A DNA stretch of 64,000 bases from Dyadobacter flavalbus (GTDB lineage: Bacteria > Bacteroidota > Bacteroidia > Cytophagales > Spirosomataceae), in the NCBI RefSeq assembly GCF_006149045.1, contig NZ_VBSN01000027.1, forward strand, positions 124,001-188,000. Direction: 5' to 3'. The notes beneath the pieces are model-generated. The model was not told the DNA's origin and searched no databases. It saw nothing but the letters and a program-made list of their open reading frames with translations. A program made the translations under genes and the position numbers. Shown here piece by piece: positions 1-64,000 of this stretch (position 1 is its first letter; each line of letters begins with the position of its first letter).

Positions 1-2
1 AG

Positions 3-236
3 CCTAATGAAAAGGAGCTGAATCTTTCCAGACCGGTTATTGCTTCTCAAACCAAAGCCATTATTGGCCGTTATGTTTGGGGAAGAAAGCAAAAGAACGG
101 ATTGAACAATGAAGTTTTTCAGGTTCTGAACCCGACGGACAATGTTTATCAGCAGGCTGTTCATTTATTCAGTCAGGCGGCGCAACTGGAAAAAGGCCAG
201 TTCAGCAGTCTGAACATTCCGAAGAACAAGAAGTAA
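3..236 (+). CDS. C-terminal fragment, probable S41 carboxy-terminal processing peptidase
   Basis: The reading frame is open from the window edge to a TAA at 234-236 and gives the last 77 residues of a protein that starts outside. The visible stretch contains TKAIIGRYVWGRK, then VFQVLNPTDNVYQQAVHLF. This resembles the tail of Bacteroidota S41 (CtpA/Prc-like) proteases, where a KA-I-GR segment is followed by an LN--D-----A--L segment. None of the protease core is in the window, so the family call rests on this weak resemblance. The downstream SDR gene starts 46 bases later on the same strand. Confidence 0.45.
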   Translation, partial: PNEKELNLSRPVIASQTKAIIGRYVWGRKQKNGLNNEVFQVLNPTDNVYQQAVHLFSQAAQLEKGQFSSLNIPKNKK

Positions 237-282
237 AACCATTTTGCTTCTTGCCCGATTACAAACGAATTGAATTTCAGTA

Positions 283-1041
283 ATGTCCCGAATTGCATTA
301 ATTACCGGAGCTACTTCCGGAATAGGAAAGGCAACAGCAGAAGTATTTGCCAGATCAGGAATCAATCTTGTTCTTTGCGGCCGCCGTCAGGAAAAGCTGG
401 ATGAAGTTTCCAGAACCGTGTCTTCACAGGTCCGGGTAACCACGCTTGTATTCGATGTCCGTGACAAAGGTGCGGTGCTGGCCATGATCGGATCTTTGTC
501 CGACGAATGGAAAAATATAGATATTCTGATCAATAATGCGGGCAACGCACATGGACTTGGCTCGCTCGATGAAGGCGATACGGAAGACTGGGACGCGATG
601 ATTGACGGTAACGTAAAAGGATTATTGTATGTTTCCAAAGCCGTTATTCCATTAATGCTCGAACGTGCAAAAGGCCATATTGTGAATATCAGTTCCATTG
701 CCGGAAAGCAAACCTATGCAAACGGAACGGTTTATTGTGCTTCAAAGGCTGCCGTTGAAGCGGTAAGTGAAGGAATGCGGCTGGAACTGACGCAGCACGG
801 AATCAAAGTTACAAACGTAGCGCCCGGCGCAGTGGAAACTGAGTTTTCGCTTGTAAGGTTTAAAGGAGACGAAAGCCGTGCCGAAAAAGTGTATCAGGGT
901 TTTGATCCTTTGCAGGCTTCCGATATTGCCGATGCCATTCTTTATGCCGTAAATGCGCCGGCGCGGGTAACCATTGCCGATCTTACAATTCTGGCCGCTG
1001 CCCAGTCTGCTGCTACGGTGATTTATAAAAAGCAGGTCTGA
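283..1041 (+). CDS. SDR family NAD(P)-dependent oxidoreductase (YdfG-like)
   Basis: A 252-residue classical short-chain dehydrogenase, the usual length for the family. It shows the cofactor-binding TGATSGIG at residues 8-15, NNAG at 84-87, the catalytic serine in NISS near 138, and the Tyr151-x3-Lys155 pair (YCASK). The sequence after the active site (VAPGAVETEFS) resembles the YdfG / 3-hydroxy acid dehydrogenase branch, which oxidises serine and related hydroxy acids with NADP+. The natural substrate cannot be read from sequence. The protein is cytoplasmic, with no signal peptide. The ATG at 283 begins directly with the Rossmann strand, so the start is secure. A strong terminator follows the stop. 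Confidence 0.9.
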   Translation: MSRIALITGATSGIGKATAEVFARSGINLVLCGRRQEKLDEVSRTVSSQVRVTTLVFDVRDKGAVLAMIGSLSDEWKNIDILINNAGNAHGLGSLDEGDTEDWDAMIDGNVKGLLYVSKAVIPLMLERAKGHIVNISSIAGKQTYANGTVYCASKAAVEAVSEGMRLELTQHGIKVTNVAPGAVETEFSLVRFKGDESRAEKVYQGFDPLQASDIADAILYAVNAPARVTIADLTILAAAQSAATVIYKKQV

Positions 1042-1061
1042 ATTATTCCTAAAAATCATTT

Positions 1062-1113
1062 TGGTTTGCTGCTGTCTTGTAAATATTTGTAAAACAGCAG
1101 CAAACCATTTTTT
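1062..1113 (+). terminator. Rho-independent terminator after the SDR gene
   Basis: A perfect 14-bp stem (1062-1075 with 1094-1107; core GGTTTGCTGCTGT) encloses an 18-base loop and is followed by a T run. It lies between the convergent SDR and M23 genes. Its right edge touches the stop codon of the M23 gene at 1112. Confidence 0.85.
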
Positions 1114-1789
1114 ATTTATTTTCCGGAATCCTCAGAATCAGGTTCGGATCAGGGCAAATGGATAAATAATACGGCTGATCCGGAAGGCTGCTCACACCGG
1201 GGAAATCTCCTGAATAGTTTTTCATATCTTCTATAATCTGAAAATGAAGATGCGGCGGCCAGTCTCCGTTTTCCGGGTATGTTCCGACGGAAGCAAATCT
1301 TTCGCCCGATGCAATGCTTTTTCCTTCATACAATCCATCAAGAGATTGTAATGACAAATGTCCGTACAAAGTATAAAAGGTAATTTCCTGCAATTCATGG
1401 CATAAAATAATGGTCGGGCCATAATCGCCGTACTGATTATTGAATGCAAAACTGTGAACCTTTGCGTTCAGCGGAGCATAAACCGGTTCTTCTGCATCCG
1501 TCCATATATCCGTTCCAAGATGAATGCTGCGCGGATTTTGTTCACTTGTGAAATGCCGCATATTCCGGTAAATAACCCGGTTTTCCGCATACCCGCCAAT
1601 GCCGGTAAATTCATTGCAGGAAAGAAGTCTGTTTGATACATACTCCGAAAATACAGCTGTTTCAGACAAGTCAAGACGCAGCAATTCTTCATTATTTTTG
1701 GAAAAATCCAGCTTTCTGTACGGTTTCTGACTTCGGATAACGGCGTCAAATTCCGGATGTTTCTGAAGAAGATCAGTTAATTTCAGCAT
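1112..1789 (-). CDS. M23 family metallopeptidase without signal peptide
   Basis: A 225-residue protein with a LytM/M23 fold in its second half. The zinc ligands are visible: His90 and Asp94 in HLGTD, and His182 in HLHF, with the conserved second histidines His144 (LYGHLS) and His180. M23 enzymes normally cut cell-wall cross-bridge peptides. The N-terminal 80 residues are hydrophilic and carry neither a signal peptide nor a membrane segment, which is unusual for a wall hydrolase. Either the protein stays in the cytoplasm or the true substrate is not peptidoglycan. It lies 51 bases downstream of the DUF5117-type protease gene on the same strand and may be co-transcribed with it. Confidence 0.85.
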   Translation of the reverse strand: MLKLTDLLQKHPEFDAVIRSQKPYRKLDFSKNNEELLRLDLSETAVFSEYVSNRLLSCNEFTGIGGYAENRVIYRNMRHFTSEQNPRSIHLGTDIWTDAEEPVYAPLNAKVHSFAFNNQYGDYGPTIILCHELQEITFYTLYGHLSLQSLDGLYEGKSIASGERFASVGTYPENGDWPPHLHFQIIEDMKNYSGDFPGVSSLPDQPYYLSICPDPNLILRIPENK

Positions 1790-1840
1790 AACAATTTTGG
1801 TCAGAAAATATGCCGTACTTCATGGCCCGGCAAACTTTCT

Positions 1841-4426
1841 CTATTTGGGATCAAGCGCAAATTTGATTCGCTGCAATACATCCTGCATATGGTATTTTGT
1901 GATTTTGTCACTGGTTTTGGTAACTGAAAGCTGTAATGTCGCTTTCAGGCTTTCCAGATGCGCACGTGCAACAGAAGGCAAATCCGTTTTGTCCAGCTCC
2001 ACAACGCGTGTAGAATAGCCGTAAGTTATGCCGACAGGAACAGACAGCACATTTGCCCTTCCGGGTTTTAAAAGGTCGATCAGTTTTTCGGTATAAACTT
2101 TCTGAAGGTTTCTGCGGTACAGATCAATGCTTTTTCCGGTTTTTGCTTCCGACCAGATTCCGCTTTCCAGATCGGTAAAAAGATCATCCAGCGTGTAGTA
2201 CTTTGAAGTAAGCCCCGTTTCCATCAAGCGCACCGCACGATCTCCGGCAAACAGCGACGTAAGCGTATATTCCTGCAAAGCCTTAACCGATTCCACTCCG
2301 GTTTCCGGTTTTATCTTGCTTAAAATATTCTGATCAAGCAGCCAGGAAGGCGTTTTAAACAACTGGGTATTTAAAAATTCAATGGCTTCTTTCTGAATAG
2401 CTTTCGGTACCGTTTCAAAAGTGGAACCTTCCATGTCGTACGTTACAGGATTGTCGTAAATACCGCCGACATTTTTAATTACATGGCCCAGGTACCTGCG
2501 GTACTGCGCTACAACATTGCTGTAAATTTCGTCCAGTTCCTTGTAACTTTCACCGTCTTCCTTGCTCCATTCAATCAGGTTCGGAAGTATCCTTTTCAGG
2601 TTTCTGATACCATATTCCGAGGCTTTCATGGCATTGTCGCTCAAATCTTCCGTCTGGTAACGCGGGTCGTAAGGGCTGATTTCCGTTCCGAAATGCAGAC
2701 GCGGATCTTTGTAAGCTTCAATCGTCATGGCATTAAGCCGCGCTTTTTCGCCAGAAGCACCGCTGCAGTCAGAAATGCTGCTGTAACCCCATTTAATCGC
2801 CCATTTGTCATAATCCCCGATTCTCGGAAAAAGATTTGTAATACTGTCTTCGGGCTGCGCCACATAATTGAACCGCGCATAATCCATAATGGAGGCCGTA
2901 TGCCCGTGCAGTTCGATCCATTCTTTATCGCGCAGCTTTTCCACAGGCGTTGCCGAACTCGCGCCCATATTGTGCCGCAGGCCAAGCGTATGGCCGATTT
3001 CATGCGACGACACAAACCGTACAAGCTGGCCCATCAGTTCATCGTCAAATTTTTTCTTGCGCGCTTTCGGGTCCACGGCACCAGCCTGAATAATATACCA
3101 GTTTCGCAGCAACCGCATCACATTATGGTACCAGCCAATGTGACTTTCCAGGATTTCGCCGCTCCGCGGATCGTGCACGTTCGGGCCGTACGCATTCTGG
3201 ATATCGGCAGCAAAATAGCGGATTACAGAATAGCGCGCATCTTCGAGGCTCATGGTTGTGTCGTTTTCAGGCCAGTACTCGGCGCGGATGGCATTTTTCC
3301 AGCCTGCTGCCTCAAACGCAACCTGCCAGTCGTCAACGCCGGCCTTCAGGTATTTGCGCCATTTTTTCGGAGTGGCCGGGTCAATGTAATAAACGATCGG
3401 CTTTTTGGGTTCAATCAGTTCTCCGCTGCGCTGACGTTCTTCATCTTCCTCATTTTTTGGTTCCAGCCGCCATCTTACCGCAAATGTTTCTATATCCGAC
3501 CTTTGGGATTCTTCTCCGAAAATGGCATACTGGTTTGCAAAGTAACCGACGCGGCTGTCGAAAGTCCTTTTTCGCATAGGATGTTTCGGAAGCAAAATCA
3601 TCGATGTATTCATTTCCAGTGTAATAACGCCCGCATCAAGTCCGGAAGGTAAATATTGGCCGATAGAAGGAATCGGCGAAGAAGTAAGTAGCTGAGGTGT
3701 AACCGAAAAGGTCTTCACCGTTCTGATTTCCGTATTGATCGGGTAAGAACAGATTTTCTCAATGTACGATGCTTCTTTTTTGAACGATGTCAATTTGAGC
3801 AATTGCTTGCTGACGGAACTGAGCGAAAATACCTGATTGTCGGAATTGAAAAAATCGGTTACTTCAACAACCGACGATTTCGCGCCGGGCTCTTTCCGGA
3901 CCGCGCGGACTTCAAAAACACCGATGATCGGATCGGAATTCGAATTTTTTACTGCCTGAAAAATAGGTTTTGTACTGTCCGGACTGGCAACCGTTATCGT
4001 AACAGAGCGCAGCAGCAGGTTATTGTCCATGCCTTTTTCCCAGCGGATCATTTGCCTGTTTACTTCTTCACCGCCGAAAATGCCCCCGCCGGCGGCTGTT
4101 TTGGAATAACGCGTAACGGCCATAATATCCCGGCCAAGCAGGGAATCGGGAATTTCAAAATACCATTTTTCATCCATTTTATGCACAGAAATCATTCCTT
4201 TCTGGCTAACGGCAATGGTTGTATCAATTAAATCCTTAAAAGCTTTCGGACTTTTTCTTCTGTCGTCTTTCAGCTTGTCTTTTACAGCAGTGGCAACTGC
4301 CTCAACGGCTTTATCAATCTTGACGTCCTCCTGTTTCTCATTTTTGTCTTTTTTCTTTTGAGCATAAGCATTATTAAAGTACGCGAGTACAAGACCCGCC
4401 AGAAGTAGGTAACGAACAAATCGCAT
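1841..4426 (-). CDS. Secreted zinc-dependent metalloprotease (DUF5117/DUF4953 type)
   Basis: An 861-residue protein beginning with a signal peptide (hydrophobic segment ending in AYAQ) followed by a lysine-rich linker. The catalytic zinc motif HEIGHTLGLRH lies at residues 475-485 (ligands His475, His479, His485; general base Glu476). This is the extended HExxHxxGxxH motif of metzincin-like enzymes. The N-terminal DUF5118/DUF5117 regions and the C-terminal DUF4953-type region match the domain order of large zinc proteases common in Bacteroidota. The protein is probably exported to the periplasm or outer membrane; its substrate is unknown. A 389-residue open frame on the opposite strand inside it is a shadow. 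A dyad and a promoter-like box lie just upstream. Confidence 0.9.
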   Translation of the reverse strand: MRFVRYLLLAGLVLAYFNNAYAQKKKDKNEKQEDVKIDKAVEAVATAVKDKLKDDRRKSPKAFKDLIDTTIAVSQKGMISVHKMDEKWYFEIPDSLLGRDIMAVTRYSKTAAGGGIFGGEEVNRQMIRWEKGMDNNLLLRSVTITVASPDSTKPIFQAVKNSNSDPIIGVFEVRAVRKEPGAKSSVVEVTDFFNSDNQVFSLSSVSKQLLKLTSFKKEASYIEKICSYPINTEIRTVKTFSVTPQLLTSSPIPSIGQYLPSGLDAGVITLEMNTSMILLPKHPMRKRTFDSRVGYFANQYAIFGEESQRSDIETFAVRWRLEPKNEEDEERQRSGELIEPKKPIVYYIDPATPKKWRKYLKAGVDDWQVAFEAAGWKNAIRAEYWPENDTTMSLEDARYSVIRYFAADIQNAYGPNVHDPRSGEILESHIGWYHNVMRLLRNWYIIQAGAVDPKARKKKFDDELMGQLVRFVSSHEIGHTLGLRHNMGASSATPVEKLRDKEWIELHGHTASIMDYARFNYVAQPEDSITNLFPRIGDYDKWAIKWGYSSISDCSGASGEKARLNAMTIEAYKDPRLHFGTEISPYDPRYQTEDLSDNAMKASEYGIRNLKRILPNLIEWSKEDGESYKELDEIYSNVVAQYRRYLGHVIKNVGGIYDNPVTYDMEGSTFETVPKAIQKEAIEFLNTQLFKTPSWLLDQNILSKIKPETGVESVKALQEYTLTSLFAGDRAVRLMETGLTSKYYTLDDLFTDLESGIWSEAKTGKSIDLYRRNLQKVYTEKLIDLLKPGRANVLSVPVGITYGYSTRVVELDKTDLPSVARAHLESLKATLQLSVTKTSDKITKYHMQDVLQRIKFALDPK

Positions 4427-4452
4427 AGAGTTGGTTTAATTAAGCACGTATA

Positions 4453-4485
4453 CAAAAATAAACATTACTTGCAATAACAAGTAAT
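4453..4485 (-). promoter_or_regulatory. Promoter box and 8-bp dyad upstream of the zinc protease
   Basis: On the minus strand a TATTTTTG box (4453-4460) matches the Bacteroidota -7 consensus TANNTTTG. Immediately upstream is a perfect inverted repeat, ATTACTTG-6-CAAGTAAT (4464-4485), whose distal arm contains a CTTG that could act as the -33 element at a short 17-base spacing. The dyad occupying the promoter spacer suggests an operator. This is inferred from sequence only. Confidence 0.4.
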
Positions 4486-4514
4486 ATTAGGTCAAAAGAG
4501 AAACTAGTTTGTAG

Positions 4515-5450
4515 TCAAAGATTTAGTAATTCGGCGAGCACACCTTCTTTCAACGCGTAGCTGGAAACCTGTATTTTATTGATACCATAATTTTTCAGAA
4601 CATAATCCACAAGGCAGACTGCCACGACTATCATATCCACGCGAAGTTCAATCATGCCCGGTATAAGCATGCGTTCCTGATGGTTACCGGAGAGGATAGC
4701 CGTATAAATCCTGTAAAATTCTGCTATCGGAAGCGTAAAATCCGTTTGGTTTTTGGGAGGCCGGGAATTTGTTCTGTGCTGATAATCAATGTCAATAAGT
4801 GTGTCAAACGTTCCGGAAGAGCCGACAAGCTTTAAGGGTGCATACTGGTGAACAGCATTTGCAAGCGGGATCAGGCTTTCTTCAAAATAATTGTAAAGGT
4901 TCTTTCTGTCTGATTGTGACATCGGATCATTTCGCATGAATTTTTCCATCAGCCGCTGTCCACCGATTTCAAAACTTTGTTTCCAGAAAATCTGGTTTTC
5001 GTTGCCTACAATAAATTCTACACTGCCTCCGCCGATGTCCATAATCAGGCAGGGATCATTTCCGAGAGCGGCGCCGTAACGTACACCCTTATAAATGTAT
5101 TCCGCTTCGCGATTGCCGTCGATTACATGGATGGAAATGCCGGTTTTGGTCAGGACTTCCGAACAGAAGTCGGCTTGGTTTTCTGCATTCCGGATGGCAC
5201 TGGTTCCAAAGGCAAAAGTATGCTCCTGTCTGACGCCGAAGAAATCCAGCTTTTCACGGAAATATTCCAGAACGGCAAGTGCACGGCCACGGGCTTCAGG
5301 TGTTATAATGCGCTTGCTGATTCCGCCAAGCCCGATCCGGGCCGGCCTGCTCTCATGAAAAACGGTAGTGACAGAGTCGTTTGTTTTGTCTGTAATGAGG
5401 AGGTGAAAAGTATTGGTTCCTAAATCAATAATTCCCAGTCGCGAGTTCAT
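4515..5450 (-). CDS. Ppx/GppA family phosphatase (exopolyphosphatase-like)
   Basis: A 311-residue protein of the actin/Hsp70-like phosphatase superfamily. The phosphate-1 loop IDLGTNTFHLLITD begins at residue 8, the phosphate-2 motif DIGGGSVEF is at 138-146, and Glu117 in NREAEY matches the family's catalytic glutamate. Such enzymes remove terminal phosphate from polyphosphate or the 5' phosphate of pppGpp. This short single-module form, lacking the C-terminal HD-like domain of long Ppx proteins, does not say which substrate is preferred. It is cytoplasmic. A -7-like box (TATTTTTG, minus strand, 5499-5506) lies about 50 bases upstream, so it probably has its own promoter. Confidence 0.88.
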   Translation of the reverse strand: MNSRLGIIDLGTNTFHLLITDKTNDSVTTVFHESRPARIGLGGISKRIITPEARGRALAVLEYFREKLDFFGVRQEHTFAFGTSAIRNAENQADFCSEVLTKTGISIHVIDGNREAEYIYKGVRYGAALGNDPCLIMDIGGGSVEFIVGNENQIFWKQSFEIGGQRLMEKFMRNDPMSQSDRKNLYNYFEESLIPLANAVHQYAPLKLVGSSGTFDTLIDIDYQHRTNSRPPKNQTDFTLPIAEFYRIYTAILSGNHQERMLIPGMIELRVDMIVVAVCLVDYVLKNYGINKIQVSSYALKEGVLAELLNL

Positions 5451-5607
5451 ATCGGGCTGTTTAGCGGGTTAGTGGTTTGTATGCCAGTACAATTAATACA
5501 AAAATAACCTAATATTAATGACTTATTTCTTGATTTTCTGTTTGATATAGCTTTTCTTTGCAGTCCGATTTCAGAAACCAATTCAAAGAACATTATATTT
5601 TATAAGC

Positions 5608-5802
5608 ATGCTTATCATAAACATTAAAGATAACGAATCGATTGACCGCGCTCTTAAGCGTTACAAGAAGAAATTTGAAAGAACTGGTACAATGCGCCAG
5701 CTTCGCGCCCGTACTGCTTTTGAAAAGCCATCTGTAAGACGTCGTTTCGAAGTTTTGCGTGCCGTTTACAAAGAAAAAACCTACGGTCATTTAGAAGACT
5801 AG
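5608..5802 (+). CDS. rpsU: 30S ribosomal protein S21
   Basis: A 64-residue basic protein whose sequence (IDRALKRYKKKFERTGTMRQ followed by an RARTAFEKPS segment) is that of S21, a small-subunit protein that helps mRNA selection at initiation. The length is typical for Bacteroidota. It is followed by a perfect hairpin terminator and then xerC; the pairing of rpsU with a xerC-type recombinase is familiar in this phylum. An antisense open frame over the same bases (5593-5790) is a shadow. Confidence 0.97.
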   Translation: MLIINIKDNESIDRALKRYKKKFERTGTMRQLRARTAFEKPSVRRRFEVLRAVYKEKTYGHLED

Positions 5803-5860
5803 TTCTCCGGAATTTGTTTCTGAAAGATCCTGCAGGGAAAAGTTATATCCTGTCAGTACA

Positions 5861-5895
5861 AAAAGAGCAGTCTTGTCACAGATTGCTCTTTTTTG
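5861..5895 (+). terminator. Rho-independent terminator after rpsU
   Basis: A 10-bp stem with one G-T wobble (AGAGCAGTCT 5864-5873 with AGATTGCTCT 5880-5889) and a 6-base loop is followed by a T run. It ends 13 bases before the xerC start, so xerC is transcribed by readthrough or from a promoter inside this short gap. Confidence 0.9.
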
Positions 5896-5907
5896 TATGT
5901 TAGGGCC

Positions 5908-6780
5908 ATGATAACATTATTTCTGGAATATCTGAAGTTTGAGAAACGTGCGAGTGAGCATACGGTAAAAGCATATCAGACGGATCTGGACCAGTTTCAG
6001 AAATATCTGCTGTTCCAGTATGAGTGCAGTACGCCGGAAACGGCCAGTCCGCCCATGCTCCGCTCGTGGGTTGTGAGCCTGATGGAAGAAAGCCTCAATC
6101 CGTCGTCTGTTAACCGGAAAATTGCTTCCCTGCGTACTTATTACGGTTTTTTGAAGCGCAAAAAAGTGATTTCAAATGATCCTTCCAAAATTCTTTCGGC
6201 CTTAAAAACCCGTAAAAAGCTGCCTGCGTTTGTAGAAGAAAAATCAATGGAAATGCTTTTTGAAGAAGCTGCATTTACCGATGATTTTGAAGGAACACGC
6301 GATCGCACGATTATGGAACTGCTTTACGGCAGCGGCATCCGCCTTGCAGAAATCATCAGTCTGGAAATAAAAGATCTGGATCTTGCGACCCGGACCATCC
6401 GGGTTTTTGGAAAAAGGTCCAAAGAACGCATTGTTCCCGTTTCCGTTTCGCTGACGGAACTGCTCAGCAGGTATCTGCAATTGAGAGCACCTTCAGAAGA
6501 TACCGATTCTCTCATCCTTACAGATTCGGGCAAGCCGGCTTATCCGGTTTTTGTTCAAAGGGTCGTCAAGAAATATTTATCGGCTGTAACCACCCTTTCA
6601 CAAAAAAGCCCGCACGTATTGCGCCATACTTATGCAACACATTTGCTCAACAGAGGCGCGGACCTGAATGCCATTAAAGAATTATTGGGCCATGCAAATC
6701 TGGCAGCAACACAGATATATACGCACAACTCCATTGAAAAGCTTAAAAAAACACATCAGCAGGCCCATCCGAAGGCCTGA
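5908..6780 (+). CDS. xerC: Tyrosine recombinase XerC
   Basis: A 290-residue site-specific recombinase of the Xer type, which with its partner resolves chromosome dimers at dif before division. The N-terminal SAM-like core-binding domain covers about residues 1-85 and the catalytic domain about 105-285. All active-site residues are present: Arg145 (GSGIRLAEI), Lys169, His236 and Arg239 (HVLRH), His262 (LGHANL) and the nucleophile Tyr271. The ATG at 5908 is preferred to an upstream in-frame TTG at 5893 because the latter falls inside the rpsU terminator and Xer proteins normally begin with the short MI--FL-YL--EK segment. XerC is chosen over XerD from its rpsU neighbourhood; both are possible. 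It is a housekeeping recombinase, not a mobile-element marker. Confidence 0.9.
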   Translation: MITLFLEYLKFEKRASEHTVKAYQTDLDQFQKYLLFQYECSTPETASPPMLRSWVVSLMEESLNPSSVNRKIASLRTYYGFLKRKKVISNDPSKILSALKTRKKLPAFVEEKSMEMLFEEAAFTDDFEGTRDRTIMELLYGSGIRLAEIISLEIKDLDLATRTIRVFGKRSKERIVPVSVSLTELLSRYLQLRAPSEDTDSLILTDSGKPAYPVFVQRVVKKYLSAVTTLSQKSPHVLRHTYATHLLNRGADLNAIKELLGHANLAATQIYTHNSIEKLKKTHQQAHPKA

Positions 6781-6797
6781 AACCCATTTTTTAAGAG

Positions 6798-6836
6798 TAT
6801 CTTTGCTTTTATTGCAAGTTTCAGAATATAATTTTG
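6798..6836 (+). promoter_or_regulatory. Two candidate -7 boxes before ppc
   Basis: TATCTTTG (6798-6805) and TAATTTTG (6829-6836) both fit the Bacteroidota TANNTTTG consensus. The second would place the transcript start within a few bases of the ppc ATG. Neither has a clear TTTG at the expected -33 distance, so which is used cannot be decided. Confidence 0.35.
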
Positions 6837-6846
6837 TCGCCAGAGT

Positions 6847-9432
6847 ATGAATAATAGTTTCCAGGACGCAGTTGTAACGAAGTACAATATTTTTAACAGC
6901 CTTTTTCTGAGTTTGCCTTATCGCGGCATTTTTCAGACAGGTTCGTTGCTTCCCATTCTTACACAACAAAGTGAGACAGGATTTCAGGAAGGGAAATCTC
7001 CAAAGGAAATCATTGAGCATTTCTTTTCGGAATTGCTGGAAACTGCTACGCCAAAGGAAAGGGCAGATCTGCTTTTTGCTTTTATTCAGTACATTGAACG
7101 GCAAGTTGTGCTTTTCGATTCTGTGGAAGATGCAGCCTTTGATCTCACGCATGACCTGACCGGAAAAGGCTCTGTCAATTATCTGACGGATCGGCTGGAC
7201 AATGAAGAGCTTAAGAAAAAGCTGCTTGCAAAGCTGGAAGATTTCAGCGTGCGCATTGTGCTTACCGCGCATCCAACGCAGTTTTACTCCGGTAAAGTGC
7301 TGGGCATTATCAACGATCTTGAAGATGCGATCAAGAAAAACGATTTTACCGAAGTGAATCAGCTGCTTCTGCAACTCGGCAAAACGGCTTTTATCAATCA
7401 CGAAAAACCAACGCCTTTTGATGAAGCTGTAAGCCTTTGCTGGTTTCTTGAAAATGTATATTATGACGCGATCCCTTCCATTCTCGAAAAACTGATCAAT
7501 GGCCTGGGCATGAGCGTACACGACTGGCCTTATCCGAATGTTTACAGGCTTGGCTTCTGGCCGGGAGGCGACCGGGATGGAAATCCGTTTGTAAATCCTG
7601 AAATCACACTTCAGGTTGCAGCCAGGCTAAGAGAAACATTGCTGAGAGGCTATTACCGTGATCTGAGAACATTACGGCGCCGTCTGACTTTCAAAGGAGT
7701 GGATGAGGCCGTTGCGCTGGCCGAGAGAAAAATGAACAGCACCATTTTCGGGCCGTTTGAAGAAGGATACAGCAACGCACAGGAACTGATCGACGAGCTC
7801 CTGAAGTCCCGTGAAGTGCTGGTGTCCAAGCATCAGGGGCTGTTTGTGGAGTTACTGGATAACTTTATTCTGAAACTGAATATTTTCGGGTTCTTTTTTG
7901 CCAGCCTGGATGTTCGTCAGGACAGCCGCAAGCATGCAAAAGCGTGGGAAGATATTTTAAAAAGGCTCGAAAAGAAGGTTCCTCTGCTGAAATACAGTGA
8001 TTATGAAAGCTGGGATGAAGCAAAGAAAATTGATCTGCTCCTTTCACTGAATATTCCGCTGCGTGACGAAGATTACGAAGATGAACTGACAAAAGATATT
8101 CTGGGCTCGATACGTGCTATCAAGACAATCCAGCAAAACAACGGTGAAAAAGGAGCGCATCGTTATGTAATCAGCAATAATACCTCGGCTTTGAATGTCA
8201 TGCAGGTTGTGGCTTTGGCCAAAAACCTGATTGCCGATGAGCAAGGCAAACTGGCACTGGACGTGGTTCCGCTGTTTGAAACCGTGGACGACCTTGCCAA
8301 TGCGCCGGGTATCATGCGTCAGTTGTATGAAAATGAATATTACCGGAATCATTTGAATAACCGTGAAAACCACCAGACCATTATGGTTGGTTTTTCAGAC
8401 GGAACAAAAGACGGCGGTTATCTGAGAGCAAACTGGTCTATATACCGTGCAAAAGAAGAACTGACGCAGGTTTCGCGGGAGTTCGGGATTAAAGTCACTT
8501 TCTTCGACGGACGTGGCGGGCCTCCTGCGCGTGGCGGCGGCAATAACCATAATTTCTATTCTTCTCTGGGAAAAGACATTGAAGATAAGGAAATTCAGCT
8601 GACCGTACAGGGGCAAACGATCAGCTCCAATTATGGAACGGTAACTACGGCCATGTATAATCTGGAAAGGCTTTTTACAGCCGGACTTGAAAATCATTTG
8701 TTCAGAGGAAGCAGGGTTGAAGAAGAATTGTCTGAAAACGACAAGATACTGATTGAACAAATGGCGGAAGCCGCATATAACTCTTATCTTGATCTTAAAA
8801 ATCACCCGATGTTTGTAAAATATCTGGACAAAAAGACGCCGCTGCGTTTTTACGGCCAGACAAACATCGGCAGCCGTCCTACCAAACGTGGTAATGATGA
8901 TGAAGGCTTGAAATTTGAAGATCTTCGTGCAATTCCGTTTGTAGGATCGTGGGCGCAGATGAAACAGAACGTACCGGGTTTTTACGGCTTCGGAACGGCC
9001 ATACAGCAACTGATTGAAGAGGGCAGGAAAGAGGATATTGTTCAGTTATATAAAAAGTCGCTCTTTTTCCGGACACTGATAGAAAATTCCATGCAGTCGC
9101 TGTCCAAAGCATTTTTCCCCGCAACCAAATACCTGCGTGACGAAGAGGATTACAGAGAGTTCTGGGATAAAATGTATGATGAATTTCTGCTGACACGCGA
9201 TCTGCTGCTGGAAGTTTCGGGGCAAAAGGAATTGCTGGACAGCAACAACATTACAAAGGTTTCCATCAAAACGCGGGAACGGATTGTCCTGCCATTGATC
9301 ACCATTCAGCAATATGCGCTCCAGATGCTGGCGCAGGATTCCAAAACATTGCCGGTGGATGTAGAAACATATAATCAACTGATTATGCGGGCTATGTTCG
9401 GGATTATCAATGCGGCCAGGAACTCGGCGTAA
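6847..9432 (+). CDS. ppc: Phosphoenolpyruvate carboxylase
   Basis: An 861-residue enzyme that carboxylates phosphoenolpyruvate to oxaloacetate, replenishing the TCA cycle. The catalytic histidine motif VLTAHPTQ is at 138-145 (His142), the substrate-binding FSDGTKDGGY near residue 515, and the glycine/arginine loop GRGGPPARGGG near 555. The C-terminus ends in a short hydrophobic tail after the QQYALQML region, as is usual for this enzyme. Its length is slightly below the E. coli enzyme, typical for Bacteroidota. It is cytoplasmic. It follows xerC by 66 bases and ends in a strong terminator. Confidence 0.96.
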   Translation: MNNSFQDAVVTKYNIFNSLFLSLPYRGIFQTGSLLPILTQQSETGFQEGKSPKEIIEHFFSELLETATPKERADLLFAFIQYIERQVVLFDSVEDAAFDLTHDLTGKGSVNYLTDRLDNEELKKKLLAKLEDFSVRIVLTAHPTQFYSGKVLGIINDLEDAIKKNDFTEVNQLLLQLGKTAFINHEKPTPFDEAVSLCWFLENVYYDAIPSILEKLINGLGMSVHDWPYPNVYRLGFWPGGDRDGNPFVNPEITLQVAARLRETLLRGYYRDLRTLRRRLTFKGVDEAVALAERKMNSTIFGPFEEGYSNAQELIDELLKSREVLVSKHQGLFVELLDNFILKLNIFGFFFASLDVRQDSRKHAKAWEDILKRLEKKVPLLKYSDYESWDEAKKIDLLLSLNIPLRDEDYEDELTKDILGSIRAIKTIQQNNGEKGAHRYVISNNTSALNVMQVVALAKNLIADEQGKLALDVVPLFETVDDLANAPGIMRQLYENEYYRNHLNNRENHQTIMVGFSDGTKDGGYLRANWSIYRAKEELTQVSREFGIKVTFFDGRGGPPARGGGNNHNFYSSLGKDIEDKEIQLTVQGQTISSNYGTVTTAMYNLERLFTAGLENHLFRGSRVEEELSENDKILIEQMAEAAYNSYLDLKNHPMFVKYLDKKTPLRFYGQTNIGSRPTKRGNDDEGLKFEDLRAIPFVGSWAQMKQNVPGFYGFGTAIQQLIEEGRKEDIVQLYKKSLFFRTLIENSMQSLSKAFFPATKYLRDEEDYREFWDKMYDEFLLTRDLLLEVSGQKELLDSNNITKVSIKTRERIVLPLITIQQYALQMLAQDSKTLPVDVETYNQLIMRAMFGIINAARNSA

Positions 9433-9448
9433 CACATATTAAACATAC

Positions 9449-9486
9449 AAAGCTGCCTGATAAAGTAATTAATCAGGCAGCTTTTG
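9449..9486 (+). terminator. Terminator between ppc and the convergent lipoprotein gene
   Basis: A 13-bp perfect stem (AAAGCTGCCTGAT 9449-9461 with 9472-9484) with a 10-base loop and a short T run closes the ppc transcript. Confidence 0.85.
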
Positions 9487-9497
9487 GTATAATGGAG

Positions 9498-10094
9498 TTA
9501 AAGTAATTTCCTGTTCCTTCTTTTGTGCTCCATTATTTTAGTATGGAATTTTCCATTACGAAATCGTAGTGTATCAGGCAAGGCGGTATCATAACGAGGT
9601 TTGTTAATAACAAATGTCACCTGAAATGTGCCTTTAATTTCCCTAGTCTTTGTAATGGCTTCGTCAATTTGGAAGAAAGCTTTTTCTGTATCCAGTACAC
9701 TGTAAGTATCTCCGGAAGCATCCCCGTCACTCACGAGCGTGTATAAGCTTCCATAAACAAACCTATCGTACTTATTCTCATAGGGAATGTCCTTTAACAT
9801 AGTATAATGTCCTTTTTCCGAGGGAATATTTTGAAAATACAATTCCTGACGCCGGGCACCATACGGGTTATATAAATCGGCCATTATTACAAAGGTATCT
9901 GAAACATTATCGTTACTGTCCCATGCTTGAATTGTTTGATAAGCATTCTTGTAAGTTTTGCTCCAGTCTTTTCCATTCATATCTGCAGTTAAATAACCCC
10001 AGGAAGGCATTTGCGGAAGTGGAAAGTCATCACAAGCAGTGAGAAGCAGAATGGAAATGCTGAAAATGTATAGCCATAGATTTTTCATATTCAT
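9498..10094 (-). CDS. Lipoprotein of unknown function, coupled to the M12B-like protease
   Basis: I do not recognise the family. The protein has a lipoprotein signal (hydrophobic segment ending in LLTAC, cysteine at about residue 21), so it is probably membrane-anchored, followed by about 175 polar residues rich in aromatic and charged positions. The start at 10094 (or 10088, two codons later) is chosen because it places the signal peptide correctly and lies two bases after the stop of the upstream protease gene; longer in-frame starts would run into that gene. The tight spacing implies co-translation with the protease. A role as partner or inhibitor is only a guess. Base composition is visibly more AT-rich than in neighbouring housekeeping genes. 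Confidence 0.7.
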   Translation of the reverse strand: MNMKNLWLYIFSISILLLTACDDFPLPQMPSWGYLTADMNGKDWSKTYKNAYQTIQAWDSNDNVSDTFVIMADLYNPYGARRQELYFQNIPSEKGHYTMLKDIPYENKYDRFVYGSLYTLVSDGDASGDTYSVLDTEKAFFQIDEAITKTREIKGTFQVTFVINKPRYDTALPDTLRFRNGKFHTKIMEHKRRNRKLL

Positions 10095-10096
10095 AG

Positions 10097-11947
10097 CTAT
10101 TTGATGATTATTACTCTGCTTATTTCTACTATATCTCCATAGCTGATTCTTGCAAGGTAAGTGCCTGCCGGAACATTCTTGCAATTCCAGTTAACGGCAT
10201 GCAATCCTTTAATCTGCCGGGTATTTTCCTTTTTAAGTAACTTTACCAATGTGCCGGACTGGTCGATAACTTCAAGTTTAACATCAGAGTCAGCTTGAAG
10301 ATTATAGCTGATATTTACTTCGTCTGAAGCAGGGTTAGGCGTAACCTTTAAATTGGAATTTTTCTGACTAACAGAATCTATTTCAGCGTTTGTGCCTTTT
10401 TTGTAAGGGCTTGGCATTTGTGCAGTTACGGTTATAAATGCTGTTGCAGATTTTCCGCTTCCGGTAACAATACCTTTGATGTAAATTTTTTGATTTTGAT
10501 AAAAATACCAGGTGAAAACTTCTGTGGTAATATTGGAAGAAGTATAATTTACACCATCATAACTGTATTGCCATGAGAATGTATAAGGCCCTGTTCCGCA
10601 GCTGTAATTAAGTTCGTAATTCTTTCCACTAGCTGCATTTACATAAGTAGGTCCATCCAGATAAGCTGTAAACACAGTACTTGGATTTGGCCGGAAAGCA
10701 CTGACAACAGCATGTGACTGGCTTATACGTAATGCATTGTTTTCGTCACTGGTTCCCGTTGCTCTTCCTCCTACTGAAACATTCGGGTTAGAAAAATTCA
10801 TTAAACGATTTATAGCCTCGTTCTCAGTAATATTGTTTCCTACCATTACTGTACGATCAACTGTTATTTCAAGATTTTTTATATTGTGGCCTTTTGCATA
10901 AGAAGGAGGTTGAGAATTGTCATCTTCATGCCTGCATCCATATAAATGGCCAACTTCGTGAGCAAAAGTCTTACTGGCGGTTGCATGCCAAAGTTCGACG
11001 ATGGCATATGATTTGGAATTTTCTAGTGATACGGTTTGTGATTTACCACGTGTGCTTCCGCCCTGATACTCAGCATCTGTAAAAAGCACAACCATATCGG
11101 CTTGATACTGATCTCGCAAATTTTTTGCTGTAGCATTAATTTCAAGATTGTTAAGATCCGTAGTTATTGTACTAGTTTCAGCAAAATTCAGAAATTCAAC
11201 TCCGGCTAAAACGAGTGCTGCATTACTGGTGATTCCACTATTGTAAATGCAGGAATTGAACTGAGAAATAGACATATTGGCCAGTGTCTGCATGTTAGCA
11301 ATGCTTCCGGCAAGTGCCATGGCCTTTGATGTATAAAGTATCAGTACTCTGGGGTTTACAACTGGCTGGCATGCGTACATCTTGGCATTCTTGTGAATAA
11401 CAGAATCTGCGACTGATTTTAAACCTTCTCTTTTACTATCAGCATTGTTAGAAGTTGTAACACATCCAATGTCATTTCCTTCTGAAGTATCTATTTCCTG
11501 AAGACAGTATAATTCACCGAAAACCGGGAATATTTCATAAACTCCGTCCGGAGTAGAAATATGTGCTGCAATCCGGCCTTCTTTTGACAAGATAATCACA
11601 GTACCGCGACCTTCATCTGTTTTGCCAATCCACTCATATTCTGTATCAGAATAATATGTAACGTGACTTGCCTGCGCAACAATTGCCTTTTCTTTATCCG
11701 GTATTTCCAATATCAAGGATCCATCCTTTTGCGAAGATGCCAGCGGGTTCAATGTCACAAAAAAATATCTTGCAACATTTGGGTTTTTACTTATTCTGAT
11801 CTTAAAATCTCTTACTTCCGAATTGTCAATGACTTGATTCTCATTGGCTATCTGAACAAATTTCTGAATTTGGGCAGAAGTATTTTTTGCTGTCAGAACA
11901 ACGATATAAATGAATATTGCAGTCAGGCGGATTAAAAATGGATGCAT
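10097..11947 (-). CDS. Secreted M12B-like (reprolysin-type) metalloprotease with T9SS sorting domain
   Basis: A 616-residue protein with an N-terminal signal peptide, a propeptide-like region to about residue 190, and a metzincin catalytic domain carrying HEVGHLYGCRH at 330-340 (zinc ligands His330, His334, His340). A PKD/Ig-like segment follows at roughly 430-510. The last 80 residues start with VTPNPASDEVNISYNL and end in ISRVIIIK, the pattern of a type A T9SS C-terminal sorting domain. The protein is therefore expected to cross the outer membrane by T9SS and be released or surface-attached. The downstream lipoprotein gene begins two bases after its stop. The gene is somewhat AT-rich relative to its surroundings. 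Confidence 0.9.
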   Translation of the reverse strand: MHPFLIRLTAIFIYIVVLTAKNTSAQIQKFVQIANENQVIDNSEVRDFKIRISKNPNVARYFFVTLNPLASSQKDGSLILEIPDKEKAIVAQASHVTYYSDTEYEWIGKTDEGRGTVIILSKEGRIAAHISTPDGVYEIFPVFGELYCLQEIDTSEGNDIGCVTTSNNADSKREGLKSVADSVIHKNAKMYACQPVVNPRVLILYTSKAMALAGSIANMQTLANMSISQFNSCIYNSGITSNAALVLAGVEFLNFAETSTITTDLNNLEINATAKNLRDQYQADMVVLFTDAEYQGGSTRGKSQTVSLENSKSYAIVELWHATASKTFAHEVGHLYGCRHEDDNSQPPSYAKGHNIKNLEITVDRTVMVGNNITENEAINRLMNFSNPNVSVGGRATGTSDENNALRISQSHAVVSAFRPNPSTVFTAYLDGPTYVNAASGKNYELNYSCGTGPYTFSWQYSYDGVNYTSSNITTEVFTWYFYQNQKIYIKGIVTGSGKSATAFITVTAQMPSPYKKGTNAEIDSVSQKNSNLKVTPNPASDEVNISYNLQADSDVKLEVIDQSGTLVKLLKKENTRQIKGLHAVNWNCKNVPAGTYLARISYGDIVEISRVIIIK

Positions 11948-12199
11948 AAAGAACTGATTAAGTGTGTGAAATGATTTATCGGCATCAATATTGTACTTTT
12001 AAAGTAAAAAAAGGCACTAAATTGGTGTTGCAATTTCGAGTAATTAGCAATCGGCAGGTTACAGCTTTCAAATGGCTTAATAATCACAAATTTGTATTTA
12101 CAAGCCGTTAAATTTTCCATGCAATTATTAGTAGACGAATAGTTGAGCGGACTTATAAAAGGTAATCCTTATAATTCATTAACCTCAACCGCACTCCGC

Positions 12200-12634
12200 A
12201 TGACACATCATTCCGACCAGCGTGCCTATTTTTTCAAGATAGACACGACTATCAAGAAAATCAGGAACGCTTTGCAAAAGCAACTTACAGAAGCAGGTTT
12301 TGATCTGACCGTGGATCAATGGGTTCTTATTGATCATATATTTCGCAAGCAGGGAATCAGTCAGAATGAGCTGGCGGAACTTACTTTCAAAGATCCGCCA
12401 ACTGTTACGCGCATTATTGATCTGCTGGAAAAAAAAGGATTGGTGCAGCGTGGCCCGGCAGCCGGAGACAGGCGTAAATTCAATTTGTTCCTTACCAAAG
12501 ACGGAGAAACCATCTATAACCAGGCTTTTCCCATTGTGGCGGACATCCGCAGAAAAGGTTGGGGAAGTCTTAATGATTCCGATTATCAGCATTTTGTCCG
12601 TATTATGGACTCGATTTATCAGAATTTTACCTGA
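12200..12634 (+). CDS. MarR family transcriptional regulator
   Basis: A 144-residue winged-helix regulator. The helix-turn-helix (GISQNELAELTFKDPPTVTR) lies near residues 53-72 and is followed by IDLLEKKGLVQRGPAAGDRR, whose wing basic residues fit the DRR motif of MarR proteins. These bind palindromic operators as dimers and usually release on binding small phenolic or oxidising ligands. The ATG at 12200 is preferred to a TTG at 12143, because the intervening residues do not look like MarR sequence. No target gene is adjacent in the same direction apart from the SIMPL gene 240 bases on, behind a terminator, so the regulon is unknown. Confidence 0.88.
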   Translation: MTHHSDQRAYFFKIDTTIKKIRNALQKQLTEAGFDLTVDQWVLIDHIFRKQGISQNELAELTFKDPPTVTRIIDLLEKKGLVQRGPAAGDRRKFNLFLTKDGETIYNQAFPIVADIRRKGWGSLNDSDYQHFVRIMDSIYQNFT

Positions 12635-12674
12635 AATTTCAGCAAAAGCAACTTTACGATTTTATACTTAATGG

Positions 12675-12716
12675 ATGCGAAAACAAAAAGGTAACCTTTT
12701 GTCTTCGCATTTTTTA
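12675..12716 (+). terminator. Terminator after the marR-type gene
   Basis: An imperfect long hairpin (ATGCGAA arm with TTCGCAT arm, inner ACAAAAAGG/CCTTTTGT, three-base loop) is followed by a T run. It isolates the MarR gene from the SIMPL gene. Confidence 0.8.
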
Positions 12717-12822
12717 TGAGCTGCAATGAACCGATCGTATCATAAAAACGGCAATCATTTTTATGCTTGCTTAAACCTTTGGCATATGTTTCTATCTAAC
12801 CTTTAAAATTGACAACAAATGT

Positions 12823-12830
12823 TAGCTTTG
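12823..12830 (+). promoter_or_regulatory. -7 promoter box of the SIMPL gene
   Basis: TAGCTTTG matches the Bacteroidota TANNTTTG consensus exactly and lies 46 bases before the ATG. The -33 region only shows a T-rich partial match. Confidence 0.4.
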
Positions 12831-12876
12831 CTGTCAGTTAAGGCCATTTTTAACTTATACCATCATTTATTAAGCC

Positions 12877-13608
12877 ATGAAAAAAACCATTTTGCTTGCA
12901 GCACTGATGTTCAGTGCTGTTGTATTCCCTTCTCTTGCACAAATGAATTCATCACAACAAAATCCGGTCCGGAAGATTGAAGTAGCAGGCTTTGCCGAAA
13001 TGGAAGTTGTTCCGGATGAAATTTACTTCAGTATTTCATTAAGAGAGTACTATGAAGATGAAAAAAGCCAGAAAAACAAGGTAATCATCAGCACGCTGGA
13101 AAAGCAGCTTATCAAAGCAGTTACGGACGCAGGTTTTCCCAAAGAAGCATTGTCCGTCAGCAGCTTGGGCGGTTACCAAAATTATGCAGACAAGAAGAAA
13201 AAACCGACTACTTTTCTGGAAAGCAAGGAATATGAACTCAAAGTGGACCGTCCGGACAAGCTGGATGGCGTACTGTCAAAAATAGACAGCCGGGGCATAC
13301 AATATGCGAATGTTGCCCGCGTGGATCATTCCAAAAAAGAGGAGTTTAAAAAACAGGTTAAAATTGATGCGTTAAAAGCAGCAAAAGAAAAGGCAAATTA
13401 CCTGCTGGGAGCGCTGGACCAGAAACTCGGACAAGTGCTTGAAGTGCGCGAACTGGACGAAAACGTGTATTATCCGCAGCCTATGTTTGCAAAATCGAAC
13501 ATGAGAACCATGGCGATGGCCGAGGCGGATGCCGCTCCGGACAGCGATATCGCTTACCAGAAAATTAAAATAAGTTACCGGATGCAGGCTGCTTTTGAAA
13601 TAAAGTAA
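12877..13608 (+). CDS. SIMPL domain (DUF541) periplasmic protein
   Basis: A 243-residue protein with a clear signal peptide (hydrophobic core to about residue 20, cleavage after SLAQ) and a SIMPL/DUF541 domain over most of the rest, beginning with KIEVAGFAEMEVVPDEIYFS. SIMPL proteins are exported; some bacterial members have been linked to oxidative or envelope stress, but no catalytic role is established. Here the conserved strand before the alpha-helical insertion and the C-terminal ISYRMQAAFEIK strand are present. It is followed 122 bases later by a small YtxH-like gene, possibly in the same transcript. Confidence 0.88.
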   Translation: MKKTILLAALMFSAVVFPSLAQMNSSQQNPVRKIEVAGFAEMEVVPDEIYFSISLREYYEDEKSQKNKVIISTLEKQLIKAVTDAGFPKEALSVSSLGGYQNYADKKKKPTTFLESKEYELKVDRPDKLDGVLSKIDSRGIQYANVARVDHSKKEEFKKQVKIDALKAAKEKANYLLGALDQKLGQVLEVRELDENVYYPQPMFAKSNMRTMAMAEADAAPDSDIAYQKIKISYRMQAAFEIK

Positions 13609-13730
13609 GTCTCTGAAGCTGTTGATTAATGCAGGCACAATTTTTCTGGAAACCGTTTTAGATCAGTAAGGCACATTTTTTGTAAAGGAATTTATTCTTT
13701 AACTAATCTCAAACTAAGTAACTGGAAATC

Positions 13731-14060
13731 ATGAGCATAAATTCAAAACACCTGGCCACATTTATTCTTGGTGCTGCCGCCGGAGTAGCTGCACACAAAT
13801 ATCTTCAGAGTGAAGAAGGAGAAAAGCTTCTGGAAGATCTGAAGACAAAAGCAAATAATATCAAATCAGATGCGGAAGGAGCCGTGAATAAAGCGCCTGA
13901 GTATCTGGATGAACTGAAAGCCAAAGGATTTGACAGTTTAAAAAGCAGCTTTCCGGAAGCAGAAGCATTCTTTAAAGATCTTTACGAAAAATTTACAGGA
14001 AACAAAGGGGCAACTGCGGCTACACCCGAAACAATGCCTATTCCTGACCCGATTTCATAG
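13731..14060 (+). CDS. YtxH-like small membrane-associated protein
   Basis: A 109-residue protein with an N-terminal glycine/alanine-rich hydrophobic segment (FILGAAAGVAAHKYL, about 11-25) followed by an amphipathic, lysine- and glutamate-rich helix region and a proline-rich end. This pattern is that of YtxH-domain proteins, which are small stress-related membrane proteins of unclear function. It was assigned on pattern rather than on specific residues. It ends at a strong convergent terminator. Confidence 0.7.
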   Translation: MSINSKHLATFILGAAAGVAAHKYLQSEEGEKLLEDLKTKANNIKSDAEGAVNKAPEYLDELKAKGFDSLKSSFPEAEAFFKDLYEKFTGNKGATAATPETMPIPDPIS

Positions 14061-14076
14061 TTTCAGATAAATTGTT

Positions 14077-14118
14077 GAGGCTGTCCCGGGATTGAAAAAT
14101 TCCGGGACAGCCTCTTTT
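14077..14118. terminator. Bidirectional terminator between the YtxH-like gene and nudK
   Basis: A 13-bp perfect GC-rich stem (GAGGCTGTCCCGG 14077-14089 with 14102-14114) is flanked by T-rich sequence on the right and lies between convergent genes. Its right edge reaches the nudK stop codon. Confidence 0.88.
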
Positions 14119-14704
14119 ATGCTCCGAACAAACCATTTATCTGCGCATACTGAAGCAGTATAATCGTTTTTGCATCTTTTATTTCTCCGTTTTTCATCAT
14201 TTCCAGTGCCTGAACAAACGGAACTTCCATTACTTCGATATTTTCCTGCTCCTGTTCTTTTCCGCCGCCCTGACTTACTTTCATATCGTCTGAATACTCA
14301 GCTATGAAATAATACAGTATTTCGGTCACAGATCCCGGCGACATGTAAGCTTCATAAATCTTTTGGACGGATCTGATTTTATATCCGGTTTCTTCTTCGG
14401 TTTCCCTGATAATACAATCTTCGGGATTATCCTTGTCCAGCAAACCCGCGCAGGCTTCAATCAGCATGCCGGACGGATTGCCGTTTACATAACTCGGAAT
14501 GCGGAATTGTCTTGTGAGCAGCACCGTCTGCTTTTCGGTATTGTAAAGCAAAATCGTTGCGCCGTTTCCGCGATCGTACGATTCCCTCGACTGGCGTTCT
14601 ACTTTTCCGTCTTCACGTTGGTAATCAAACGTGTATTTTTTAAGCGTATACCAATTGTCAGAAAGGATGTCTTCAGAAATTATAGTGACTTTGTCGTTAT
14701 TCAT
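14117..14704 (-). CDS. nudK: NUDIX hydrolase, NudK-like (GDP-mannose pyrophosphatase)
   Basis: A 195-residue Nudix enzyme. The Nudix box lies at about 87-108, ending in RETEEETGY, with the upstream ADP-ribose pyrophosphatase-type fold. Segments such as [22 protein letters not shown] and YMSPGSVTE follow E. coli NudK, which hydrolyses GDP-mannose to GMP and mannose 1-phosphate. The start at 14704 is chosen because it matches the NudK N-terminus (ITLIKDKILSDN-like); the 21 codons of extension upstream do not. It is cytoplasmic and appears monocistronic. Confidence 0.85.
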
Positions 14705-14851
14705 CTGATCAAATTTGATTGTTTGTGATTTATTTTGAGCAAAATTACGTAATCCTTGCAATTTCAAAGCAGAAGAATGTATAATTGAGTAAAAGGCAAA
14801 ACCGGAAAACCATAATGCACGGTTATTTCAAAAACCCAATTGCAGAAATTT

Positions 14852-15358
14852 ATGCAACAAGCGTCCTACTGGATTAAAAAATACAGCCTAAAGCAGCATC
14901 CCGAAGGCGGATATTTTACAGAAACTTACCGTTCGGCAGGAATCATTGAAGAGAACGCTTTGCCAAAGCGTTTTAAAGGAGCCAGATGTTTTTCAACGGG
15001 AATTTACTTTCTGCTGGAAGCACATCATTTTTCTGCATTTCACCGGATCCAGTCTGATGAGATGTGGCATTTTTACGCAGGTGACGCACTGGAAATCTTT
15101 GTTATTGATCCCGAATCAGAAAATCTGGAAACCATCTTTTTGGGAAATAATCCTGAAATAGGAGAAACGTTTCAGGCTGTCGTTCCGGCCGGAAGCTGGT
15201 TTGCATCCCGTCCGTGTGCCGGAAGTTCCTACGCGTTGGTTGGCTGTACCGTAGCGCCGGGTTTTGACTTTGAGGATTTTGAAATGGCGGAACGGGCAGC
15301 ATTGCAGGCATTGTATCCGCAGCATTCCGGATTAATCCGGGAACTGACAAGGTCCTGA
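14852..15358 (+). CDS. DUF985-type cupin protein
   Basis: A 168-residue protein of the DUF985 cupin family. It starts with the family's WIKKYSLKQHPEGGYFTETY region and keeps FHRIQSDEMWHFYAGDAL and PAGSWFASRP, which form the double-stranded beta-helix and its likely metal or ligand pocket. Homologues of known structure resemble sugar-nucleotide epimerases of the RmlC type, but the reaction is not established. The ATG at 14852 is preferred to a TTG at 14840. It converges with the ggt gene with no obvious terminator in the 29-base gap. Confidence 0.85.
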   Translation: MQQASYWIKKYSLKQHPEGGYFTETYRSAGIIEENALPKRFKGARCFSTGIYFLLEAHHFSAFHRIQSDEMWHFYAGDALEIFVIDPESENLETIFLGNNPEIGETFQAVVPAGSWFASRPCAGSSYALVGCTVAPGFDFEDFEMAERAALQALYPQHSGLIRELTRS

Positions 15359-15387
15359 ATCAATCCGGAAAAAGTACGCTTATATTT

Positions 15388-17154
15388 TTAATAACCAGCG
15401 CTCGTATCGTCGCCTCTCGGATCGGAGCCGCCTTCCAGCGTGCCGTCCGGGTTTACAAGGATGCAGTCCATACGGCCAATCGTATTGCGCTGCTGTTCAA
15501 GAATGTATCCTTTTTCCTGTAATTTTTTTATCGTTCCTTCCGAAAAAGCGCTGGCTTCAAAAGTCGTTTTGTCCGGCAGCCATTGGTGATGGAATTTCAG
15601 CGCATTTACGGCCTGCTGCATCGTCATGCCGTGTTCCAGCACATTCAGGATTGTCTGATATACAGAAGTAATAATCGTTGAGCCGCCCGGTGTTCCTACA
15701 ACCATCAGCAGCTTGCCGTCTTTTTCGATAATTGTCGGTGTCATGGAAGACAGCATACGTTTGCCGGGGGCAATGGCATTGGCCTTGTTGCCGATCAGTC
15801 CGTACATGTTCGGTGCGCCCGGTTTTATGCTGAAATCGTCCATTTCGTTGTTCATGAAAAATCCGCCGCCTTTGACTACAACGCGGCTGCCATAGCCGCC
15901 ATTCAACGTTGTAGTTACCGAAACTGCGTTTCCTTCTTTGTCCACAATGGAAAAATGCGTTGTTTCCAGACTTTCATATCCCGGAAATGTGCCGCCGGCT
16001 ATGGTTTTGCTGTCTGTCGCTTTGTCCCAGCTGAAATCATTCCAGCGTTTCTGAAGATAATCGCGGCTCATCAGGGTTTCGGAAGGAATTTTGATAAAAT
16101 CGGGATCACCGAGAAATTTCGCCCGGTCTGCATACACGCGGCGTTCGGCTTCAATCATCACCTGAATGGTCGAATCGCTGTGCCAGCCCCATTTACGGAG
16201 CGGATGCTGTTCTGTAAGCCGCATGAGCTGCACAAGCGCAATGCCGCCGCTGGACGGAGGCGACATGGTGATGACTTTATAATCTTTGTAATTTTCAGTG
16301 ATAGTCGGCCGCCATTGTGCATGGTATGCTGCAAGGTCTTTTTTGCTGATAATTCCTTCATTGTTGCGGTTAATGTCCTTAAAGAGCTTTCGGGCCGTCT
16401 TGCCTGTATAAAATCCGTCCCGGCCTTTCTTTTGTATGCGGCGCAATACTTTACCCAGATCTTTCTGAATTAAAATATCACCTGCAGCCCATTCTTTTCC
16501 GGACGGATTGATAAAATACGTTGTACCCGGATTCAGTTTCAGCAAATCCTGTTTGATAGCATTAAGCCCGCGCGCTTCTCTTTCTGTCTGGATCACGCCT
16601 CTTTCCGCCAGATCAATGGCAGGCTGCAAAACGGCTTTCCAGGTCAGTTTCCCATATTTCGAATGCGCTTCCGCCATTCCTGCCACGGAACCCGGCACGC
16701 CCGAAGCCAGCCGCCCGAGTATGCTTGCATTCGGGATTACGTTGCCGTCTTTATCCAGATACATATCCGCATGGCCTTTTGCAGGCGCTTTTTCACGAAA
16801 ATCGATGCTGAAACTCTTGCCGGCTTTGTCCCGGAAAACAAGAAAGCCGCCTCCGCCGATGTTTCCGGCCGACGGATGTACAACGGCAAGCGCAAACTGA
16901 ACGGCAACAGCCGCATCAATGGCATTACCGCCTGCTTTCAATATATCAACGCCCACTCTGGACGCTTCCGGATGTGCAGAAGCCACCATTCCGTTTTTGG
17001 CGATCACGCCCTGCCGGTCACTGTAAAATGGTTTCTGATTGGGGTCGTCCGAAAGAAACTGGTAAAATCCGGTTGATTCCTGAACAGGTTTCTGGGCAGC
17101 CAGAAACCCGGGCAACATGCTGGCCAGAAAAAATAGTTTGTAACGTACAGCCAT
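15388..17154 (-). CDS. ggt: Gamma-glutamyltransferase
   Basis: A 588-residue N-terminal nucleophile hydrolase with a signal peptide (ending near LAAQ), so periplasmic. It is made as a precursor that cleaves itself before the catalytic threonine, here Thr399 in ETTHFSIVD. Downstream, GGYGS, the SSMTPTI region and GTPGGSTIITSV correspond to the substrate-binding loop and oxyanion region of the small subunit. It removes or transfers the gamma-glutamyl group of glutathione and related peptides. Length and processing site are standard. It appears monocistronic, with 231 bases to the divergent permease gene. Confidence 0.95.
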   Translation of the reverse strand: MAVRYKLFFLASMLPGFLAAQKPVQESTGFYQFLSDDPNQKPFYSDRQGVIAKNGMVASAHPEASRVGVDILKAGGNAIDAAVAVQFALAVVHPSAGNIGGGGFLVFRDKAGKSFSIDFREKAPAKGHADMYLDKDGNVIPNASILGRLASGVPGSVAGMAEAHSKYGKLTWKAVLQPAIDLAERGVIQTEREARGLNAIKQDLLKLNPGTTYFINPSGKEWAAGDILIQKDLGKVLRRIQKKGRDGFYTGKTARKLFKDINRNNEGIISKKDLAAYHAQWRPTITENYKDYKVITMSPPSSGGIALVQLMRLTEQHPLRKWGWHSDSTIQVMIEAERRVYADRAKFLGDPDFIKIPSETLMSRDYLQKRWNDFSWDKATDSKTIAGGTFPGYESLETTHFSIVDKEGNAVSVTTTLNGGYGSRVVVKGGGFFMNNEMDDFSIKPGAPNMYGLIGNKANAIAPGKRMLSSMTPTIIEKDGKLLMVVGTPGGSTIITSVYQTILNVLEHGMTMQQAVNALKFHHQWLPDKTTFEASAFSEGTIKKLQEKGYILEQQRNTIGRMDCILVNPDGTLEGGSDPRGDDTSAGY

Positions 17155-17385
17155 TTCAGTAGTGTTGTGGTGGATGATGTAAGATATTAAATGTCTTCAA
17201 AAACAGTTATATTATATGTGTTTTATGAAATTTTTCCATAGAATGTTTTTACTGTTGAAATGCATGTAATCAGTCCGGTCATTTTTTATTGCCATTTATA
17301 CCAATTTGTTTTAGGACCTTGTACTTAACTGCTAACTTTTGAATTCCACGGGAAAATTTAAGTTCATTCTATTCATCATGTCCTT

Positions 17386-18627
17386 ATGAAATTTTTACGG
17401 CAGCTTTTGGAAAGTTTTCGATTTGCCCTTCAGGCGCTGAGATCCAACATTACCCGTACCATTTTGTCGCTGCTTGGTGTAACCGTTGGAATATTTGCTA
17501 TCGTGGCGGTATTTACAATTGTGGATTCACTGGAAAAAAACATCAAGGACAGTCTGAGCTTCATTGGCGACAAAGTAATTTACGTTCAGAAATGGCCGTG
17601 GGGCTTTGGCGGTGAATACCAGTGGTGGAAATATTTTCAGTGGCCGGAACCGACCTTTGCCGAGTACAAATACCTGTATGAAAACATGGAAAATGCCAGT
17701 GCCGTGGCTGTCATGGATTTTCGTGGCAACACCACACTAAAAAATCGTTCTAACAGCATTATCGCGCAGATTCAGGGTGTTTCGTACGAGTACAATCAGA
17801 TATCCGATATCGCAATCGGCGCGGGAAGGTATTTTATCCCGCTGGAAACAAACAATGCCCGGAATGTAGCTATCATCGGTGCAGACATCGGCGAATCGTT
17901 GTTTCCGGGGCAGGATCCTGTCGGAAAGGAGTTCAAGCTTTCAGGAAATAAATTTACAGTCGTCGGCGTGCAGGTCAAAAAAGGGGAAAGTCTTGTAAAT
18001 TTCGGCGGCAGCCCGGACAAGATCTGTATTATTCCTTTTGCTTCATTTTCAAAATTATTCCAGTCGGGGCGCAGAAATGCGGATATTGTCGTGAAAGCAC
18101 TTCCCGGCGATGAAGGTATGCTGGAAGCAGAAGCGGAAATTACAGGCTTGATGCGTACCAAAAGGGGAATAAAGCCGAGAGACGGGAATAATTTTTCACT
18201 GAATCGTCCCGAAGCTGCCGCAAAGGCACTGGAAGGACTGTTTGCGGTACTGACGCTTTCCGGTTGGGTAATCGGCAGTTTTTCCATTTTGGTAGGCGGC
18301 TTTGGAATTGCCAACATCATGTTTGTTTCCGTAAAAGAACGCACCAATCTCATTGGTATACAGAAGTCGCTCGGTGCCAAAAATTATTCCATTCTTTTCC
18401 AGTTCCTGTTTGAAGCTGTTATGCTCAGCCTTGTGGGCGGTGTGGTCGGGATATTTCTGGTATACTTATTGTCATTTGTTCCTGCAGGATCGCTGGAAAT
18501 TTTACTGACTCCCGGAAATGTAATACTGGGATTGGGAGTTTCCAGCATCATAGGCGTGCTTTCGGGAATAATTCCTGCTTTGCTCGCCGCGCGGATGGAC
18601 CCTGTGATTGCCATTCGTGCAAAATAA
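17386..18627 (+). CDS. ABC transporter permease, MacB/FtsX type
   Basis: A 413-residue inner-membrane protein. One membrane helix near residues 20-45 (LSLLGVTVGIFAIVAVFTIV) precedes a periplasmic MacB core domain (about 50-280), and three helices follow near 290-405 carrying the FtsX domain. The end (GIIPALLAARMDPVIAIRAK) is the conserved cytoplasmic tail that contacts the ATPase. Such permeases work as mechanotransmission exporters with a MacB-type ATPase and often a periplasmic adaptor. Neither is encoded nearby, so the partner must be elsewhere or the complex is assembled in trans. The next gene, a small anchored protein, is 64 bases on. Confidence 0.9.
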   Translation: MKFLRQLLESFRFALQALRSNITRTILSLLGVTVGIFAIVAVFTIVDSLEKNIKDSLSFIGDKVIYVQKWPWGFGGEYQWWKYFQWPEPTFAEYKYLYENMENASAVAVMDFRGNTTLKNRSNSIIAQIQGVSYEYNQISDIAIGAGRYFIPLETNNARNVAIIGADIGESLFPGQDPVGKEFKLSGNKFTVVGVQVKKGESLVNFGGSPDKICIIPFASFSKLFQSGRRNADIVVKALPGDEGMLEAEAEITGLMRTKRGIKPRDGNNFSLNRPEAAAKALEGLFAVLTLSGWVIGSFSILVGGFGIANIMFVSVKERTNLIGIQKSLGAKNYSILFQFLFEAVMLSLVGGVVGIFLVYLLSFVPAGSLEILLTPGNVILGLGVSSIIGVLSGIIPALLAARMDPVIAIRAK

Positions 18628-18691
18628 TGACTAGGAAAAATCAAACTGTTTTGCGAAGTTCGCTTGTACCATAAAACTGAAAATTACTGTT

Positions 18692-19144
18692 ATGCGTAAA
18701 TGGGTCATATTTGCCATATTTCTGGCCATCGTGTTTGGAATCCTGTACTACCTTACTTTTGGATATTACAGCGAAGGAAAGCGCGGAGGTTTTATTACAA
18801 AGCTGAGCAATAAAGGTTATCTGTTCAAAACCTATGAAGGCGAACTCCGGATGGGCGGCCTGTATGAAGGCGATGGCACCATGAATTCATCGGAATGGAT
18901 ATTTTCGGTAAGTGCAAAAAACAAAGACGCCATTGCAAAGCTGGAAGATGCCATTGCAAACGGACACCGCGTTTCACTTACTTACGAGGAAAAGTTCTTT
19001 ACGTTGCCCTGGAACGGCGATACCAAATATTTTGTGACCAACGTGGAAGTCCTGGACACCGGACGCGGCAATGTTCCGCCTGCTGCTGAAACGCCAAGGC
19101 AGTTGCCAGCGCCGACGGAGCTGGACACCAACGCTACTTTATAA
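18692..19144 (+). CDS. Small membrane-anchored protein of unknown function
   Basis: A 150-residue protein with one N-terminal membrane helix (residues 4-22) and a periplasmic domain containing YYSEGKRGGFITKLSNKG followed by a YLFKTYEGEL segment. This motif recurs in Bacteroidota hypothetical proteins, some of which carry a misleading 6-phosphogluconate dehydrogenase label; I see no dehydrogenase motif here. The C-terminal 25 residues are proline- and alanine-rich. It follows the MacB-like permease by 64 bases and ends in a strong terminator, so the two genes form a likely unit. Function is not known. Confidence 0.75.
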   Translation: MRKWVIFAIFLAIVFGILYYLTFGYYSEGKRGGFITKLSNKGYLFKTYEGELRMGGLYEGDGTMNSSEWIFSVSAKNKDAIAKLEDAIANGHRVSLTYEEKFFTLPWNGDTKYFVTNVEVLDTGRGNVPPAAETPRQLPAPTELDTNATL

Positions 19145-19147
19145 CCG

Positions 19148-19176
19148 GCGGGAGGATTATCCTCCCGCTTTTTTTG
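19148..19176 (+). terminator. Terminator after the small anchored protein gene
   Basis: A perfect 9-bp GC-rich stem (GCGGGAGGA/TCCTCCCGC, 3-base loop) is followed by seven T. It overlaps the last codons and stop (19157-19159) of the convergent SUI1 gene. Confidence 0.92.
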
Positions 19177-19492
19177 CCTTGTAATTTTTACCCGTAAGCC
19201 AGTTGATCACCTTTTCGCGGTGATCGCCCTGAATCTGTATTTCATTGTCTTTTACCGTTCCGCCGCTTCCGCAAAGCGCTTTAAGCTGTTTTCCCAAAGC
19301 TTCCAGATCGGCGTTTGTCCCGATAAAGCCCTTTACAACCGTAATAATTTTCCCGCCTCCTTTCCGGTCGAGCCAAATTCTTAAGTCCTGCTGTGCAGGT
19401 GACAATGTTTCGGGTTCTTCATTTCCTGAATTCTGATATTCATAATCAGGATTGGTGGAGTATATAATGCCTTCTCGGTTTTTCTTTGACAT
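19157..19492 (-). CDS. SUI1/eIF1-like translation factor (YciH family)
   Basis: A 111-residue protein with a SUI1 domain in its C-terminal two thirds: LRIWLDRKGGGKIITVVKGF, then the GT-KDNEIQIQGDHREKVINWL segment typical of bacterial YciH. Archaeal and eukaryotic homologues govern start-codon fidelity; the bacterial role is less clear. The ATG at 19492 is used because the N-terminal YSTNPDYEY segment is common in Bacteroidota homologues, while the longer frame upstream adds unrelated residues. It lies 40 bases downstream of the lipid kinase gene and is probably co-transcribed with it. Confidence 0.88.
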   Translation of the reverse strand: MSKKNREGIIYSTNPDYEYQNSGNEEPETLSPAQQDLRIWLDRKGGGKIITVVKGFIGTNADLEALGKQLKALCGSGGTVKDNEIQIQGDHREKVINWLTGKNYKAKKAGG

Positions 19493-19532
19493 AAAAAAGT
19501 GAATTACTGTATTTCTATTTATAAAAAGCACC

Positions 19533-20411
19533 TTAAACGATTACACGCAAGCTTTCAGGATTTATTTTAATTTCAATACGCGTTGTTTCCAGCTGCATCG
19601 GCTCGCCGTCGTAATGGATGATGGGCGGCGTATCCGTTTCAACAAGCAATTCCGTCATATTCCGGTATTCTATGTAACGCGAGTTTTTAAGCCCTTTGGT
19701 AAAAAGTCTGTACGCCAGCGAGGTTCCGTACCATTTCGGAAACGGCTTTATCACGCAAACGTCCAGCAATCCATCCTGCAGACTGGCTTGCGGCGCAACC
19801 CATGCGTTGTTCCCGAACTGGCCGGCATTGGCAAAAGACAAGGAAAATGCCGCCGTTTCGACGCCGTTAATCCGTAACAACTGCGCTTTGTAATTCCAGT
19901 ATGACTGCACCGAAACCTGGACATAAGTAGCAAGACCTCGGCCGCTTTGCTGACTGAACAAATAGCCGACATAAGCATCAAAGCCGATCCCGGCAATGCA
20001 GAAAAACGGAATGTCGTTCAGTTGTGCACTGTCAATTGTAATGACCTTTCCTTCGAAAACCCTTTTAAGCGATCCTTCGAACGTGAGCGGAAGGCCGAGA
20101 TGCCTGGCCAGTCCGTTTCCCGAACCCAGCGGCAATATCCCGACCGGTGTATCCGTGCCGATCAATGCGCGCGCAATTTCATTTACTGTGCCGTCGCCGC
20201 CAACGGCAACAATGGCTTTCCAGTTTGTTTTTGCAAGATTTTCCCTTACAAGCGCAGTAGCATGGCCCCGCTCTTTTGTAAAAAGAACCGTAGCCTGATT
20301 TCCGCTTTTTTCTGCAAAGTTCCGGATCATCTGCCCGATGATCTCCGCTTTTTTACCGATGGAAGTGCCGGAATTGGGGTTCAGAATAAAAAGGTAAGGC
20401 AGCTTGTCCAC
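19533..20411 (-). CDS. YegS/diacylglycerol-kinase-like lipid kinase
   Basis: A 292-residue protein of the DAGK catalytic family. It shows NPNSG at 11-15, the nucleotide motif GGDGT at 71-75, and GSGNG at 96-100, all standard for kinases that phosphorylate lipid hydroxyls with ATP. The exact lipid is not evident. Translation begins at GTG 20411; this start is firm because the preceding codons contain the stop of a 39-residue gene and the core strand YLFILNP begins at once. The three-base gap to that small gene suggests translational coupling. SUI1 follows downstream. Confidence 0.9.
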   Translation of the reverse strand: MDKLPYLFILNPNSGTSIGKKAEIIGQMIRNFAEKSGNQATVLFTKERGHATALVRENLAKTNWKAIVAVGGDGTVNEIARALIGTDTPVGILPLGSGNGLARHLGLPLTFEGSLKRVFEGKVITIDSAQLNDIPFFCIAGIGFDAYVGYLFSQQSGRGLATYVQVSVQSYWNYKAQLLRINGVETAAFSLSFANAGQFGNNAWVAPQASLQDGLLDVCVIKPFPKWYGTSLAYRLFTKGLKNSRYIEYRNMTELLVETDTPPIIHYDGEPMQLETTRIEIKINPESLRVIV

Positions 20412-20414
20412 AGG

Positions 20415-20534
20415 TCAGGAAAAAAAGATGAACAGGATGAGCAGAAAAACGAGAATGAACAAATAATAAATGCCATCAATGAACGGGTATTTCTGGCGGT
20501 CAAGCTTTTTGAATAAATGATCGAACTTGCTCAT
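20415..20534 (-). CDS. 39-residue single-helix membrane protein upstream of the lipid kinase
   Basis: A short open frame starting ATG at 20534 and ending TGA at 20415-20417. The first 20 residues are polar and basic (MSKFDHLFKKLDRQK then YPFID), and the rest is one strongly hydrophobic helix (GIYYLFILVFLLILFIFFS). The stop lies three bases before the GTG of the lipid kinase, the spacing expected for coupled translation. Codon use is like that of the neighbours. I do not recognise a family. A small membrane partner that localises the kinase is plausible but is inference. Confidence 0.6.
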   Translation of the reverse strand: MSKFDHLFKKLDRQKYPFIDGIYYLFILVFLLILFIFFS

Positions 20535-20629
20535 GCCGGTTGGATGCTGATTTGTAAATACAATCTTTTTGAATGAATCTTTCGTGTATATTTAAAATCA
20601 GGATTCATTTTGCAAAAATCGTAAAAAAT

Positions 20630-21061
20630 ATGAGAAACTGGCTTTTCACCCTCATTCTGCTGACCGCGGCTGTTTCAGGAATGGCGCAGACCAAAAGTAA
20701 CAAGGAAATTATCTATGCCATCATGGACCGGCAGGCAGCCGACTGGAACAAAGGAGATATCGCAGCTTTTATGAATGGCTACTGGGAATCCGACTCGCTG
20801 ATGTTTGTAGGAAAAAGCGGCGTTACTTATGGCTATAAAGCAACTTACGAAGGTTATCTGAGGCGCTATCCGGACCGTGCTGCCATGGGAACGCTCAAAT
20901 TTACCTATATCAATTTTACAGAGCCGCAGCCGGATGTTGCTTTTCTGGTTGGCAAATTCCATCTGACGCGCCCGGAAAAAGGCGATCTGGAAGGTTACTA
21001 TACTATTCTCTGGAAGAAGATCAACGGCAAGTGGGTTATCCTTTGTGACCATACCAGTTAA
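20630..21061 (+). CDS. Secreted NTF2-like (DUF4440/SnoaL type) protein
   Basis: A 143-residue protein with a signal peptide (MRNWLFTLILLTAAVSGMAQ) and an NTF2-like cone fold: IYAIMDRQAADWNKGDIAAF, MNGYWESDSLMFVG, and GYYTILWKKINGKWVI near the end. This is the calcium/calmodulin kinase association or SnoaL-like arrangement seen in many exported Bacteroidota proteins. It could bind a small ligand; no catalytic role is evident. The ATG at 20630 is chosen since it begins the signal peptide, while the longer frame from 20573 does not add a plausible one. Confidence 0.85.
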   Translation: MRNWLFTLILLTAAVSGMAQTKSNKEIIYAIMDRQAADWNKGDIAAFMNGYWESDSLMFVGKSGVTYGYKATYEGYLRRYPDRAAMGTLKFTYINFTEPQPDVAFLVGKFHLTRPEKGDLEGYYTILWKKINGKWVILCDHTS

Positions 21062-21091
21062 AACCGGCTTTACATTACGGCTTTAACTGGT
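21053..21091. terminator. Hairpin spanning the NTF2-like stop codon
   Basis: ACCAGTTAAA (21053-21062, containing the TAA stop) pairs with TTTAACTGGT (21082-21091), and CCG/CGG extends the stem inward after one mismatch. It lies between convergent genes; there is no T run, so efficiency is uncertain. Confidence 0.55.
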
Positions 21092-21106
21092 GTCAGTATT
21101 CAGATT

Positions 21107-21592
21107 TTATACTCTTTTGAACAGCAACAAAACATTTACAGCCGGCTTGGTTGTATCTGTCTGAGTGTTTACAACAACCGTAAGGTCCGTTGCAGTCTGT
21201 GTAATCTTGAATTCCTCGCTGGCCGATCCTTTGGTCAGGACCAGTTTGTCGCCATCCACTTCCCATTTTGCGTCGGTACCTACGGGTACAAACGGATCAA
21301 TAAGCGAAACCGCAGCATCGCAATCCGAAGTCGTAATTGTATTGTTTGCATTAAAATTAAGTTTCAGATCGTAAAGACAGGAAGGCGCAACGGTAGTCAG
21401 AAAAACAAGTGCTGGGATATTGGTTCCGGCTACTTCCGGCGTAATGGCGGTAAGCTGCCATTTGCCTACAATCGGATTGGTCTCAGGCAAAACGGGATCC
21501 GGATCATCATTGTCTTTACATGCAGAAAATGCAAGTACAGCAAAAATGAAAGTCAGTAAAGTAACTCTGCTCAAAGCGTTAATCATTTTCAT
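21107..21592 (-). CDS. Lipocalin-like lipoprotein
   Basis: A 161-residue protein with a lipoprotein signal (lipobox LAFSAC, cysteine at 25) followed by an acidic linker and a domain starting NPIVGKWQLTAI. The GKW-L pattern, the TTSDCDAAV segment and the late LVLTKGSASEEFKI strand are typical of lipocalin-like (DUF4923/lipocalin_5-type) Bacteroidota lipoproteins. It is probably anchored at the outer membrane and may bind a small hydrophobic molecule. The two internal cysteines could form a disulfide. Ligand unknown. Confidence 0.75.
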   Translation of the reverse strand: MKMINALSRVTLLTFIFAVLAFSACKDNDDPDPVLPETNPIVGKWQLTAITPEVAGTNIPALVFLTTVAPSCLYDLKLNFNANNTITTSDCDAAVSLIDPFVPVGTDAKWEVDGDKLVLTKGSASEEFKITQTATDLTVVVNTQTDTTKPAVNVLLLFKRV

Positions 21593-21705
21593 AATTATAA
21601 ATTGTTGATTATTATAAATTCACACGCAGCTTAAAAATCAAACCGGGAAACTTGTGCTTATAATTTCTATACCAGAAACAGAAGCCTGTATTTTCCATTA
21701 CAAGG

Positions 21706-22698
21706 TTATATTGTTCTCTTTACAAACAAATTAATCAGTTGCTGAGCAGCGGCAGCCGGAAGCAGCTCGCCTTTGGCAACTGCTTTTTTTACAGCCGTTA
21801 ATTTACGCTTAATATCCGGATGATCGTAAAAGCTTTCTTCCAGCATTTGCCGGACAGAATCCTGCATCCAGTCCAGATTCTGTAATTGCCGGTTTTTTTT
21901 TAAAAAGCCATTTTCTGACGTAATCTCATGAAAGCGCTGCACATGTTCCCAGATTTCCGCAATGCCGCTTTCCTCCGCTGCAGAACAGCATACAACCGGA
22001 TTGCTGAAACCCGATTCCGGCTCCGGCAACAAATGAAGTGCATTTCTGAACTCCGCCATGGCCTTTTGTGCCGCTGCCTTGTTATTGCCGTCACACTTGT
22101 TTATAGCAATTAAATCCGCCATTTCTGTAATCCCTTTCTTCATTCCCTGAAGCTCGTCACCGGCACCCGCCAGCATCAGCAGCAAAAAGAAGTCCGTCAT
22201 GCCTTTCACCAGCGTTTCCGACTGGCCTACACCGACGGTTTCTATCAAAATGACTTCATAACCGGCAGCTTCACAAAGCAGCATGCTTTCGCGGGTGCTG
22301 CGGGCCACGCCGCCGAGCGACAAACCGGTTGCCGACGGCCGGATAAAAGCCATCGGGTCGTGAGCCAGTTTTTCCATGCGTGTTTTATCACCAAGAATGC
22401 TGCCGCCCGACTTTTTGCTGGAAGGATCAATTGCCAGAACTGCAACGCGTTTTCCGAGCGAAGTAATATGTTTTCCCAGAACTTCTATGAATGTACTTTT
22501 CCCGACGCCGGGCACGCCTGTAATTCCGATCCGCAGGGCGTTGCCTGCATAGGGAAGAATATCCTGAAGAATAGCCGAAGCAAGTATCTGGTCCTCTTTG
22601 AGCCTGCTTTCCGTGATGGTTATAGCCCGGCTGAGCGTATTTCTGTCGCCTGCCAGAATTCCTTTGGTATATTCATCAACAGAAAGGCGTGGGCGCAT
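21706..22698 (-). CDS. meaB: Methylmalonyl-CoA mutase-associated GTPase MeaB
   Basis: A 330-residue G3E-family GTPase with P-loop GVPGVGKST at 61-69, the switch region DPSSKKSGGSILGDKTRM at about 95-112, ETVGVGQSE and the NKCDG base-recognition motif. MeaB loads and protects the adenosylcobalamin cofactor of methylmalonyl-CoA mutase. The mutase genes are not in this window, so it acts on subunits encoded elsewhere. It is divergent from the M1 peptidase gene with 134 bases between. Length is standard. Confidence 0.93.
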   Translation of the reverse strand: MRPRLSVDEYTKGILAGDRNTLSRAITITESRLKEDQILASAILQDILPYAGNALRIGITGVPGVGKSTFIEVLGKHITSLGKRVAVLAIDPSSKKSGGSILGDKTRMEKLAHDPMAFIRPSATGLSLGGVARSTRESMLLCEAAGYEVILIETVGVGQSETLVKGMTDFFLLLMLAGAGDELQGMKKGITEMADLIAINKCDGNNKAAAQKAMAEFRNALHLLPEPESGFSNPVVCCSAAEESGIAEIWEHVQRFHEITSENGFLKKNRQLQNLDWMQDSVRQMLEESFYDHPDIKRKLTAVKKAVAKGELLPAAAAQQLINLFVKRTI

Positions 22699-22832
22699 GG
22701 AGTGTTTACAGACGAAAAATCAAAGCCTATTTTAAACCGTTATTCACAGGCAAAAATCAAACTTTTTATTTTAAAAAAGGCGAAAAGCTGTATATTGCTC
22801 GTTTACAATTACATATTTATTAAATCATACGA

Positions 22833-24827
22833 ATGAAACTTTTAATATTTCGCCTAGGACTGTTTGCTATGGGCAGCCTTGGATTCTTTAATGCATTTGC
22901 GCAGGAGCCTGAAAAGCCGAAGTATGATGCGCATACATTATTTCATCCCCTGTTTAATTTTCAGCCTGGAAATGAGTACCGTACAGGAAGCGGTGCGCCC
23001 GGCCCGAAATACTGGCAAAACAAGGCCGATTACAAGATCAATGTTGCGCTTGATGAAGCAAAAGGTATCGTAAGCGGCGATGTGGAACTGACTTACAAAA
23101 ATAACAGTCCCGAAAACCTTGAATTTATATGGCTCCAGCTGGATCAGAACGCATTCAGCGATCATTCAAGAGGCGGAAGGACTACGCCGGTTACAGGCGG
23201 CCGTTTCGGGAATACCGGTTTTAACGGCGGCGATTCCATTCAGGCTGTTTCGGTGCAGCAGGGAAAAGACAAGTTTACGCAAGCCGATTTCAAAATTACC
23301 GATACACGCATGCAGATCCGTCTGGCAACGCCTGTAAAAGCCAACGGAGATGTGATCAAAATCAAAATTGCTTATTCATTTAAAATCCCGGAGTACGGTT
23401 CTGACCGGATGGGAACGCTGGAAACCAAAAACGGTATCGTTTATGAAATGGCACAATGGTATCCGCGTGTAGCTGTTTTCGACGACATTGAAGGCTGGAA
23501 CCTGCTTCCTTATCTTGGAGCCGGAGAGTTTTATCTGGAATACGGTGATTTCGAATACAATGTAACTGTTCCCTGGGATCATATCGTTGTCGGATCGGGA
23601 GAATTGCTGAACCCGAATGACGTGCTTACGGCCGAACAGCGCAAAAGACTGGCCGATGCAGCAAAAAGTGACCAGACTGTAATCATCCGCAGTGCAGAAG
23701 AAGTAACCAATCCGGCTACACGGCCCAAGCAGTCCGGAACTTTGACATGGCGTTTCCGCTGCCTTCAGGCGCGCGATATAGCCTGGGCTACTTCCAAGGC
23801 ATTTGTCTGGGATGCTGCAAAAATGAATCTGCCAAAAGGGAAAACGGCATTGGCACAATCCGTTTATCCTGCTGAAGACGGTGGTCTGGACGGATGGGGA
23901 CGTTCCACGGAATACGTAAAAGGCTGCATCGAATTTTACTCCGGTTATATTCATGAATATACTTATCCGGTTGCGACCAATGTGGCTGGTATTGTGGGCG
24001 GAATGGAATATCCGGGAATTGTATTTTGCAGCAGCAAAAGCCGTAAAGACGATCTTTGGGGCGTAACAGACCATGAATTCGGCCATAACTGGTTTCCGAT
24101 GATTGTAGGTACCAATGAGCGTAAATACGCGTGGATGGATGAAGGTTTCAATACTTTTATCAACTTCCTTTCAGCGGATAATTTCAACAACGGAGAATAT
24201 AAAACTCCGCAAATGAACGATATGCAGCGGCTGGCACCGATGATTTTCCGTCCGAAAGCAGATCCGATCATGACAATTCCGGATGTTGTACAAGCTGTAA
24301 ACCTTGGCTGGGAAGCCTATTACAAGCCGGCACTCGGTTTGAAAATGCTCAGAGAGCAGGTTCTTGGAAAAGACCGGTTTGATTATGCGTTTCATTTGTA
24401 CGTGCAGCGCTGGGCTTTCAAGCACCCGACGCCGTATGATTTTTTCAGGACAATGGAAGATGCAGCCGGAGAAGATCTGGGCTGGTTCTGGAAAGGATGG
24501 TTTTTCGAAAATTACAAACTTGATCAGAGTGTGAAAGATGTAAGCTACGTTGAGCAGAATCCGCAGAAAGGGTCTTTCATCACGATAGAAAACCTGGATC
24601 GCTGGGCAATGCCGGCCAAAGTGGATATTGAAGAAGTAAGCGGCAAAAAAACCAGAGTGGAACTGCCCGTTGAAATCTGGCAGCGCGGCGGAAGCTGGAC
24701 TTTCAAAGCATCTACGCAACAGGCCATCCGTTCTGTAACGATTGATCCGGAGCACAGCCTGCCGGACGTTAATCCTGAAAACAATACATGGAAGCCTGCA
24801 ATGTTTGCAGAGCCGGAAGTGAATTAA
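22833..24827 (+). CDS. M1 family metallopeptidase
   Basis: A 664-residue exported aminopeptidase-like enzyme with a signal peptide (ending near AFAQ). The zinc site is HEFGH at 414-418 with the third ligand Glu437 in DEGFN, exactly the HExxH-x18-E spacing of M1. The upstream [10 protein letters not shown] segment near 390 matches the GxMEN-type exopeptidase motif, with tyrosine replacing the usual asparagine. The C-terminal part carries the Tyr/helical region and ends with a strand-rich segment. It probably trims peptides in the periplasm. Confidence 0.92.
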
Positions 24828-24830
24828 ATG

Positions 24831-24972
24831 GCTGTTAGGTATTAGCAACTGGCTTTTAGCTGACGGCAACCGGAAAGATGCACGAATAGCAGTTTTCTGA
24901 ATTTCTATAAAATAGCTTCAAGCAAATTCCCAATGGCTAATAGCCAACAGCCAATAGCTAGTTAATAGCCAA
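24831..24972. repeat. Paired TAGC-rich intergenic repeats
   Basis: Right after the M1 stop, a run built of GGCTGTTAGGTATTAGCAAC and CTGGCTTTTAGCTGAC units appears at 24831-24868, and the same kind of unit in opposite orientation (GGCTAATAGCCAACAGCC and following) at 24931-24970. Related units occur after the stop codons at 29824 and 63934. The two arms could form a long imperfect cruciform. They do not encode protein. Confidence 0.6.
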
Positions 24973-24980
24973 TCCAATAT

Positions 24981-25017
24981 AAAAGCCTTTCAGCAGGATC
25001 TCCGCTGAAAGGCTTTT
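24981..25017. terminator. Bidirectional terminator between M1 and KAS III genes
   Basis: A 14-bp perfect stem (AAAAGCCTTTCAGC with GCTGAAAGGCTTTT) and a 9-base loop, with A and T runs on the respective sides, serves both convergent genes. Confidence 0.93.
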
Positions 25018-25048
25018 GTGTTTATAACCGTTTGAAAACGGATCCTTG

Positions 25049-25993
25049 CTATACGGTAATCAGCATGGCGCCGTAAGAATAACCGCCGCCAAAAACGGTA
25101 ATGACAATATTTTCTCCTTTTTTAAACTTGTCCTTATTTTCAGAAAGTGCAATGGCGCAGCCTGCACAGCCCGTATTTCCAAGATATTGAATATTTGAAA
25201 TCAGTTTCTCCGCCGGAATTCCAAGCGTATTGATCACATTCAGACTGATGCGGTGATTGGCCTGATGCGGAATAAGATAATCAAGGTCATCAATGGTAAG
25301 GCCGCACGCCTGCAAAACCTGCTGACTGACTTTCGGCATATAAATACACGCATTCTGGAATACATCGCGGCCGAAAGGCATTACAACACCGCGCTCGTTC
25401 GGGCGCAGTACGACGGCTTCTATCGCTTTTCCGCTTGTTGCCGCGCCGCCGGTAATCAGCTTTTTGATCTGCATATCCGAGTCAGTCTGGCGTTCTTTTG
25501 AGATCAGAATCGCAGAAGCGCCGTCGCCCCATAAATGTCCGGAAACGGTATCCATTTCGTTGTAATAAGCCGTGTTATGATCCGATACGACCACAATGGC
25601 TTTGGATGCCTTGCCCAGTGCAAAATAACCTTCCACAATTTCAATGGCATTCAGCAGCGAAGAACAGGCGGATGAAATACTCACAACCGGAATATCCGGA
25701 ATCTGAAGATGATGCTGAACGGCATGGGCTAACGTAACAATGGTATCATAAGGCGTGTAAGTTGCCCCGACAATAAGATCAATTTCATTTTTACTGTAAG
25801 GAATGCTTTCAAGCAGGGACTCAACGGCCTTGATCGCCATTGTGGTTGTATTTTCATCCTTGGAAGCTTTACGTCTTTCCGAAATTCCCGTGCGTTCTAC
25901 AATCCACTCGTGAGACAGATTGTTAATGTTTGTAAAATATTCATTACCAATTACTTCGCTTGGCAAATAATGACTGACTGTATTAATATACAT
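25049..25993 (-). CDS. 3-oxoacyl-ACP synthase III family protein (FabH-like, divergent)
   Basis: A 314-residue condensing enzyme. The catalytic triad is intact: Cys110 in SSACSSLLNA, His243 in PHQAN and Asn273 in GNT. The fold markers (WIVERTGISERR near 30-41, FGGGYSYG at the end) are those of KAS III. Two motifs are unusual: the nucleophile elbow reads ACSSLLN rather than the common AACSGF, and the motif after the catalytic asparagine is GNTGCAGCAIAL instead of GNTSAASIPIAL. This suggests a specialised paralogue with a different acyl primer, for example in pigment or other secondary lipid synthesis, rather than the housekeeping FabH. It stands alone in its transcript. Confidence 0.88.
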   Translation of the reverse strand: MYINTVSHYLPSEVIGNEYFTNINNLSHEWIVERTGISERRKASKDENTTTMAIKAVESLLESIPYSKNEIDLIVGATYTPYDTIVTLAHAVQHHLQIPDIPVVSISSACSSLLNAIEIVEGYFALGKASKAIVVVSDHNTAYYNEMDTVSGHLWGDGASAILISKERQTDSDMQIKKLITGGAATSGKAIEAVVLRPNERGVVMPFGRDVFQNACIYMPKVSQQVLQACGLTIDDLDYLIPHQANHRISLNVINTLGIPAEKLISNIQYLGNTGCAGCAIALSENKDKFKKGENIVITVFGGGYSYGAMLITV

Positions 25994-26114
25994 GATTGAG
26001 AAGTTGACTTCGCAAGCTACGATTCTATTTGATTCCGAAAGTTAAATATTTCATAGAAATCGTAGCACTTAATATTTGAACAATTCAATAATAAGTTTTA
26101 TAAATTATAATCTT

Positions 26115-27251
26115 TTATGATCCACCTGAATGTTCCAGGATTGTTTTGTAAAATGATAAAAGAATGGCTTCTTCCTGTTTCCAGTTGTAATGAATTTCGG
26201 CTGCCTTCCGTCCGTTCCTGCCCATTACAGCACCTTTTTCGGGATTTTGAATCAGCCATAGCAGTTTCTGGTACAATATACCGGCATCATATGGAGAAAT
26301 ACAAAACCCGCATTCCGATTGTTCCACAACATGCCTGTAAAGCAGAAAATCCGATGCAATAACGGGCAGTTTCAAAGCCATGTAATCGAACAATTTGGTT
26401 GTGTAGGAATCGGGGTAATCTGCAACCGGTTTGAGCAGTGCAATGCCGGCAACCGCATTTTTTGCATAGGAAAGCAGCCTTTTCTGGTCTGTATACCCGT
26501 AAAATATCAGATTCGGACGAATTTCGGCATAACCCGGCAAACTTGCTGCTTCGCCCGGCTGAAAACGAACGGGCCCGAACAAGTGCATTCTGAAATCCGG
26601 ATACCGGGTTTTCAACTTTGACAATGCCGTAACCAGAACATCAAAGCACCTTTCCATGGAAATGACGCCTGCATAGAAAAATTCCGGTTTTTCATTTACC
26701 GGAAATTCCCGGGCACCATATTCGTCCATAAACGGAATGGAAGCATAATTATGGATAACGGCATACGGCAATGCAAGATTTTCATACTCTTGAAGGTAAG
26801 CATCTTCCGTAAAAACGCAGAAAAAGCTTTTTCGGGCAAGATGATCAAAAAGCCTGAAAATGGCGCGGAACACTAAACCGTTATTAAACTGCTTGATGCT
26901 GAATTTTTTATAAAGGTTTTCCTGCACTTCATAAATAATCTTTGCTCCAAGCCATTTGAAAAGAAAAGCTGCGGGAATCAGTTCAGGGACAAAAATATGC
27001 ACCAGATCCGGCCGGATACGCAGGCATTTCCACAGCATAACCGGATGACAAAACAGAAGTCTGGACAGTAATTGCCGGAAATAAGGAAGGTTAATGAATG
27101 CAATATTGCTTTTCTGCTGATTGGAGCGTGCATTGGGCAACGCACAAAACACTTCATGATGTATGGCCAGTGAAGGCGCAATTTTGTACAAAATGCGCGG
27201 GTCTGTTGCCGGATGTACAACGCTCAAAAGCAAAATCCGCTGTCTGTTCAT
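26115..27251 (-). CDS. Glycosyltransferase family 4 protein
   Basis: A 378-residue GT-B fold glycosyltransferase. The C-terminal half shows FYAGVISMERCFDVLV, then LFDYMALKLPVIAS followed by VEQSECGFCI, which correspond to the nucleotide-sugar binding region with the EX7E-like element of family GT4. The N-terminal acceptor domain begins ILLLSVVHPATDPRILYK, typical of exopolysaccharide transferases. Donor and acceptor cannot be read. The ATG overlaps the deoC-like stop codon by four bases (27248-27251, ATGA), so the two are translationally coupled. Confidence 0.88.
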   Translation of the reverse strand: MNRQRILLLSVVHPATDPRILYKIAPSLAIHHEVFCALPNARSNQQKSNIAFINLPYFRQLLSRLLFCHPVMLWKCLRIRPDLVHIFVPELIPAAFLFKWLGAKIIYEVQENLYKKFSIKQFNNGLVFRAIFRLFDHLARKSFFCVFTEDAYLQEYENLALPYAVIHNYASIPFMDEYGAREFPVNEKPEFFYAGVISMERCFDVLVTALSKLKTRYPDFRMHLFGPVRFQPGEAASLPGYAEIRPNLIFYGYTDQKRLLSYAKNAVAGIALLKPVADYPDSYTTKLFDYMALKLPVIASDFLLYRHVVEQSECGFCISPYDAGILYQKLLWLIQNPEKGAVMGRNGRKAAEIHYNWKQEEAILLSFYKTILEHSGGS

Positions 27252-27907
27252 AGTCCGGAAACAATCGAAATTCCGCTTGCAGTTCCGATGCGCGATGCGC
27301 CGGCTTCTACCAGTGCACTGGCCTGTGCAGGTGTAAAAATCGCTCCGGCTGCCTTTATACGGACATGCGGCGGCAATATCGTTTTCAGCTTGCGAACGGT
27401 CTCTTCATCTGAGTAATTTTCTGCAGATCCGGTAGCAGTCACGATAAAATCAGCTCCAGACTCGGCGCAGATTTCAGCAGCTGTGTACAATTCAAAAGAA
27501 TCGAGAAAAGCCGTTTCCACGATGACTTTGAGCAAGGCATTTTTTTCATGCGCCAGTTCGGAAAGGGTTCTTAATTCTTCACGCACGCTCAGATAAGCCA
27601 TGGATTTGAAACGGGAAAGGTTCATGACCACATCCAGTTCCGTGGCTCCGTTCTGCAGCGCGTCACTCGCTTCAGATACTTTTGACCTGGTTGTCGAATA
27701 GCCGAAAGGAAAACCGATTACCGTAGCAATTTCAATTTTTACCGGACAGAATTCCAGCATTTCGACAGCATAGGTTACATAAGACGGCGCCACACAAATG
27801 GCTTTGAACTGATGAATCCAGGCTTCTTCACAAATTTTGCGGATATCCGTTTCGCTTGCCGTCGGGCCAAGCAGTGTGTGATCTATAAAATCAGAAATAG
27901 GGATCAT
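27248..27907 (-). CDS. Deoxyribose-phosphate aldolase homologue lacking the Schiff-base lysine
   Basis: A 219-residue protein with the DeoC TIM-barrel throughout: IDHTLLGPTA at 8-17, VIGFPFGYSTT at 63-73, ELDVVMN at 90-96 (Asp92), LKVIVET at 126-132, IKAAGAI at 184-190 (Lys185), RIGTASG at 206-212. DeoC cleaves deoxyribose 5-phosphate through a Schiff base on a lysine in the motif F-V-K-T-S-T-G. Here that segment reads FIVTATGS, with Val156 in the lysine position. If the reading is correct the classical aldolase reaction should be impaired or lost. The ATG at 27907 matches the DeoC N-terminus; the frame extends 57 codons further upstream but into unrelated sequence overlapping the DUF5606 gene. 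It is coupled to the downstream glycosyltransferase. Confidence 0.85.
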   Translation of the reverse strand: MIPISDFIDHTLLGPTASETDIRKICEEAWIHQFKAICVAPSYVTYAVEMLEFCPVKIEIATVIGFPFGYSTTRSKVSEASDALQNGATELDVVMNLSRFKSMAYLSVREELRTLSELAHEKNALLKVIVETAFLDSFELYTAAEICAESGADFIVTATGSAENYSDEETVRKLKTILPPHVRIKAAGAIFTPAQASALVEAGASRIGTASGISIVSGL

Positions 27908-27989
27908 GATTGTTTTTGCCGGATCTTTTGAAAAGTAAAAACCCCGCCGGTACGACAGGGTTCTATTGCAATTCGTTTGTAATCCTGAA

Positions 27990-28499
27990 TTAAGCCTCGT
28001 TTTCTTCTTCCTTAACCGGTTCTGCGGCAGCCTCCGCAGCTGGCTCTGCTGCTGCTTCTTCGGTCTGCTGTACGGCAAAAAGTTCAGGCGTATATTTTGA
28101 CAATAAATTATACCAGCTTATGATTTTTTTAATGTCGGAAACATAAACTTTGGATCTGTCGAATTCGGGAAGAACCTCATTCAGAAACTCGACCAGTTCT
28201 TTGTCGGAAGATGTTTTTACCGGCAAGGCAATTTCTTCTCCGTGTACTTCCCGGATTTTAAGAAAAACATCAGCCAAAGCAACGGATTCTTCTTCGCCAT
28301 CTGTAAAAATCGAAACATCTTTTAACACCGAGACGCGAGCTGTCGGTCCGATCAGTGTTTTTTCACGTTTTTCATCCAGGCTTTCAACGATAACGCCTGC
28401 ACGGCTTGGCTTCAGAATCCGGAACAAACCGCTTTTCCCTGAAACATTGGCAATTTCCTTCAACAAATCCATTCCGGTTGATTCTGCTTTTTCACTCAT
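27990..28499 (-). CDS. DUF5606 domain protein
   Basis: A 169-residue Bacteroidota protein of the DUF5606 family. The conserved start LLKEIANVSGKSGLFRILKP (11-30) and the GVIVESLDEKREKTLIG segment resemble a small beta-barrel, and the middle contains SDIKKIISWYNLL. The last 30 residues are a low-complexity alanine/glutamate tail. The function is unknown. It lies 99 bases downstream of engB and 82 bases upstream of the deoC-like gene on the same strand, so the four genes engB to glycosyltransferase may form one transcript. Confidence 0.85.
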   Translation of the reverse strand: MSEKAESTGMDLLKEIANVSGKSGLFRILKPSRAGVIVESLDEKREKTLIGPTARVSVLKDVSIFTDGEEESVALADVFLKIREVHGEEIALPVKTSSDKELVEFLNEVLPEFDRSKVYVSDIKKIISWYNLLSKYTPELFAVQQTEEAAAEPAAEAAAEPVKEEENEA

Positions 28500-28598
28500 C
28501 CTTTCTTAACTATTAGATATATCTTGATTTTGTGTCGAATGCTATGACTAAATTTTGCGCAAAATAACAGAAAGATTGGCCGTTAAACAACCTTGCGG

Positions 28599-29207
28599 CT
28601 ACTTTGTATTCTGAAACGACTGGTTATAAGTTTCTATTGTTTCCAGAATCGGGTCTCTTCCTTCATTTTTTTCTGCCGAAGAAATGAACATCGGCGGAAT
28701 TTCTTCCCATATTTCTTCCAGTTTCTGCCGGTATGCCTCCACATTGCTCGCAACCTGCCCGGATTTGAGCTTGTCCGCTTTGGTAAAAATAATATGGAAC
28801 GGAATGCCGGCTTCGCCCAGATTCGCCATAAAATCAAGGTCTACGGCCAATGCGCTGTGGCGGATATCAATCAGTACAAAGGTGCAGATCAGGTTTTCAC
28901 GGTTATAAAGATAATCTCCGATCATTTTTTCCCATTTCTCGCGCTCCACTTTGCTGACCTTGGCATAACCATAACCCGGCAAATCGACGAGGTACCACGA
29001 ATTATTGATCAGAAAATGATTGATAAGCTGTGTTTTTCCGGGCTGCTGCGAAGTTTTGGCCAGCGACTTCTTTTCCACAAGCATATTGATGAGCGACGAT
29101 TTGCCCACATTGGATCTTCCGATAAAAGCATACTCGGGCAAATCAGGCGAAGGGCATTTCTGATAATCCGAATTGCTCATAACATATCTGGCATCCTGAA
29201 CTTTCAT
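28599..29207 (-). CDS. engB: Ribosome biogenesis GTPase EngB (YihA/YsxC)
   Basis: A 202-residue small GTPase required for assembly of the large ribosomal subunit. G1 is GRSNVGKSS at 30-38, G3 lies in VDLPGYGYAKV, and G4 is TKADK. The SKVEREKW element and the lack of a KH domain distinguish it from Era and Der. Length is typical. It begins the likely transcript that continues with DUF5606. Confidence 0.95.
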   Translation of the reverse strand: MKVQDARYVMSNSDYQKCPSPDLPEYAFIGRSNVGKSSLINMLVEKKSLAKTSQQPGKTQLINHFLINNSWYLVDLPGYGYAKVSKVEREKWEKMIGDYLYNRENLICTFVLIDIRHSALAVDLDFMANLGEAGIPFHIIFTKADKLKSGQVASNVEAYRQKLEEIWEEIPPMFISSAEKNEGRDPILETIETYNQSFQNTK

Positions 29208-29289
29208 AAGATTTTAACGTTATTGAGACTGTAAAGTTACTTTTTAAAAAATGTTTTACCGCAATATGTAAACAAGCGGATTCCAAGGC

Positions 29290-29321
29290 TTTGGATAAAA
29301 TAAAACAAAAGGGTATTTTCG
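29290..29321 (+). promoter_or_regulatory. Bacteroidota-type promoter of the thioredoxin gene
   Basis: TTTG (29290-29293), a 20-base spacer, and TATTTTCG (29314-29321), one mismatch from TANNTTTG. The spacing is as expected and leaves a short leader before the ATG at 29360. Confidence 0.6.
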
Positions 29322-29359
29322 TTATTGACTAATCAGAACCGAATCAAACCAGATAAACT

Positions 29360-29824
29360 ATGCAAGGGTTAAAAAAAACAGCTTTTCTTCTAATGTGTCT
29401 TGCCCTGACTTTTTCAGCTGTTAAGGCGGATGATAAAAACAGTAAAAACAAGGCGGAGGAAAAAGGAATCCAGTTTACAGAAGCAACGTGGGCATCCATT
29501 CTGAAAAGAGCCAAACAGGAGAAAAAAGTAATATTTTTTGATGCGTACACAACCTGGTGCGGACCTTGTAAATTACTTCAGAAAAATGTTTTTACCCGTC
29601 CTGATGTCGCAGAGGTTTTTAACAAGAATTTTATCAACGTAAAGTTTGATATGGAAAGCGGGGAAGGTCCGGCGCTTGCCAATAAATATCCGCTGGAAGG
29701 TTACCCGACATTGTTCTTTATTGATCCGGACGGCAAGATCGTAAAACAGGTTATCGGTTATCAGAAGCCGGAAACGCTGATCAAAATTGCAAAGTCCATC
29801 AAAAAAGTACCGGGAGCGGTTTAA
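29360..29824 (+). CDS. Periplasmic thioredoxin-family protein
   Basis: A 154-residue protein with a signal peptide (hydrophobic segment 8-20) and a thioredoxin fold. The active site is WCGPCK with Cys67 and Cys70, and the cis-proline loop is GYPTLFFID. The FDAYTTWCGPC context and a helix starting VFTRPDVAEVF place it with DUF255/thioredoxin_7-like exported disulfide reductases in Bacteroidota. It probably reduces periplasmic cysteines. It has its own promoter and a terminator shared with gmd. Confidence 0.9.
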   Translation: MQGLKKTAFLLMCLALTFSAVKADDKNSKNKAEEKGIQFTEATWASILKRAKQEKKVIFFDAYTTWCGPCKLLQKNVFTRPDVAEVFNKNFINVKFDMESGEGPALANKYPLEGYPTLFFIDPDGKIVKQVIGYQKPETLIKIAKSIKKVPGAV

Positions 29825-29826
29825 TG

Positions 29827-29858
29827 AAAAGCTGTTGGCAGATAGCTGTTAGCTTTTA
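29827..29858 (+). repeat. TAGC-rich repeat unit after the thioredoxin gene
   Basis: The bases just after the stop read GCTGTTGGCAGATAGCTGTT and continue AGCTTTTA, the same unit type as at 24831 and 63950. It begins within ten bases of the stop codon. Confidence 0.5.
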
Positions 29859-29903
29859 ATTGAATTGATGATCTTTATTGATTGTAATACCAGATTCTTA
29901 AAT

Positions 29904-29939
29904 GAAAATGCCCTGAATTTTAATGTTCAGGGCACTTTC
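29904..29939. terminator. Bidirectional terminator between the thioredoxin gene and gmd
   Basis: GAAAATGCCCTGAA (29904-29917) pairs with TTCAGGGCACTTTC (29926-29939) with one mismatch and an 8-base loop, between convergent genes. Confidence 0.8.
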
Positions 29940-29963
29940 ATTTATAAGCGTACAATTTAATAT

Positions 29964-31076
29964 TTACTCGAAATAGTTTGGAACACGGTGGCCGCTGCTT
30001 TCCAGAAGCCGGTCTTTTTTGAACAGCATAACGTCCGCTGCCACCATATCGTTAACTAGTGCTTTCAGGTCATATTTCGGTTTCCAGCCCAGTTTGGTCA
30101 TTGATTTTGTGGGATCGCCGATTAAAAGTTCCACTTCTGTCGGACGGAAATACCTCGGATCGACTGCAACGACTTCCCGGCCCGTTTCAATCTGGAAATC
30201 AGGATTGTTACAGCGTACAACTCTGGCCGTTTCGTTCACGCCTTCTCCGGTGAATTCCACTTCAATACTGACTTCCGCAAATGCCATTTTTACAAAATCC
30301 CGGATGCGGGTTGTGATGCCGGTTGCAATTACGAAGTCTTCGGGTTTTTCCTGCTGAAGAATAAGCCACATGGCTTCTACAAAATCCTTGGCATGTCCCC
30401 AGTCGCGCTGTGCGTCCAGATTTCCGAGATAAACTTTATCCTGAAGGCCCAATGCAATCCGGGCAACGGCGCGGGTAATTTTTCTGGTTACAAAGGTTTC
30501 GCCCCGCAACGGCGATTCGTGATTGAACAAAATCCCGTTTACCGCAAACATATCGTAAGCTTCGCGGTAATTTACCGTAATCCAGTAACCGTACAGTTTG
30601 GCAACGGCATAAGGTGAGCGCGGATAAAACGGCGTGCGTTCGGATTGCGGCACTTCCTGAACAAGTCCGTAAAGTTCCGATGTGGAAGCCTGATAAATGC
30701 GTGTTTTCTTGGTCAGTCCCAAAAGCCGGACCGCTTCCAGGATACGCAGCGTCCCGATTCCGTCCACGTTGGCTGTATATTCAGGTTCTTCAAAACTCAC
30801 CTGAACATGTGACATGGCACCCAAGTTGTAAATCTCGTCGGGCTGTACTTCCTGAACAATGCGTATAATATTGGTAGAATCGCTCAAATCACCGTAATGC
30901 AGATGAAAACGGACGTTCTTCTCATGCGGATCTTCGTAAATGTGATCAATGCGCTGCGTGTTGAACAATGAACTCCGGCGCTTGATACCGTGTACTTCGT
31001 ATCCTTTGTCCAGCAGAAGCTCTGCCAGATAAGAGCCGTCCTGTCCAGTAATACCGGTAATTAAGGCTTTTTTCAT
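29964..31076 (-). CDS. gmd: GDP-mannose 4,6-dehydratase
   Basis: A 370-residue extended SDR that converts GDP-mannose to GDP-4-keto-6-deoxymannose, the first step to GDP-fucose and other deoxysugars for surface glycans. It shows the NADP-binding [12 protein letters not shown] near the N-terminus, [13 protein letters not shown], the catalytic YxxxK in [15 protein letters not shown], and [16 protein letters not shown]. The product-specific partner (GDP-fucose synthase) is not adjacent. The ATG at 31076 is chosen over one three codons earlier because the Rossmann strand starts at once. Confidence 0.95.
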
Positions 31077-31150
31077 GATGATCAAAATGTATGTGTGGAT
31101 AAATAATATCCGGTTAATTGAGCGCGCAATTTAGTCAAGTGCCACATATA

Positions 31151-31720
31151 TCAGTTGTTTTCCAGCGATGTATTTAGCAGAAGGCTGCGTTTTATTTCTA
31201 CCCGGTCTGCAAGAATAACAGCAGAGGAATACTGTTCCCGTATAAGTTCGAGGTATTGTTCTGCATCGCTGCGGTACATGAAATCCCCGACCTTCACACG
31301 GTAAGTCGGCTGCGTATAGGTGACGTAAGGAAACATGTCGGGAAACGTCTGATAAATGTACGACTTGGCTTCATCCGCTTCCTGACGTACATTTCCTACA
31401 TATATCTGAATCCTGAAACCGTTGATATAACGAATCGACTTGTTCTGCTTTGCCAGTGTATCCAGTACGGTTTCCAGCTTTTTGTTTACATATAACGGTT
31501 TATCGGCATTGGCACCGGAAGCTGGTTTTGAAGGAAGCGGAGTCGCTGCATCCGGTTTCTTTTCCGTTACAGGTTCCGCCAGTTTCGGGCGAGGCCGAAC
31601 CGTCGCAAGATCTTCCCGGTATTCTGCAGAAGATGTACTGACAACCGTTTTTTTACTGCATCCTGAAAGAATGATAATTCCAGTAAGGAAAGTCCAGAAA
31701 AGTTTGTTTTTCAGCAACAT
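31151..31720 (-). CDS. SPOR-domain lipoprotein
   Basis: A 189-residue protein with a lipoprotein signal (lipobox ILSGC), a proline- and lysine-rich linker of about 60 residues, and a C-terminal SPOR-like domain (GFRIQIYVGNVRQEADEAKS, then YRVKVGDFMYRSDAEQYL). SPOR domains bind glycan strands lacking stem peptides at division sites. The start at 31720 gives a standard signal; the two methionines just upstream are alternatives. It precedes gmd by 74 bases on the same strand and is divergent from murB. Confidence 0.85.
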   Translation of the reverse strand: MLLKNKLFWTFLTGIIILSGCSKKTVVSTSSAEYREDLATVRPRPKLAEPVTEKKPDAATPLPSKPASGANADKPLYVNKKLETVLDTLAKQNKSIRYINGFRIQIYVGNVRQEADEAKSYIYQTFPDMFPYVTYTQPTYRVKVGDFMYRSDAEQYLELIREQYSSAVILADRVEIKRSLLLNTSLENN

Positions 31721-31802
31721 AACTATCATCATTACAAATGAGCTTGCAAACTTAGTTAAAAATGGATGAATCACCATACTGCGCAATTTTCAATGTAATA
31801 CC

Positions 31803-31810
31803 TAACTTTG
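31803..31810 (+). promoter_or_regulatory. -7 promoter box of murB
   Basis: TAACTTTG, an exact TANNTTTG match, lies 21 bases before the murB ATG in the divergent spacer. No clear -33 TTTG is seen. Confidence 0.4.
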
Positions 31811-31831
31811 CCCGACTTATTCGTATTTTCT

Positions 31832-32848
31832 ATGCAAATCCAGACCAACTTTTCACTTCGCCACTTTAATACTTTCGGGCTGGAATCAACCGCCCGGTAT
31901 TTTGCAGAAGTGAGGTCCGTTGATGAATTAACTCAAATCCTGCTGGATCCCGTATGGCAGCAGACGCCAAAATTTATCCTGGGCGGCGGAAGCAATGTGC
32001 TGTTCACAAAAGATATAGACGCGCTTGTCATTCATCCGGATATCAGGGGAATTGAAAAAATAAAGGAAGACGATGCAGATATTTGGCTGCGGCTGGGCAG
32101 TGGCGTAAACTGGCATGTTTTCGTTATGTACTGCGTTGAAAATAATTACGGCGGTGTTGAAAACCTTTCGCTCATTCCCGGCACTGTCGGCGCGGCCCCG
32201 ATGCAGAACATAGGTGCTTACGGCGTTGAAGTTAAAGATGTGATCGTTTCAGTTGAAGCGGTTGCTGTAAATGACGGCACATTAAGGATTTTTTCAAAAG
32301 AGGAATGCCGGTTTGGTTACCGGGAAAGTATTTTTAAAAAGGAACTGAAAGATCAGTACATTATTACAAACGTAACTTTTAAGCTCAGTAAAAATCCTGT
32401 TCTTAACATTGCATACGGGGATATTCAGAAAACATTGCAGGAGCTGAATGTAACCGAAGTAACCATAAAAGACGTAAGCAACGCCGTCATTCACATTCGC
32501 CGGAGCAAACTTCCCGATCCTGCGCAAATCGGGAATGCGGGCAGTTTTTTTAAAAATCCGGAAATTGCCGAAACGCAGTTTTCAATGCTCAAAAACCGTT
32601 ATCCCGAAATGCCGGGCTATGCTGTAAATGAAAGCAAAATAAAAGTTCCTGCAGGCTGGCTCATAGAAAAAGCAGGCTGGAAAGGTTACCGCGAAGGTTC
32701 CATCGGCGTACATGAAAGACAGGCTTTGGTGCTGGTCAATTACGGCGGCGGAAACGGAAACGAGATCAAGTTGCTTTCAGAAAAAATACAGGATTCCGTT
32801 GAGGAAAAGTTCGGAATCCGGCTGAGTGCCGAAGTAAATTTTGTTTAA
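31832..32848 (+). CDS. murB: UDP-N-acetylenolpyruvoylglucosamine reductase
   Basis: A 338-residue flavoenzyme that reduces UDP-GlcNAc-enolpyruvate to UDP-MurNAc in peptidoglycan synthesis. The FAD-binding LGGGSNVLFT, IPGTVGAAPMQNIGAYGVEV, GYRESIFK and the proton-donor motif AGSFFKNP are present, and the length and the extra loop are of the E. coli (type I) form. The ATG at 31832 begins the conserved NFSLRHFNTFG; a TTG at 31808 is in frame but unnecessary. The next gene begins nine bases after the stop. Confidence 0.95.
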   Translation: MQIQTNFSLRHFNTFGLESTARYFAEVRSVDELTQILLDPVWQQTPKFILGGGSNVLFTKDIDALVIHPDIRGIEKIKEDDADIWLRLGSGVNWHVFVMYCVENNYGGVENLSLIPGTVGAAPMQNIGAYGVEVKDVIVSVEAVAVNDGTLRIFSKEECRFGYRESIFKKELKDQYIITNVTFKLSKNPVLNIAYGDIQKTLQELNVTEVTIKDVSNAVIHIRRSKLPDPAQIGNAGSFFKNPEIAETQFSMLKNRYPEMPGYAVNESKIKVPAGWLIEKAGWKGYREGSIGVHERQALVLVNYGGGNGNEIKLLSEKIQDSVEEKFGIRLSAEVNFV

Positions 32849-32857
32849 ACAAACACC

Positions 32858-34081
32858 ATGCTTTCCAGAAAATTATACACATCGCTATTCATTACCGCTT
32901 TATTCCTGATCATCTTTTTGCTGAAAGATCATTTTACGGTAGAACTGTATCAGGACGAATTTCATTACTTGCCTACTGCGGTACTTTTTAGTCACGAAAT
33001 TCTGCCTTCCATTGACCTGCTGAAAAGTTATAACGAATTAAATACGCCGGTTCCGTTCATACTCGGAGGCTGGGTTGTACGCATATTCGGAGAAAATATC
33101 CAGCATTTGAGGCTGCTTACTTTTGCCACAAGCTTTTTACTATTGATGCTTTTTATCTGGAACAGTCCGGACCGTTCAAAAAGGTTCTGGCTTTGCCTTG
33201 CGGGGCTGATGGCTTTTCCCAATTACTACCTTTGCAGCGTTTATTACTACACGGATATTTTTGCGTTGTTCTTTGTGCTCGCCGGCATCATTGCATATCT
33301 GAAACGCATGCACTTGGGCGGCCTTTTGCTGTTTGTTGCGGCGGTAAGCTGCCGCCAGTATATGCTGGCATTTCCGGCTGCCATTGTGGCTTACGAATTC
33401 TGCAATGTCTTCAGAAGTTCATCCAATGTCAGAGATTTTATAAACCGGCTGCTCATTGATAAAGTCTGGATTTATTACGCCATTGCCGTTTTAAGCATCA
33501 TACCGTGGTTTTTACTCTGGAAAGGCCCGGCGCCGGCCGAAGTAATGGCGCAGCAGCATTATGATTCGGACAAGCTTGTAAAATACAACTTTGGGTATGT
33601 CATGTACGCATGCGTCTGTCTGTCTGTTTATTACGTTATCCCGGAAGTAGTTTTGACAGGAAAGGCAAAGTATTTTGTAGATTATCCGCGCAGACATCCT
33701 CGTCTTTTTGTATTATTATTGTTACTCGTTGCGGTTATGGTGTTGTTTTTTCCGGCCAGGCAAGCGCATAATCCGTATTTTACATGGCCGTATCTTGGTT
33801 ATATTGACCAGTTTATGATGACAATCGGCATTACGGGTATGATCAAACAGCTATGTTTCGGATTGCTGATGCTGCTGGCATTAATGCGGTTTATTTCACC
33901 TCAGTTCAACCTTGCCGGCTGGATGATGGTTCTGAACACGTTGCTGCTCGGAAAGGCGCAGCTTTCGTGGGACAAGTATTCCTTGCCGGTGATTATGGCT
34001 CTATGGTTTCTGACGATGTTCGATGCGCATTGGTCTTTATCTGAAAAAGAAGCGGTTACAAAGTCTGTGACAGTGAAATAA
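32858..34081 (+). CDS. Polytopic membrane protein, GT-C glycosyltransferase-like
   Basis: A 407-residue integral membrane protein with about ten hydrophobic helices. After the first helix comes a periplasmic loop with YQDEFHYLPTAVLF and later NELNTPVPF; an acidic pair in this first loop is the hallmark of GT-C enzymes that use lipid-linked sugars, and the arrangement recalls the ALG10/DIE2 group. No close family is recognised with certainty. It follows murB by nine bases and is probably co-transcribed, so a role in cell-envelope glycan assembly is reasonable. Confidence 0.65.
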   Translation: MLSRKLYTSLFITALFLIIFLLKDHFTVELYQDEFHYLPTAVLFSHEILPSIDLLKSYNELNTPVPFILGGWVVRIFGENIQHLRLLTFATSFLLLMLFIWNSPDRSKRFWLCLAGLMAFPNYYLCSVYYYTDIFALFFVLAGIIAYLKRMHLGGLLLFVAAVSCRQYMLAFPAAIVAYEFCNVFRSSSNVRDFINRLLIDKVWIYYAIAVLSIIPWFLLWKGPAPAEVMAQQHYDSDKLVKYNFGYVMYACVCLSVYYVIPEVVLTGKAKYFVDYPRRHPRLFVLLLLLVAVMVLFFPARQAHNPYFTWPYLGYIDQFMMTIGITGMIKQLCFGLLMLLALMRFISPQFNLAGWMMVLNTLLLGKAQLSWDKYSLPVIMALWFLTMFDAHWSLSEKEAVTKSVTVK

Positions 34082-34163
34082 TTTACCCAAAAGTCGAGTT
34101 ATTGATTTTAAAACAGGATCTGATAAAAGCAGGTCCGGACATTCATAAACATTACTGAATGAA

Positions 34164-35939
34164 ATGAACTTTACCAAAACGAAGGTTATTGCATTTTTTA
34201 TCCTGCTTGTCACGTGTGCGGACCATACATTTGCGCAGCGTGCCTACTCGGTGATTTTCGACCGTCTTCCAAGAGATTTCCAGTTATATGCCCGGGACGA
34301 CAGCAGCTATGCGGAAGTTCCGATCTCGGGTATGATCGAGATTCCGGGCTGGGATTACATATCGGTCGTTACTTACAGAAACAAGGAGCGGTATGCCTAT
34401 ACGAAAGATTCCCTGCGCTACAACGGCAAAACGACGACGACATTTGAATTACTGCCGACTATAAAAGCCGAAATGGCCGATTATGATTTTGAAGTATATG
34501 CCCGTAATGGAAAGGATTCCATGCAGCTTATCAAACGGACCGATATTGTTGCAGGCGATATCTTTGTCGTAAGCGGGCAATCCAATGGCGCAGCTACGGT
34601 CTTTGGTGACTGGTCAAACAAGTATTGCCGGACTATTGCCAGAATTCCGGACGGAAATCCGGCCATTACGCCCGCCGATACACTCTGGATTCCTTCTTCC
34701 TGGTCGTGGACGTATGTCGGCGCATGGGAAATCCAGCTTCAGAGAATGATTCTGGAAGAAGAAGGCATTCCGACCTGTATAATCAACGGATGTTTGCCGG
34801 GAAAAAAAATCAGTGAATTTCTGCAGAGAGACAATGCCAATCCTGCCAATCAGAACACACTTTATGGCTCACTTCTTTATCGGGTGAACGTTGCCAAACC
34901 GAGCCGCATCCGTGCATTTGTGTGGATGCACGGCGAACAGGAGGTATTTGAATACATTCCCAATTATGCCGCACAGTACGATCAACTTTATAAATACTGG
35001 GAGAAGGACTATCCTGCGGTAGAAAAGTTTCTCGTGATGCAGAGTAACGTAATCGTTTTGAATCACGAAAATACAACGCCGGTAGGAGGGCAGATCCGGG
35101 ATTTTTTACGGCGGACCAAATACATTTATCCCAAAACAGATCATTTTACACCAATCGGAGTTGCGGGCTATGACGGTGTTCATTACAGCAAGGCAGGGTA
35201 TGAAGAAATTGGGCGCAGGCTGTTTGCTTTTTTACGGCCTTCGCTTTACTATTCTACAGATACAAGCAATGTAAGCTGTCCGGATATTATCAATGCCAGA
35301 TTTACAAAAGAAAGCAGGAATGAAATCATACTGACTTTTGATGAAGGCCAGGAACTGAAATGGGCTGCGGATACCGTTATTACCGGCCAGAACGGACAAC
35401 CGTTGACGCTGAGCCTGAAAGACTTTTTTTATCTGGACCGCGATGAAACCCAGCAGCAGGTGCTTTCCGGAAGAGTAGAAGGCAATGAAGTTATACTCAC
35501 GCTGAAAGAATCGTCCAACGCTACGAAAATCAGTTATCTTCCGAATTTTTTCCCTAAAAACCTGCCGGAACCCGGCGGCCTTAAGATCGGATTTTTAAGC
35601 GGTCCGTTCCTGCGCAACAAAAGAGGACTTGGCGCATTTTCGTTTTATGATGTGGCCATTGATTCACCGCCTGTGCTTGGCGTGGAACCAGGCAAGAAAG
35701 AGATTTTCTGGCAGGTTTATCCAAATCCTGCAAGCAATCTCTTAACTGTCAATTTTGAACAGCCGGCTACCGGGCAATTTCAGGTTTACAACATCAAAGG
35801 CCAGCGTTACCATACTTCCCGGCTGAAAGCAGAAAAGAACTTTGCGCTTAATATTGCCATGTGGCCGGCCGGAACCTATATTCTCAAACTGCAGAATTCA
35901 GCGGGTGCGGTAATTACACAAAAAATCGTCAAACAATAA
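34164..35939 (+). CDS. Secreted SGNH/sialate O-acetylesterase-like protein with T9SS sorting domain
   Basis: A 591-residue protein with a signal peptide (cleavage near TFAQ) and an N-terminal beta domain, then an SGNH-type hydrolase domain: DIFVVSGQSNGAATVFGDW (block I serine in GQSN), a GEQEV segment in FVWMHGEQEVFEY, and GYDGVHYSKAGYEEIG carrying the late Asp/His. This pattern is that of carbohydrate acetylesterases. The C-terminus from VYPNPASNLLTVNF to KIVKQ is a type A T9SS sorting domain, so the enzyme should reach the cell surface. It probably removes acetyl groups from glycans; the exact substrate is unknown. Confidence 0.85.
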   Translation: MNFTKTKVIAFFILLVTCADHTFAQRAYSVIFDRLPRDFQLYARDDSSYAEVPISGMIEIPGWDYISVVTYRNKERYAYTKDSLRYNGKTTTTFELLPTIKAEMADYDFEVYARNGKDSMQLIKRTDIVAGDIFVVSGQSNGAATVFGDWSNKYCRTIARIPDGNPAITPADTLWIPSSWSWTYVGAWEIQLQRMILEEEGIPTCIINGCLPGKKISEFLQRDNANPANQNTLYGSLLYRVNVAKPSRIRAFVWMHGEQEVFEYIPNYAAQYDQLYKYWEKDYPAVEKFLVMQSNVIVLNHENTTPVGGQIRDFLRRTKYIYPKTDHFTPIGVAGYDGVHYSKAGYEEIGRRLFAFLRPSLYYSTDTSNVSCPDIINARFTKESRNEIILTFDEGQELKWAADTVITGQNGQPLTLSLKDFFYLDRDETQQQVLSGRVEGNEVILTLKESSNATKISYLPNFFPKNLPEPGGLKIGFLSGPFLRNKRGLGAFSFYDVAIDSPPVLGVEPGKKEIFWQVYPNPASNLLTVNFEQPATGQFQVYNIKGQRYHTSRLKAEKNFALNIAMWPAGTYILKLQNSAGAVITQKIVKQ

Positions 35940-35963
35940 CTTGTTTATTGTCTGACGATTTTT
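35921..35963. terminator. Bidirectional terminator overlapping the SGNH stop codon
   Basis: AAAAATCGTCA (35921-35931) pairs with 35953-35963 and ACAATAA (35933-35939, including the stop) pairs with 35945-35951, with one mismatch between. A and T runs lie at both ends. It serves the SGNH gene and the convergent glycosyltransferase gene. Confidence 0.9.
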
Positions 35964-35980
35964 AAAAATGATGAAAGGAT

Positions 35981-36691
35981 CTAGCTTCCCAATCCGTAGC
36001 GTACAATGCAGTATAATGCGCGGAAACCGTCTTTCCAGTTGATTTTTTTACCTTCCTCGTACGTTCTTCCATAGTAGGAAACGCCTACTTCATAAATCCT
36101 GATTCTGGGAACTTTGGATATTTTGGCGGTTACTTCGGGTTCGAATCCAAACCTTTTTTCCAGTAATACGATGTTTTTAAGCAAATCCGCCCGGAACAGC
36201 TTGTAACAGGTTTCCATATCCGTAAGATTCAGGTTTGTAAACATGTTACTCAAAGTCGTCAGGAACTTGTTTCCGATTGTATGCCAGAAAAACAGAATCC
36301 TGTGCGGTCGTCCGCCCATAAAACGGGAACCGTAAACCACATCGGCATAACCTTCAATGACGGGCTTTAAAAGAATATTGAATTCCTGCGGATCATACTC
36401 AAGGTCGGCATCCTGCACAATAATATAATCCCCGCTTGCTTTCCGGATACCGGTATGTAATGCCGCCCCTTTTCCCTGATTAAACTCATGCCTGAAATAG
36501 CTTACTTCCAGTTGCGGATTTTCCTGAATAAACCTTTTGGCAACGCCTTCAGTATTGTCGGCGGAGCAATCGTTTACAATCACAATTTCCTTACTAAAAC
36601 CGCCGATCAGCTCGACGGATTTAAGCTTTTCCAATACTTTCCAAATGGTTTTTTCTTCATTGTAAGCTGGAACTATAACAGATAATTTCAT
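35981..36691 (-). CDS. Glycosyltransferase family 2 (polyprenyl/dolichyl-phosphate mannosyltransferase-like)
   Basis: A 236-residue GT-A enzyme. It shows VIVPAYNEEKTI at the start, VNDCSADNTEGVA, and QDADLEYDPQEF with the metal-binding DxD. The closest pattern is that of DPM1-like transferases that move a sugar from a nucleotide to polyprenyl phosphate, feeding GT-C enzymes such as the one at 32858. No membrane helices are seen at the C-terminus. It lies 60 bases downstream of the ROK gene on the same strand. Confidence 0.9.
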   Translation of the reverse strand: MKLSVIVPAYNEEKTIWKVLEKLKSVELIGGFSKEIVIVNDCSADNTEGVAKRFIQENPQLEVSYFRHEFNQGKGAALHTGIRKASGDYIIVQDADLEYDPQEFNILLKPVIEGYADVVYGSRFMGGRPHRILFFWHTIGNKFLTTLSNMFTNLNLTDMETCYKLFRADLLKNIVLLEKRFGFEPEVTAKISKVPRIRIYEVGVSYYGRTYEEGKKINWKDGFRALYCIVRYGLGS

Positions 36692-36751
36692 CAGGAATTA
36701 ACAGGACGGTTAAAAATGCAAGTATTTCTACAAAAATAACCGAAATTATTA

Positions 36752-37660
36752 TTAATCAAAACACAAGGAGGCTGCTCCCAAAAGTCCGGCGTCATTTGCC
36801 AGTGTAGCACGCTTTATCGTAATTGTCTGTAAATAATAAGGAGTAAGCCAGTATTGAAAACGGTCATTGATTGCAGGCAGGATAAATTCGAACGAAGCCG
36901 AAATTCCACCGCCGATCAGAATGGTTGTAATATCCAGAATCCGGATCATGGATACAAGCCCTTCGCCGAGCAAGTAACCCATTTCATAGAAAACCTGTTT
37001 GGCGAGCTCGTCTCCGCCGGATGCAGCAGCTACAAGTCCGGTTGTAGAGATGGTGCCGTCAGCCGGAAGCTGGGTTTGTCCGGTATAATTGGCGCGCATG
37101 GAATTGGCAAGATCGAGCAGTTCTTTCTTTCCGATATTTCTTTCCAAGACTTTACCGTTTTTGGAAGGAACGTGTCCCGGTTCCATGGCATTACCGCCGC
37201 CGCCTTTGAACACTTTTTTGTCGATAATTGCCGCGCCGCCGATCCCGGTTCCGAGCGTTACAAAGATGTAATCTTCAGGCAGTTTATCTTCTCCGAAGTA
37301 ATATTCACCGAGTGCAGCAGCATTGGCGTCATTTTCAAGATAAAAATCATGGTTCGGAAACCTTGCTTTCAGATCTGGAACAATGGCGATTCCGTCAATT
37401 TCGGGAATTGCAGTAATTTCTATCAATGTAGTCCGGTCTCGCGTTGTTAGTCCGGGAACGCCGATACCTACTCTTCTGACCTCAGGATATTCAACAAGCT
37501 GCAATGCGATGGCATCTCCCAACCGTTCTATAAAATGCCCTGAACTGCGCCAGCTGGCGGTATCGTGACTGTAAAAGTTTGAAATTCTTCCATCCGTAGC
37601 GTCAACGATCCCCATTTTTACGTTAGTACCGCCCACGTCTATACCGAGGTATTGTTCCAT
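36752..37660 (-). CDS. ROK family sugar kinase without the cysteine zinc motif
   Basis: A 302-residue sugar kinase-like protein. The N-terminal ATP loop DVGGTN is at 8-13, the catalytic aspartate is Asp111 in LENDANAAALGEY, and GTGIGGAAI follows at 137-145. The usual ROK zinc site (GH followed by CxCGxxGCxE) is reduced to EPGHVPSKNGKVLERNIG, with His163 but no cysteines. Some ROK enzymes, including polyphosphate glucokinases, also lack the cysteines. A glucokinase role is likely, but the sugar and phosphate donor are uncertain. Confidence 0.85.
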   Translation of the reverse strand: MEQYLGIDVGGTNVKMGIVDATDGRISNFYSHDTASWRSSGHFIERLGDAIALQLVEYPEVRRVGIGVPGLTTRDRTTLIEITAIPEIDGIAIVPDLKARFPNHDFYLENDANAAALGEYYFGEDKLPEDYIFVTLGTGIGGAAIIDKKVFKGGGGNAMEPGHVPSKNGKVLERNIGKKELLDLANSMRANYTGQTQLPADGTISTTGLVAAASGGDELAKQVFYEMGYLLGEGLVSMIRILDITTILIGGGISASFEFILPAINDRFQYWLTPYYLQTITIKRATLANDAGLLGAASLCFD

Positions 37661-37733
37661 GAAATGAAATATGGGTTTAATAAATAATTTTAAAAATGCG
37701 GCAATTTAGTAAAATTGCGTTATTGTTTACTAA

Positions 37734-38444
37734 TCAATCCAAATCTCCAAGCTGAGGACGGATTAAAATTTCTTCCACAACGGCCCGGGCAGAAAGCGAA
37801 TAAGCCGCCCATATGGAATCGGCAACATCCATGGCGTCCATAAAACGGTCTTCCGGCAAATCCGTTCCTTTCCAGCTGTCAGTAAATGTGGCGCCGGGCA
37901 ATACGGCCGTCACTTTAATCTGATAAGGCTTCATTTCTTCCCGCAGCACTTTCGTCATGCCCAGAAGCGCAAATTTGGAAATGCAGTACGAGCCGCCGTT
38001 CGGGTACGCCGTAATGCTTGCCGTGGAACAGATCGTAAAAATATGCCCTTTCCTGTTTTCCATCATTTCCGGAAGCAGGCTGCGGGTAAGGTGATAGGCG
38101 CTGTAAACATTTGTTTCCATTGTTTTTTCCAGCGTTCCTTCCTCTTCATTATGGATCTGTCCGGGAATAAATACGCCCGTGTTATTGATAAGAACTTCCG
38201 TTGTGCGGTTTTTTGATTTTACGAATGCTGCAAAAGCATCCCGTTCACTTCTGACGGAAAGATCAGCCGGTAAATAATACAGTGCGGATGAAGGAAAACG
38301 TTCATGCAATTCCTTATGCATTGCTTCAAGATCATTAACCTTTCTGGCACAAGTAATTACGTCAAATCCTTTTTCCAAAAAACGTTCAATCGACGCCCTT
38401 CCGATCCCTTTTGTTCCGCCGGTTATAACCGCTAATGGATTCAT
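37734..38444 (-). CDS. SDR family oxidoreductase
   Basis: A 236-residue short-chain dehydrogenase with TGGTKGIGRA at the N-terminus, NNTG in place of NNAG (INNTGVFIPG), the SYCISK active-site YxxxK, and a PGATFTDSW segment after the active site. It resembles 3-ketoacyl-ACP reductase-like and sepiapterin reductase-like members, but the substrate is open. It is divergent from mlaE and probably heads the transcript with the ROK and GT2 genes 73 and 60 bases apart. Confidence 0.88.
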   Translation of the reverse strand: MNPLAVITGGTKGIGRASIERFLEKGFDVITCARKVNDLEAMHKELHERFPSSALYYLPADLSVRSERDAFAAFVKSKNRTTEVLINNTGVFIPGQIHNEEEGTLEKTMETNVYSAYHLTRSLLPEMMENRKGHIFTICSTASITAYPNGGSYCISKFALLGMTKVLREEMKPYQIKVTAVLPGATFTDSWKGTDLPEDRFMDAMDVADSIWAAYSLSARAVVEEILIRPQLGDLD

Positions 38445-38506
38445 TTTTCTGATTGCTTCTTTTTTTGCCTAATTTTCCCGAAAATATTGAATACAATCTA
38501 GATATT

Positions 38507-39235
38507 ATGTCTGTAATCGGGAAATACTTTATTTTTTTGGGAACCTTGCTCGGAAAAGGGGAGAAGCTGGCTGTTTACTGGCGGCGGCTCATGGAAGAGT
38601 GCGTGGGAATCGGTGTAAGTTCGGTGTTTATTGTAGCCATTGTATCCACATTCATCGGCGCCGTATCCTGCATCCAAACGGCCTATAACCTCGTCAGTCC
38701 GATTATTCCTGTTTCCACAGTGGCGCTGATCGTCAGGGATATGGAAATTCTGGAACTGGCACCGACGATCACCTGCATCGTACTTGCAGGGAAAGTAGGT
38801 TCCAACATCGCCAGCGAACTCGGAACCATGCGCATTACGGAGCAAATCGATGCACTGGAAGTTATGGGCATCAATTCCGCTTCCTATCTTGTTCTGCCGA
38901 AAGTAGTGGCTGCCATGATTACGTTTCCGATGCTTGTTATTTTTTCTGCTTTTCTGGGAATTTTCGGCGGTTATCTGGCCGGAACGCTGACGGGCGTGAT
39001 TACGGAACGGGATTATTTATACGGGATCAGAGATTCTTTTGTGCCTTACAATATATTTTTCATGTGTGTAAAACCATTCGTTTTCGGCTTTCTGATTGCA
39101 ACCATATCTTCCTTTAAAGGGTTTTTTACAGAAGGCGGCGCACTGGAAGTCGGAAGGTCAAGTACGGATGCGGTTACAAACAGCTGTATTTCTATTCTTA
39201 TCGCAGATTATTTGCTGGCCCAGCTGTTGTTATAA
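38507..39235 (+). CDS. mlaE: MlaE-family ABC transporter permease
   Basis: A 242-residue permease of the MlaE/YrbE type, with five or six hydrophobic helices and the conserved ELAPTITCIVLAGKVGSNIA, ELGTMRITEQIDALEVMGIN and ISSFKGFFTEGGALEVGRSS blocks. These permeases move phospholipids between inner and outer membranes with an ATPase and an MCE (MlaD) protein. The start at 38507 is chosen because upstream codons in the frame do not match the family. The MlaF ATPase gene follows 42 bases on; no MlaD gene is adjacent. Confidence 0.92.
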   Translation: MSVIGKYFIFLGTLLGKGEKLAVYWRRLMEECVGIGVSSVFIVAIVSTFIGAVSCIQTAYNLVSPIIPVSTVALIVRDMEILELAPTITCIVLAGKVGSNIASELGTMRITEQIDALEVMGINSASYLVLPKVVAAMITFPMLVIFSAFLGIFGGYLAGTLTGVITERDYLYGIRDSFVPYNIFFMCVKPFVFGFLIATISSFKGFFTEGGALEVGRSSTDAVTNSCISILIADYLLAQLLL

Positions 39236-39277
39236 GCTTGAAAGCGGCGTCCGGAATCAAGTACAAATGAATTAGAA

Positions 39278-40024
39278 ATGATTGAAGTTGATAATATAGT
39301 CAAAGCTTTTAACGGCAAGGAAGTTTTAAAGGGGATTTCTTCTGCTTTCCAGAAGGGTGAAACCAACCTGATTATCGGAGGAAGCGGAACCGGAAAAAGT
39401 GTTTTGCTGAAATGCATGATCGGGCTTGTCAAACCGGATCAGGGCCGCGTACTTTACAATGGCCGCGACTTTTACAACAGCGACAGGGAAACGCAGCAAT
39501 CCATTCGGCGGGAAATGGGCGTGCTTTTTCAGGGCGGCGCCCTTTTCGATTCCAAAACCGTGGAGGAAAATGTACGTTTCCCGCTGGATATGCTGACGGA
39601 TCAGTCCGTGGAGGAAAAGCAGGAAAGAGTTGCATTCTGTCTGCAGCGCGTCGGACTGGAAGCGGCTGCCAAAAGAATGCCTTCGGAAATCAGCGGCGGG
39701 ATGAAAAAGCGGGTCGGCATTGCGCGTGCCATTGTGATGAACCCGATGTATCTTTTCTGCGACGAACCCAATTCCGGCCTTGATCCGCTTACGTCCGTAA
39801 AAATTGACGAGCTTATCAAGGAAATCACCGAAGAATATCAGATTACAACCATTATCATTACGCACGATATGAACTCGGTAATGGAAATCGGCCAGAACAT
39901 TATTTTCCTTTATCAGGGCAACAAACTCTGGGAAGGACTGAATACCGACATTATCAAAACCGACGTGCCGGAACTCAAAGAATTTCTGTTTTCCAACAAG
40001 CTGCTCCGGGAAATGGAGAAATAA
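39278..40024 (+). CDS. mlaF: MlaF-family ABC transporter ATP-binding protein
   Basis: A 248-residue ATPase with Walker A GGSGTGKS at 34-41, signature motif SGGMKKRVGIARA and Walker B YLFCDEP, plus ITHDMNSV with the switch histidine. The KKRVGIARA signature is typical of MlaF-type rather than import ATPases. It energises the preceding MlaE permease in phospholipid transport for outer-membrane asymmetry. It ends six bases before the convergent flippase gene. Confidence 0.93.
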   Translation: MIEVDNIVKAFNGKEVLKGISSAFQKGETNLIIGGSGTGKSVLLKCMIGLVKPDQGRVLYNGRDFYNSDRETQQSIRREMGVLFQGGALFDSKTVEENVRFPLDMLTDQSVEEKQERVAFCLQRVGLEAAAKRMPSEISGGMKKRVGIARAIVMNPMYLFCDEPNSGLDPLTSVKIDELIKEITEEYQITTIIITHDMNSVMEIGQNIIFLYQGNKLWEGLNTDIIKTDVPELKEFLFSNKLLREMEK

Positions 40025-40030
40025 CGCAGG

Positions 40031-41533
40031 CTATTTTCTTTGTAAAAAAGGAATGTTTTTCCGTTCAATCAGAAAGACAATGCCTGCGAAAGCTGCAAAT
40101 ATGAGCATATGTACAGGAACGGCGATCCAAAGGTCACTGAAGCTGAACAAGCTTGAAACATAGATAAGCACTGCCCCGGCTCCGATATATCCAAGTGCCG
40201 AACCCACTTCGTACGGCACCGGATAATATTTCTGGCCATAGTAATAACACATCGCAACCGTTACAAAGCCCGAAACTGCAAAGGCAATGGCAAAGCCGAG
40301 ATAACCGATATTGGGAACAAGCACAAAACTGGTGGCCATGGTTATAGCAGCGCCTGTGAGTGTAAGCCAGGTCCCGTATTGTGTTTTGTCCGTAAGTTTG
40401 AACCAGGCCGCCATATTGTAATAAATGCCCAGAAAAAGATATCCTGCCAGAAGCCACGGCACAATCGGAAGCCCTTCGTGATAAATTTTCTGTTTCAGGA
40501 ACAACTCGGCAAACAAATCCAGGTTCAGGCAAATTCCGACCCACATCAGCACGCAAATGATGATAAAGTATTTGGTAACTTTTGCAAATACCGGCGGCGC
40601 ATTTTTGTCTTCTCCTTTTGAAAAAAAGAAAGGCTCGGCAGCATATTTGAAAGCCTGAATGGCAAGGTTCATAAAAATAGACAGCTTGTAACACTGCACA
40701 TAAATCCCGATGGCCTGCTTGGTCGTACGTCCGGGATAAAAATTTTCGGGCAGCAGAAACTGAATAAATGCACGGTCAAAAAGCATGTTTACAACGCCGC
40801 CGGCATTCATGACCATAATCGGGAATGCATAAACCCATACGGGCTTGAAAAGCTCTTTGCTGAAAACAAACCTGAAATCGGCCAGTTCCTTCCGCAGCAT
40901 CCAGAAAAAGAGCATGTTGGCAATCAGATTGGCCATGATGATATAATCCGGCGCATGCAGCGGATTATAGATAATATCAATCAATGGTTTCAGAAAGCCC
41001 AGATATTTGCCTGCATGAATATCCCGGCAGACAATCAGAAAAAAGATGTTAAGGAAAATATTAATCAGAATATTGACAACCCTGATCGTTACGAATTTTT
41101 TCCCTTTTCCTTCCAGCCTCAGCCGTGCAAACGGGATGGAAACAATGCCGTCAATAGCCATAATGACGGCGAACATTCTTACTATAAAGACGTTTTCGGG
41201 GTATTTTATGAATTCGGCAGCACTTTCGGCAAAAATAAAAAGCAGGCCGGAGAAAAAAACACTGACAATGATGACAGCGCTGAGAATGAGGTTATAATAT
41301 TGTTTCCGGTCTGTTTCCTGCCTTCCGTAACGGAAAAAGGCAGTTTCCATCCCGAAAGTGTAAAGTACCATGGCAAGTCCGGCATAAGCATAAAGCTGGC
41401 CTTGTACGGCAATTTTTTCGGGTTCAAACAGTTTGGTATGGAGTGCAACCAGCAGATAATTCAGAAAGCGGCCCAGCATGGTGCTGATTCCGTATATTGC
41501 CGTTTCACTGGCCAGTTTTTTTAAAGCACTCAT
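40031..41533 (-). CDS. Polysaccharide flippase (MATE/Wzx-like, 14-helix)
   Basis: A 500-residue integral membrane protein with about 14 hydrophobic segments. The N-terminal KKLASETAIYGISTMLGRFL and GMETAFFRYGRQ match the polysaccharide/oligosaccharide exporter branch of the MATE superfamily (Wzx or lipid II-flippase-like). It likely moves lipid-linked sugar across the inner membrane. Specificity is unknown. The ATG two codons into the longest frame is chosen; both are possible. Confidence 0.88.
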   Translation of the reverse strand: MSALKKLASETAIYGISTMLGRFLNYLLVALHTKLFEPEKIAVQGQLYAYAGLAMVLYTFGMETAFFRYGRQETDRKQYYNLILSAVIIVSVFFSGLLFIFAESAAEFIKYPENVFIVRMFAVIMAIDGIVSIPFARLRLEGKGKKFVTIRVVNILINIFLNIFFLIVCRDIHAGKYLGFLKPLIDIIYNPLHAPDYIIMANLIANMLFFWMLRKELADFRFVFSKELFKPVWVYAFPIMVMNAGGVVNMLFDRAFIQFLLPENFYPGRTTKQAIGIYVQCYKLSIFMNLAIQAFKYAAEPFFFSKGEDKNAPPVFAKVTKYFIIICVLMWVGICLNLDLFAELFLKQKIYHEGLPIVPWLLAGYLFLGIYYNMAAWFKLTDKTQYGTWLTLTGAAITMATSFVLVPNIGYLGFAIAFAVSGFVTVAMCYYYGQKYYPVPYEVGSALGYIGAGAVLIYVSSLFSFSDLWIAVPVHMLIFAAFAGIVFLIERKNIPFLQRK

Positions 41534-41648
41534 GATCATTTAACCGGCCCGGGAATTAATGAGGCCGGCTGTAAATTCGGGTTAGAACAACGTTCGGTAA
41601 AGTATAACGGGACAAATATAAGTGAAGGAAAATGTATATCCCGAAATA

Positions 41649-41692
41649 AAAAAGAGAGCCCTTTTCCGCAACGAAAAAAGGCTCTCTTTTTT
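41649..41692 (-). terminator. Terminator after the TetR-type gene
   Basis: A hairpin of AAAAAGAGAGCC with GGCTCTCTTTTTT, extended by a CTTTT/AAAAG inner stem, sits between the TetR gene and the flippase gene on the minus strand. Confidence 0.85.
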
Positions 41693-41716
41693 ATTTATGA
41701 CTTCAATTACGAATGT

Positions 41717-42322
41717 TCAGCTTTTGACATCCATAATAATTCTTTCAATTATATGTTCAATGCGTTTCCAGCCTTCATCGGAATGCAGGTCTACGTCAAG
41801 CATTTTTTCACGGTAATCAGCGGAAATTGCCAGAAAGTAAACTCCGGCGGATAAAAAGGCTATCAACGCACTTGTATCATTGTAATTGGGAAGGTCGCCG
41901 ATTTTTTCGAGAATCTTCTTGGCTACCTGATTTCTGGCGTCGGACAGCATCGATTTTCCTGTCCCGATTTCCCATCTGAGCAGGTCGCGGGTTGATTTAC
42001 GGTCACGCAAATCGTTCATAAAAGTGTGCATCAGGCTGGTCAGGGCTTTGCCGCGCTCCTCCGGAAGCAGATTCGGAATACTTTCAAAATATTCGGCTTC
42101 GTATGTAGAGGTGTATTCGCCTGACTTCACATATTCTTCCATTAAACCGTCAACACTATTGAAATATCTGTAAATCAGAACTTTATTAACTCCGGCGGTT
42201 CTTGCAATAAGGTTCACACCGACTTTTTCAGTTCCATGCTGTTCTATCACTTCACCCACAGCTTTAAGGATTTTTCCTTTTGTGCGTTCGCGATCACGCT
42301 TTTTGATTTTATCGACTTTCAT
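41717..42322 (-). CDS. TetR/AcrR family transcriptional regulator
   Basis: A 201-residue regulator with the N-terminal TetR DNA-binding domain: TKGKILKAVGEVIEQHGTEK, the recognition helix region NLIARTAGVNKVLIYRYF (about 37-54). The C-terminal ligand domain is unassigned and holds the usual alpha-helical length. An AT-rich dyad 17 bases upstream of the ATG (42339-42353) could be its own operator. Its target is not evident, since the neighbours are a tRNA, fabD and a flippase. Confidence 0.9.
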   Translation of the reverse strand: MKVDKIKKRDRERTKGKILKAVGEVIEQHGTEKVGVNLIARTAGVNKVLIYRYFNSVDGLMEEYVKSGEYTSTYEAEYFESIPNLLPEERGKALTSLMHTFMNDLRDRKSTRDLLRWEIGTGKSMLSDARNQVAKKILEKIGDLPNYNDTSALIAFLSAGVYFLAISADYREKMLDVDLHSDEGWKRIEHIIERIIMDVKS

Positions 42323-42338
42323 ATGGGTGCCATTTAGG

Positions 42339-42353
42339 TTAATAAATTATTAA
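42339..42353. promoter_or_regulatory. AT-rich dyad upstream of the TetR gene
   Basis: TTAATAA-A-TTATTAA is a perfect 7-bp inverted repeat about one base apart. It is placed as an autoregulatory operator would be, but AT-rich dyads arise readily by chance in this composition. Confidence 0.3.
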
Positions 42354-42491
42354 TGTAATATTTGATCTGGAAATATTCTATTAATAGACAATATATGTAA
42401 CCTTTGTTCAATTTTTGTTACTAATCAAAGTATTTAATTTCAATACCTAAACTGTTGGTGTCATTCTAGAATAATTGCGACTGTAATGCAT

Positions 42492-42521
42492 AAAAAAAGA
42501 GCTCATTTTGGATGAGCTCTT
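42492..42521 (-). terminator. Terminator after tRNA-Gln
   Basis: A 10-bp perfect stem (AAGAGCTCAT with ATGAGCTCTT, 5-base loop) followed on the minus strand by a T run ends the tRNA transcript. Confidence 0.92.
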
Positions 42522-42531
42522 TAAGAAACTG

Positions 42532-42602
42532 TTGGCCGACAAGGACTCGAACCCTGAATAAGACAACCAAAATGTCCTGTGTTACCATTACACCATCGGC
42601 CA
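42532..42602 (-). tRNA. tRNA-Gln (anticodon TTG)
   Basis: The minus strand folds as a cloverleaf: acceptor TGGCCGA with TCGGCCA, D arm GTGT/ACAC, anticodon stem GGACA/TGTCT with loop TTTTGGT (anticodon TTG), T arm CAGGG-TTCGAGT-CCTTG, and an A discriminator. No CCA is encoded. Glutamine is assigned from the anticodon and the U1-A72 start. A promoter lies directly upstream and a terminator downstream, so it is a single-gene transcript. No integrase or attachment repeat adjoins it. Confidence 0.95.
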
Positions 42603-42620
42603 AAACCGTAAACAGTGGTG

Positions 42621-42652
42621 CAAAAGTAATGCGTGTTATTCAGGTTGTCAAG
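42621..42652 (-). promoter_or_regulatory. Promoter of tRNA-Gln
   Basis: On the minus strand, CTTG (42649-42652), a 20-base spacer, and TACTTTTG (42621-42628) match the TTG-N20-TANNTTTG pattern. The expected start lies about 10 bases before the mature tRNA. Confidence 0.75.
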
Positions 42653-42669
42653 TTTTTATTGAAAAAAAT

Positions 42670-43548
42670 TTAAATGCTTTTTACTTCCACGCTTCCGGCG
42701 ATCTTTTTTACCAAGCCCTGCAGTACCTTGCCGGGACCGCATTCAACAAAGCTTTCTGCTCCGTCAGCAACCATCTGCTCAATGGATTGCGTCCATCTCA
42801 CGGGTGCTGTCAGCTGTGAAATCAGGTTTTCCTTGATGACCGTAACTTCGGTTGCAGGCTTTGCATTTACATTCTGATAAACTGTACAAACCGGTGGCTG
42901 AAACTGGGCTTCATGTATGGCGGCAGCCAGTTCTGCCCTTGCCGGCTCCATTAACGGCGAATGAAAAGCGCCGCCGACCGGCAATATTAAAGCTCTTTTT
43001 GCACCTGCGGCTTTCAGCAGCTCACAAGCCTTTTCAACGCCTGCTATGGTGCCGGAAATCACAACCTGGCCCGGGCAGTTATAATTGGCGGGAACCACTA
43101 TCTCATCCTTTATGCCTGCACATATATCTTCAATGACATTGTCAGCCAAACCGAGAATGGCGGCCATTGTGGAAGGACGCAGTTCACATGCTTTTTGCAT
43201 GGCGTCGGCCCTTTTGGCAACCAGCGCCAGCCCGTCTTCAAAAGACAATGCATCGGCAGCAACAAGCGCAGAGAATTCACCCAGCGAATGGCCCGCAACC
43301 ATATTCGGCTTAAAATCGGGATTGATCTTGGCCAGAATTACGGAATGGATAAAGATGGCTGGCTGCGTAACATTGGTTTGCTTGAGTTCTTCGTCTGTAC
43401 CTTCAAACATAATCTTTGTTATTTCAAAGCCCAGAATCTTGTTGGCTCTTTCAAAAAAGACTTTTGCTGAGTCTGATGACTGATATAAATCAAGCCCCAT
43501 TCCTTTGAACTGAGAGCCCTGGCCGGGGAAAATATATGCGGTTTTCAT
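42670..43548 (-). CDS. fabD: Malonyl-CoA:ACP transacylase
   Basis: A 292-residue acyltransferase of fatty acid synthesis that loads malonate from CoA onto ACP. It shows FPGQGSQ near residue 7, the nucleophile Ser88 in GHSLGEFSALVAA, and GGAFHSPLM with the catalytic histidine. Length and motifs are standard. It is transcribed alone; other fab genes are not adjacent. The tRNA-Gln lies downstream on the same strand with its own promoter. Confidence 0.95.
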   Translation of the reverse strand: MKTAYIFPGQGSQFKGMGLDLYQSSDSAKVFFERANKILGFEITKIMFEGTDEELKQTNVTQPAIFIHSVILAKINPDFKPNMVAGHSLGEFSALVAADALSFEDGLALVAKRADAMQKACELRPSTMAAILGLADNVIEDICAGIKDEIVVPANYNCPGQVVISGTIAGVEKACELLKAAGAKRALILPVGGAFHSPLMEPARAELAAAIHEAQFQPPVCTVYQNVNAKPATEVTVIKENLISQLTAPVRWTQSIEQMVADGAESFVECGPGKVLQGLVKKIAGSVEVKSI

Positions 43549-43581
43549 GTTAAGAGTATTTTAAATTATTCACAAGCAAAC

Positions 43582-43608
43582 AAAAAGCCCGGTATGGTTA
43601 ACCGGGCT
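43582..43608 (-). terminator. Terminator after the CHU_C surface protein gene
   Basis: AGCCCGGT (43586-43593) pairs with ACCGGGCT (43601-43608) and is followed on the minus strand by a T run, separating the large surface protein gene from fabD. Confidence 0.85.
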
Positions 43609-43649
43609 ACAAAGGAAATACTTGATCTTGAAAGAAAAAACTGGATATC

Positions 43650-46556
43650 TTATCTGAGCAACTGCACCCAGCCTTTAATGGTTGTCGGAGCGCTTTCTTT
43701 TTTAGAAGATTCAAAATGGATTACAGCTTCGTAGTAATACTGTCCTGCTGCCAGTTCCTTTCCCGCGTTGGTTTTGCCGTTCCAGTTCACATTGACGTCC
43801 TGCGTTTTGAATACCTGCGCGCCCCATCTGTTATACACCTTGAATTCAACAGACTGCACAAAGCTCGGGCATTCGTAAGGCTGGAAAATATCGTTTTTTG
43901 AATCGCCGTTCGGAGTAAATACATTCGGCAGCACAAACATCGGGCAGTTGTCTTTGCAAACGGTATTGCTCGGAGCGCTTTCCGCACCAAACCGGTTCAC
44001 AGCCGTTACATAATAACATCCTGCAAAGGAAGTAAGTCCCTGATGATCATAACTGGTCGAAAGCGGAACCGGCGGGGTTGTGATTGTAGTCAGCAGTGCC
44101 GGAACATCGCCTTCATAACGTGCGTAATACAACCGGTATGCAGCTACGTTCTGGTCGCATTCCTTGCCGTTAACTTCCTGCGGATAAGTCCAGGAAAGAT
44201 GATTTGTAAAGCTCACCTGATCACAAAAAGCGTCCGGATGCGCATTCAGTGAATCGCAGTTCAGCGGATCAATGGCCAGTACCGGCGGACACGGTTTGGT
44301 GGTGTCGGAAGATGATACGCAGAGAATTTGTGAGAAGTTATACAGTACAGCCGGTCTGATCTGGCTGTTGTTGTAAGAACCCACGGTTTCTACTTTGTAG
44401 CAGTAAGTTGAATCGCTTACAATCGTAGTATTGACCGTTCCGTCAGCAGCATATTTGTCTGTTCCGTCATCGGTATAGGTAAATGTTTGCGTGCCTTGTA
44501 CGCTAACTTCGGCAATGCGGTTAAAAGTACCCGGTTTGGTTTTGTCTTCCCTGTAAACCCTGTGTATGCGGTTACTATTGCTCCACGGAACAATTGCCGA
44601 CCAGTTCAGTCTGACCTGATTGGGCTGTGCTGCGCCTTGTTCCAGCCGCACGCTGCTTGCCGTTTCAGTTTCGTCCATTTTGACCAGCTTGCCGCCCTGT
44701 GTATACCAGTATTCCAGTTTGTAGTTATAGGCATTCAGCAGCGTGTTAAGGTTTCTGTCAATAAAAAGCGTATCCGGTGCACCTGATGCAAGGTTTGTAT
44801 TGATAGAAGCAATCTGCGTAAATGCAGTTCCGTTTTGTCCTGCGGCCCTGAAAAGTCTGTACTGTGCAGGAAGTCCCGCAGAAGCAGCCGGCTTGATCCA
44901 TTTAACAGTAATCACCCCTTTGGAATCGCTTGTGGAATCAACAGTTACATTGGTAATGACCGGCATGATTGAAGGCAGGTTCAAGCAGAATTCGTCAGAA
45001 ACCATGCTTTCTCCTCCGCCGATAAGACTTCCGGGTTCATTAGCAGTGACGCCGGGGCGCGGAAATTCTACCATAATCCTGTAACTGTATGATATGCCGG
45101 CCCGAAGTCCGCTGCCATTGTTATTGTCCAGATAAGTAGTCTGGTTAACAGGTACCGTTCCGATCCGCTGATATCCGGAGCCGGCAGGAATTCCTGAAGG
45201 ACAATCCTCTACAACTAAATCAGTACAGCCTTCTTTTCTGTAAACAACAATACGTGCACCGGCAATCTGACATTGATAGGCATTCCATGTAAGTCTGTAA
45301 GCAGGCCCGGCCGGGTCTGTGGCAGCAACGGCCTTCAATCCCAGCGGTTTCGGTCCGTAAACCCGGATGCTGAGGGTTGTCATATCAGCAAGTTTGCGGA
45401 ACAGTGAAGGATTGGGTACGCCCGTTCCCGGCGCATCTTCAACTTTAAAAAGCACGTCATAAGGTTCAAGCCTGATGTGATTGCAGGAAGTCTGCCATGT
45501 AAATTGTCCGGTTACAGAACCGGCAGCACCCTGCTGCGTAACGGTAAATTTGGCAACTTCGGGCGAAACGAGCGTATTTGTATAAACTCCGCCGCTTGTT
45601 GTCAGCGTAAGCCTGTCCCCGTTTTTATCCGTTGCTTTTACCTGCTGGTTAATTAATGTCCCTGCTACCACGCAGATATCGGGCAAAGGTGTAATAAGCG
45701 GCCTGTCGTTCCGTGCATCTTCTACAATAATCTGCATGTCACGCACAATTTCCCCGATCGGGATACCGTCCCGCCATTCTTCCACAACAAAAGCAACATT
45801 GTAATACCCTTTGACCACAGGAGCATCCCAGATCAGATCGCCCGTCAGCGGGTTCATGCTGAAAGTAGCAGGAGAAGCACCGGCTTCTGTTCTGCCCGGC
45901 GCGCCGATCTGGTTCGGGTCCACATACTGAAGATTGATTCCCGCACCATTCACGCCATATTTTTGAGGTATGAATAAACGGTAAGCAAGACTGTCGCCAT
46001 CGGCGTCAAACGCATTGGGATTATGAATGTAGCGCTGGCCTACCGCTGCAAGGTCAATAGGTGCATTAAGCAATACTGGCGTCCGGTTCAGTCCGAAGCT
46101 GGCATTGATTTCAAGTATCGTACTTACATAAAAGTTCAGCCCCTGCGTAGGAGGAGGGCCGATATTGAGAATGCCATTGTTCCGGTTATCTTCTTCGAAA
46201 GAAATCCTGTACTGACCCGTAGACCGGAAAGTATAGTTGATAATGTAAGTGTTCTGCGTTGTGTTGTTGCCGATATTGAGAATAGGCTGGACACGCGGGG
46301 CTCTGATTATATCCGGCGTACCCGAAGAAGCGACATTGCCGATTGTAAATTCGGCATCGTTTTGGGCATCGGCAGCATTTTTGCCGTTTTCCATATCAAA
46401 ATAGGCCGTAAGCTTAATCTCGTATGTTGCCGTAGTGAGAGAAATTCTTCTTGCAGTAATTTCACCGGCGCGTATGTGCGTCGCCATGGCATCGTATCCG
46501 GTGCACAGCAGGGTCAGCAGAAAGGAAAATACTAAGAGTCGTAAAGCAGGTCGCAT
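43650..46556 (-). CDS. Large surface protein with gliding-type (CHU_C) C-terminal domain
   Basis: A 968-residue exported protein. The signal peptide (RLLVFSFLLTLLC, near residues 6-18) is followed by a beta-rich ATHIRAGEI region that resembles gliding-motility associated proteins, several fibronectin/PKD-like beta segments between 300 and 850, and a C-terminal domain starting NVFTPNGDSKNDIFQP and ending in a TTIKGWVQLLR strand. That end is the CHU_C/gliding motility-associated domain, used by type B T9SS cargo. The ATG at 46556 is chosen since it begins the signal peptide; the longer frame adds 20 unlikely residues. It is expected on the cell surface; the exact role (adhesion or motility) is not shown. 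Confidence 0.88.
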   Translation of the reverse strand: MRPALRLLVFSFLLTLLCTGYDAMATHIRAGEITARRISLTTATYEIKLTAYFDMENGKNAADAQNDAEFTIGNVASSGTPDIIRAPRVQPILNIGNNTTQNTYIINYTFRSTGQYRISFEEDNRNNGILNIGPPPTQGLNFYVSTILEINASFGLNRTPVLLNAPIDLAAVGQRYIHNPNAFDADGDSLAYRLFIPQKYGVNGAGINLQYVDPNQIGAPGRTEAGASPATFSMNPLTGDLIWDAPVVKGYYNVAFVVEEWRDGIPIGEIVRDMQIIVEDARNDRPLITPLPDICVVAGTLINQQVKATDKNGDRLTLTTSGGVYTNTLVSPEVAKFTVTQQGAAGSVTGQFTWQTSCNHIRLEPYDVLFKVEDAPGTGVPNPSLFRKLADMTTLSIRVYGPKPLGLKAVAATDPAGPAYRLTWNAYQCQIAGARIVVYRKEGCTDLVVEDCPSGIPAGSGYQRIGTVPVNQTTYLDNNNGSGLRAGISYSYRIMVEFPRPGVTANEPGSLIGGGESMVSDEFCLNLPSIMPVITNVTVDSTSDSKGVITVKWIKPAASAGLPAQYRLFRAAGQNGTAFTQIASINTNLASGAPDTLFIDRNLNTLLNAYNYKLEYWYTQGGKLVKMDETETASSVRLEQGAAQPNQVRLNWSAIVPWSNSNRIHRVYREDKTKPGTFNRIAEVSVQGTQTFTYTDDGTDKYAADGTVNTTIVSDSTYCYKVETVGSYNNSQIRPAVLYNFSQILCVSSSDTTKPCPPVLAIDPLNCDSLNAHPDAFCDQVSFTNHLSWTYPQEVNGKECDQNVAAYRLYYARYEGDVPALLTTITTPPVPLSTSYDHQGLTSFAGCYYVTAVNRFGAESAPSNTVCKDNCPMFVLPNVFTPNGDSKNDIFQPYECPSFVQSVEFKVYNRWGAQVFKTQDVNVNWNGKTNAGKELAAGQYYYEAVIHFESSKKESAPTTIKGWVQLLR

Positions 46557-47062
46557 AAGTATCAGAGTCGAGCTAATAAGATGGAGGTTGGCACAATAAA
46601 AACCGTCATTTGTCAACCATTTAAATCAACGAAAATTTAAATAAAAATGTGTGCTTGAAGAATGATTATAATTCGTGATCTGTAAACTTACAAAACAACT
46701 TCATAAATCAGGTAGAATCGTACCGCACCTATTTTGCAAAAACTTTGTTATACTTCAGATGCGCCTGAGCCAGCCGAACGGTTGCAAGCCGGTTATTTCT
46801 AAAACGTTTGAGATAGCCTGCAAGCATATGCGACGGTATGGTTTTTTAAGCGCAACCGCGATAATGCTGTATCTCACTAACTCATATACAAAGTGTCAAA
46901 TTAAGTGGTTTTTATAAGCCGGGCAAATTCTTAATAATCATTATAAATAATAGCCCCGTTTATAAAAATAGCTAGGTTTTTTTGCCTTGCATACGTTTGT
47001 GATATACCTTTGAAAGGTTCTAAATATACCTAATTTTTGCACTAAAACCATTCGTGTTTGCT
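46557..47062. other. 506-base spacer without a supported gene
   Basis: Divergent spacer between the CHU_C gene and sdhC. It is AT-rich. An 80-codon frame starting with GTG at 46675 has no recognisable features and atypical composition, so it is not called. The right end holds the sdh promoter (listed separately). No hairpin terminator or riboswitch-like fold was recognised in the rest. Confidence 0.6.
46981..47012 (+). promoter_or_regulatory. Promoter of sdhCAB
   Basis: TTTG (46981-46984), a 20-base spacer, and TACCTTTG (47005-47012), an exact Bacteroidota consensus pair, lie about 50 bases before the sdhC ATG. Confidence 0.75.
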
Positions 47063-47734
47063 ATGTCGTGGTTTTCACAAACGTTAACGAGTTCAATCGG
47101 TAAAAAACTTCTGATGGCTCTTACCGGACTTTTTTTAATAACTTTTCTGGTAATCCATGCCGGTATCAATGCCATGATTTTTTATAATGACGGCGGAGAG
47201 ACATTCACCCACTGGGGACATTTTATGGGAACCAACCCGATTATCCGTACCCTTGAAATCGGTTTGGTTGCCGGATTTCTGATTCACATTATTGACGGGT
47301 TTCTGTTATGGAAAACCAACAATGACGCAAGACCGGTTAATTATGCGGTTAACAACCCGTCTGCGAACAGTACCTGGTATTCCAGAAGCATGGGACTCCT
47401 GGGAACATTACTGCTTATTTTTCTGGTGATCCACACAGCTCATTTCTGGATCCCGAACCGCTCCAACCAGTTTGCAACCGGAGAAGAACTGAATCTGTAT
47501 CAAATGATGCTGGATATTTTCAAGAACATCTGGGTTGTGCTTATTTACGTTGCCGGCTGTTTTTCATTGTACTGGCATTTGCTGCACGGGTTCAAGAGTG
47601 CTTTCCAGACTCTGGGATGGAACCATGTCAAATACAACAGGTTTGTTTCCTTCATCGGAACCGCTTACGCCATTGTAATACCGCTTTTATTCGCTTTAAT
47701 GCCCATTTCAATTTATTTTGGCTGGGTTCAGTAA
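47063..47734 (+). CDS. sdhC: Succinate dehydrogenase cytochrome b subunit
   Basis: A 223-residue membrane subunit with five helices and histidines in LVIHAGINA, IHIIDGF, LVIHTAHFW and WHLLHGF that suit binding of two hemes, as in type B succinate:quinone oxidoreductases. It passes electrons from SdhB to menaquinone. There is no separate SdhD, in keeping with the single-subunit cytochrome of this type. The ATG at 47063 is preferred; a GTG three codons earlier is in frame. sdhA follows 66 bases on. Confidence 0.94.
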   Translation: MSWFSQTLTSSIGKKLLMALTGLFLITFLVIHAGINAMIFYNDGGETFTHWGHFMGTNPIIRTLEIGLVAGFLIHIIDGFLLWKTNNDARPVNYAVNNPSANSTWYSRSMGLLGTLLLIFLVIHTAHFWIPNRSNQFATGEELNLYQMMLDIFKNIWVVLIYVAGCFSLYWHLLHGFKSAFQTLGWNHVKYNRFVSFIGTAYAIVIPLLFALMPISIYFGWVQ

Positions 47735-47800
47735 CATGGCTGTGAGTTATCCGTACAGCTTAAATTTATTTCAAATTTTTTGATTAAATAACATTCATAT

Positions 47801-49789
47801 ATGGCAACTTCATCTCGTCTGGATGCCAAAATACCTCAAGGGCCGCTGGAAACAAAATGGAGTAAATTCCGTTCTTCTGTTCCGCTCGTAAATCCTGCGA
47901 ATAAAAGAAATCTTGAAATTATTGTAATAGGAACCGGACTTGCCGGTGCTTCTGCGGCTGCGACACTTGCCGAGTTGGGCTATAAAGTAAAAGCTTTCTG
48001 TTTTCAGGATTCTCCGCGTCGTGCGCACTCCATTGCTGCACAGGGCGGTATCAATGCAGCTAAAAATTATCAGAACGACGGCGATTCCATTCACCGTCTT
48101 TTTTACGATACAGTAAAAGGCGGCGACTACCGCGCGCGGGAAGCAAATGTGCACCGGCTTGCAGAAGTTTCGGGAAGTATCATTGACCAATGCGTTGCAC
48201 AGGGAGTTCCTTTCGCCCGTGAATACGGCGGTTTGCTGTCAAATCGTTCTTTTGGTGGTGTTCAGGTACAAAGAACATTTTATGCAGCGGGGCAAACGGG
48301 CCAGCAGCTGCTGCTGGGCGCTTATTCCGGTCTTCAGCGTCAGGTTGGAATGGGAACAGTGCAAATGTACAACCGCCATGAAATGCTGGATGTTGTTGTG
48401 ATCGACGGAAAATGCCGTGGAATCATTGCAAGGAACCTTATTACTGGTGAACTGGAAAGACATGCCGGACATGCCGTTCTGCTTTGTTCAGGCGGATACG
48501 GAAACGTATTTTACTTGTCTACAAATGCATTGGGCAGCAATGTAACGGCAGCCTGGAAAGCGCACAAACGCGGTGCTTTCTTTGGAAACCCGTGCTTTAC
48601 CCAAATTCACCCGACTTGTATTCCGGTATCCGGCGAGCACCAGTCCAAGCTGACTTTGATGTCGGAATCATTGCGTAACGACGGACGTATCTGGGTTCCG
48701 AAGGCGAAGAATGACAATCGTCCGGGAAATGAAATTCCTGAAGAAGAACGCGATTACTATCTGGAACGCAGGTATCCTGCATTCGGAAACCTTGTTCCGC
48801 GTGACATTGCTTCCAGAGCTGCCAAAGAGCGCTGCGATGCAGGTTACGGCGTTGGAACTTCCAAACTTGCTGTTTATCTTGACTTTGCAGCTGCCGTACA
48901 ACGTTACGGACGTGCGGAAGCAAATAAAAACAATATTCACAATGCGTCTGATGTAGACATCACATTGTGGGGTAAGGCAGTTGTAAAAGAGAAATACGGT
49001 AACCTGTTTGATATGTACAAGCAGATTACCGGAGAAGATCCTTATGAAGTGCCGATGCGGATTTATCCGGCGGTGCATTATACGATGGGCGGACTTTGGG
49101 TTGATTATAACCTGATGACGACAGTGCCGGGATTGTACTCGCTTGGAGAAGCCAACTTTTCTGATCACGGAGCAAACCGCCTGGGAGCATCTGCGCTGAT
49201 GCAGGGACTTGCAGACGGATATTTCGTTATTCCTTACACAATCGGTGCTTATCTGGCAAGTGAAATCCGTACCGGGAAGATTTCCACGGATCATGAAGCT
49301 TTTGTAAGAACTGAAAAAGAAGTAAAAGACCGGATTGACCGATTGCTGAGCATTCAGGGAAAAACATCTCCTGAAACGTTTCACCGCCGTCTGGGCAAAA
49401 TCATGTGGGACAAATGCGGAATGGCAAGAAACGAAAAAGGCCTTAAAGAAGCCATTGCTGAAATCCGGCAGTTACGCGAAGAGTTCTGGAAAGATGTGAA
49501 GGTAATGGGCACGGCCGGATACTTTAATCCCGAGCTGGACAAAGCCAACCGCATTGCAGATTTCATGGAGCTTGGTGAGCTGATGTGCATTGATGCGCTG
49601 GATCGCAACGAATCGTGCGGCGGCCATTTCCGTGAAGAATACCAGACAGAAGAAGGAGAAGCTTTACGTGATGACGAAAACTACATGTATGTTTCTGCTT
49701 GGGAAAATTTAGGTAACAACAAATGGGAACTTCACAAAGAAGAACTCGTTTACGAAAATATAAAGATTGCACAAAGAAGTTATAAGTAA
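47801..49789 (+). CDS. sdhA: Succinate dehydrogenase flavoprotein subunit
   Basis: A 662-residue flavoprotein that oxidises succinate to fumarate in the TCA cycle. The dinucleotide fold [15 protein letters not shown] is near the N-terminus, and His76 in [10 protein letters not shown] is the covalent FAD attachment site. The substrate region includes [15 protein letters not shown] and the [13 protein letters not shown] strand. Length fits the type B enzyme, and the gene order sdhC-sdhA-sdhB is that of Bacteroidota. sdhB starts 107 bases after the stop. Confidence 0.96.
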
Positions 49790-49896
49790 GCGCTTGAATC
49801 AAAGCTGCATAATTGTGCAGCTTCGGAAAAGTAATCTTGCTTGCAGCAGTAAATTGGTAGTTTGTAGAAAAGTAATCTTAGTAAAAGAATATAGGT

Positions 49897-50661
49897 ATGG
49901 AAGGAAATATGAATTTGTCGCTCAAAGTGTGGAGACAAAGTAATAAAGATACAGCGGGCGGTTTTGAAAATTACAATCTCGATAGCGTTTCTCCTGATAT
50001 GTCGTTTCTTGAGATGTTCGATGTATTGAATGAAAAGCTTGTCGTTGAAGGAAAAGAACCCATTGCATTTGATCATGACTGCCGGGAAGGAATATGCGGT
50101 TCCTGTGCCATGTATATTAATGGCCGCCCGCACGGCCCGTTGAAGGGCGTTACAACCTGCCAGCTGCACATGCGTTCTTTTAACGACGGAGATACGATTG
50201 TTGTGGAACCATGGCGTGCAAAGGCATTTCCGGTATTAAAAGATCTTGTTGTTGACAGAGATGCATTTGACCGGATTATGTCATCCGGAGGCTTTATATC
50301 TGTAAACACAGGAAATGCGCAGGATGCAAACAGCTTACCGGTTCCGAAAGAAGCGGCGGATGATGCGTTTTCTGCGGCTGCATGTATTGCATGCGGAGCT
50401 TGCGTGGCAGCTTGCAAGAATGCTTCGGCAATGCTTTTTGTTTCTGCCAAAATTTCCCAGCTGGCATTGCTGCCGCAAGGACAGGCAGAACGCAGCATCA
50501 GGGCAGAAAAAATGGTTGCGCAGATGGATGCAGAAGGTTTCGGAGCTTGTACCAACACAGGCGCATGTTCAGCTGAATGTCCGAAGGAAATCAGCATGTC
50601 CAACATAGCGCGTATGAACCGCGAATACATTGGTGCGAAGTTCTCATCGACTGCGGTGTAA
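49897..50661 (+). CDS. sdhB: Succinate dehydrogenase iron-sulfur subunit
   Basis: A 254-residue electron-transfer subunit. The N-terminal [2Fe-2S] site uses Cys62, Cys67, Cys70 and Cys88 ([10 protein letters not shown] then a later VTTC). The C-terminal cysteine sets [11 protein letters not shown] (163-173) and [11 protein letters not shown] (218-228) bind the [4Fe-4S] and [3Fe-4S] clusters. It links SdhA to the heme subunit. It is the last gene of the operon and ends in a hairpin shared with the convergent membrane protein gene. Confidence 0.96.
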
Positions 50662-50680
50662 TTAACTAATTTATATTATA

Positions 50681-50723
50681 AATGCCCTATAATATTTCTT
50701 AATCAGGAATGTTATAGGGCATT
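50681..50723. terminator. Bidirectional terminator between sdhB and the convergent membrane protein gene
   Basis: AATGCCCTATAA (50681-50692) pairs perfectly over 12 bases with TTATAGGGCATT (50712-50723). The right arm holds the stop codon (50712-50714) of the minus-strand gene. Confidence 0.85.
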
Positions 50724-52367
50724 ATTATCATTAAACCATCGAAAAGAAAGCCATTGTGGGGCATTCTTGTCAATAACCAAATTATTCTGAATCGGAACCA
50801 TCGTTTTTTTACCAGGAAAATATACACAAGCGTTATAACTTCCTTTTGGAAGCCAGTCAAAGAAAATACTTACTTGTTTGATGCCTGAATAAAACTGACC
50901 TTTATGCCTTACAAATGTAATAACATCATTTGTAACATTTCTGACCGGAAATACAGCACTTCCATTACCTGATTTAAAAACCAGATAGGACTCACTATCA
51001 TTGAAAGAATCTTCCTTCCAGGTAACAGTATACTTATTATTTACTTCGGAAATCTTTAACTGCGGCAGGATTAAATCTTTCTTTAAAGTACTTGTTACAA
51101 ATGTCTCTTGAATCAATGAATCATCAAGAGAATTTATTCCAAGTTCATCCAAATTGTTGAATCTGTATTGAAATGATGACTGAGCTTTGGAAGGATTATT
51201 TACAATAGAAAGGTATTCTGCTCTTCTGGCATAATTATAAGCCAACATTTCAGGGTAATAGCTCCAAAAAAACAATAGCCACAAGCCAAGACAAACCGCA
51301 TTGATAAAATTTATCCGGACTATGTTTTCCCGGTATGTAGAATAAACCAAAACTGAATTGTATGTGGCAAGAAGACATAGTGTTGATACGATTTTATATC
51401 GGTTTTCGATATAAGAACTTCTGCCAACGCCAATGGTCATAGCTAAAAGAAATCCAAAAGCAAATGCTCCAAGTAAAAACAGCATTGCAGGATTTTTACG
51501 AAGATTGCTTATTCCCATTCTCCACAAGCAACAGCTGAATATTGCCGTAAGAATAAATCCTGCCAGAACCGGCCACAAATAATTTTCTTTTTCCTGAATA
51601 TCAAAAGTTCCGCCAATTACTCCAAATATAACTTCAGGTAAATTGAAGAATTTTTCTGTTAAGCTAGTATTACTGGTTAAGGTAATATGATAATTATGGA
51701 AGTATAGAAAAAGGGAGCATATGCTTATTAGCAAGGCAATGAAGCATTTGGTAATATTACCCTTTGCAACTGCAATAAGTAATACTACCAACCATATTAC
51801 CGGTCCCGAGCCACTTGAAAAGTTGGTAAGAAATGCAAAGACAAGTCCTGAAAATTGAAAAAAGGTATTTTCTTTTGTTAACAACCAAATAGTCAGACAA
51901 GCAAGTGCAATAACACCTATATTCTGAAGAGAACTTGTTGTCCAAAGCAGGTTATTGATATGCTGAAAATTAAATGTCAGAAGAATGACAGGAACAATTG
52001 CTAAAAGATTTTTTCTGACCTTATATGCTTCTATACTGAAAATACCTGCAATTATGATCAGATTGATACTGCCAAGTAAAGCCAGATGCCGAAAGCTAAT
52101 GCTATTGCTGATATAATAATTCAGCAAAACGATCAACCGGGCAAAAGCAATTCTGTGTTCATTGTGTTGCCTGAATATGAAATGTATTTTCTTCTGTATA
52201 GATTCAGCCTTTGCATACTGAATGATAAAGTCTATCAAACCATTATAATCATCAATAAAAGGAACATTAATAGCTGATTTAAACGTATAATAAAAGAGTG
52301 TTCCCGTACAAAGAAAGGCAATGAACAACCAGATAAAAGGGCGAATGTATTTCAGGCAAGCAAGCAT
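50712..52367 (-). CDS. Polytopic membrane protein with QHNEHR motif, function unknown
   Basis: A 551-residue protein with an N-terminal helix, a loop containing FIDDYNGLIDFI and FRQHNEHRIAF, about ten further helices to near residue 400, and a C-terminal soluble domain of about 140 residues. The DDY followed by QHNEHR in the first external loop recurs in many uncharacterised bacterial membrane proteins whose topology recalls GT-C glycosyltransferases. A catalytic role is inference. The gene is conspicuously AT-rich (long A/T runs, codons such as TTA and ATA) compared with sdhCAB beside it, which suggests recent acquisition or relaxed composition. Confidence 0.7.
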   Translation of the reverse strand: MLACLKYIRPFIWLFIAFLCTGTLFYYTFKSAINVPFIDDYNGLIDFIIQYAKAESIQKKIHFIFRQHNEHRIAFARLIVLLNYYISNSISFRHLALLGSINLIIIAGIFSIEAYKVRKNLLAIVPVILLTFNFQHINNLLWTTSSLQNIGVIALACLTIWLLTKENTFFQFSGLVFAFLTNFSSGSGPVIWLVVLLIAVAKGNITKCFIALLISICSLFLYFHNYHITLTSNTSLTEKFFNLPEVIFGVIGGTFDIQEKENYLWPVLAGFILTAIFSCCLWRMGISNLRKNPAMLFLLGAFAFGFLLAMTIGVGRSSYIENRYKIVSTLCLLATYNSVLVYSTYRENIVRINFINAVCLGLWLLFFWSYYPEMLAYNYARRAEYLSIVNNPSKAQSSFQYRFNNLDELGINSLDDSLIQETFVTSTLKKDLILPQLKISEVNNKYTVTWKEDSFNDSESYLVFKSGNGSAVFPVRNVTNDVITFVRHKGQFYSGIKQVSIFFDWLPKGSYNACVYFPGKKTMVPIQNNLVIDKNAPQWLSFRWFNDNNAL

Positions 52368-52484
52368 TAACGTCTAATTATAAGTATTTACAATTCATAA
52401 TGAGACGCTATTAACAAAACATCAAGGCATAAGATACAAACGGATTATTGAACGACGAGTTTGATTTAGCAAGAGGGAAACACA

Positions 52485-52516
52485 AAACAGGCGGCCCATT
52501 AATGAGCCGCCTGTTT
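52485..52516 (-). terminator. Terminator after the OmpH/Skp-like gene
   Basis: AAACAGGCGGC (52485-52495) pairs with GCCGCCTGTTT (52506-52516), an 11-bp perfect stem with a 10-base loop. Confidence 0.88.
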
Positions 52517-52537
52517 AGCTTTTTGATATTATATAAG

Positions 52538-53161
52538 TTACTTCTTCTTCGTAGAATCAGCAGCAGCAGATTTGTTTGAGCCTTTGTATTCTTTGTTCAG
52601 GCCGTCGATGATTTTCTGGGTTACGTCCAGAGAAGGATTGGCAAACAGGATTCCGCCGCCGAGTGAATAGCCCAATACATATTCGTAGCCGTTTTCCTTG
52701 TTGTATTTTTCAATATACGAACGGATATTTTTATACAGCTCTTCATTTTTCTTCGCTTCTTCCATCCCCAGCGCCTGTGCCGACTGATCTCTGTATGCAA
52801 CAAGGTCCTGCTGTTTTTTCATCAGCTGAGCCTCTGTGGAACGTGCCTGTTCCGGAGTCATGGTTTGTGCTTTTTGCTGAAAGAAAGCAACTTCGTTTTG
52901 CAGTGAACGGCCTTTTGTAGTCAGTTCATTTTCCAGTTGGAAGTTCTTGTTTTCAAGTTCTTTTCGGGTATCCTTGAAAAAATCGTAATTTTTTAACAGC
53001 GAATCAACCTGAACATAAACGGTACGACGGCCGGGAACCACATTTCCGTCTGCTGCCACGCCTGCATCTGCCGAAGGTTTGCTTGAAAAATGTAAAAAGA
53101 ATAACACCGCAACTGCAAGCGTAAGCACGATGTTCCAAATTAACGAAGTATTGTTATTCAC
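52538..53161 (-). CDS. OmpH/Skp-family periplasmic chaperone-like protein
   Basis: A 207-residue protein with an N-terminal membrane anchor (residues 9-23, IVLTLAVAVLFFLHF), the conserved VYVQVDSLLKNYDFFKD segment, a long charged coiled coil (about 60-150), and YVLGYSLGGGILFANPSLDVT then VTQKIIDGLN near the end. These are the features of Skp/OmpH proteins that hold unfolded outer-membrane proteins in the periplasm. Here it is membrane-anchored rather than secreted free. It is not next to bamA in this window. Confidence 0.88.
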   Translation of the reverse strand: MNNNTSLIWNIVLTLAVAVLFFLHFSSKPSADAGVAADGNVVPGRRTVYVQVDSLLKNYDFFKDTRKELENKNFQLENELTTKGRSLQNEVAFFQQKAQTMTPEQARSTEAQLMKKQQDLVAYRDQSAQALGMEEAKKNEELYKNIRSYIEKYNKENGYEYVLGYSLGGGILFANPSLDVTQKIIDGLNKEYKGSNKSAAADSTKKK

Positions 53162-53256
53162 GTTTGTAAAGTTTTATTGTTTTTTGAACGAGCCGCAAAG
53201 ATAATGATTTGTGTTTAAGTACCATGAATATCGGCAACGCGCTGTCAATTACATAA

Positions 53257-53613
53257 TTAATTTAGAGAAGAAGCACGCGATAAGCTCCCCGGCAAAAGCC
53301 CTTTTACCAGAAATCCGGATAATCCCGACAATCCGCCAACCAGTCCGCCGATGAATGCAGTAACGAACAACAGTATATATCCGTTTGAAAGTGAGAATAT
53401 TTCTGCAATTCTGTTTGACATGGCGCCGTCGGAAATCAGATGAAGATAAAATCCGTACGCCAGCCATACGAATGCAACCGCAGCAAAACTGACCAGAAAA
53501 GGAGATTTGCCCGGGCGCCAGAAATAAACAGCAAACGGAACAACGGCCACAATCCACCACGGCATAAAAAGCTGCATTACAGCTGATATAATAACAATGA
53601 TAATGAAATTCAT
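53257..53613 (-). CDS. Small polytopic membrane protein of unknown function
   Basis: A 118-residue protein with three or four hydrophobic helices: near 3-30 (two closely packed), 40-58, and 80-105 with a glycine-rich GGLVGGLSGLSGFLVKG end. I do not recognise the family. It starts ten bases after the stop of the penicillin acylase gene on the same strand and is likely co-transcribed with it and cutC. A helper role is possible but not shown. Confidence 0.65.
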   Translation of the reverse strand: MNFIIIVIISAVMQLFMPWWIVAVVPFAVYFWRPGKSPFLVSFAAVAFVWLAYGFYLHLISDGAMSNRIAEIFSLSNGYILLFVTAFIGGLVGGLSGLSGFLVKGLLPGSLSRASSLN

Positions 53614-53623
53614 ATCCGGAAAT

Positions 53624-56080
53624 TTATTTCTTGTGTAAAGTCAGGCGTGTGGTCAAACGCGGATCCGTCTGGTCCGGGGAAGACAGAAAAACCAGTTCAT
53701 TCAATTCGCCGTTTTCCCATTTTTTCAGCAAATTCATGTAATAAGGACTTCCCGGATTTCCCGATTGCCCGCCGGGATAAATGCCATATGCTTTTGGTTC
53801 CGGTCCCAGTTCCACAACCATCCGCCACGACGGGCCGTGCCTTTTTGTAGTTGCATTGACTACGCTGCTTCCGCCGCCGGTTGTAAGCAGAGGCGCGTTG
53901 AAAGGTTTCAGGCTTCTGCTCAAATGCCGGATTTCCGCTGCTTTTACTTTCGACCATTGCCACGCAGGGCTCATAGCGCCATGTCTGTTGTTCAGCGTAT
54001 CCAAAGCAGCCTTGAAGCTCGAAAAAGCAACATCGGGCAATGTTTCCTTTTCAGGCGTATTTACGTTGTCAAACCACTTTTCGCCGGGCTGTTTCAGGAT
54101 CAGATACATCGTACGGTCGCGGGAAGGAAGTTCCAGCGGCTTGCCGGCAGAACTGAATTCGTCGTTCCAGATTGCACTGCGTAGTGCCGGCATCCATTCC
54201 TCGAAAATAGAAGCTGCAATGGATTCAGGATCGTTCTGATAATTCCAGTTTGCCAGTGTAATGAGTGAAGCCTTTTGTGACGGGGTCAATGCAGCCGTAT
54301 TCAGAATACGCAAAAGTTCAGGTAAAATCGTTCGGGCCGTTACATTGTAATTGTCATTCTGAAGTTTTCTCAAACTGTCCGCATTGGCTTTTGACATGGC
54401 AGACAAACGTTCATTAATGCGTATGGCGCGTTCAGAAGGCGAGAAAACCCAGTTGATATAATAAGGATACGACGGATCGGTTGAGGATTGATTGGCGCTG
54501 CTTACAAAGCCTCTTTTCGGATTTTTCACAAACGGGTTCTGCCCGGCAGGAATCCAGCTTTGCCAGTCATCCGTTGCTTTACTTCCGTCCAGCAGAAATT
54601 TTCCCTGGTCTTTGTATTTCAAAGGAAGTTTTCCGCTTACCGTAATGGCAATATTTTTACTGTTGTCGGCAAAAACAAAGTTCTGCGCCGGGCCAACGAA
54701 ATAAGTCATTGCTTTTCGGTAATCGTCGTAATTTCTGGATTTGTTCAGTTCATAGAAAGTCAGGAAGCTGTTTCCCGGCTCATGTCCGATCCATTTGACA
54801 GCCAGCGTAGGAAATTTCCCGGAAGTGTTGTCAGAATCCGTTACCGGGCCGTGATGCGTATAAACGACTTCTTCGCGAACCGGCTCTTTTTCTCCTTTGA
54901 CATAAATCAGTTCTTCCCGCTTGCGCGTAGGCTTCCATTGATTTTCATACCAGTAAAAATTGCGGGAATCATCTTTAAACCGGATTTTATAGAGGTCAAA
55001 AACATCCGCGTCCACGTTGGTTACGCCCCATGCAATGTCTTTGTTAAAACCGATAATAATGGCAGGAACGCCCGGCAAAGAAACGCCGTAAACGTTTGTT
55101 TCAGGAGAATGCAGCTGCACCTGATACCAGATGGAAGGCAATGAAAGATCAAGATGCGGATCGTTGGCAAGTACCGGATAGCCGGTTATGGATTTTTCCG
55201 GCCCGATCGCCCAGTTGTTGCTTCCGATTCCTTCTATTTCAGGCTCCCGTTCGGGAAGGGAATTTTTGGGTTTTTTAAAATTTGATAAAGAATCGGAGAA
55301 TTCAGTTACAGAAGCTGCTGCCGGAACCGGAAGCCGTTTGAAATCCCATTTGGTTCCTGCCGGGATAACCGGACTTTCCTGCAGCATGGGGTAATCCGGG
55401 AAAAGCTGGTCTGTTATTTCTTTCCCGTATTTTTCCAGCAAATTGGACATATTAACTTCGTTGGATCTTCCGGCGAGGTTAAGCGTCATCTGTTCCAGCA
55501 TATACATCGTATTGATTGGCTCCCAGCGTTCGGGTTTATAGCCGAGTAACTTGAATTCCACCGGATAATCTTTGCTTGAAAGCTGCTGAATGTAAGCATT
55601 TACACCGGCCGTATAGCCCAGCAAAGCTTCCCGTGAGCGCGGATCGCTCATGGCCAGTTTCAGATTGGCCTCGGCGCCGTAACCCATTCCAAGCCGGCGG
55701 CTTTGCAGATCTATTTCCAAAGTTGCTTTTCCCAGTATTTCCGAAAGCCGGCCGGAAGCTGCGCGGGTCTGCAGGTCCATTTGCCATAAGCGGTCCTTTG
55801 CCGTTACATATCCCTGCGCATAATAAAGGTCAAAATCGTTCTCGGCAAAAATGTGCGGCACACCCGTATCGTCGTAGCGGACTACAACGTCTTTTTTCAG
55901 GCTGTCAAGCTTCAGAACCTGTTCACTTTCGGGATCAACCGGTTTTTCGCCATTCTGCCAGACACCGGTGAACGGGCTTAGAAAAGGACCCAATGCCGGT
56001 GCCGGGCCAAGCGGCCTGTTGAGAACGTAGACGAGAGTAACAGTTGCCAAAAAGCAAATCAGCGCCTTTGCCATTTTCAT
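53624..56080 (-). CDS. Penicillin acylase family protein
   Basis: An 818-residue N-terminal nucleophile hydrolase with an N-terminal membrane or signal segment. The precursor is processed before Ser287 in EGIGSNNWAIG, which becomes the catalytic N-terminal serine of the large subunit, and VLANDPHLDLSLPSIWYQV follows. Family members hydrolyse acyl amides such as penicillin side chains, acyl-homoserine lactones or N-acyl amino acids. The substrate cannot be chosen from sequence; quorum-signal degradation is one option. It lies 34 bases downstream of cutC and is followed by the 118-residue membrane protein. Confidence 0.92.
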   Translation of the reverse strand: MKMAKALICFLATVTLVYVLNRPLGPAPALGPFLSPFTGVWQNGEKPVDPESEQVLKLDSLKKDVVVRYDDTGVPHIFAENDFDLYYAQGYVTAKDRLWQMDLQTRAASGRLSEILGKATLEIDLQSRRLGMGYGAEANLKLAMSDPRSREALLGYTAGVNAYIQQLSSKDYPVEFKLLGYKPERWEPINTMYMLEQMTLNLAGRSNEVNMSNLLEKYGKEITDQLFPDYPMLQESPVIPAGTKWDFKRLPVPAAASVTEFSDSLSNFKKPKNSLPEREPEIEGIGSNNWAIGPEKSITGYPVLANDPHLDLSLPSIWYQVQLHSPETNVYGVSLPGVPAIIIGFNKDIAWGVTNVDADVFDLYKIRFKDDSRNFYWYENQWKPTRKREELIYVKGEKEPVREEVVYTHHGPVTDSDNTSGKFPTLAVKWIGHEPGNSFLTFYELNKSRNYDDYRKAMTYFVGPAQNFVFADNSKNIAITVSGKLPLKYKDQGKFLLDGSKATDDWQSWIPAGQNPFVKNPKRGFVSSANQSSTDPSYPYYINWVFSPSERAIRINERLSAMSKANADSLRKLQNDNYNVTARTILPELLRILNTAALTPSQKASLITLANWNYQNDPESIAASIFEEWMPALRSAIWNDEFSSAGKPLELPSRDRTMYLILKQPGEKWFDNVNTPEKETLPDVAFSSFKAALDTLNNRHGAMSPAWQWSKVKAAEIRHLSRSLKPFNAPLLTTGGGSSVVNATTKRHGPSWRMVVELGPEPKAYGIYPGGQSGNPGSPYYMNLLKKWENGELNELVFLSSPDQTDPRLTTRLTLHKK

Positions 56081-56114
56081 AGAGAACGGGTTAAGTCAGG
56101 TTAAAAGCAGGGAT

Positions 56115-56846
56115 TTATGCCGAGACTACTTGTACAATGGCTTCCACCAGTCCCAGATCGCTGTAAAGCACGGAGCGTTCGTCCGGAATTTCACCTGCCA
56201 TGGATATTTCGGCAGGAAAATATTTCTGACGGCCGGGCCTGAAAGCCTTGGCTGTAAGATGCAGCGCATGTACGCCGGTTTCTGCAAGCTGTTTTGCATT
56301 GGTGTGATTTACGCCGCCTCCGGCCATGATTTCAATGGATTGTCCGGCTTCTTTTGCCAGTTTTTTCAAAAGCTCGGTTGCTTCAATGGCGGAAGGTTTC
56401 TGACCCGATGTAAGGATTCTTTCGGCGCCGGTTGCAATCACTGCTTTCAATGCTTTCACGGGGTCCGGCGTTAGGTCAAAAGCCCTGTGGAATGTAACTT
56501 TCATCGGATAGGCATAATCGACAAGTGCTTTGGTCCTGGCGACATCCACTTGCCCGTCTGCCGAAAGAACGCCGAGTACCACGCCGTTTGCACCAAGCTG
56601 TTTGGCAAGATTGATGTCTTTTCTCATGATTTCTTCTTCAAAAACATCGTATACGAAATCGCCGCCGCGCGGCCGGATCATCACATATACCGGAATCTGA
56701 ACGTGCTTTCTTACTACTTCGATCAGTCCTGCACTGGGTGTAGTTCCGCCTTCTCCCAATCCGCCGCACAGTTCGATTCTTCCTGCTCCGCCCGCCTGCG
56801 CATTAATGCAGGACTCGAGGGAATAGGCACAAATTTCAATGGTCAT
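56115..56846 (-). CDS. cutC: CutC family protein
   Basis: A 243-residue TIM-barrel protein. The N-terminal EICAYSLESCINAQAGGAGR with RIELCGGLGEGGTTPS, the MIRPRGGDFVY loop and EIMAGGGVNHTNA match CutC. It is historically named for copper homeostasis, but the direct role in copper binding is disputed. It is cytoplasmic. It is likely the first gene of a transcript with the penicillin acylase. Confidence 0.92.
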   Translation of the reverse strand: MTIEICAYSLESCINAQAGGAGRIELCGGLGEGGTTPSAGLIEVVRKHVQIPVYVMIRPRGGDFVYDVFEEEIMRKDINLAKQLGANGVVLGVLSADGQVDVARTKALVDYAYPMKVTFHRAFDLTPDPVKALKAVIATGAERILTSGQKPSAIEATELLKKLAKEAGQSIEIMAGGGVNHTNAKQLAETGVHALHLTAKAFRPGRQKYFPAEISMAGEIPDERSVLYSDLGLVEAIVQVVSA

Positions 56847-57251
56847 AATCTAACTTTTAAAATGATTGGGGAAATTACAAAAAGGTTTTGCTGTAAAGAA
56901 TCCGAATTTGAATAATTCATGAAACTACGGCCATTGCAGCACCGGGATTTTAAAGGGAAAATAGTTTGCGGACAGATTCAAAGCCTGTTCTGTAAATACG
57001 CAGGAAATTTCAGTCCTCCGTTTTCAATTTGTACAAACTGCTCAAATAAAGTAAGAGATCGAAAGCAGGCATAAGCAAAAATGAATTCGGCTACTAGCTA
57101 CTTTATTGATTTATAGCTAGTTAAGTAGTTGATTCAAATTAAATTTTTAATAAAGCAATTATTTTTCTTTTTTTTCGCTTTAAGCTTTTAAAAGATGTCA
57201 AATTTTTTACTTTTGCAGAAAAGTAAGTAACTATTAATAGGCGAAAATATT
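56847..57251. other. 405-base spacer without a supported gene
   Basis: Divergent spacer between cutC and the DUF2795 gene. A 51-codon frame at 56919-57074 is present but has no start context or recognisable sequence. A CTAGCTA/TAGCTAG dyad lies at 57094-57120 (13-base loop). The right end holds the DUF2795 promoter. Nothing else was recognised. Confidence 0.55.
57185..57215 (+). promoter_or_regulatory. Promoter of the DUF2795 gene
   Basis: TACTTTTG (57208-57215) is an exact -7 match, with a T-rich CTTTT at the -33 position (57185-57189). Confidence 0.55.
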
Positions 57252-57473
57252 ATGTACTGGACTCTCGAACTCGCATCATATCTTGAAGATGCTCCTTGGC
57301 CAGCTACCAAAGACGAGCTCATTGACTTTGCAATCAGAACAGGCGCTCCGTTGGAAGTAGTTGAAAACCTGCAGGAGCTTGAAGATGATGGTCAGCCTTA
57401 TGAAAGCATTGAAGAGATTTGGCCTGATTACCCAACCAAAGATGATTTCTTTTTTAATGAAGACGAATACTAG
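57252..57473 (+). CDS. DUF2795 domain protein
   Basis: A 73-residue acidic protein of the DUF2795 family (YWTLELASYLEDAPWPATKD, then a VVENLQELEDDGQPYESIEE region). These small proteins are conserved and often single-copy in Bacteroidota; the function is unknown. The ATG is preceded by a promoter match. A strong terminator follows directly. The next gene is 186 bases away. Confidence 0.9.
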   Translation: MYWTLELASYLEDAPWPATKDELIDFAIRTGAPLEVVENLQELEDDGQPYESIEEIWPDYPTKDDFFFNEDEY

Positions 57474-57480
57474 ATAAAAG

Positions 57481-57508
57481 ACGGCACTAACAAGTGTCGT
57501 TTTTTTTG
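57481..57508 (+). terminator. Terminator after the DUF2795 gene
   Basis: An 8-bp stem with one wobble (ACGGCACT/AGTGTCGT, 4-base loop) followed by nine T. Confidence 0.88.
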
Positions 57509-57659
57509 GTTTTATAGTAGGAATATTACAAAACTATTGTTTAATATTTTTTTAAATATGACAAAAGGAATGTATATTGTTAGCGTTATCAATAAGAAAG
57601 ACAAGGAAATTACCAACAAGTGATTTTGTCATTATTCAGATATCTTTCCATTCCAACTG

Positions 57660-58313
57660 ATGGAGCTTCGATTATTGAAAGAACTGGTAAAGAAAGGTGA
57701 GGGTGAGCACGTGGAGTTCAAATTGAAATCCAATCATCCTGAAAAGATTGTCCGCGAAGTAGTAGCATTTGCTAACTCAGGAGGCGGAAAATTGTTCGTT
57801 GGCGTTGGTGATGATAAAACCATTAAGGGTCTTAAAGATGCAGAGGAAGACGAATACACACTTACCAAAGCAATCGATAAGTACATTTTCCCGAAAATCA
57901 GCTTTAAAAAAGAACGGGTTCCCATCAGTACTGACCGGGATGTGCTGGTACTGACTATTCCCCGCAGTGTTGACAAGCCACATTATGTTGTGGATGATAC
58001 CGGAAACCGTCAGGCTTATATACGCGTAAATGACAAGTCTATTCAGGCCAGCCGCGAAATGAAGGAAATCATGCGCCGCGGAAGAGGGGAAAGGGATATT
58101 CGTTTTCAGTATGGCGACAAGGAAGAAAAACTGATGAGGCTTCTTGACGAAAAAGAATCAGTAACCGTTGATCTTTTTGCTTCTTTTGCCGGAATCCCGC
58201 GTAAAATTGCATCCAATACGCTTGTTGTCATGGTGCTTGCCAGGATTCTGGAAGTACACCCGCAGGAAATGATCGACAAGTTTACGATGTCAATGGCTTA
58301 TCAGTCGAACTAG
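57660..58313 (+). CDS. AlbA_2 (Schlafen-type ATP-binding) domain protein
   Basis: A 217-residue protein. The N-terminal half holds the AlbA_2 pattern: EGEHVEFKLKSNHPEKIVRE, then VVAFANSGGGKLFVGVGDD near 31-52. The C-terminal 80 residues look like a winged-helix domain (LLDEKESVTVDLFASFAGIP). Proteins of this domain pair act as DNA- or RNA-linked regulators; a precise role is not established. It is transcribed alone and converges with crcB with an eight-base gap. Confidence 0.85.
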   Translation: MELRLLKELVKKGEGEHVEFKLKSNHPEKIVREVVAFANSGGGKLFVGVGDDKTIKGLKDAEEDEYTLTKAIDKYIFPKISFKKERVPISTDRDVLVLTIPRSVDKPHYVVDDTGNRQAYIRVNDKSIQASREMKEIMRRGRGERDIRFQYGDKEEKLMRLLDEKESVTVDLFASFAGIPRKIASNTLVVMVLARILEVHPQEMIDKFTMSMAYQSN

Positions 58314-58321
58314 AAGCCGTT

Positions 58322-58705
58322 TTATACATTCAGCAGCTGCTTTCCGAGCCACATTCCAAGTACAGTCGCACAAAAGCAGGAAATCAGACTTGCAAAAATG
58401 TTGAAAACAGCATCCGTCCAACGGTTGGCTGCCATCAGCTGGATTGTATCATTGCTGAAAGTCGAAAATGTGCTGAAACCTCCGCAAAAACCAACAGCAA
58501 TGAATGCTCTGTAAGTCGCTGCGGAATCAGGCGTACGAAAAGCGGCCCATCCCGTAAAAACTCCCAGAATCAGGCATGCTAAAATATTGGCCGTCAAAGT
58601 TCCGTACGGAAAATTTGACGGCCATACTGAAGATGCTTTTCCTGTTCCGTAACGCGCCAGACTACCCAATCCTCCTCCGATAAAAACGAGAATAAGGTGT
58701 TTCAT
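58322..58705 (-). CDS. crcB: Fluoride efflux channel CrcB
   Basis: A 127-residue, four-helix membrane protein. It has GGGLGSLARYGTGK near the N-terminus and GFCGGFSTFSTFSND around 73-87, the sodium and fluoride pathway motif of Fluc channels, which work as inverted dimers. No fluoride riboswitch is seen in the 38-base spacer upstream; expression probably comes with the upstream DUF3127 gene. Confidence 0.93.
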   Translation of the reverse strand: MKHLILVFIGGGLGSLARYGTGKASSVWPSNFPYGTLTANILACLILGVFTGWAAFRTPDSAATYRAFIAVGFCGGFSTFSTFSNDTIQLMAANRWTDAVFNIFASLISCFCATVLGMWLGKQLLNV

Positions 58706-58743
58706 ACATTTACGCGCAGCTGCGCTTTCAGAATTGAATTAAC

Positions 58744-59103
58744 CTAAAAAGGAAGATCGTCCGATTCGTCCTCGTTGAAAGTTGTTACCGGTGGCAAAGA
58801 GCTGCTTCCGCTGTTTGAAGAAGAAGAATTGCTGCTGCTTCCTCCTTTGTCCAGTTTCCAGGCTTTCACTTCTGTATACCAGCGCGAATTGTACTCGCGG
58901 CTTTCCACATCTATTGAAGCCGTTACGGTTTCATTAACCTTCAGATTAGCCTGGTCTATTTTATCGCCCCACAATGCGATGCATACTTTCTTGGGATATT
59001 GGGAAGGAATTTCCAATATGAATTCCTGCTTGCGCCAAGTTCCGTTTTTACCTTGTCCGCTTACTTCCGGAAGCAAGGCAATGACTGTTCCTGTTAACTC
59101 CAT
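58744..59103 (-). CDS. DUF3127 OB-fold protein with SSB-like acidic tail
   Basis: A 119-residue protein. The first 84 residues form a DUF3127 domain with beta-strand segments such as TGTVIALLPEVSG and FILEIPS that suit an OB fold. A serine/asparagine-rich linker (GGSSSNSSSSNSGSSS) then leads to the end NEDESDDLPF. That tail has the acidic-aromatic DDLPF/DDIPF form by which bacterial single-stranded DNA-binding protein recruits its partners. The family has no assigned function; the tail invites a role near DNA replication or repair. It lies 38 bases before crcB on the same strand. Confidence 0.85.
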   Translation of the reverse strand: MELTGTVIALLPEVSGQGKNGTWRKQEFILEIPSQYPKKVCIALWGDKIDQANLKVNETVTASIDVESREYNSRWYTEVKAWKLDKGGSSSNSSSSNSGSSSLPPVTTFNEDESDDLPF

Positions 59104-59183
59104 TTATATATTTAATTTTTAGTGCCTGAAAAGTAGTTTCAAAAGTAAGCTTTTTGAAGTTTGATTGCAAAGCCTGCAATCAA

Positions 59184-60326
59184 TCAATCGCCAATGGCCT
59201 GTTTAAGGTCTGCAATGAGGTCTGCAACATCTTCAATGCCAACGCTCAGCCTGATAAGGGTGTCTTTGAGGCCAGCTTTCAGGCGTTCTTCTTTGGGTAT
59301 ACTTGCGTGTGTCATGCTGGCCGGATGTGTACAAAGTGACTCCACGCCGCCGAGCGACTCGCCAAGCGAAAATACCTGAAGTAGCTCCATGGTCTTTACA
59401 GCATCTTCATAAATATCTCCTTTCAGCTCGAATGAGAGCATACCGCCAAAATCCTTCATCTGCCGGCTTGCCAGTTCATGGCCCGGATGGGAAAGAAGTC
59501 CGGGGTAATATACTTTTCCAACTTTCGAGTGATTTTCCAGATACTGCGCCACTTGCATCGCGTTTTCACAATGCCGCTGCATGCGGATATGCAAGGTTTT
59601 GAGCCCTCTCAAAACGAGAAAGCAATCCTGCGGGCCGGGAACTGCTCCGCTGGCATTCTGTATAAAAGCAAGCTGTTTTGCAAGTTCATCGTTGTTTGTA
59701 ATCAGTGCACCCATAACGGTGTCGGAATGTCCGCCCAGATATTTGGTAACGGAGTGCATTACGATGTCGGCTTCCATATCAAGCGGATTCTGCAGACAGG
59801 GCGAAGCAAATGTGTTGTCGACTACGCTGTGAATATTGTTTTCTCTGCAAAGGCTTGTTATTTCTTCGATATCCAGAATTTTCAACAGCGGGTTTGTAGG
59901 CGTTTCAATCCAGATCATTCTTGTTTTATCTGAAATGGCATCTTTTATATTGGCTGTTTCACTCATGTCTACAAACCGGAATACCAGTCCGAAAGGCTCA
60001 AATACCTTTTTCATGATGCGGTAAGTGCCACCGTAAATATCGTTGGTCACGATGATTTCGTCTCCGGGCCGATACAGTTTCAGTACGGCATCTGTCGCGG
60101 CCAGTCCGGAGGCATAACAAATTCCATGTTTTCCGTTTTCCAGAGCCGACAGCGCATTTTGCAGGGCTGTCCTTGTGGGATTGTGTGTACGTGAGTATTC
60201 GTAGCCTTTATGTTTGCCCGGACTTTCCTGCACGTAGGTGGAAGTCTGATAAATCGGCGTCATAATGGCACCGGTTGTTGGATCTGGTTCTACGCCTGCA
60301 TGCACAGCCTTTGTTCCGAATTTCAT
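59184..60326 (-). CDS. Cystathionine gamma-synthase / gamma-lyase (PLP enzyme)
   Basis: A 380-residue PLP-dependent transsulfuration enzyme. Tyr/Arg in GYEYSRTHNPTR bind the cofactor phosphate, and Lys195 in SVTKYLGGHSD carries PLP. The Cys/Met-metabolism family includes cystathionine gamma-synthase (forming cystathionine) and gamma-lyase (breaking it); the sequence alone does not separate them. The ATG at 60326 matches the family N-terminus, whereas the frame extends 52 codons upstream through a palindromic repeat. It is followed at 80 bases by DUF3127. Confidence 0.9.
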   Translation of the reverse strand: MKFGTKAVHAGVEPDPTTGAIMTPIYQTSTYVQESPGKHKGYEYSRTHNPTRTALQNALSALENGKHGICYASGLAATDAVLKLYRPGDEIIVTNDIYGGTYRIMKKVFEPFGLVFRFVDMSETANIKDAISDKTRMIWIETPTNPLLKILDIEEITSLCRENNIHSVVDNTFASPCLQNPLDMEADIVMHSVTKYLGGHSDTVMGALITNNDELAKQLAFIQNASGAVPGPQDCFLVLRGLKTLHIRMQRHCENAMQVAQYLENHSKVGKVYYPGLLSHPGHELASRQMKDFGGMLSFELKGDIYEDAVKTMELLQVFSLGESLGGVESLCTHPASMTHASIPKEERLKAGLKDTLIRLSVGIEDVADLIADLKQAIGD

Positions 60327-60344
60327 AATAATCAATTGTATATT

Positions 60345-60409
60345 GCCACGAATCCACCAATACACACGAATCCAATTAAAGCATTCGTGTCGCTCCGTGT
60401 ATTCGTGGC
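60345..60409. repeat. Imperfect palindromic CACGAAT repeat
   Basis: A 27-base arm (60345-60371: GCCACGAAT, 10 bases, ACACGAAT) pairs with the inverted copy at 60383-60409 around an 11-base spacer. Ends match perfectly (9 and 8 bases); the middles diverge. It starts 19 bases upstream of the PLP enzyme ATG. It resembles dispersed intergenic palindromes of the type seen in many Bacteroidota genomes. Confidence 0.6.
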
Positions 60410-60515
60410 GGAAGATGAATAAACCATATGATAAAGGTAAGATTATAAAAAACCTTTTATTCAAGCAAGCGGTTATGCCCATACCGGAACAAAGGCATCA
60501 TTTAACAAAATCATT

Positions 60516-61193
60516 TTGGAGACATCGTCCCGCAGGAAATTTTCTCTGCCCGTTGTAATAAGCATCTTACTTGCAGTTGTGCCGTTGCTGACCACCTCAC
60601 TGGCAACCGCCTGGGCAGTTAACCATGAAAGTATGCTGAGAAGCTGGCCATTTGAATGGTGGGTGGGAGTGACAATCGTATTAACCCTCGCATCTTCCCT
60701 GGCACTTACGCCGCCAACGTTTCTGGCTCTTGTCTACGGATATTTTGTAGGCTGGGCATCATTGCCATTGCTTTTCGGGCTCAATCTAGGAGCAATTGCC
60801 ATTATTTACGGCCTGGCCGGTTTTATGCAGGCGTCATTGATCCGTGGTTATTTGGTACAGGTTTATCCCCAGACGGCCGGACTTTTAAGAAGATTTCAGA
60901 AAAACGAATTCCGACTGATTTTTTTCGCAAAACTTTCACCGGTATTGCCCTTTGCCATTACCAATTTATTTTTTGCCATGGCAGGCGCACGGTTCAGACA
61001 AGTACTGATTGGAGGAACCCTGGGCATGATTCCAAGGACCATTCTGGCAGTGTGGGCAGGAAGAGAAGCACAAAATATCCGTTATTTGCTGGAACATCCG
61101 AATGAAGGGTTATTTACCAAAATTGTTCTGATTATATTGATAGTCATTTCCACGCTGGGTATCGGCTACTTCTTCAAGGATAAAAACGAATAA
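60516..61193 (+). CDS. VTT domain (TVP38/TMEM64-family) membrane protein
   Basis: A 225-residue integral membrane protein with about five helices. The VTT/SNARE-associated signature region is visible: PPTFLALVYGYFVGW, GSLP-type loop and FFAKLSPVLPFAITN with a proline-rich re-entrant motif, then GGTLGMIPRTILAVWAG. Members of this group (DedA relatives) are thought to translocate polyprenyl phosphate or lipids. The start is a TTG at 60516; no in-frame ATG or GTG lies upstream before the reading frame loses family similarity, so this start is tentative. Confidence 0.82.
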   Translation: METSSRRKFSLPVVISILLAVVPLLTTSLATAWAVNHESMLRSWPFEWWVGVTIVLTLASSLALTPPTFLALVYGYFVGWASLPLLFGLNLGAIAIIYGLAGFMQASLIRGYLVQVYPQTAGLLRRFQKNEFRLIFFAKLSPVLPFAITNLFFAMAGARFRQVLIGGTLGMIPRTILAVWAGREAQNIRYLLEHPNEGLFTKIVLIILIVISTLGIGYFFKDKNE

Positions 61194-61325
61194 AGTAGCA
61201 TTCCGGTTTTTTATGCTTTTTCAGGCACGGGCTAATATCCTGCAATAATCAGGATGTGAAAAGCCGGAAATTGACCGATTGATCTTGCTTTTTTGTGATA
61301 CAATCATCCTTCTGAACAAAGCGGA

Positions 61326-62909
61326 ATGAAATCTTTGCCCTTCATTGACCTGACTATTGTATTTGCCTATCTCGCAGGAATGGTCGCAGTCGGTGTTTAT
61401 TTTTCCAGAAATAACAGCAATGCCGATCAGTTTACAAAAGCATCGGGCAAGATACCCGGCTGGGCAATCGGGATTTCCATTTATGCTACTTTTCTGAGCA
61501 GCAACACATTTCTCGGCGTTCCGGGAAAAGCATTCGGAAGTAACTGGAACTCGTTTGTTTTCAGTTTGTCAATGCCCTTTGCAGCATGGATTGCAACACG
61601 CTTTTTTATCCCTTTTTACCGGCATACCGGAGAAGTTTCAGCATACACACACCTTGAAAACCGTTTCGGGCCCTGGGCGCGCACATACGCAGTTGTCTGC
61701 TTTCTGCTGACGCAGCTTGCAAGAATGGGTTCCATTTTCTTTGGTATTGCACTGAGTTTACAGGCATTGACCGGTTATCCGATGTCCGCCATCATGATCG
61801 TAGTCGGGATCTGCATCATTTTATACACCGTTATGGGCGGCATGGAAGCAGTTATATGGACGGAAGTTGTTCAGGGAGTTATCAAAACAGTCGGAGCACT
61901 TGTCATTCTTTATCTTGTCGTTTCCGGCATGGAAGGCGGTTTTACGCGCATTGCCGAAATCGGCTGGGAAAATGACAAATTCAGCCTCGGAAGTTTTCGT
62001 CCGGATTTCACCCAGTCATCGTTCTGGGTGGTGCTGCTATACGGGTTTTTTATGAACCTCAACAATTTCGGCATGGACCAGAATTACGTTCAGCGTTATC
62101 ATACAACTTCCTCTGTCCAAGAAGCTTCGCGTTCCGTATGGCTTTGCGTTTACCTTTATTTGCCCGTTTCACTCATTTTCTTCCTTTTGGGATCATGTCT
62201 TTATGCCTATTATCAGAGCAATCCGCAGTTGATTGATATGCTTAAAATGCAGGTTGCCGCTGAAAGACTGCCAAATGGATCTTCACAGCAAATATCAAAT
62301 CTGGCCTCAACGCTTACGCCTGCCGATTACGGGGATAAAGTAATGCCTCATTTCATGGTAACAAGCGTCCCGCGCGGGTTGCTCGGACTCATTGTTGCCG
62401 CCATCATGTCCGCTGCGATGAGCACAATCAGTTCCGGAATGAACGCTTCCGCAACGGTTTTTTCAGTCGATATTTACAAGAAATACATCAAGCCAGATTT
62501 AACTTCCACGCAATCCATGCGGCTGCTCTACATCGCTACAACAATCTTCGGTTTGCTCGGCATGCTCACTGGCATTGCCATGATCGGCGTGAAAAGTGTG
62601 CTGGATGTATGGTGGTTGTTATCCGGAATTTTTGCCGGCGGAATGCTCGGCCTTTTTCTACTGGGAATTATTTCAAAAAACACAAAAAATGCAGAGGCGC
62701 TGACTGCTACGATAATCGGCATTCTGGTTATTATATGGATGACTTTCTCGATGCAATTGCCCGAAGAGTACGCTTTTTTCAAAAACCCGCTTCATCAGAA
62801 TATGATTATGGTCGTTGGTACGCTGTCCATATTTTTAACAGGTCTATTGCTGACAAAGCTGAAAGGCCGCGTTTCCAGAAATGAAAAAGTGCTGCTGGAC
62901 AATGATTGA
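61326..62909 (+). CDS. Sodium:solute symporter (SSS family)
   Basis: A 527-residue inner-membrane transporter with about 13 helices. It shows DLTIVFAYLAGMVAVGVYFS at the N-terminus, KIPGWAIGISIYATFLSSNT, and the typical sodium-site strand AAIMSAAMSTISSGMNASAT near 358-377. SSS transporters import sugars, sialic acid, amino acids or carboxylates with sodium. The neighbouring DapA-family lyase 56 bases downstream suggests uptake of a sugar acid or sialic-acid-like substrate. The locus continues off the right edge. Confidence 0.92.
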   Translation: MKSLPFIDLTIVFAYLAGMVAVGVYFSRNNSNADQFTKASGKIPGWAIGISIYATFLSSNTFLGVPGKAFGSNWNSFVFSLSMPFAAWIATRFFIPFYRHTGEVSAYTHLENRFGPWARTYAVVCFLLTQLARMGSIFFGIALSLQALTGYPMSAIMIVVGICIILYTVMGGMEAVIWTEVVQGVIKTVGALVILYLVVSGMEGGFTRIAEIGWENDKFSLGSFRPDFTQSSFWVVLLYGFFMNLNNFGMDQNYVQRYHTTSSVQEASRSVWLCVYLYLPVSLIFFLLGSCLYAYYQSNPQLIDMLKMQVAAERLPNGSSQQISNLASTLTPADYGDKVMPHFMVTSVPRGLLGLIVAAIMSAAMSTISSGMNASATVFSVDIYKKYIKPDLTSTQSMRLLYIATTIFGLLGMLTGIAMIGVKSVLDVWWLLSGIFAGGMLGLFLLGIISKNTKNAEALTATIIGILVIIWMTFSMQLPEEYAFFKNPLHQNMIMVVGTLSIFLTGLLLTKLKGRVSRNEKVLLDND

Positions 62910-62965
62910 TCATACTTTAAAATCCGGCAATATTCCGGCAAGTAAATTATAAAAACCAGATTTAA

Positions 62966-63934
62966 ATGACATCCGCTAATCATTCCTTGTCCTTGCCAAA
63001 AGGATTTATTCCGGTAATGCTTACTCCTTTTCTGGATTCGGGAGAAGTCGATTTTGAAGGGCTGAAATTGCTTACAGAACTATACATAGAAGCGGGTTGC
63101 GCCGGTCTTTTTGCCAACTGTCTTTCCAGTGAAATGTATGAATTGAATGAAGAGGAAAGGCTGCAGGTAACACAAATGGTCGTAAATCAGGCTGCGGGAA
63201 GAGTTCCGGTAGTTGCTACGGGCACGTTTGGCGGGCCGGTTCCATTGCAGGCGGATTTTGTAAAGCGCATCTATGAAATCGGCGTACAGGCTGTAATTAT
63301 TATCACAAGTTTGCTGGCCGATGAAAATGAATCCGATGACATATTTCTTTCAAGAGCAAAGGAATTGATTGATCTGACAAACGATGTTCCGCTCGGATTT
63401 TACGAATGTCCGGTTCCTTACAAAAGACTGATAAAAAGCGGATTGCTTAAAGAACTGGTTCAGACAGGCAGAATAATTTACCATAAAGACACTTCGCTCG
63501 ACATTTATGAAGTTACGGATCGCATTAAAGCAGCAGAAGGGTTTCATTTCGGGCTTTACGATGCGTATATGGTCAATGCCGTGCAGTCGCTGCTTGCAGG
63601 CGCAGCCGGATTATCCTGCATTCAGGGCAATATTTATCCGGAACTGATTGTCTGGATCTGCAAACATTACAATGATCCTGAACGGCAGAATGATGTGAGC
63701 CGCTTGCAAGAATTCTTTACAGATTCAATGGATCTGGTGCATACCGCTTATCCCGTCATCGCCAAATACAGTCTCCGGAAAAGAGGTTTTCCCATTTCAA
63801 CATTTACCCGCCGGAAAGTAGATCCGTTAACTGATGAATTAAAGAAAAAAATGGATGAATTACTGCAAGAAGTTGAAATACTCAGACAAGAACTGGACAT
63901 ACCGGATATTTTTGAGAAATACGCGGTCAAGTAA
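62966..63934 (+). CDS. DapA-family aldolase/lyase (sugar-acid type)
   Basis: A 322-residue class I aldolase of the dihydrodipicolinate synthase family. Schiff-base Lys174 lies in IIYHKDTSLDIYE and the partner tyrosine is Tyr146 in FYECPVPYKR. The N-terminal PVMLTPFLDSG and the absence of the DapA-specific arginine context argue for a catabolic lyase (N-acetylneuraminate, 2-keto-3-deoxy-sugar acid or similar) rather than lysine biosynthesis. It is paired with the upstream sodium symporter. The substrate cannot be fixed from sequence. Confidence 0.88.
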   Translation: MTSANHSLSLPKGFIPVMLTPFLDSGEVDFEGLKLLTELYIEAGCAGLFANCLSSEMYELNEEERLQVTQMVVNQAAGRVPVVATGTFGGPVPLQADFVKRIYEIGVQAVIIITSLLADENESDDIFLSRAKELIDLTNDVPLGFYECPVPYKRLIKSGLLKELVQTGRIIYHKDTSLDIYEVTDRIKAAEGFHFGLYDAYMVNAVQSLLAGAAGLSCIQGNIYPELIVWICKHYNDPERQNDVSRLQEFFTDSMDLVHTAYPVIAKYSLRKRGFPISTFTRRKVDPLTDELKKKMDELLQEVEILRQELDIPDIFEKYAVK

Positions 63935-63949
63935 AGATCAGCTTACGTA

Positions 63950-63984
63950 AACAGCTTTTGGCGATTGGCTTTTAGCTACTAAGA
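63950..63984 (+). repeat. TAGC-rich repeat unit after the DapA-family gene
   Basis: The bases read AAACAGCTTTTGGCGATTGG and continue CTTTTAGCTACTAAG, the same repeat type as at 24831 and 29827, again starting within about 20 bases of a stop codon. Confidence 0.5.
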
Positions 63985-64000
63985 AATATGTAATTGACAA

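Follow-up and report, generated by a model that had tools for sequence, protein, structure and literature searches.

A candidate DeoC pseudoenzyme in Dyadobacter flavalbus and six separate active-site losses within the genus

Among class I aldolases, deoxyribose-5-phosphate aldolase (DERA) is a textbook case, and it is widely used in biocatalysis. What, then, is to be made of an unbroken deoC gene whose product carries valine where the lysine forming the Schiff base should be? Such a gene lies within a stretch of 64,000 nucleotides of the genome of Dyadobacter flavalbus, hereafter the window, and its product could be a working aldolase after all, an enzyme of another kind, a protein on its way to being lost or one that is kept for a role independent of catalysis.

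The locus and the altered active site

On translation, positions 27248–27907 of the minus strand give a single open frame of 219 amino acids, which is part of the following gene cluster:

25049..25993, minus strand: beta-ketoacyl-ACP synthase III-like (KAS3) gene (Pfam; part of the conserved gene order)
26115..27251, minus strand: GT4-type glycosyltransferase gene (Pfam Glycos_transf_1; ATGA overlap with the deoC stop at 27248–27251)
27248..27907, minus strand: deoC pseudoenzyme candidate, 219 aa (start ATG at 27907, stop TGA at 27248–27250)
27990..28499, minus strand: DUF5606/DUF6852 protein gene, upstream of deoC (Pfam and synteny)
28599..29207, minus strand: GTPase gene (Pfam MMR_HSR1; part of the conserved gene order), which we take to be engB, encoding EngB/YsxC

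Consistent with the initial annotation, the gene is full length and in frame, and its TGA stop codon overlaps the ATG start codon of the GT4 gene (ATGA). That annotation had also read this coupling as a sign of special selection on the present copy, which does not hold, because 46 of the 50 loci whose GT4 frame could be used share the 4-base overlap, most intact relatives among them, and it is thus general for the locus; the genome G004 has no such overlap. The order KAS3-GT4-deoC-DUF5606-engB is constant across the Dyadobacter loci listed, and horizontal replacement of deoC was therefore judged unlikely. At each of the loci listed, from Dyadobacter as well as from sister genera, deoC has the DUF5606/DUF6852 gene upstream, the product of which is a candidate partner. 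At one locus (L063, D. psychrotolerans), the spacing between these two genes is ~1.9 kb longer than in other species, an apparent insertion.

The encoded protein passes the NCBIfam deoC equivalog model TIGR00126 (197.4 bits against a cut-off of 117.3) as well as PF01791 (39.7 bits against 23.8). Its structure predicted with AlphaFold2 from an alignment of 48 sequences has a mean pLDDT of 94.8 and adopts the TIM-barrel fold of DERA, with a TM score of 0.95 to both 6D33_A and 6MSW_A. Such a model is a prediction in which the homologue alignment favours the family fold and a subtle defect would hardly be visible; at this level, the sequence can accommodate an intact barrel. The positions that matter for catalysis and for phosphate binding are as follows:

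27440..27442, minus strand: codon 156, GTG (Val), at the position of the Schiff-base lysine (E. coli K167), from the alignment and the codon
27353..27355, minus strand: codon 185, AAG (Lys), equivalent of E. coli K201, kept, from the alignment
27632..27634, minus strand: codon 92, GAT (Asp), equivalent of E. coli D102, kept, from the alignment
27341..27343, minus strand: codon 189, Ala, a position occupied by Gly in at least 95% of the intact relatives; by motif, the counterpart of E. coli G205 in the phosphate site
27278..27280, minus strand: codon 210, Ala, a position occupied by Ser in at least 95% of the intact relatives; by motif, the counterpart of E. coli S238 in the phosphate site

The replacement of the Schiff-base lysine by valine, which was the starting point of this work, is borne out: Val156 aligns to the lysine of the FVKTSTG-type motifs in the solved DERAs 6D33, 6MSW and 8QPS with no gap at or near the site, which rules out that an indel has shifted the catalytic lysine to another position. 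The roles of K167, K201 and D102 of E. coli DERA are described in the available parts of two studies, in one of which K167 is considered indispensable (PMC6016325, PMC8403123). Set against these residues, the window protein lacks the Schiff-base lysine and retains the proton relay of Asp102 and Lys201 as Asp92 and Lys185; it bears the mark of a pseudoenzyme, namely, the absence of conserved catalytic residues of its family.

The lysine is not the only change. The claim that every other DeoC motif is kept proved too generous, since 5 of the 16 conserved positions on our pocket list are altered (K156V, S158A, S187A, G189A and S210A) and the conserved F161 is a serine. In the phosphate site, as assigned by motif, G160, G188 and S211 are kept, and the counterparts of G205 and S238 are Ala189 and Ala210; residue 189 is a glutamate in D. 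sediminis. The known phosphate contacts of G205 and S238 in E. coli DERA are made by their backbone amides, according to the accessible portion of PMC7671976, so the effect of the two alanines is uncertain.

Six separate active-site losses within one genus

All 48 Dyadobacter genomes contain a deoC match, one each and with no internal stop codon. In a codon alignment of 51 sequences (these 48, one per genome, plus 3 from sister genera), the triad Asp92/Lys156/Lys185 is complete in 44 (41 from Dyadobacter and the 3 from sister genera) and broken in 7 of the 48 Dyadobacter sequences:

Window and D. sediminis Z12 (G006, L047/L136): K156V
CY326 (L137): D92E and K156T
G048: K156H
D. luticola (L138): D92E
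CY261: K185E
G004: D92Q and K185S

The 7 altered sequences occupy 6 separate places on a tree of 4 neighbour genes, in which several deep nodes have only 51–67% support and the pair formed by the window and D. sediminis has 100; except for this pair, no 2 altered lineages are sisters. Thus, the active site has been lost 6 separate times within a single genus. Beyond the genus, all 20 matches at 50% identity or more keep Asp/Lys/Lys, 3 of these being genomes already counted as sister-genus rows. The substitution of lysine by valine is not clade-wide, with Val156 common to the window and only one sister species, D. sediminis. In G004 and G048, DeoC shares only 54% and 52% identity with the window protein, and the frames are still open. 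The K185E change in CY261, a lineage with few other changes and an unraised ω (the ratio of nonsynonymous to synonymous rates; see below), may be very recent or an error.

A backup DeoC was sought in the altered genomes and rejected. PF01791 matches a single place in G000, G006, G008 and G056 and none in G004, G014 and G048, the syntenic deoC of which falls below the cut-off and was recovered by protein search; no second PF01791 match was found in any altered genome, and the second canonical deoC that the initial annotation had proposed to look for is accordingly not seen with this model in the genome of the window. Further PF01791 matches occur in 3 genomes with an intact deoC, G013:C7:141840-142538 and G041:C33:431576-432268 (150 and 107 bits) and G060:C315:16-460 (2 pieces of 34 bits each), and probably represent another aldolase of the DeoC/LacD family.

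Models of DeoA and DeoB, which feed DeoC, have no match over the cut-off in any of the 48 Dyadobacter genomes. Among the controls, E. coli and others match and the single Bacteroides genome matches neither model, so diverged DeoA and DeoB, or unrelated enzymes in their place, may exist in the phylum. Matches to DeoB below the cut-off (15 places in 14 of the 48 genomes) cover only about positions 236–376 of 381 and probably come from other enzymes in the same superfamily. The triad of DeoC is kept in 41 of the 48 genomes although neither DeoA nor DeoB exceeds the cut-off in any. Purine nucleoside phosphorylase (TIGR01697) is present in 7 of the 48 genomes, with 0 of the 7 altered, numbers too few to judge a link.

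In the family as a whole, 68 of 222 genomes have no match to the window protein (38 of 181 among those of good quality). Other genera of the family have a longer DeoC of about 240 residues, which keeps the triad in all 18 sequences read and in several genera stands beside the short type. Another altered active site in a DeoC homologue is found in a genus of the same family, g47 (L186, L187, L189-L218; by our guess Spirosoma), in which 34 of 36 genomes encode a DeoC-like protein of ~213 residues. All 30 sequences read have glutamate for the catalytic aspartate, and the KASGG loop is altered (K-I-V-A-D-G-like); unlike in the window protein, both lysines are kept in all 30 and the gene sits at a different locus, between pseudouridine synthase-like and TonB-like frames in L187 (names given by reading). 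Its presence in 34 of the 36 genomes marks it as a stable form rather than a recurrent loss; one copy (G212) has a single TAA inside the match, and 21 genomes of g47 have a second, more distant DeoC match. The same change from aspartate to glutamate arises separately in CY326 (L137) and D. luticola (L138).

The residue losses in the window protein, together with the selection that still protects its gene (see below) and the repeated losses in its relatives, suggest a second, non-enzymatic job for DeoC. On balance, we favour the reading, with a probability of roughly 0.55, that the window protein is a recurrently evolving DeoC pseudoenzyme retained for a non-catalytic role. The protein would descend from a working deoxyribose-5-phosphate aldolase and would have kept its fold. 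Without the lysine no Schiff base could form, and the changed phosphate site would make binding of the old substrate unlikely. Catalysis would have been lost in 6 Dyadobacter lineages, as it could be in a genus without recognisable DeoA and DeoB feeding DeoC, and the gene would be kept because the folded protein does something independent of aldolase chemistry, most likely through its surface, as a binding partner, scaffold or regulator. From these data, we infer the loss of aldolase activity, its reason and any partner-binding role. Loss of supply would account for catalysis becoming dispensable but not for the protein being retained.

Selection on deoC after the loss

If the aldolase became dispensable in several lineages for want of DeoA and DeoB supply, the gene might simply be drifting toward loss, its frame surviving because too little time has elapsed and because the coupled GT4 gene would be translated less if a stop codon arose. 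The zero count of DeoA and DeoB in 48 genomes, the 68 of 222 family genomes without a match and the 4-base overlap in 46 of 50 loci all fit such a slow decay, and so do the substitution rates in part. We estimated ω with a GY-type codon model (F3x4 frequencies, branch classes) that was written for this analysis and reproduces the IQ-TREE likelihood. Against a deoC background of 0.067, ω is 0.160 on the terminal branches of the window and D. sediminis (2ΔlnL of 8.7 against background), branches that postdate the loss, given that Val is present in both; it is 0.265 on the stem of the pair, 0.409 in D. luticola, 0.238 in G004 and 0.153 in CY326, and it is not raised in CY261 (0.091, 2ΔlnL of 0.95). 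The deoC rows of G048 and D. tibetensis were saturated and left out of the ω results. When terminal branches were tested singly, 5 of 51 lay above background (2ΔlnL > 3.84), namely, D. luticola, D. sediminis, G004, the window and CY326, all of them altered lineages, with CY261 and G048 not among them; 4 intact terminal branches were significantly below background. These 51 tests are uncorrected, and D. luticola alone would survive a 51-fold correction; the row of L081 is a zero-length-branch artefact. Raised ω on 5 of the 7 altered terminal branches and on the stem is what decay would produce, and the relaxation in D. luticola (0.41) fits it too.

The rise on the window and D. sediminis branches is not wholly confined to deoC. 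Among its neighbours, KAS3, engB, DUF5606 and an argK-like gene display no significant change of ω on these 2 branches, an M1-peptidase gene is significantly lower and GT4 is mildly raised (0.227 against 0.139, 2ΔlnL of 4.9). For D. luticola, ω of the M1-peptidase gene also exceeds its background (0.076 against 0.037, 2ΔlnL of 15.1), so the rise in this species may be partly genome-wide. The names argK and M1 peptidase were given by reading, not by family search; the GT4 rows of G004, G048 and D. tibetensis (for numerical reasons) and argK of G004 (gene absent from the locus) were left out. Counts of differing codons agree, with a nonsynonymous to synonymous ratio of 19:36 (0.53) in the window/D. 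sediminis pair compared to 0.15–0.33 in 9 close intact pairs.

Constraint on deoC after the loss is relaxed but still strong at the amino-acid level. On the 2 post-loss branches, ω of 0.16 is far from neutrality (ω = 1 rejected, 2ΔlnL of 46.3), as befits a pseudoenzyme kept by selection after its loss, and the initial impression that selection seems to keep the gene was well founded. Coupling to GT4 cannot explain this constraint, because it forbids stop codons and not missense changes. Moreover, all 48 frames are open, including that of G004, which lacks the overlap, and that of G048, whereas under random drift at 0.175 substitutions per site only 5.6% of frames would be expected to be free of stops.

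The distribution of the changes within the window/D. sediminis pair is uneven:

27620..27907, minus strand: codons 1–96 of deoC, window compared with D. sediminis, 15 synonymous and 0 nonsynonymous differences

Codons 97–219 differ by 21 synonymous and 19 nonsynonymous changes. The split at residue 96 was picked after viewing the differences, a choice for which the permutation p of 0.0022 allows. Background branches show no such contrast (ω of 0.068 for residues 1–96 and 0.066 for residues 97–219), whereas residues 97–219 reach 0.26 on the 2 tips. The latter value is again compatible with relaxation under decay; the absence of any amino-acid change in residues 1–96 beside 15 synonymous ones speaks against it. 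As a general rule, the contrast between the halves was rejected, since it is reversed on the window/D. sediminis stem (0.405 in residues 1–96, 0.146 in 97–219) and in CY261 (0.183 and 0.054, respectively), and it is not significant when pooled over 4 altered lineages with 5 terminal branches (2ΔlnL of 0.64). By our estimate, the DERA positions K58, D82 and A95 fall in the first half of the protein. These are interface positions, and barrel repeats 6 and 7, with the 2 lysines, lie opposite the dimer interface, according to the parts of PMC4725968 available to us. Retention of the N-terminal surface in the window/D. sediminis pair fits this arrangement and is a lead for that pair only.

Across the altered lineages, changes concentrate in the pocket. 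Positions with at least 95% conservation among intact sequences fell into two sets, those on a pocket list, which is our own compilation and draws partly on known structure, and the rest; the list included the triad, and the comparison was repeated without it. With the triad left out, 23 of 78 pocket positions have changed over the 6 lineages compared to 70 of 558 elsewhere (p = 0.00025), and 14 of 65 compared to 51 of 465 when G004 is omitted (p = 0.024). Weighing the raised ω against the amino-acid constraint that persists after the loss, we consider slow decay the main rival, though less likely than a retained pseudoenzyme.

Alternative functions and relation to known systems

The initial annotation had also raised a different reaction using Lys185. 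Lys185 and Asp92 are both kept in the window and in D. sediminis and the predicted fold is intact, so a barrel that now catalyses another reaction through either residue is conceivable. It becomes less likely because the phosphate site has changed and because all amino-acid changes between the 2 sequences lie in residues 97–219, the part that holds both lysine positions; neighbours of the active site drift between them, for example, A189 to E and I155 to M. In addition, which member of the triad is lost varies among the 6 lineages and no replacement is common to them, and we regard new chemistry as improbable. Still less credible is a DERA in which another lysine has taken over the Schiff base: Lys185 corresponds to the second active-site lysine, but the phosphate site is altered and selection relaxed, and K167 of E. 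coli DERA is held to be indispensable in one of the studies cited above. A sequencing or assembly error at codon 156 can be discarded, since the separate genome of D. sediminis, with a protein 91% identical, has the same GTG, a codon that must have moved by more than one step, being 2 changes from AAG and 3 from the AAA of the 4 intact relatives listed.

This returns us to a DeoC pseudoenzyme retained for a non-catalytic role. More tentatively, and with appreciably less confidence, such a function of DeoC might predate the losses and have freed the active site for all 6 of them, residing in the N-terminal half in the window lineage. If the pseudoenzyme reading is true, the genus offers a natural replicate series in which to follow how a bacterial pseudoenzyme is born, the intact sister species acting as controls and each recurrent loss serving as a replicate experiment on the change from enzyme to pseudoenzyme. 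The reading predicts a second job of DeoC that may exist, hidden, in the intact relatives too. It also follows from the score against the curated cut-off of TIGR00126 that a protein annotated as DeoC by a family model need not be an active aldolase.

Pseudoenzymes as such are well known. Our literature search, with most subscription journals outside its reach, found no report of a natural DERA without the Schiff-base lysine or of DeoC pseudoenzymes, no paper joining Dyadobacter with deoxyribose-phosphate aldolase or deoC and none on a ‘pseudoaldolase’. The closest precedent in kind that we found is the fungal Ssd1/Dis3L2 pseudonucleases, in which, according to the available part of PMC8097288, the active site was likewise lost repeatedly (at least 4 times) while another part stays conserved, a pattern that this source attributes to a second function predating the losses. 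The analogy has its bounds: these nucleases are eukaryotic, carry additional cold-shock domains and have a known phenotype, whereas DeoC is a single-domain bacterial aldolase. Compared with a bona fide DERA, BH1352 of B. halodurans (6D33), the window protein is alike in its score over the cut-off of TIGR00126, in sequence (38% identity), in predicted fold (TM score of 0.95, rmsd of about 1 Å) and in the aspartate and second lysine of the triad, and it differs in having valine for the Schiff-base lysine and alanine for the glycine and serine of the phosphate site.
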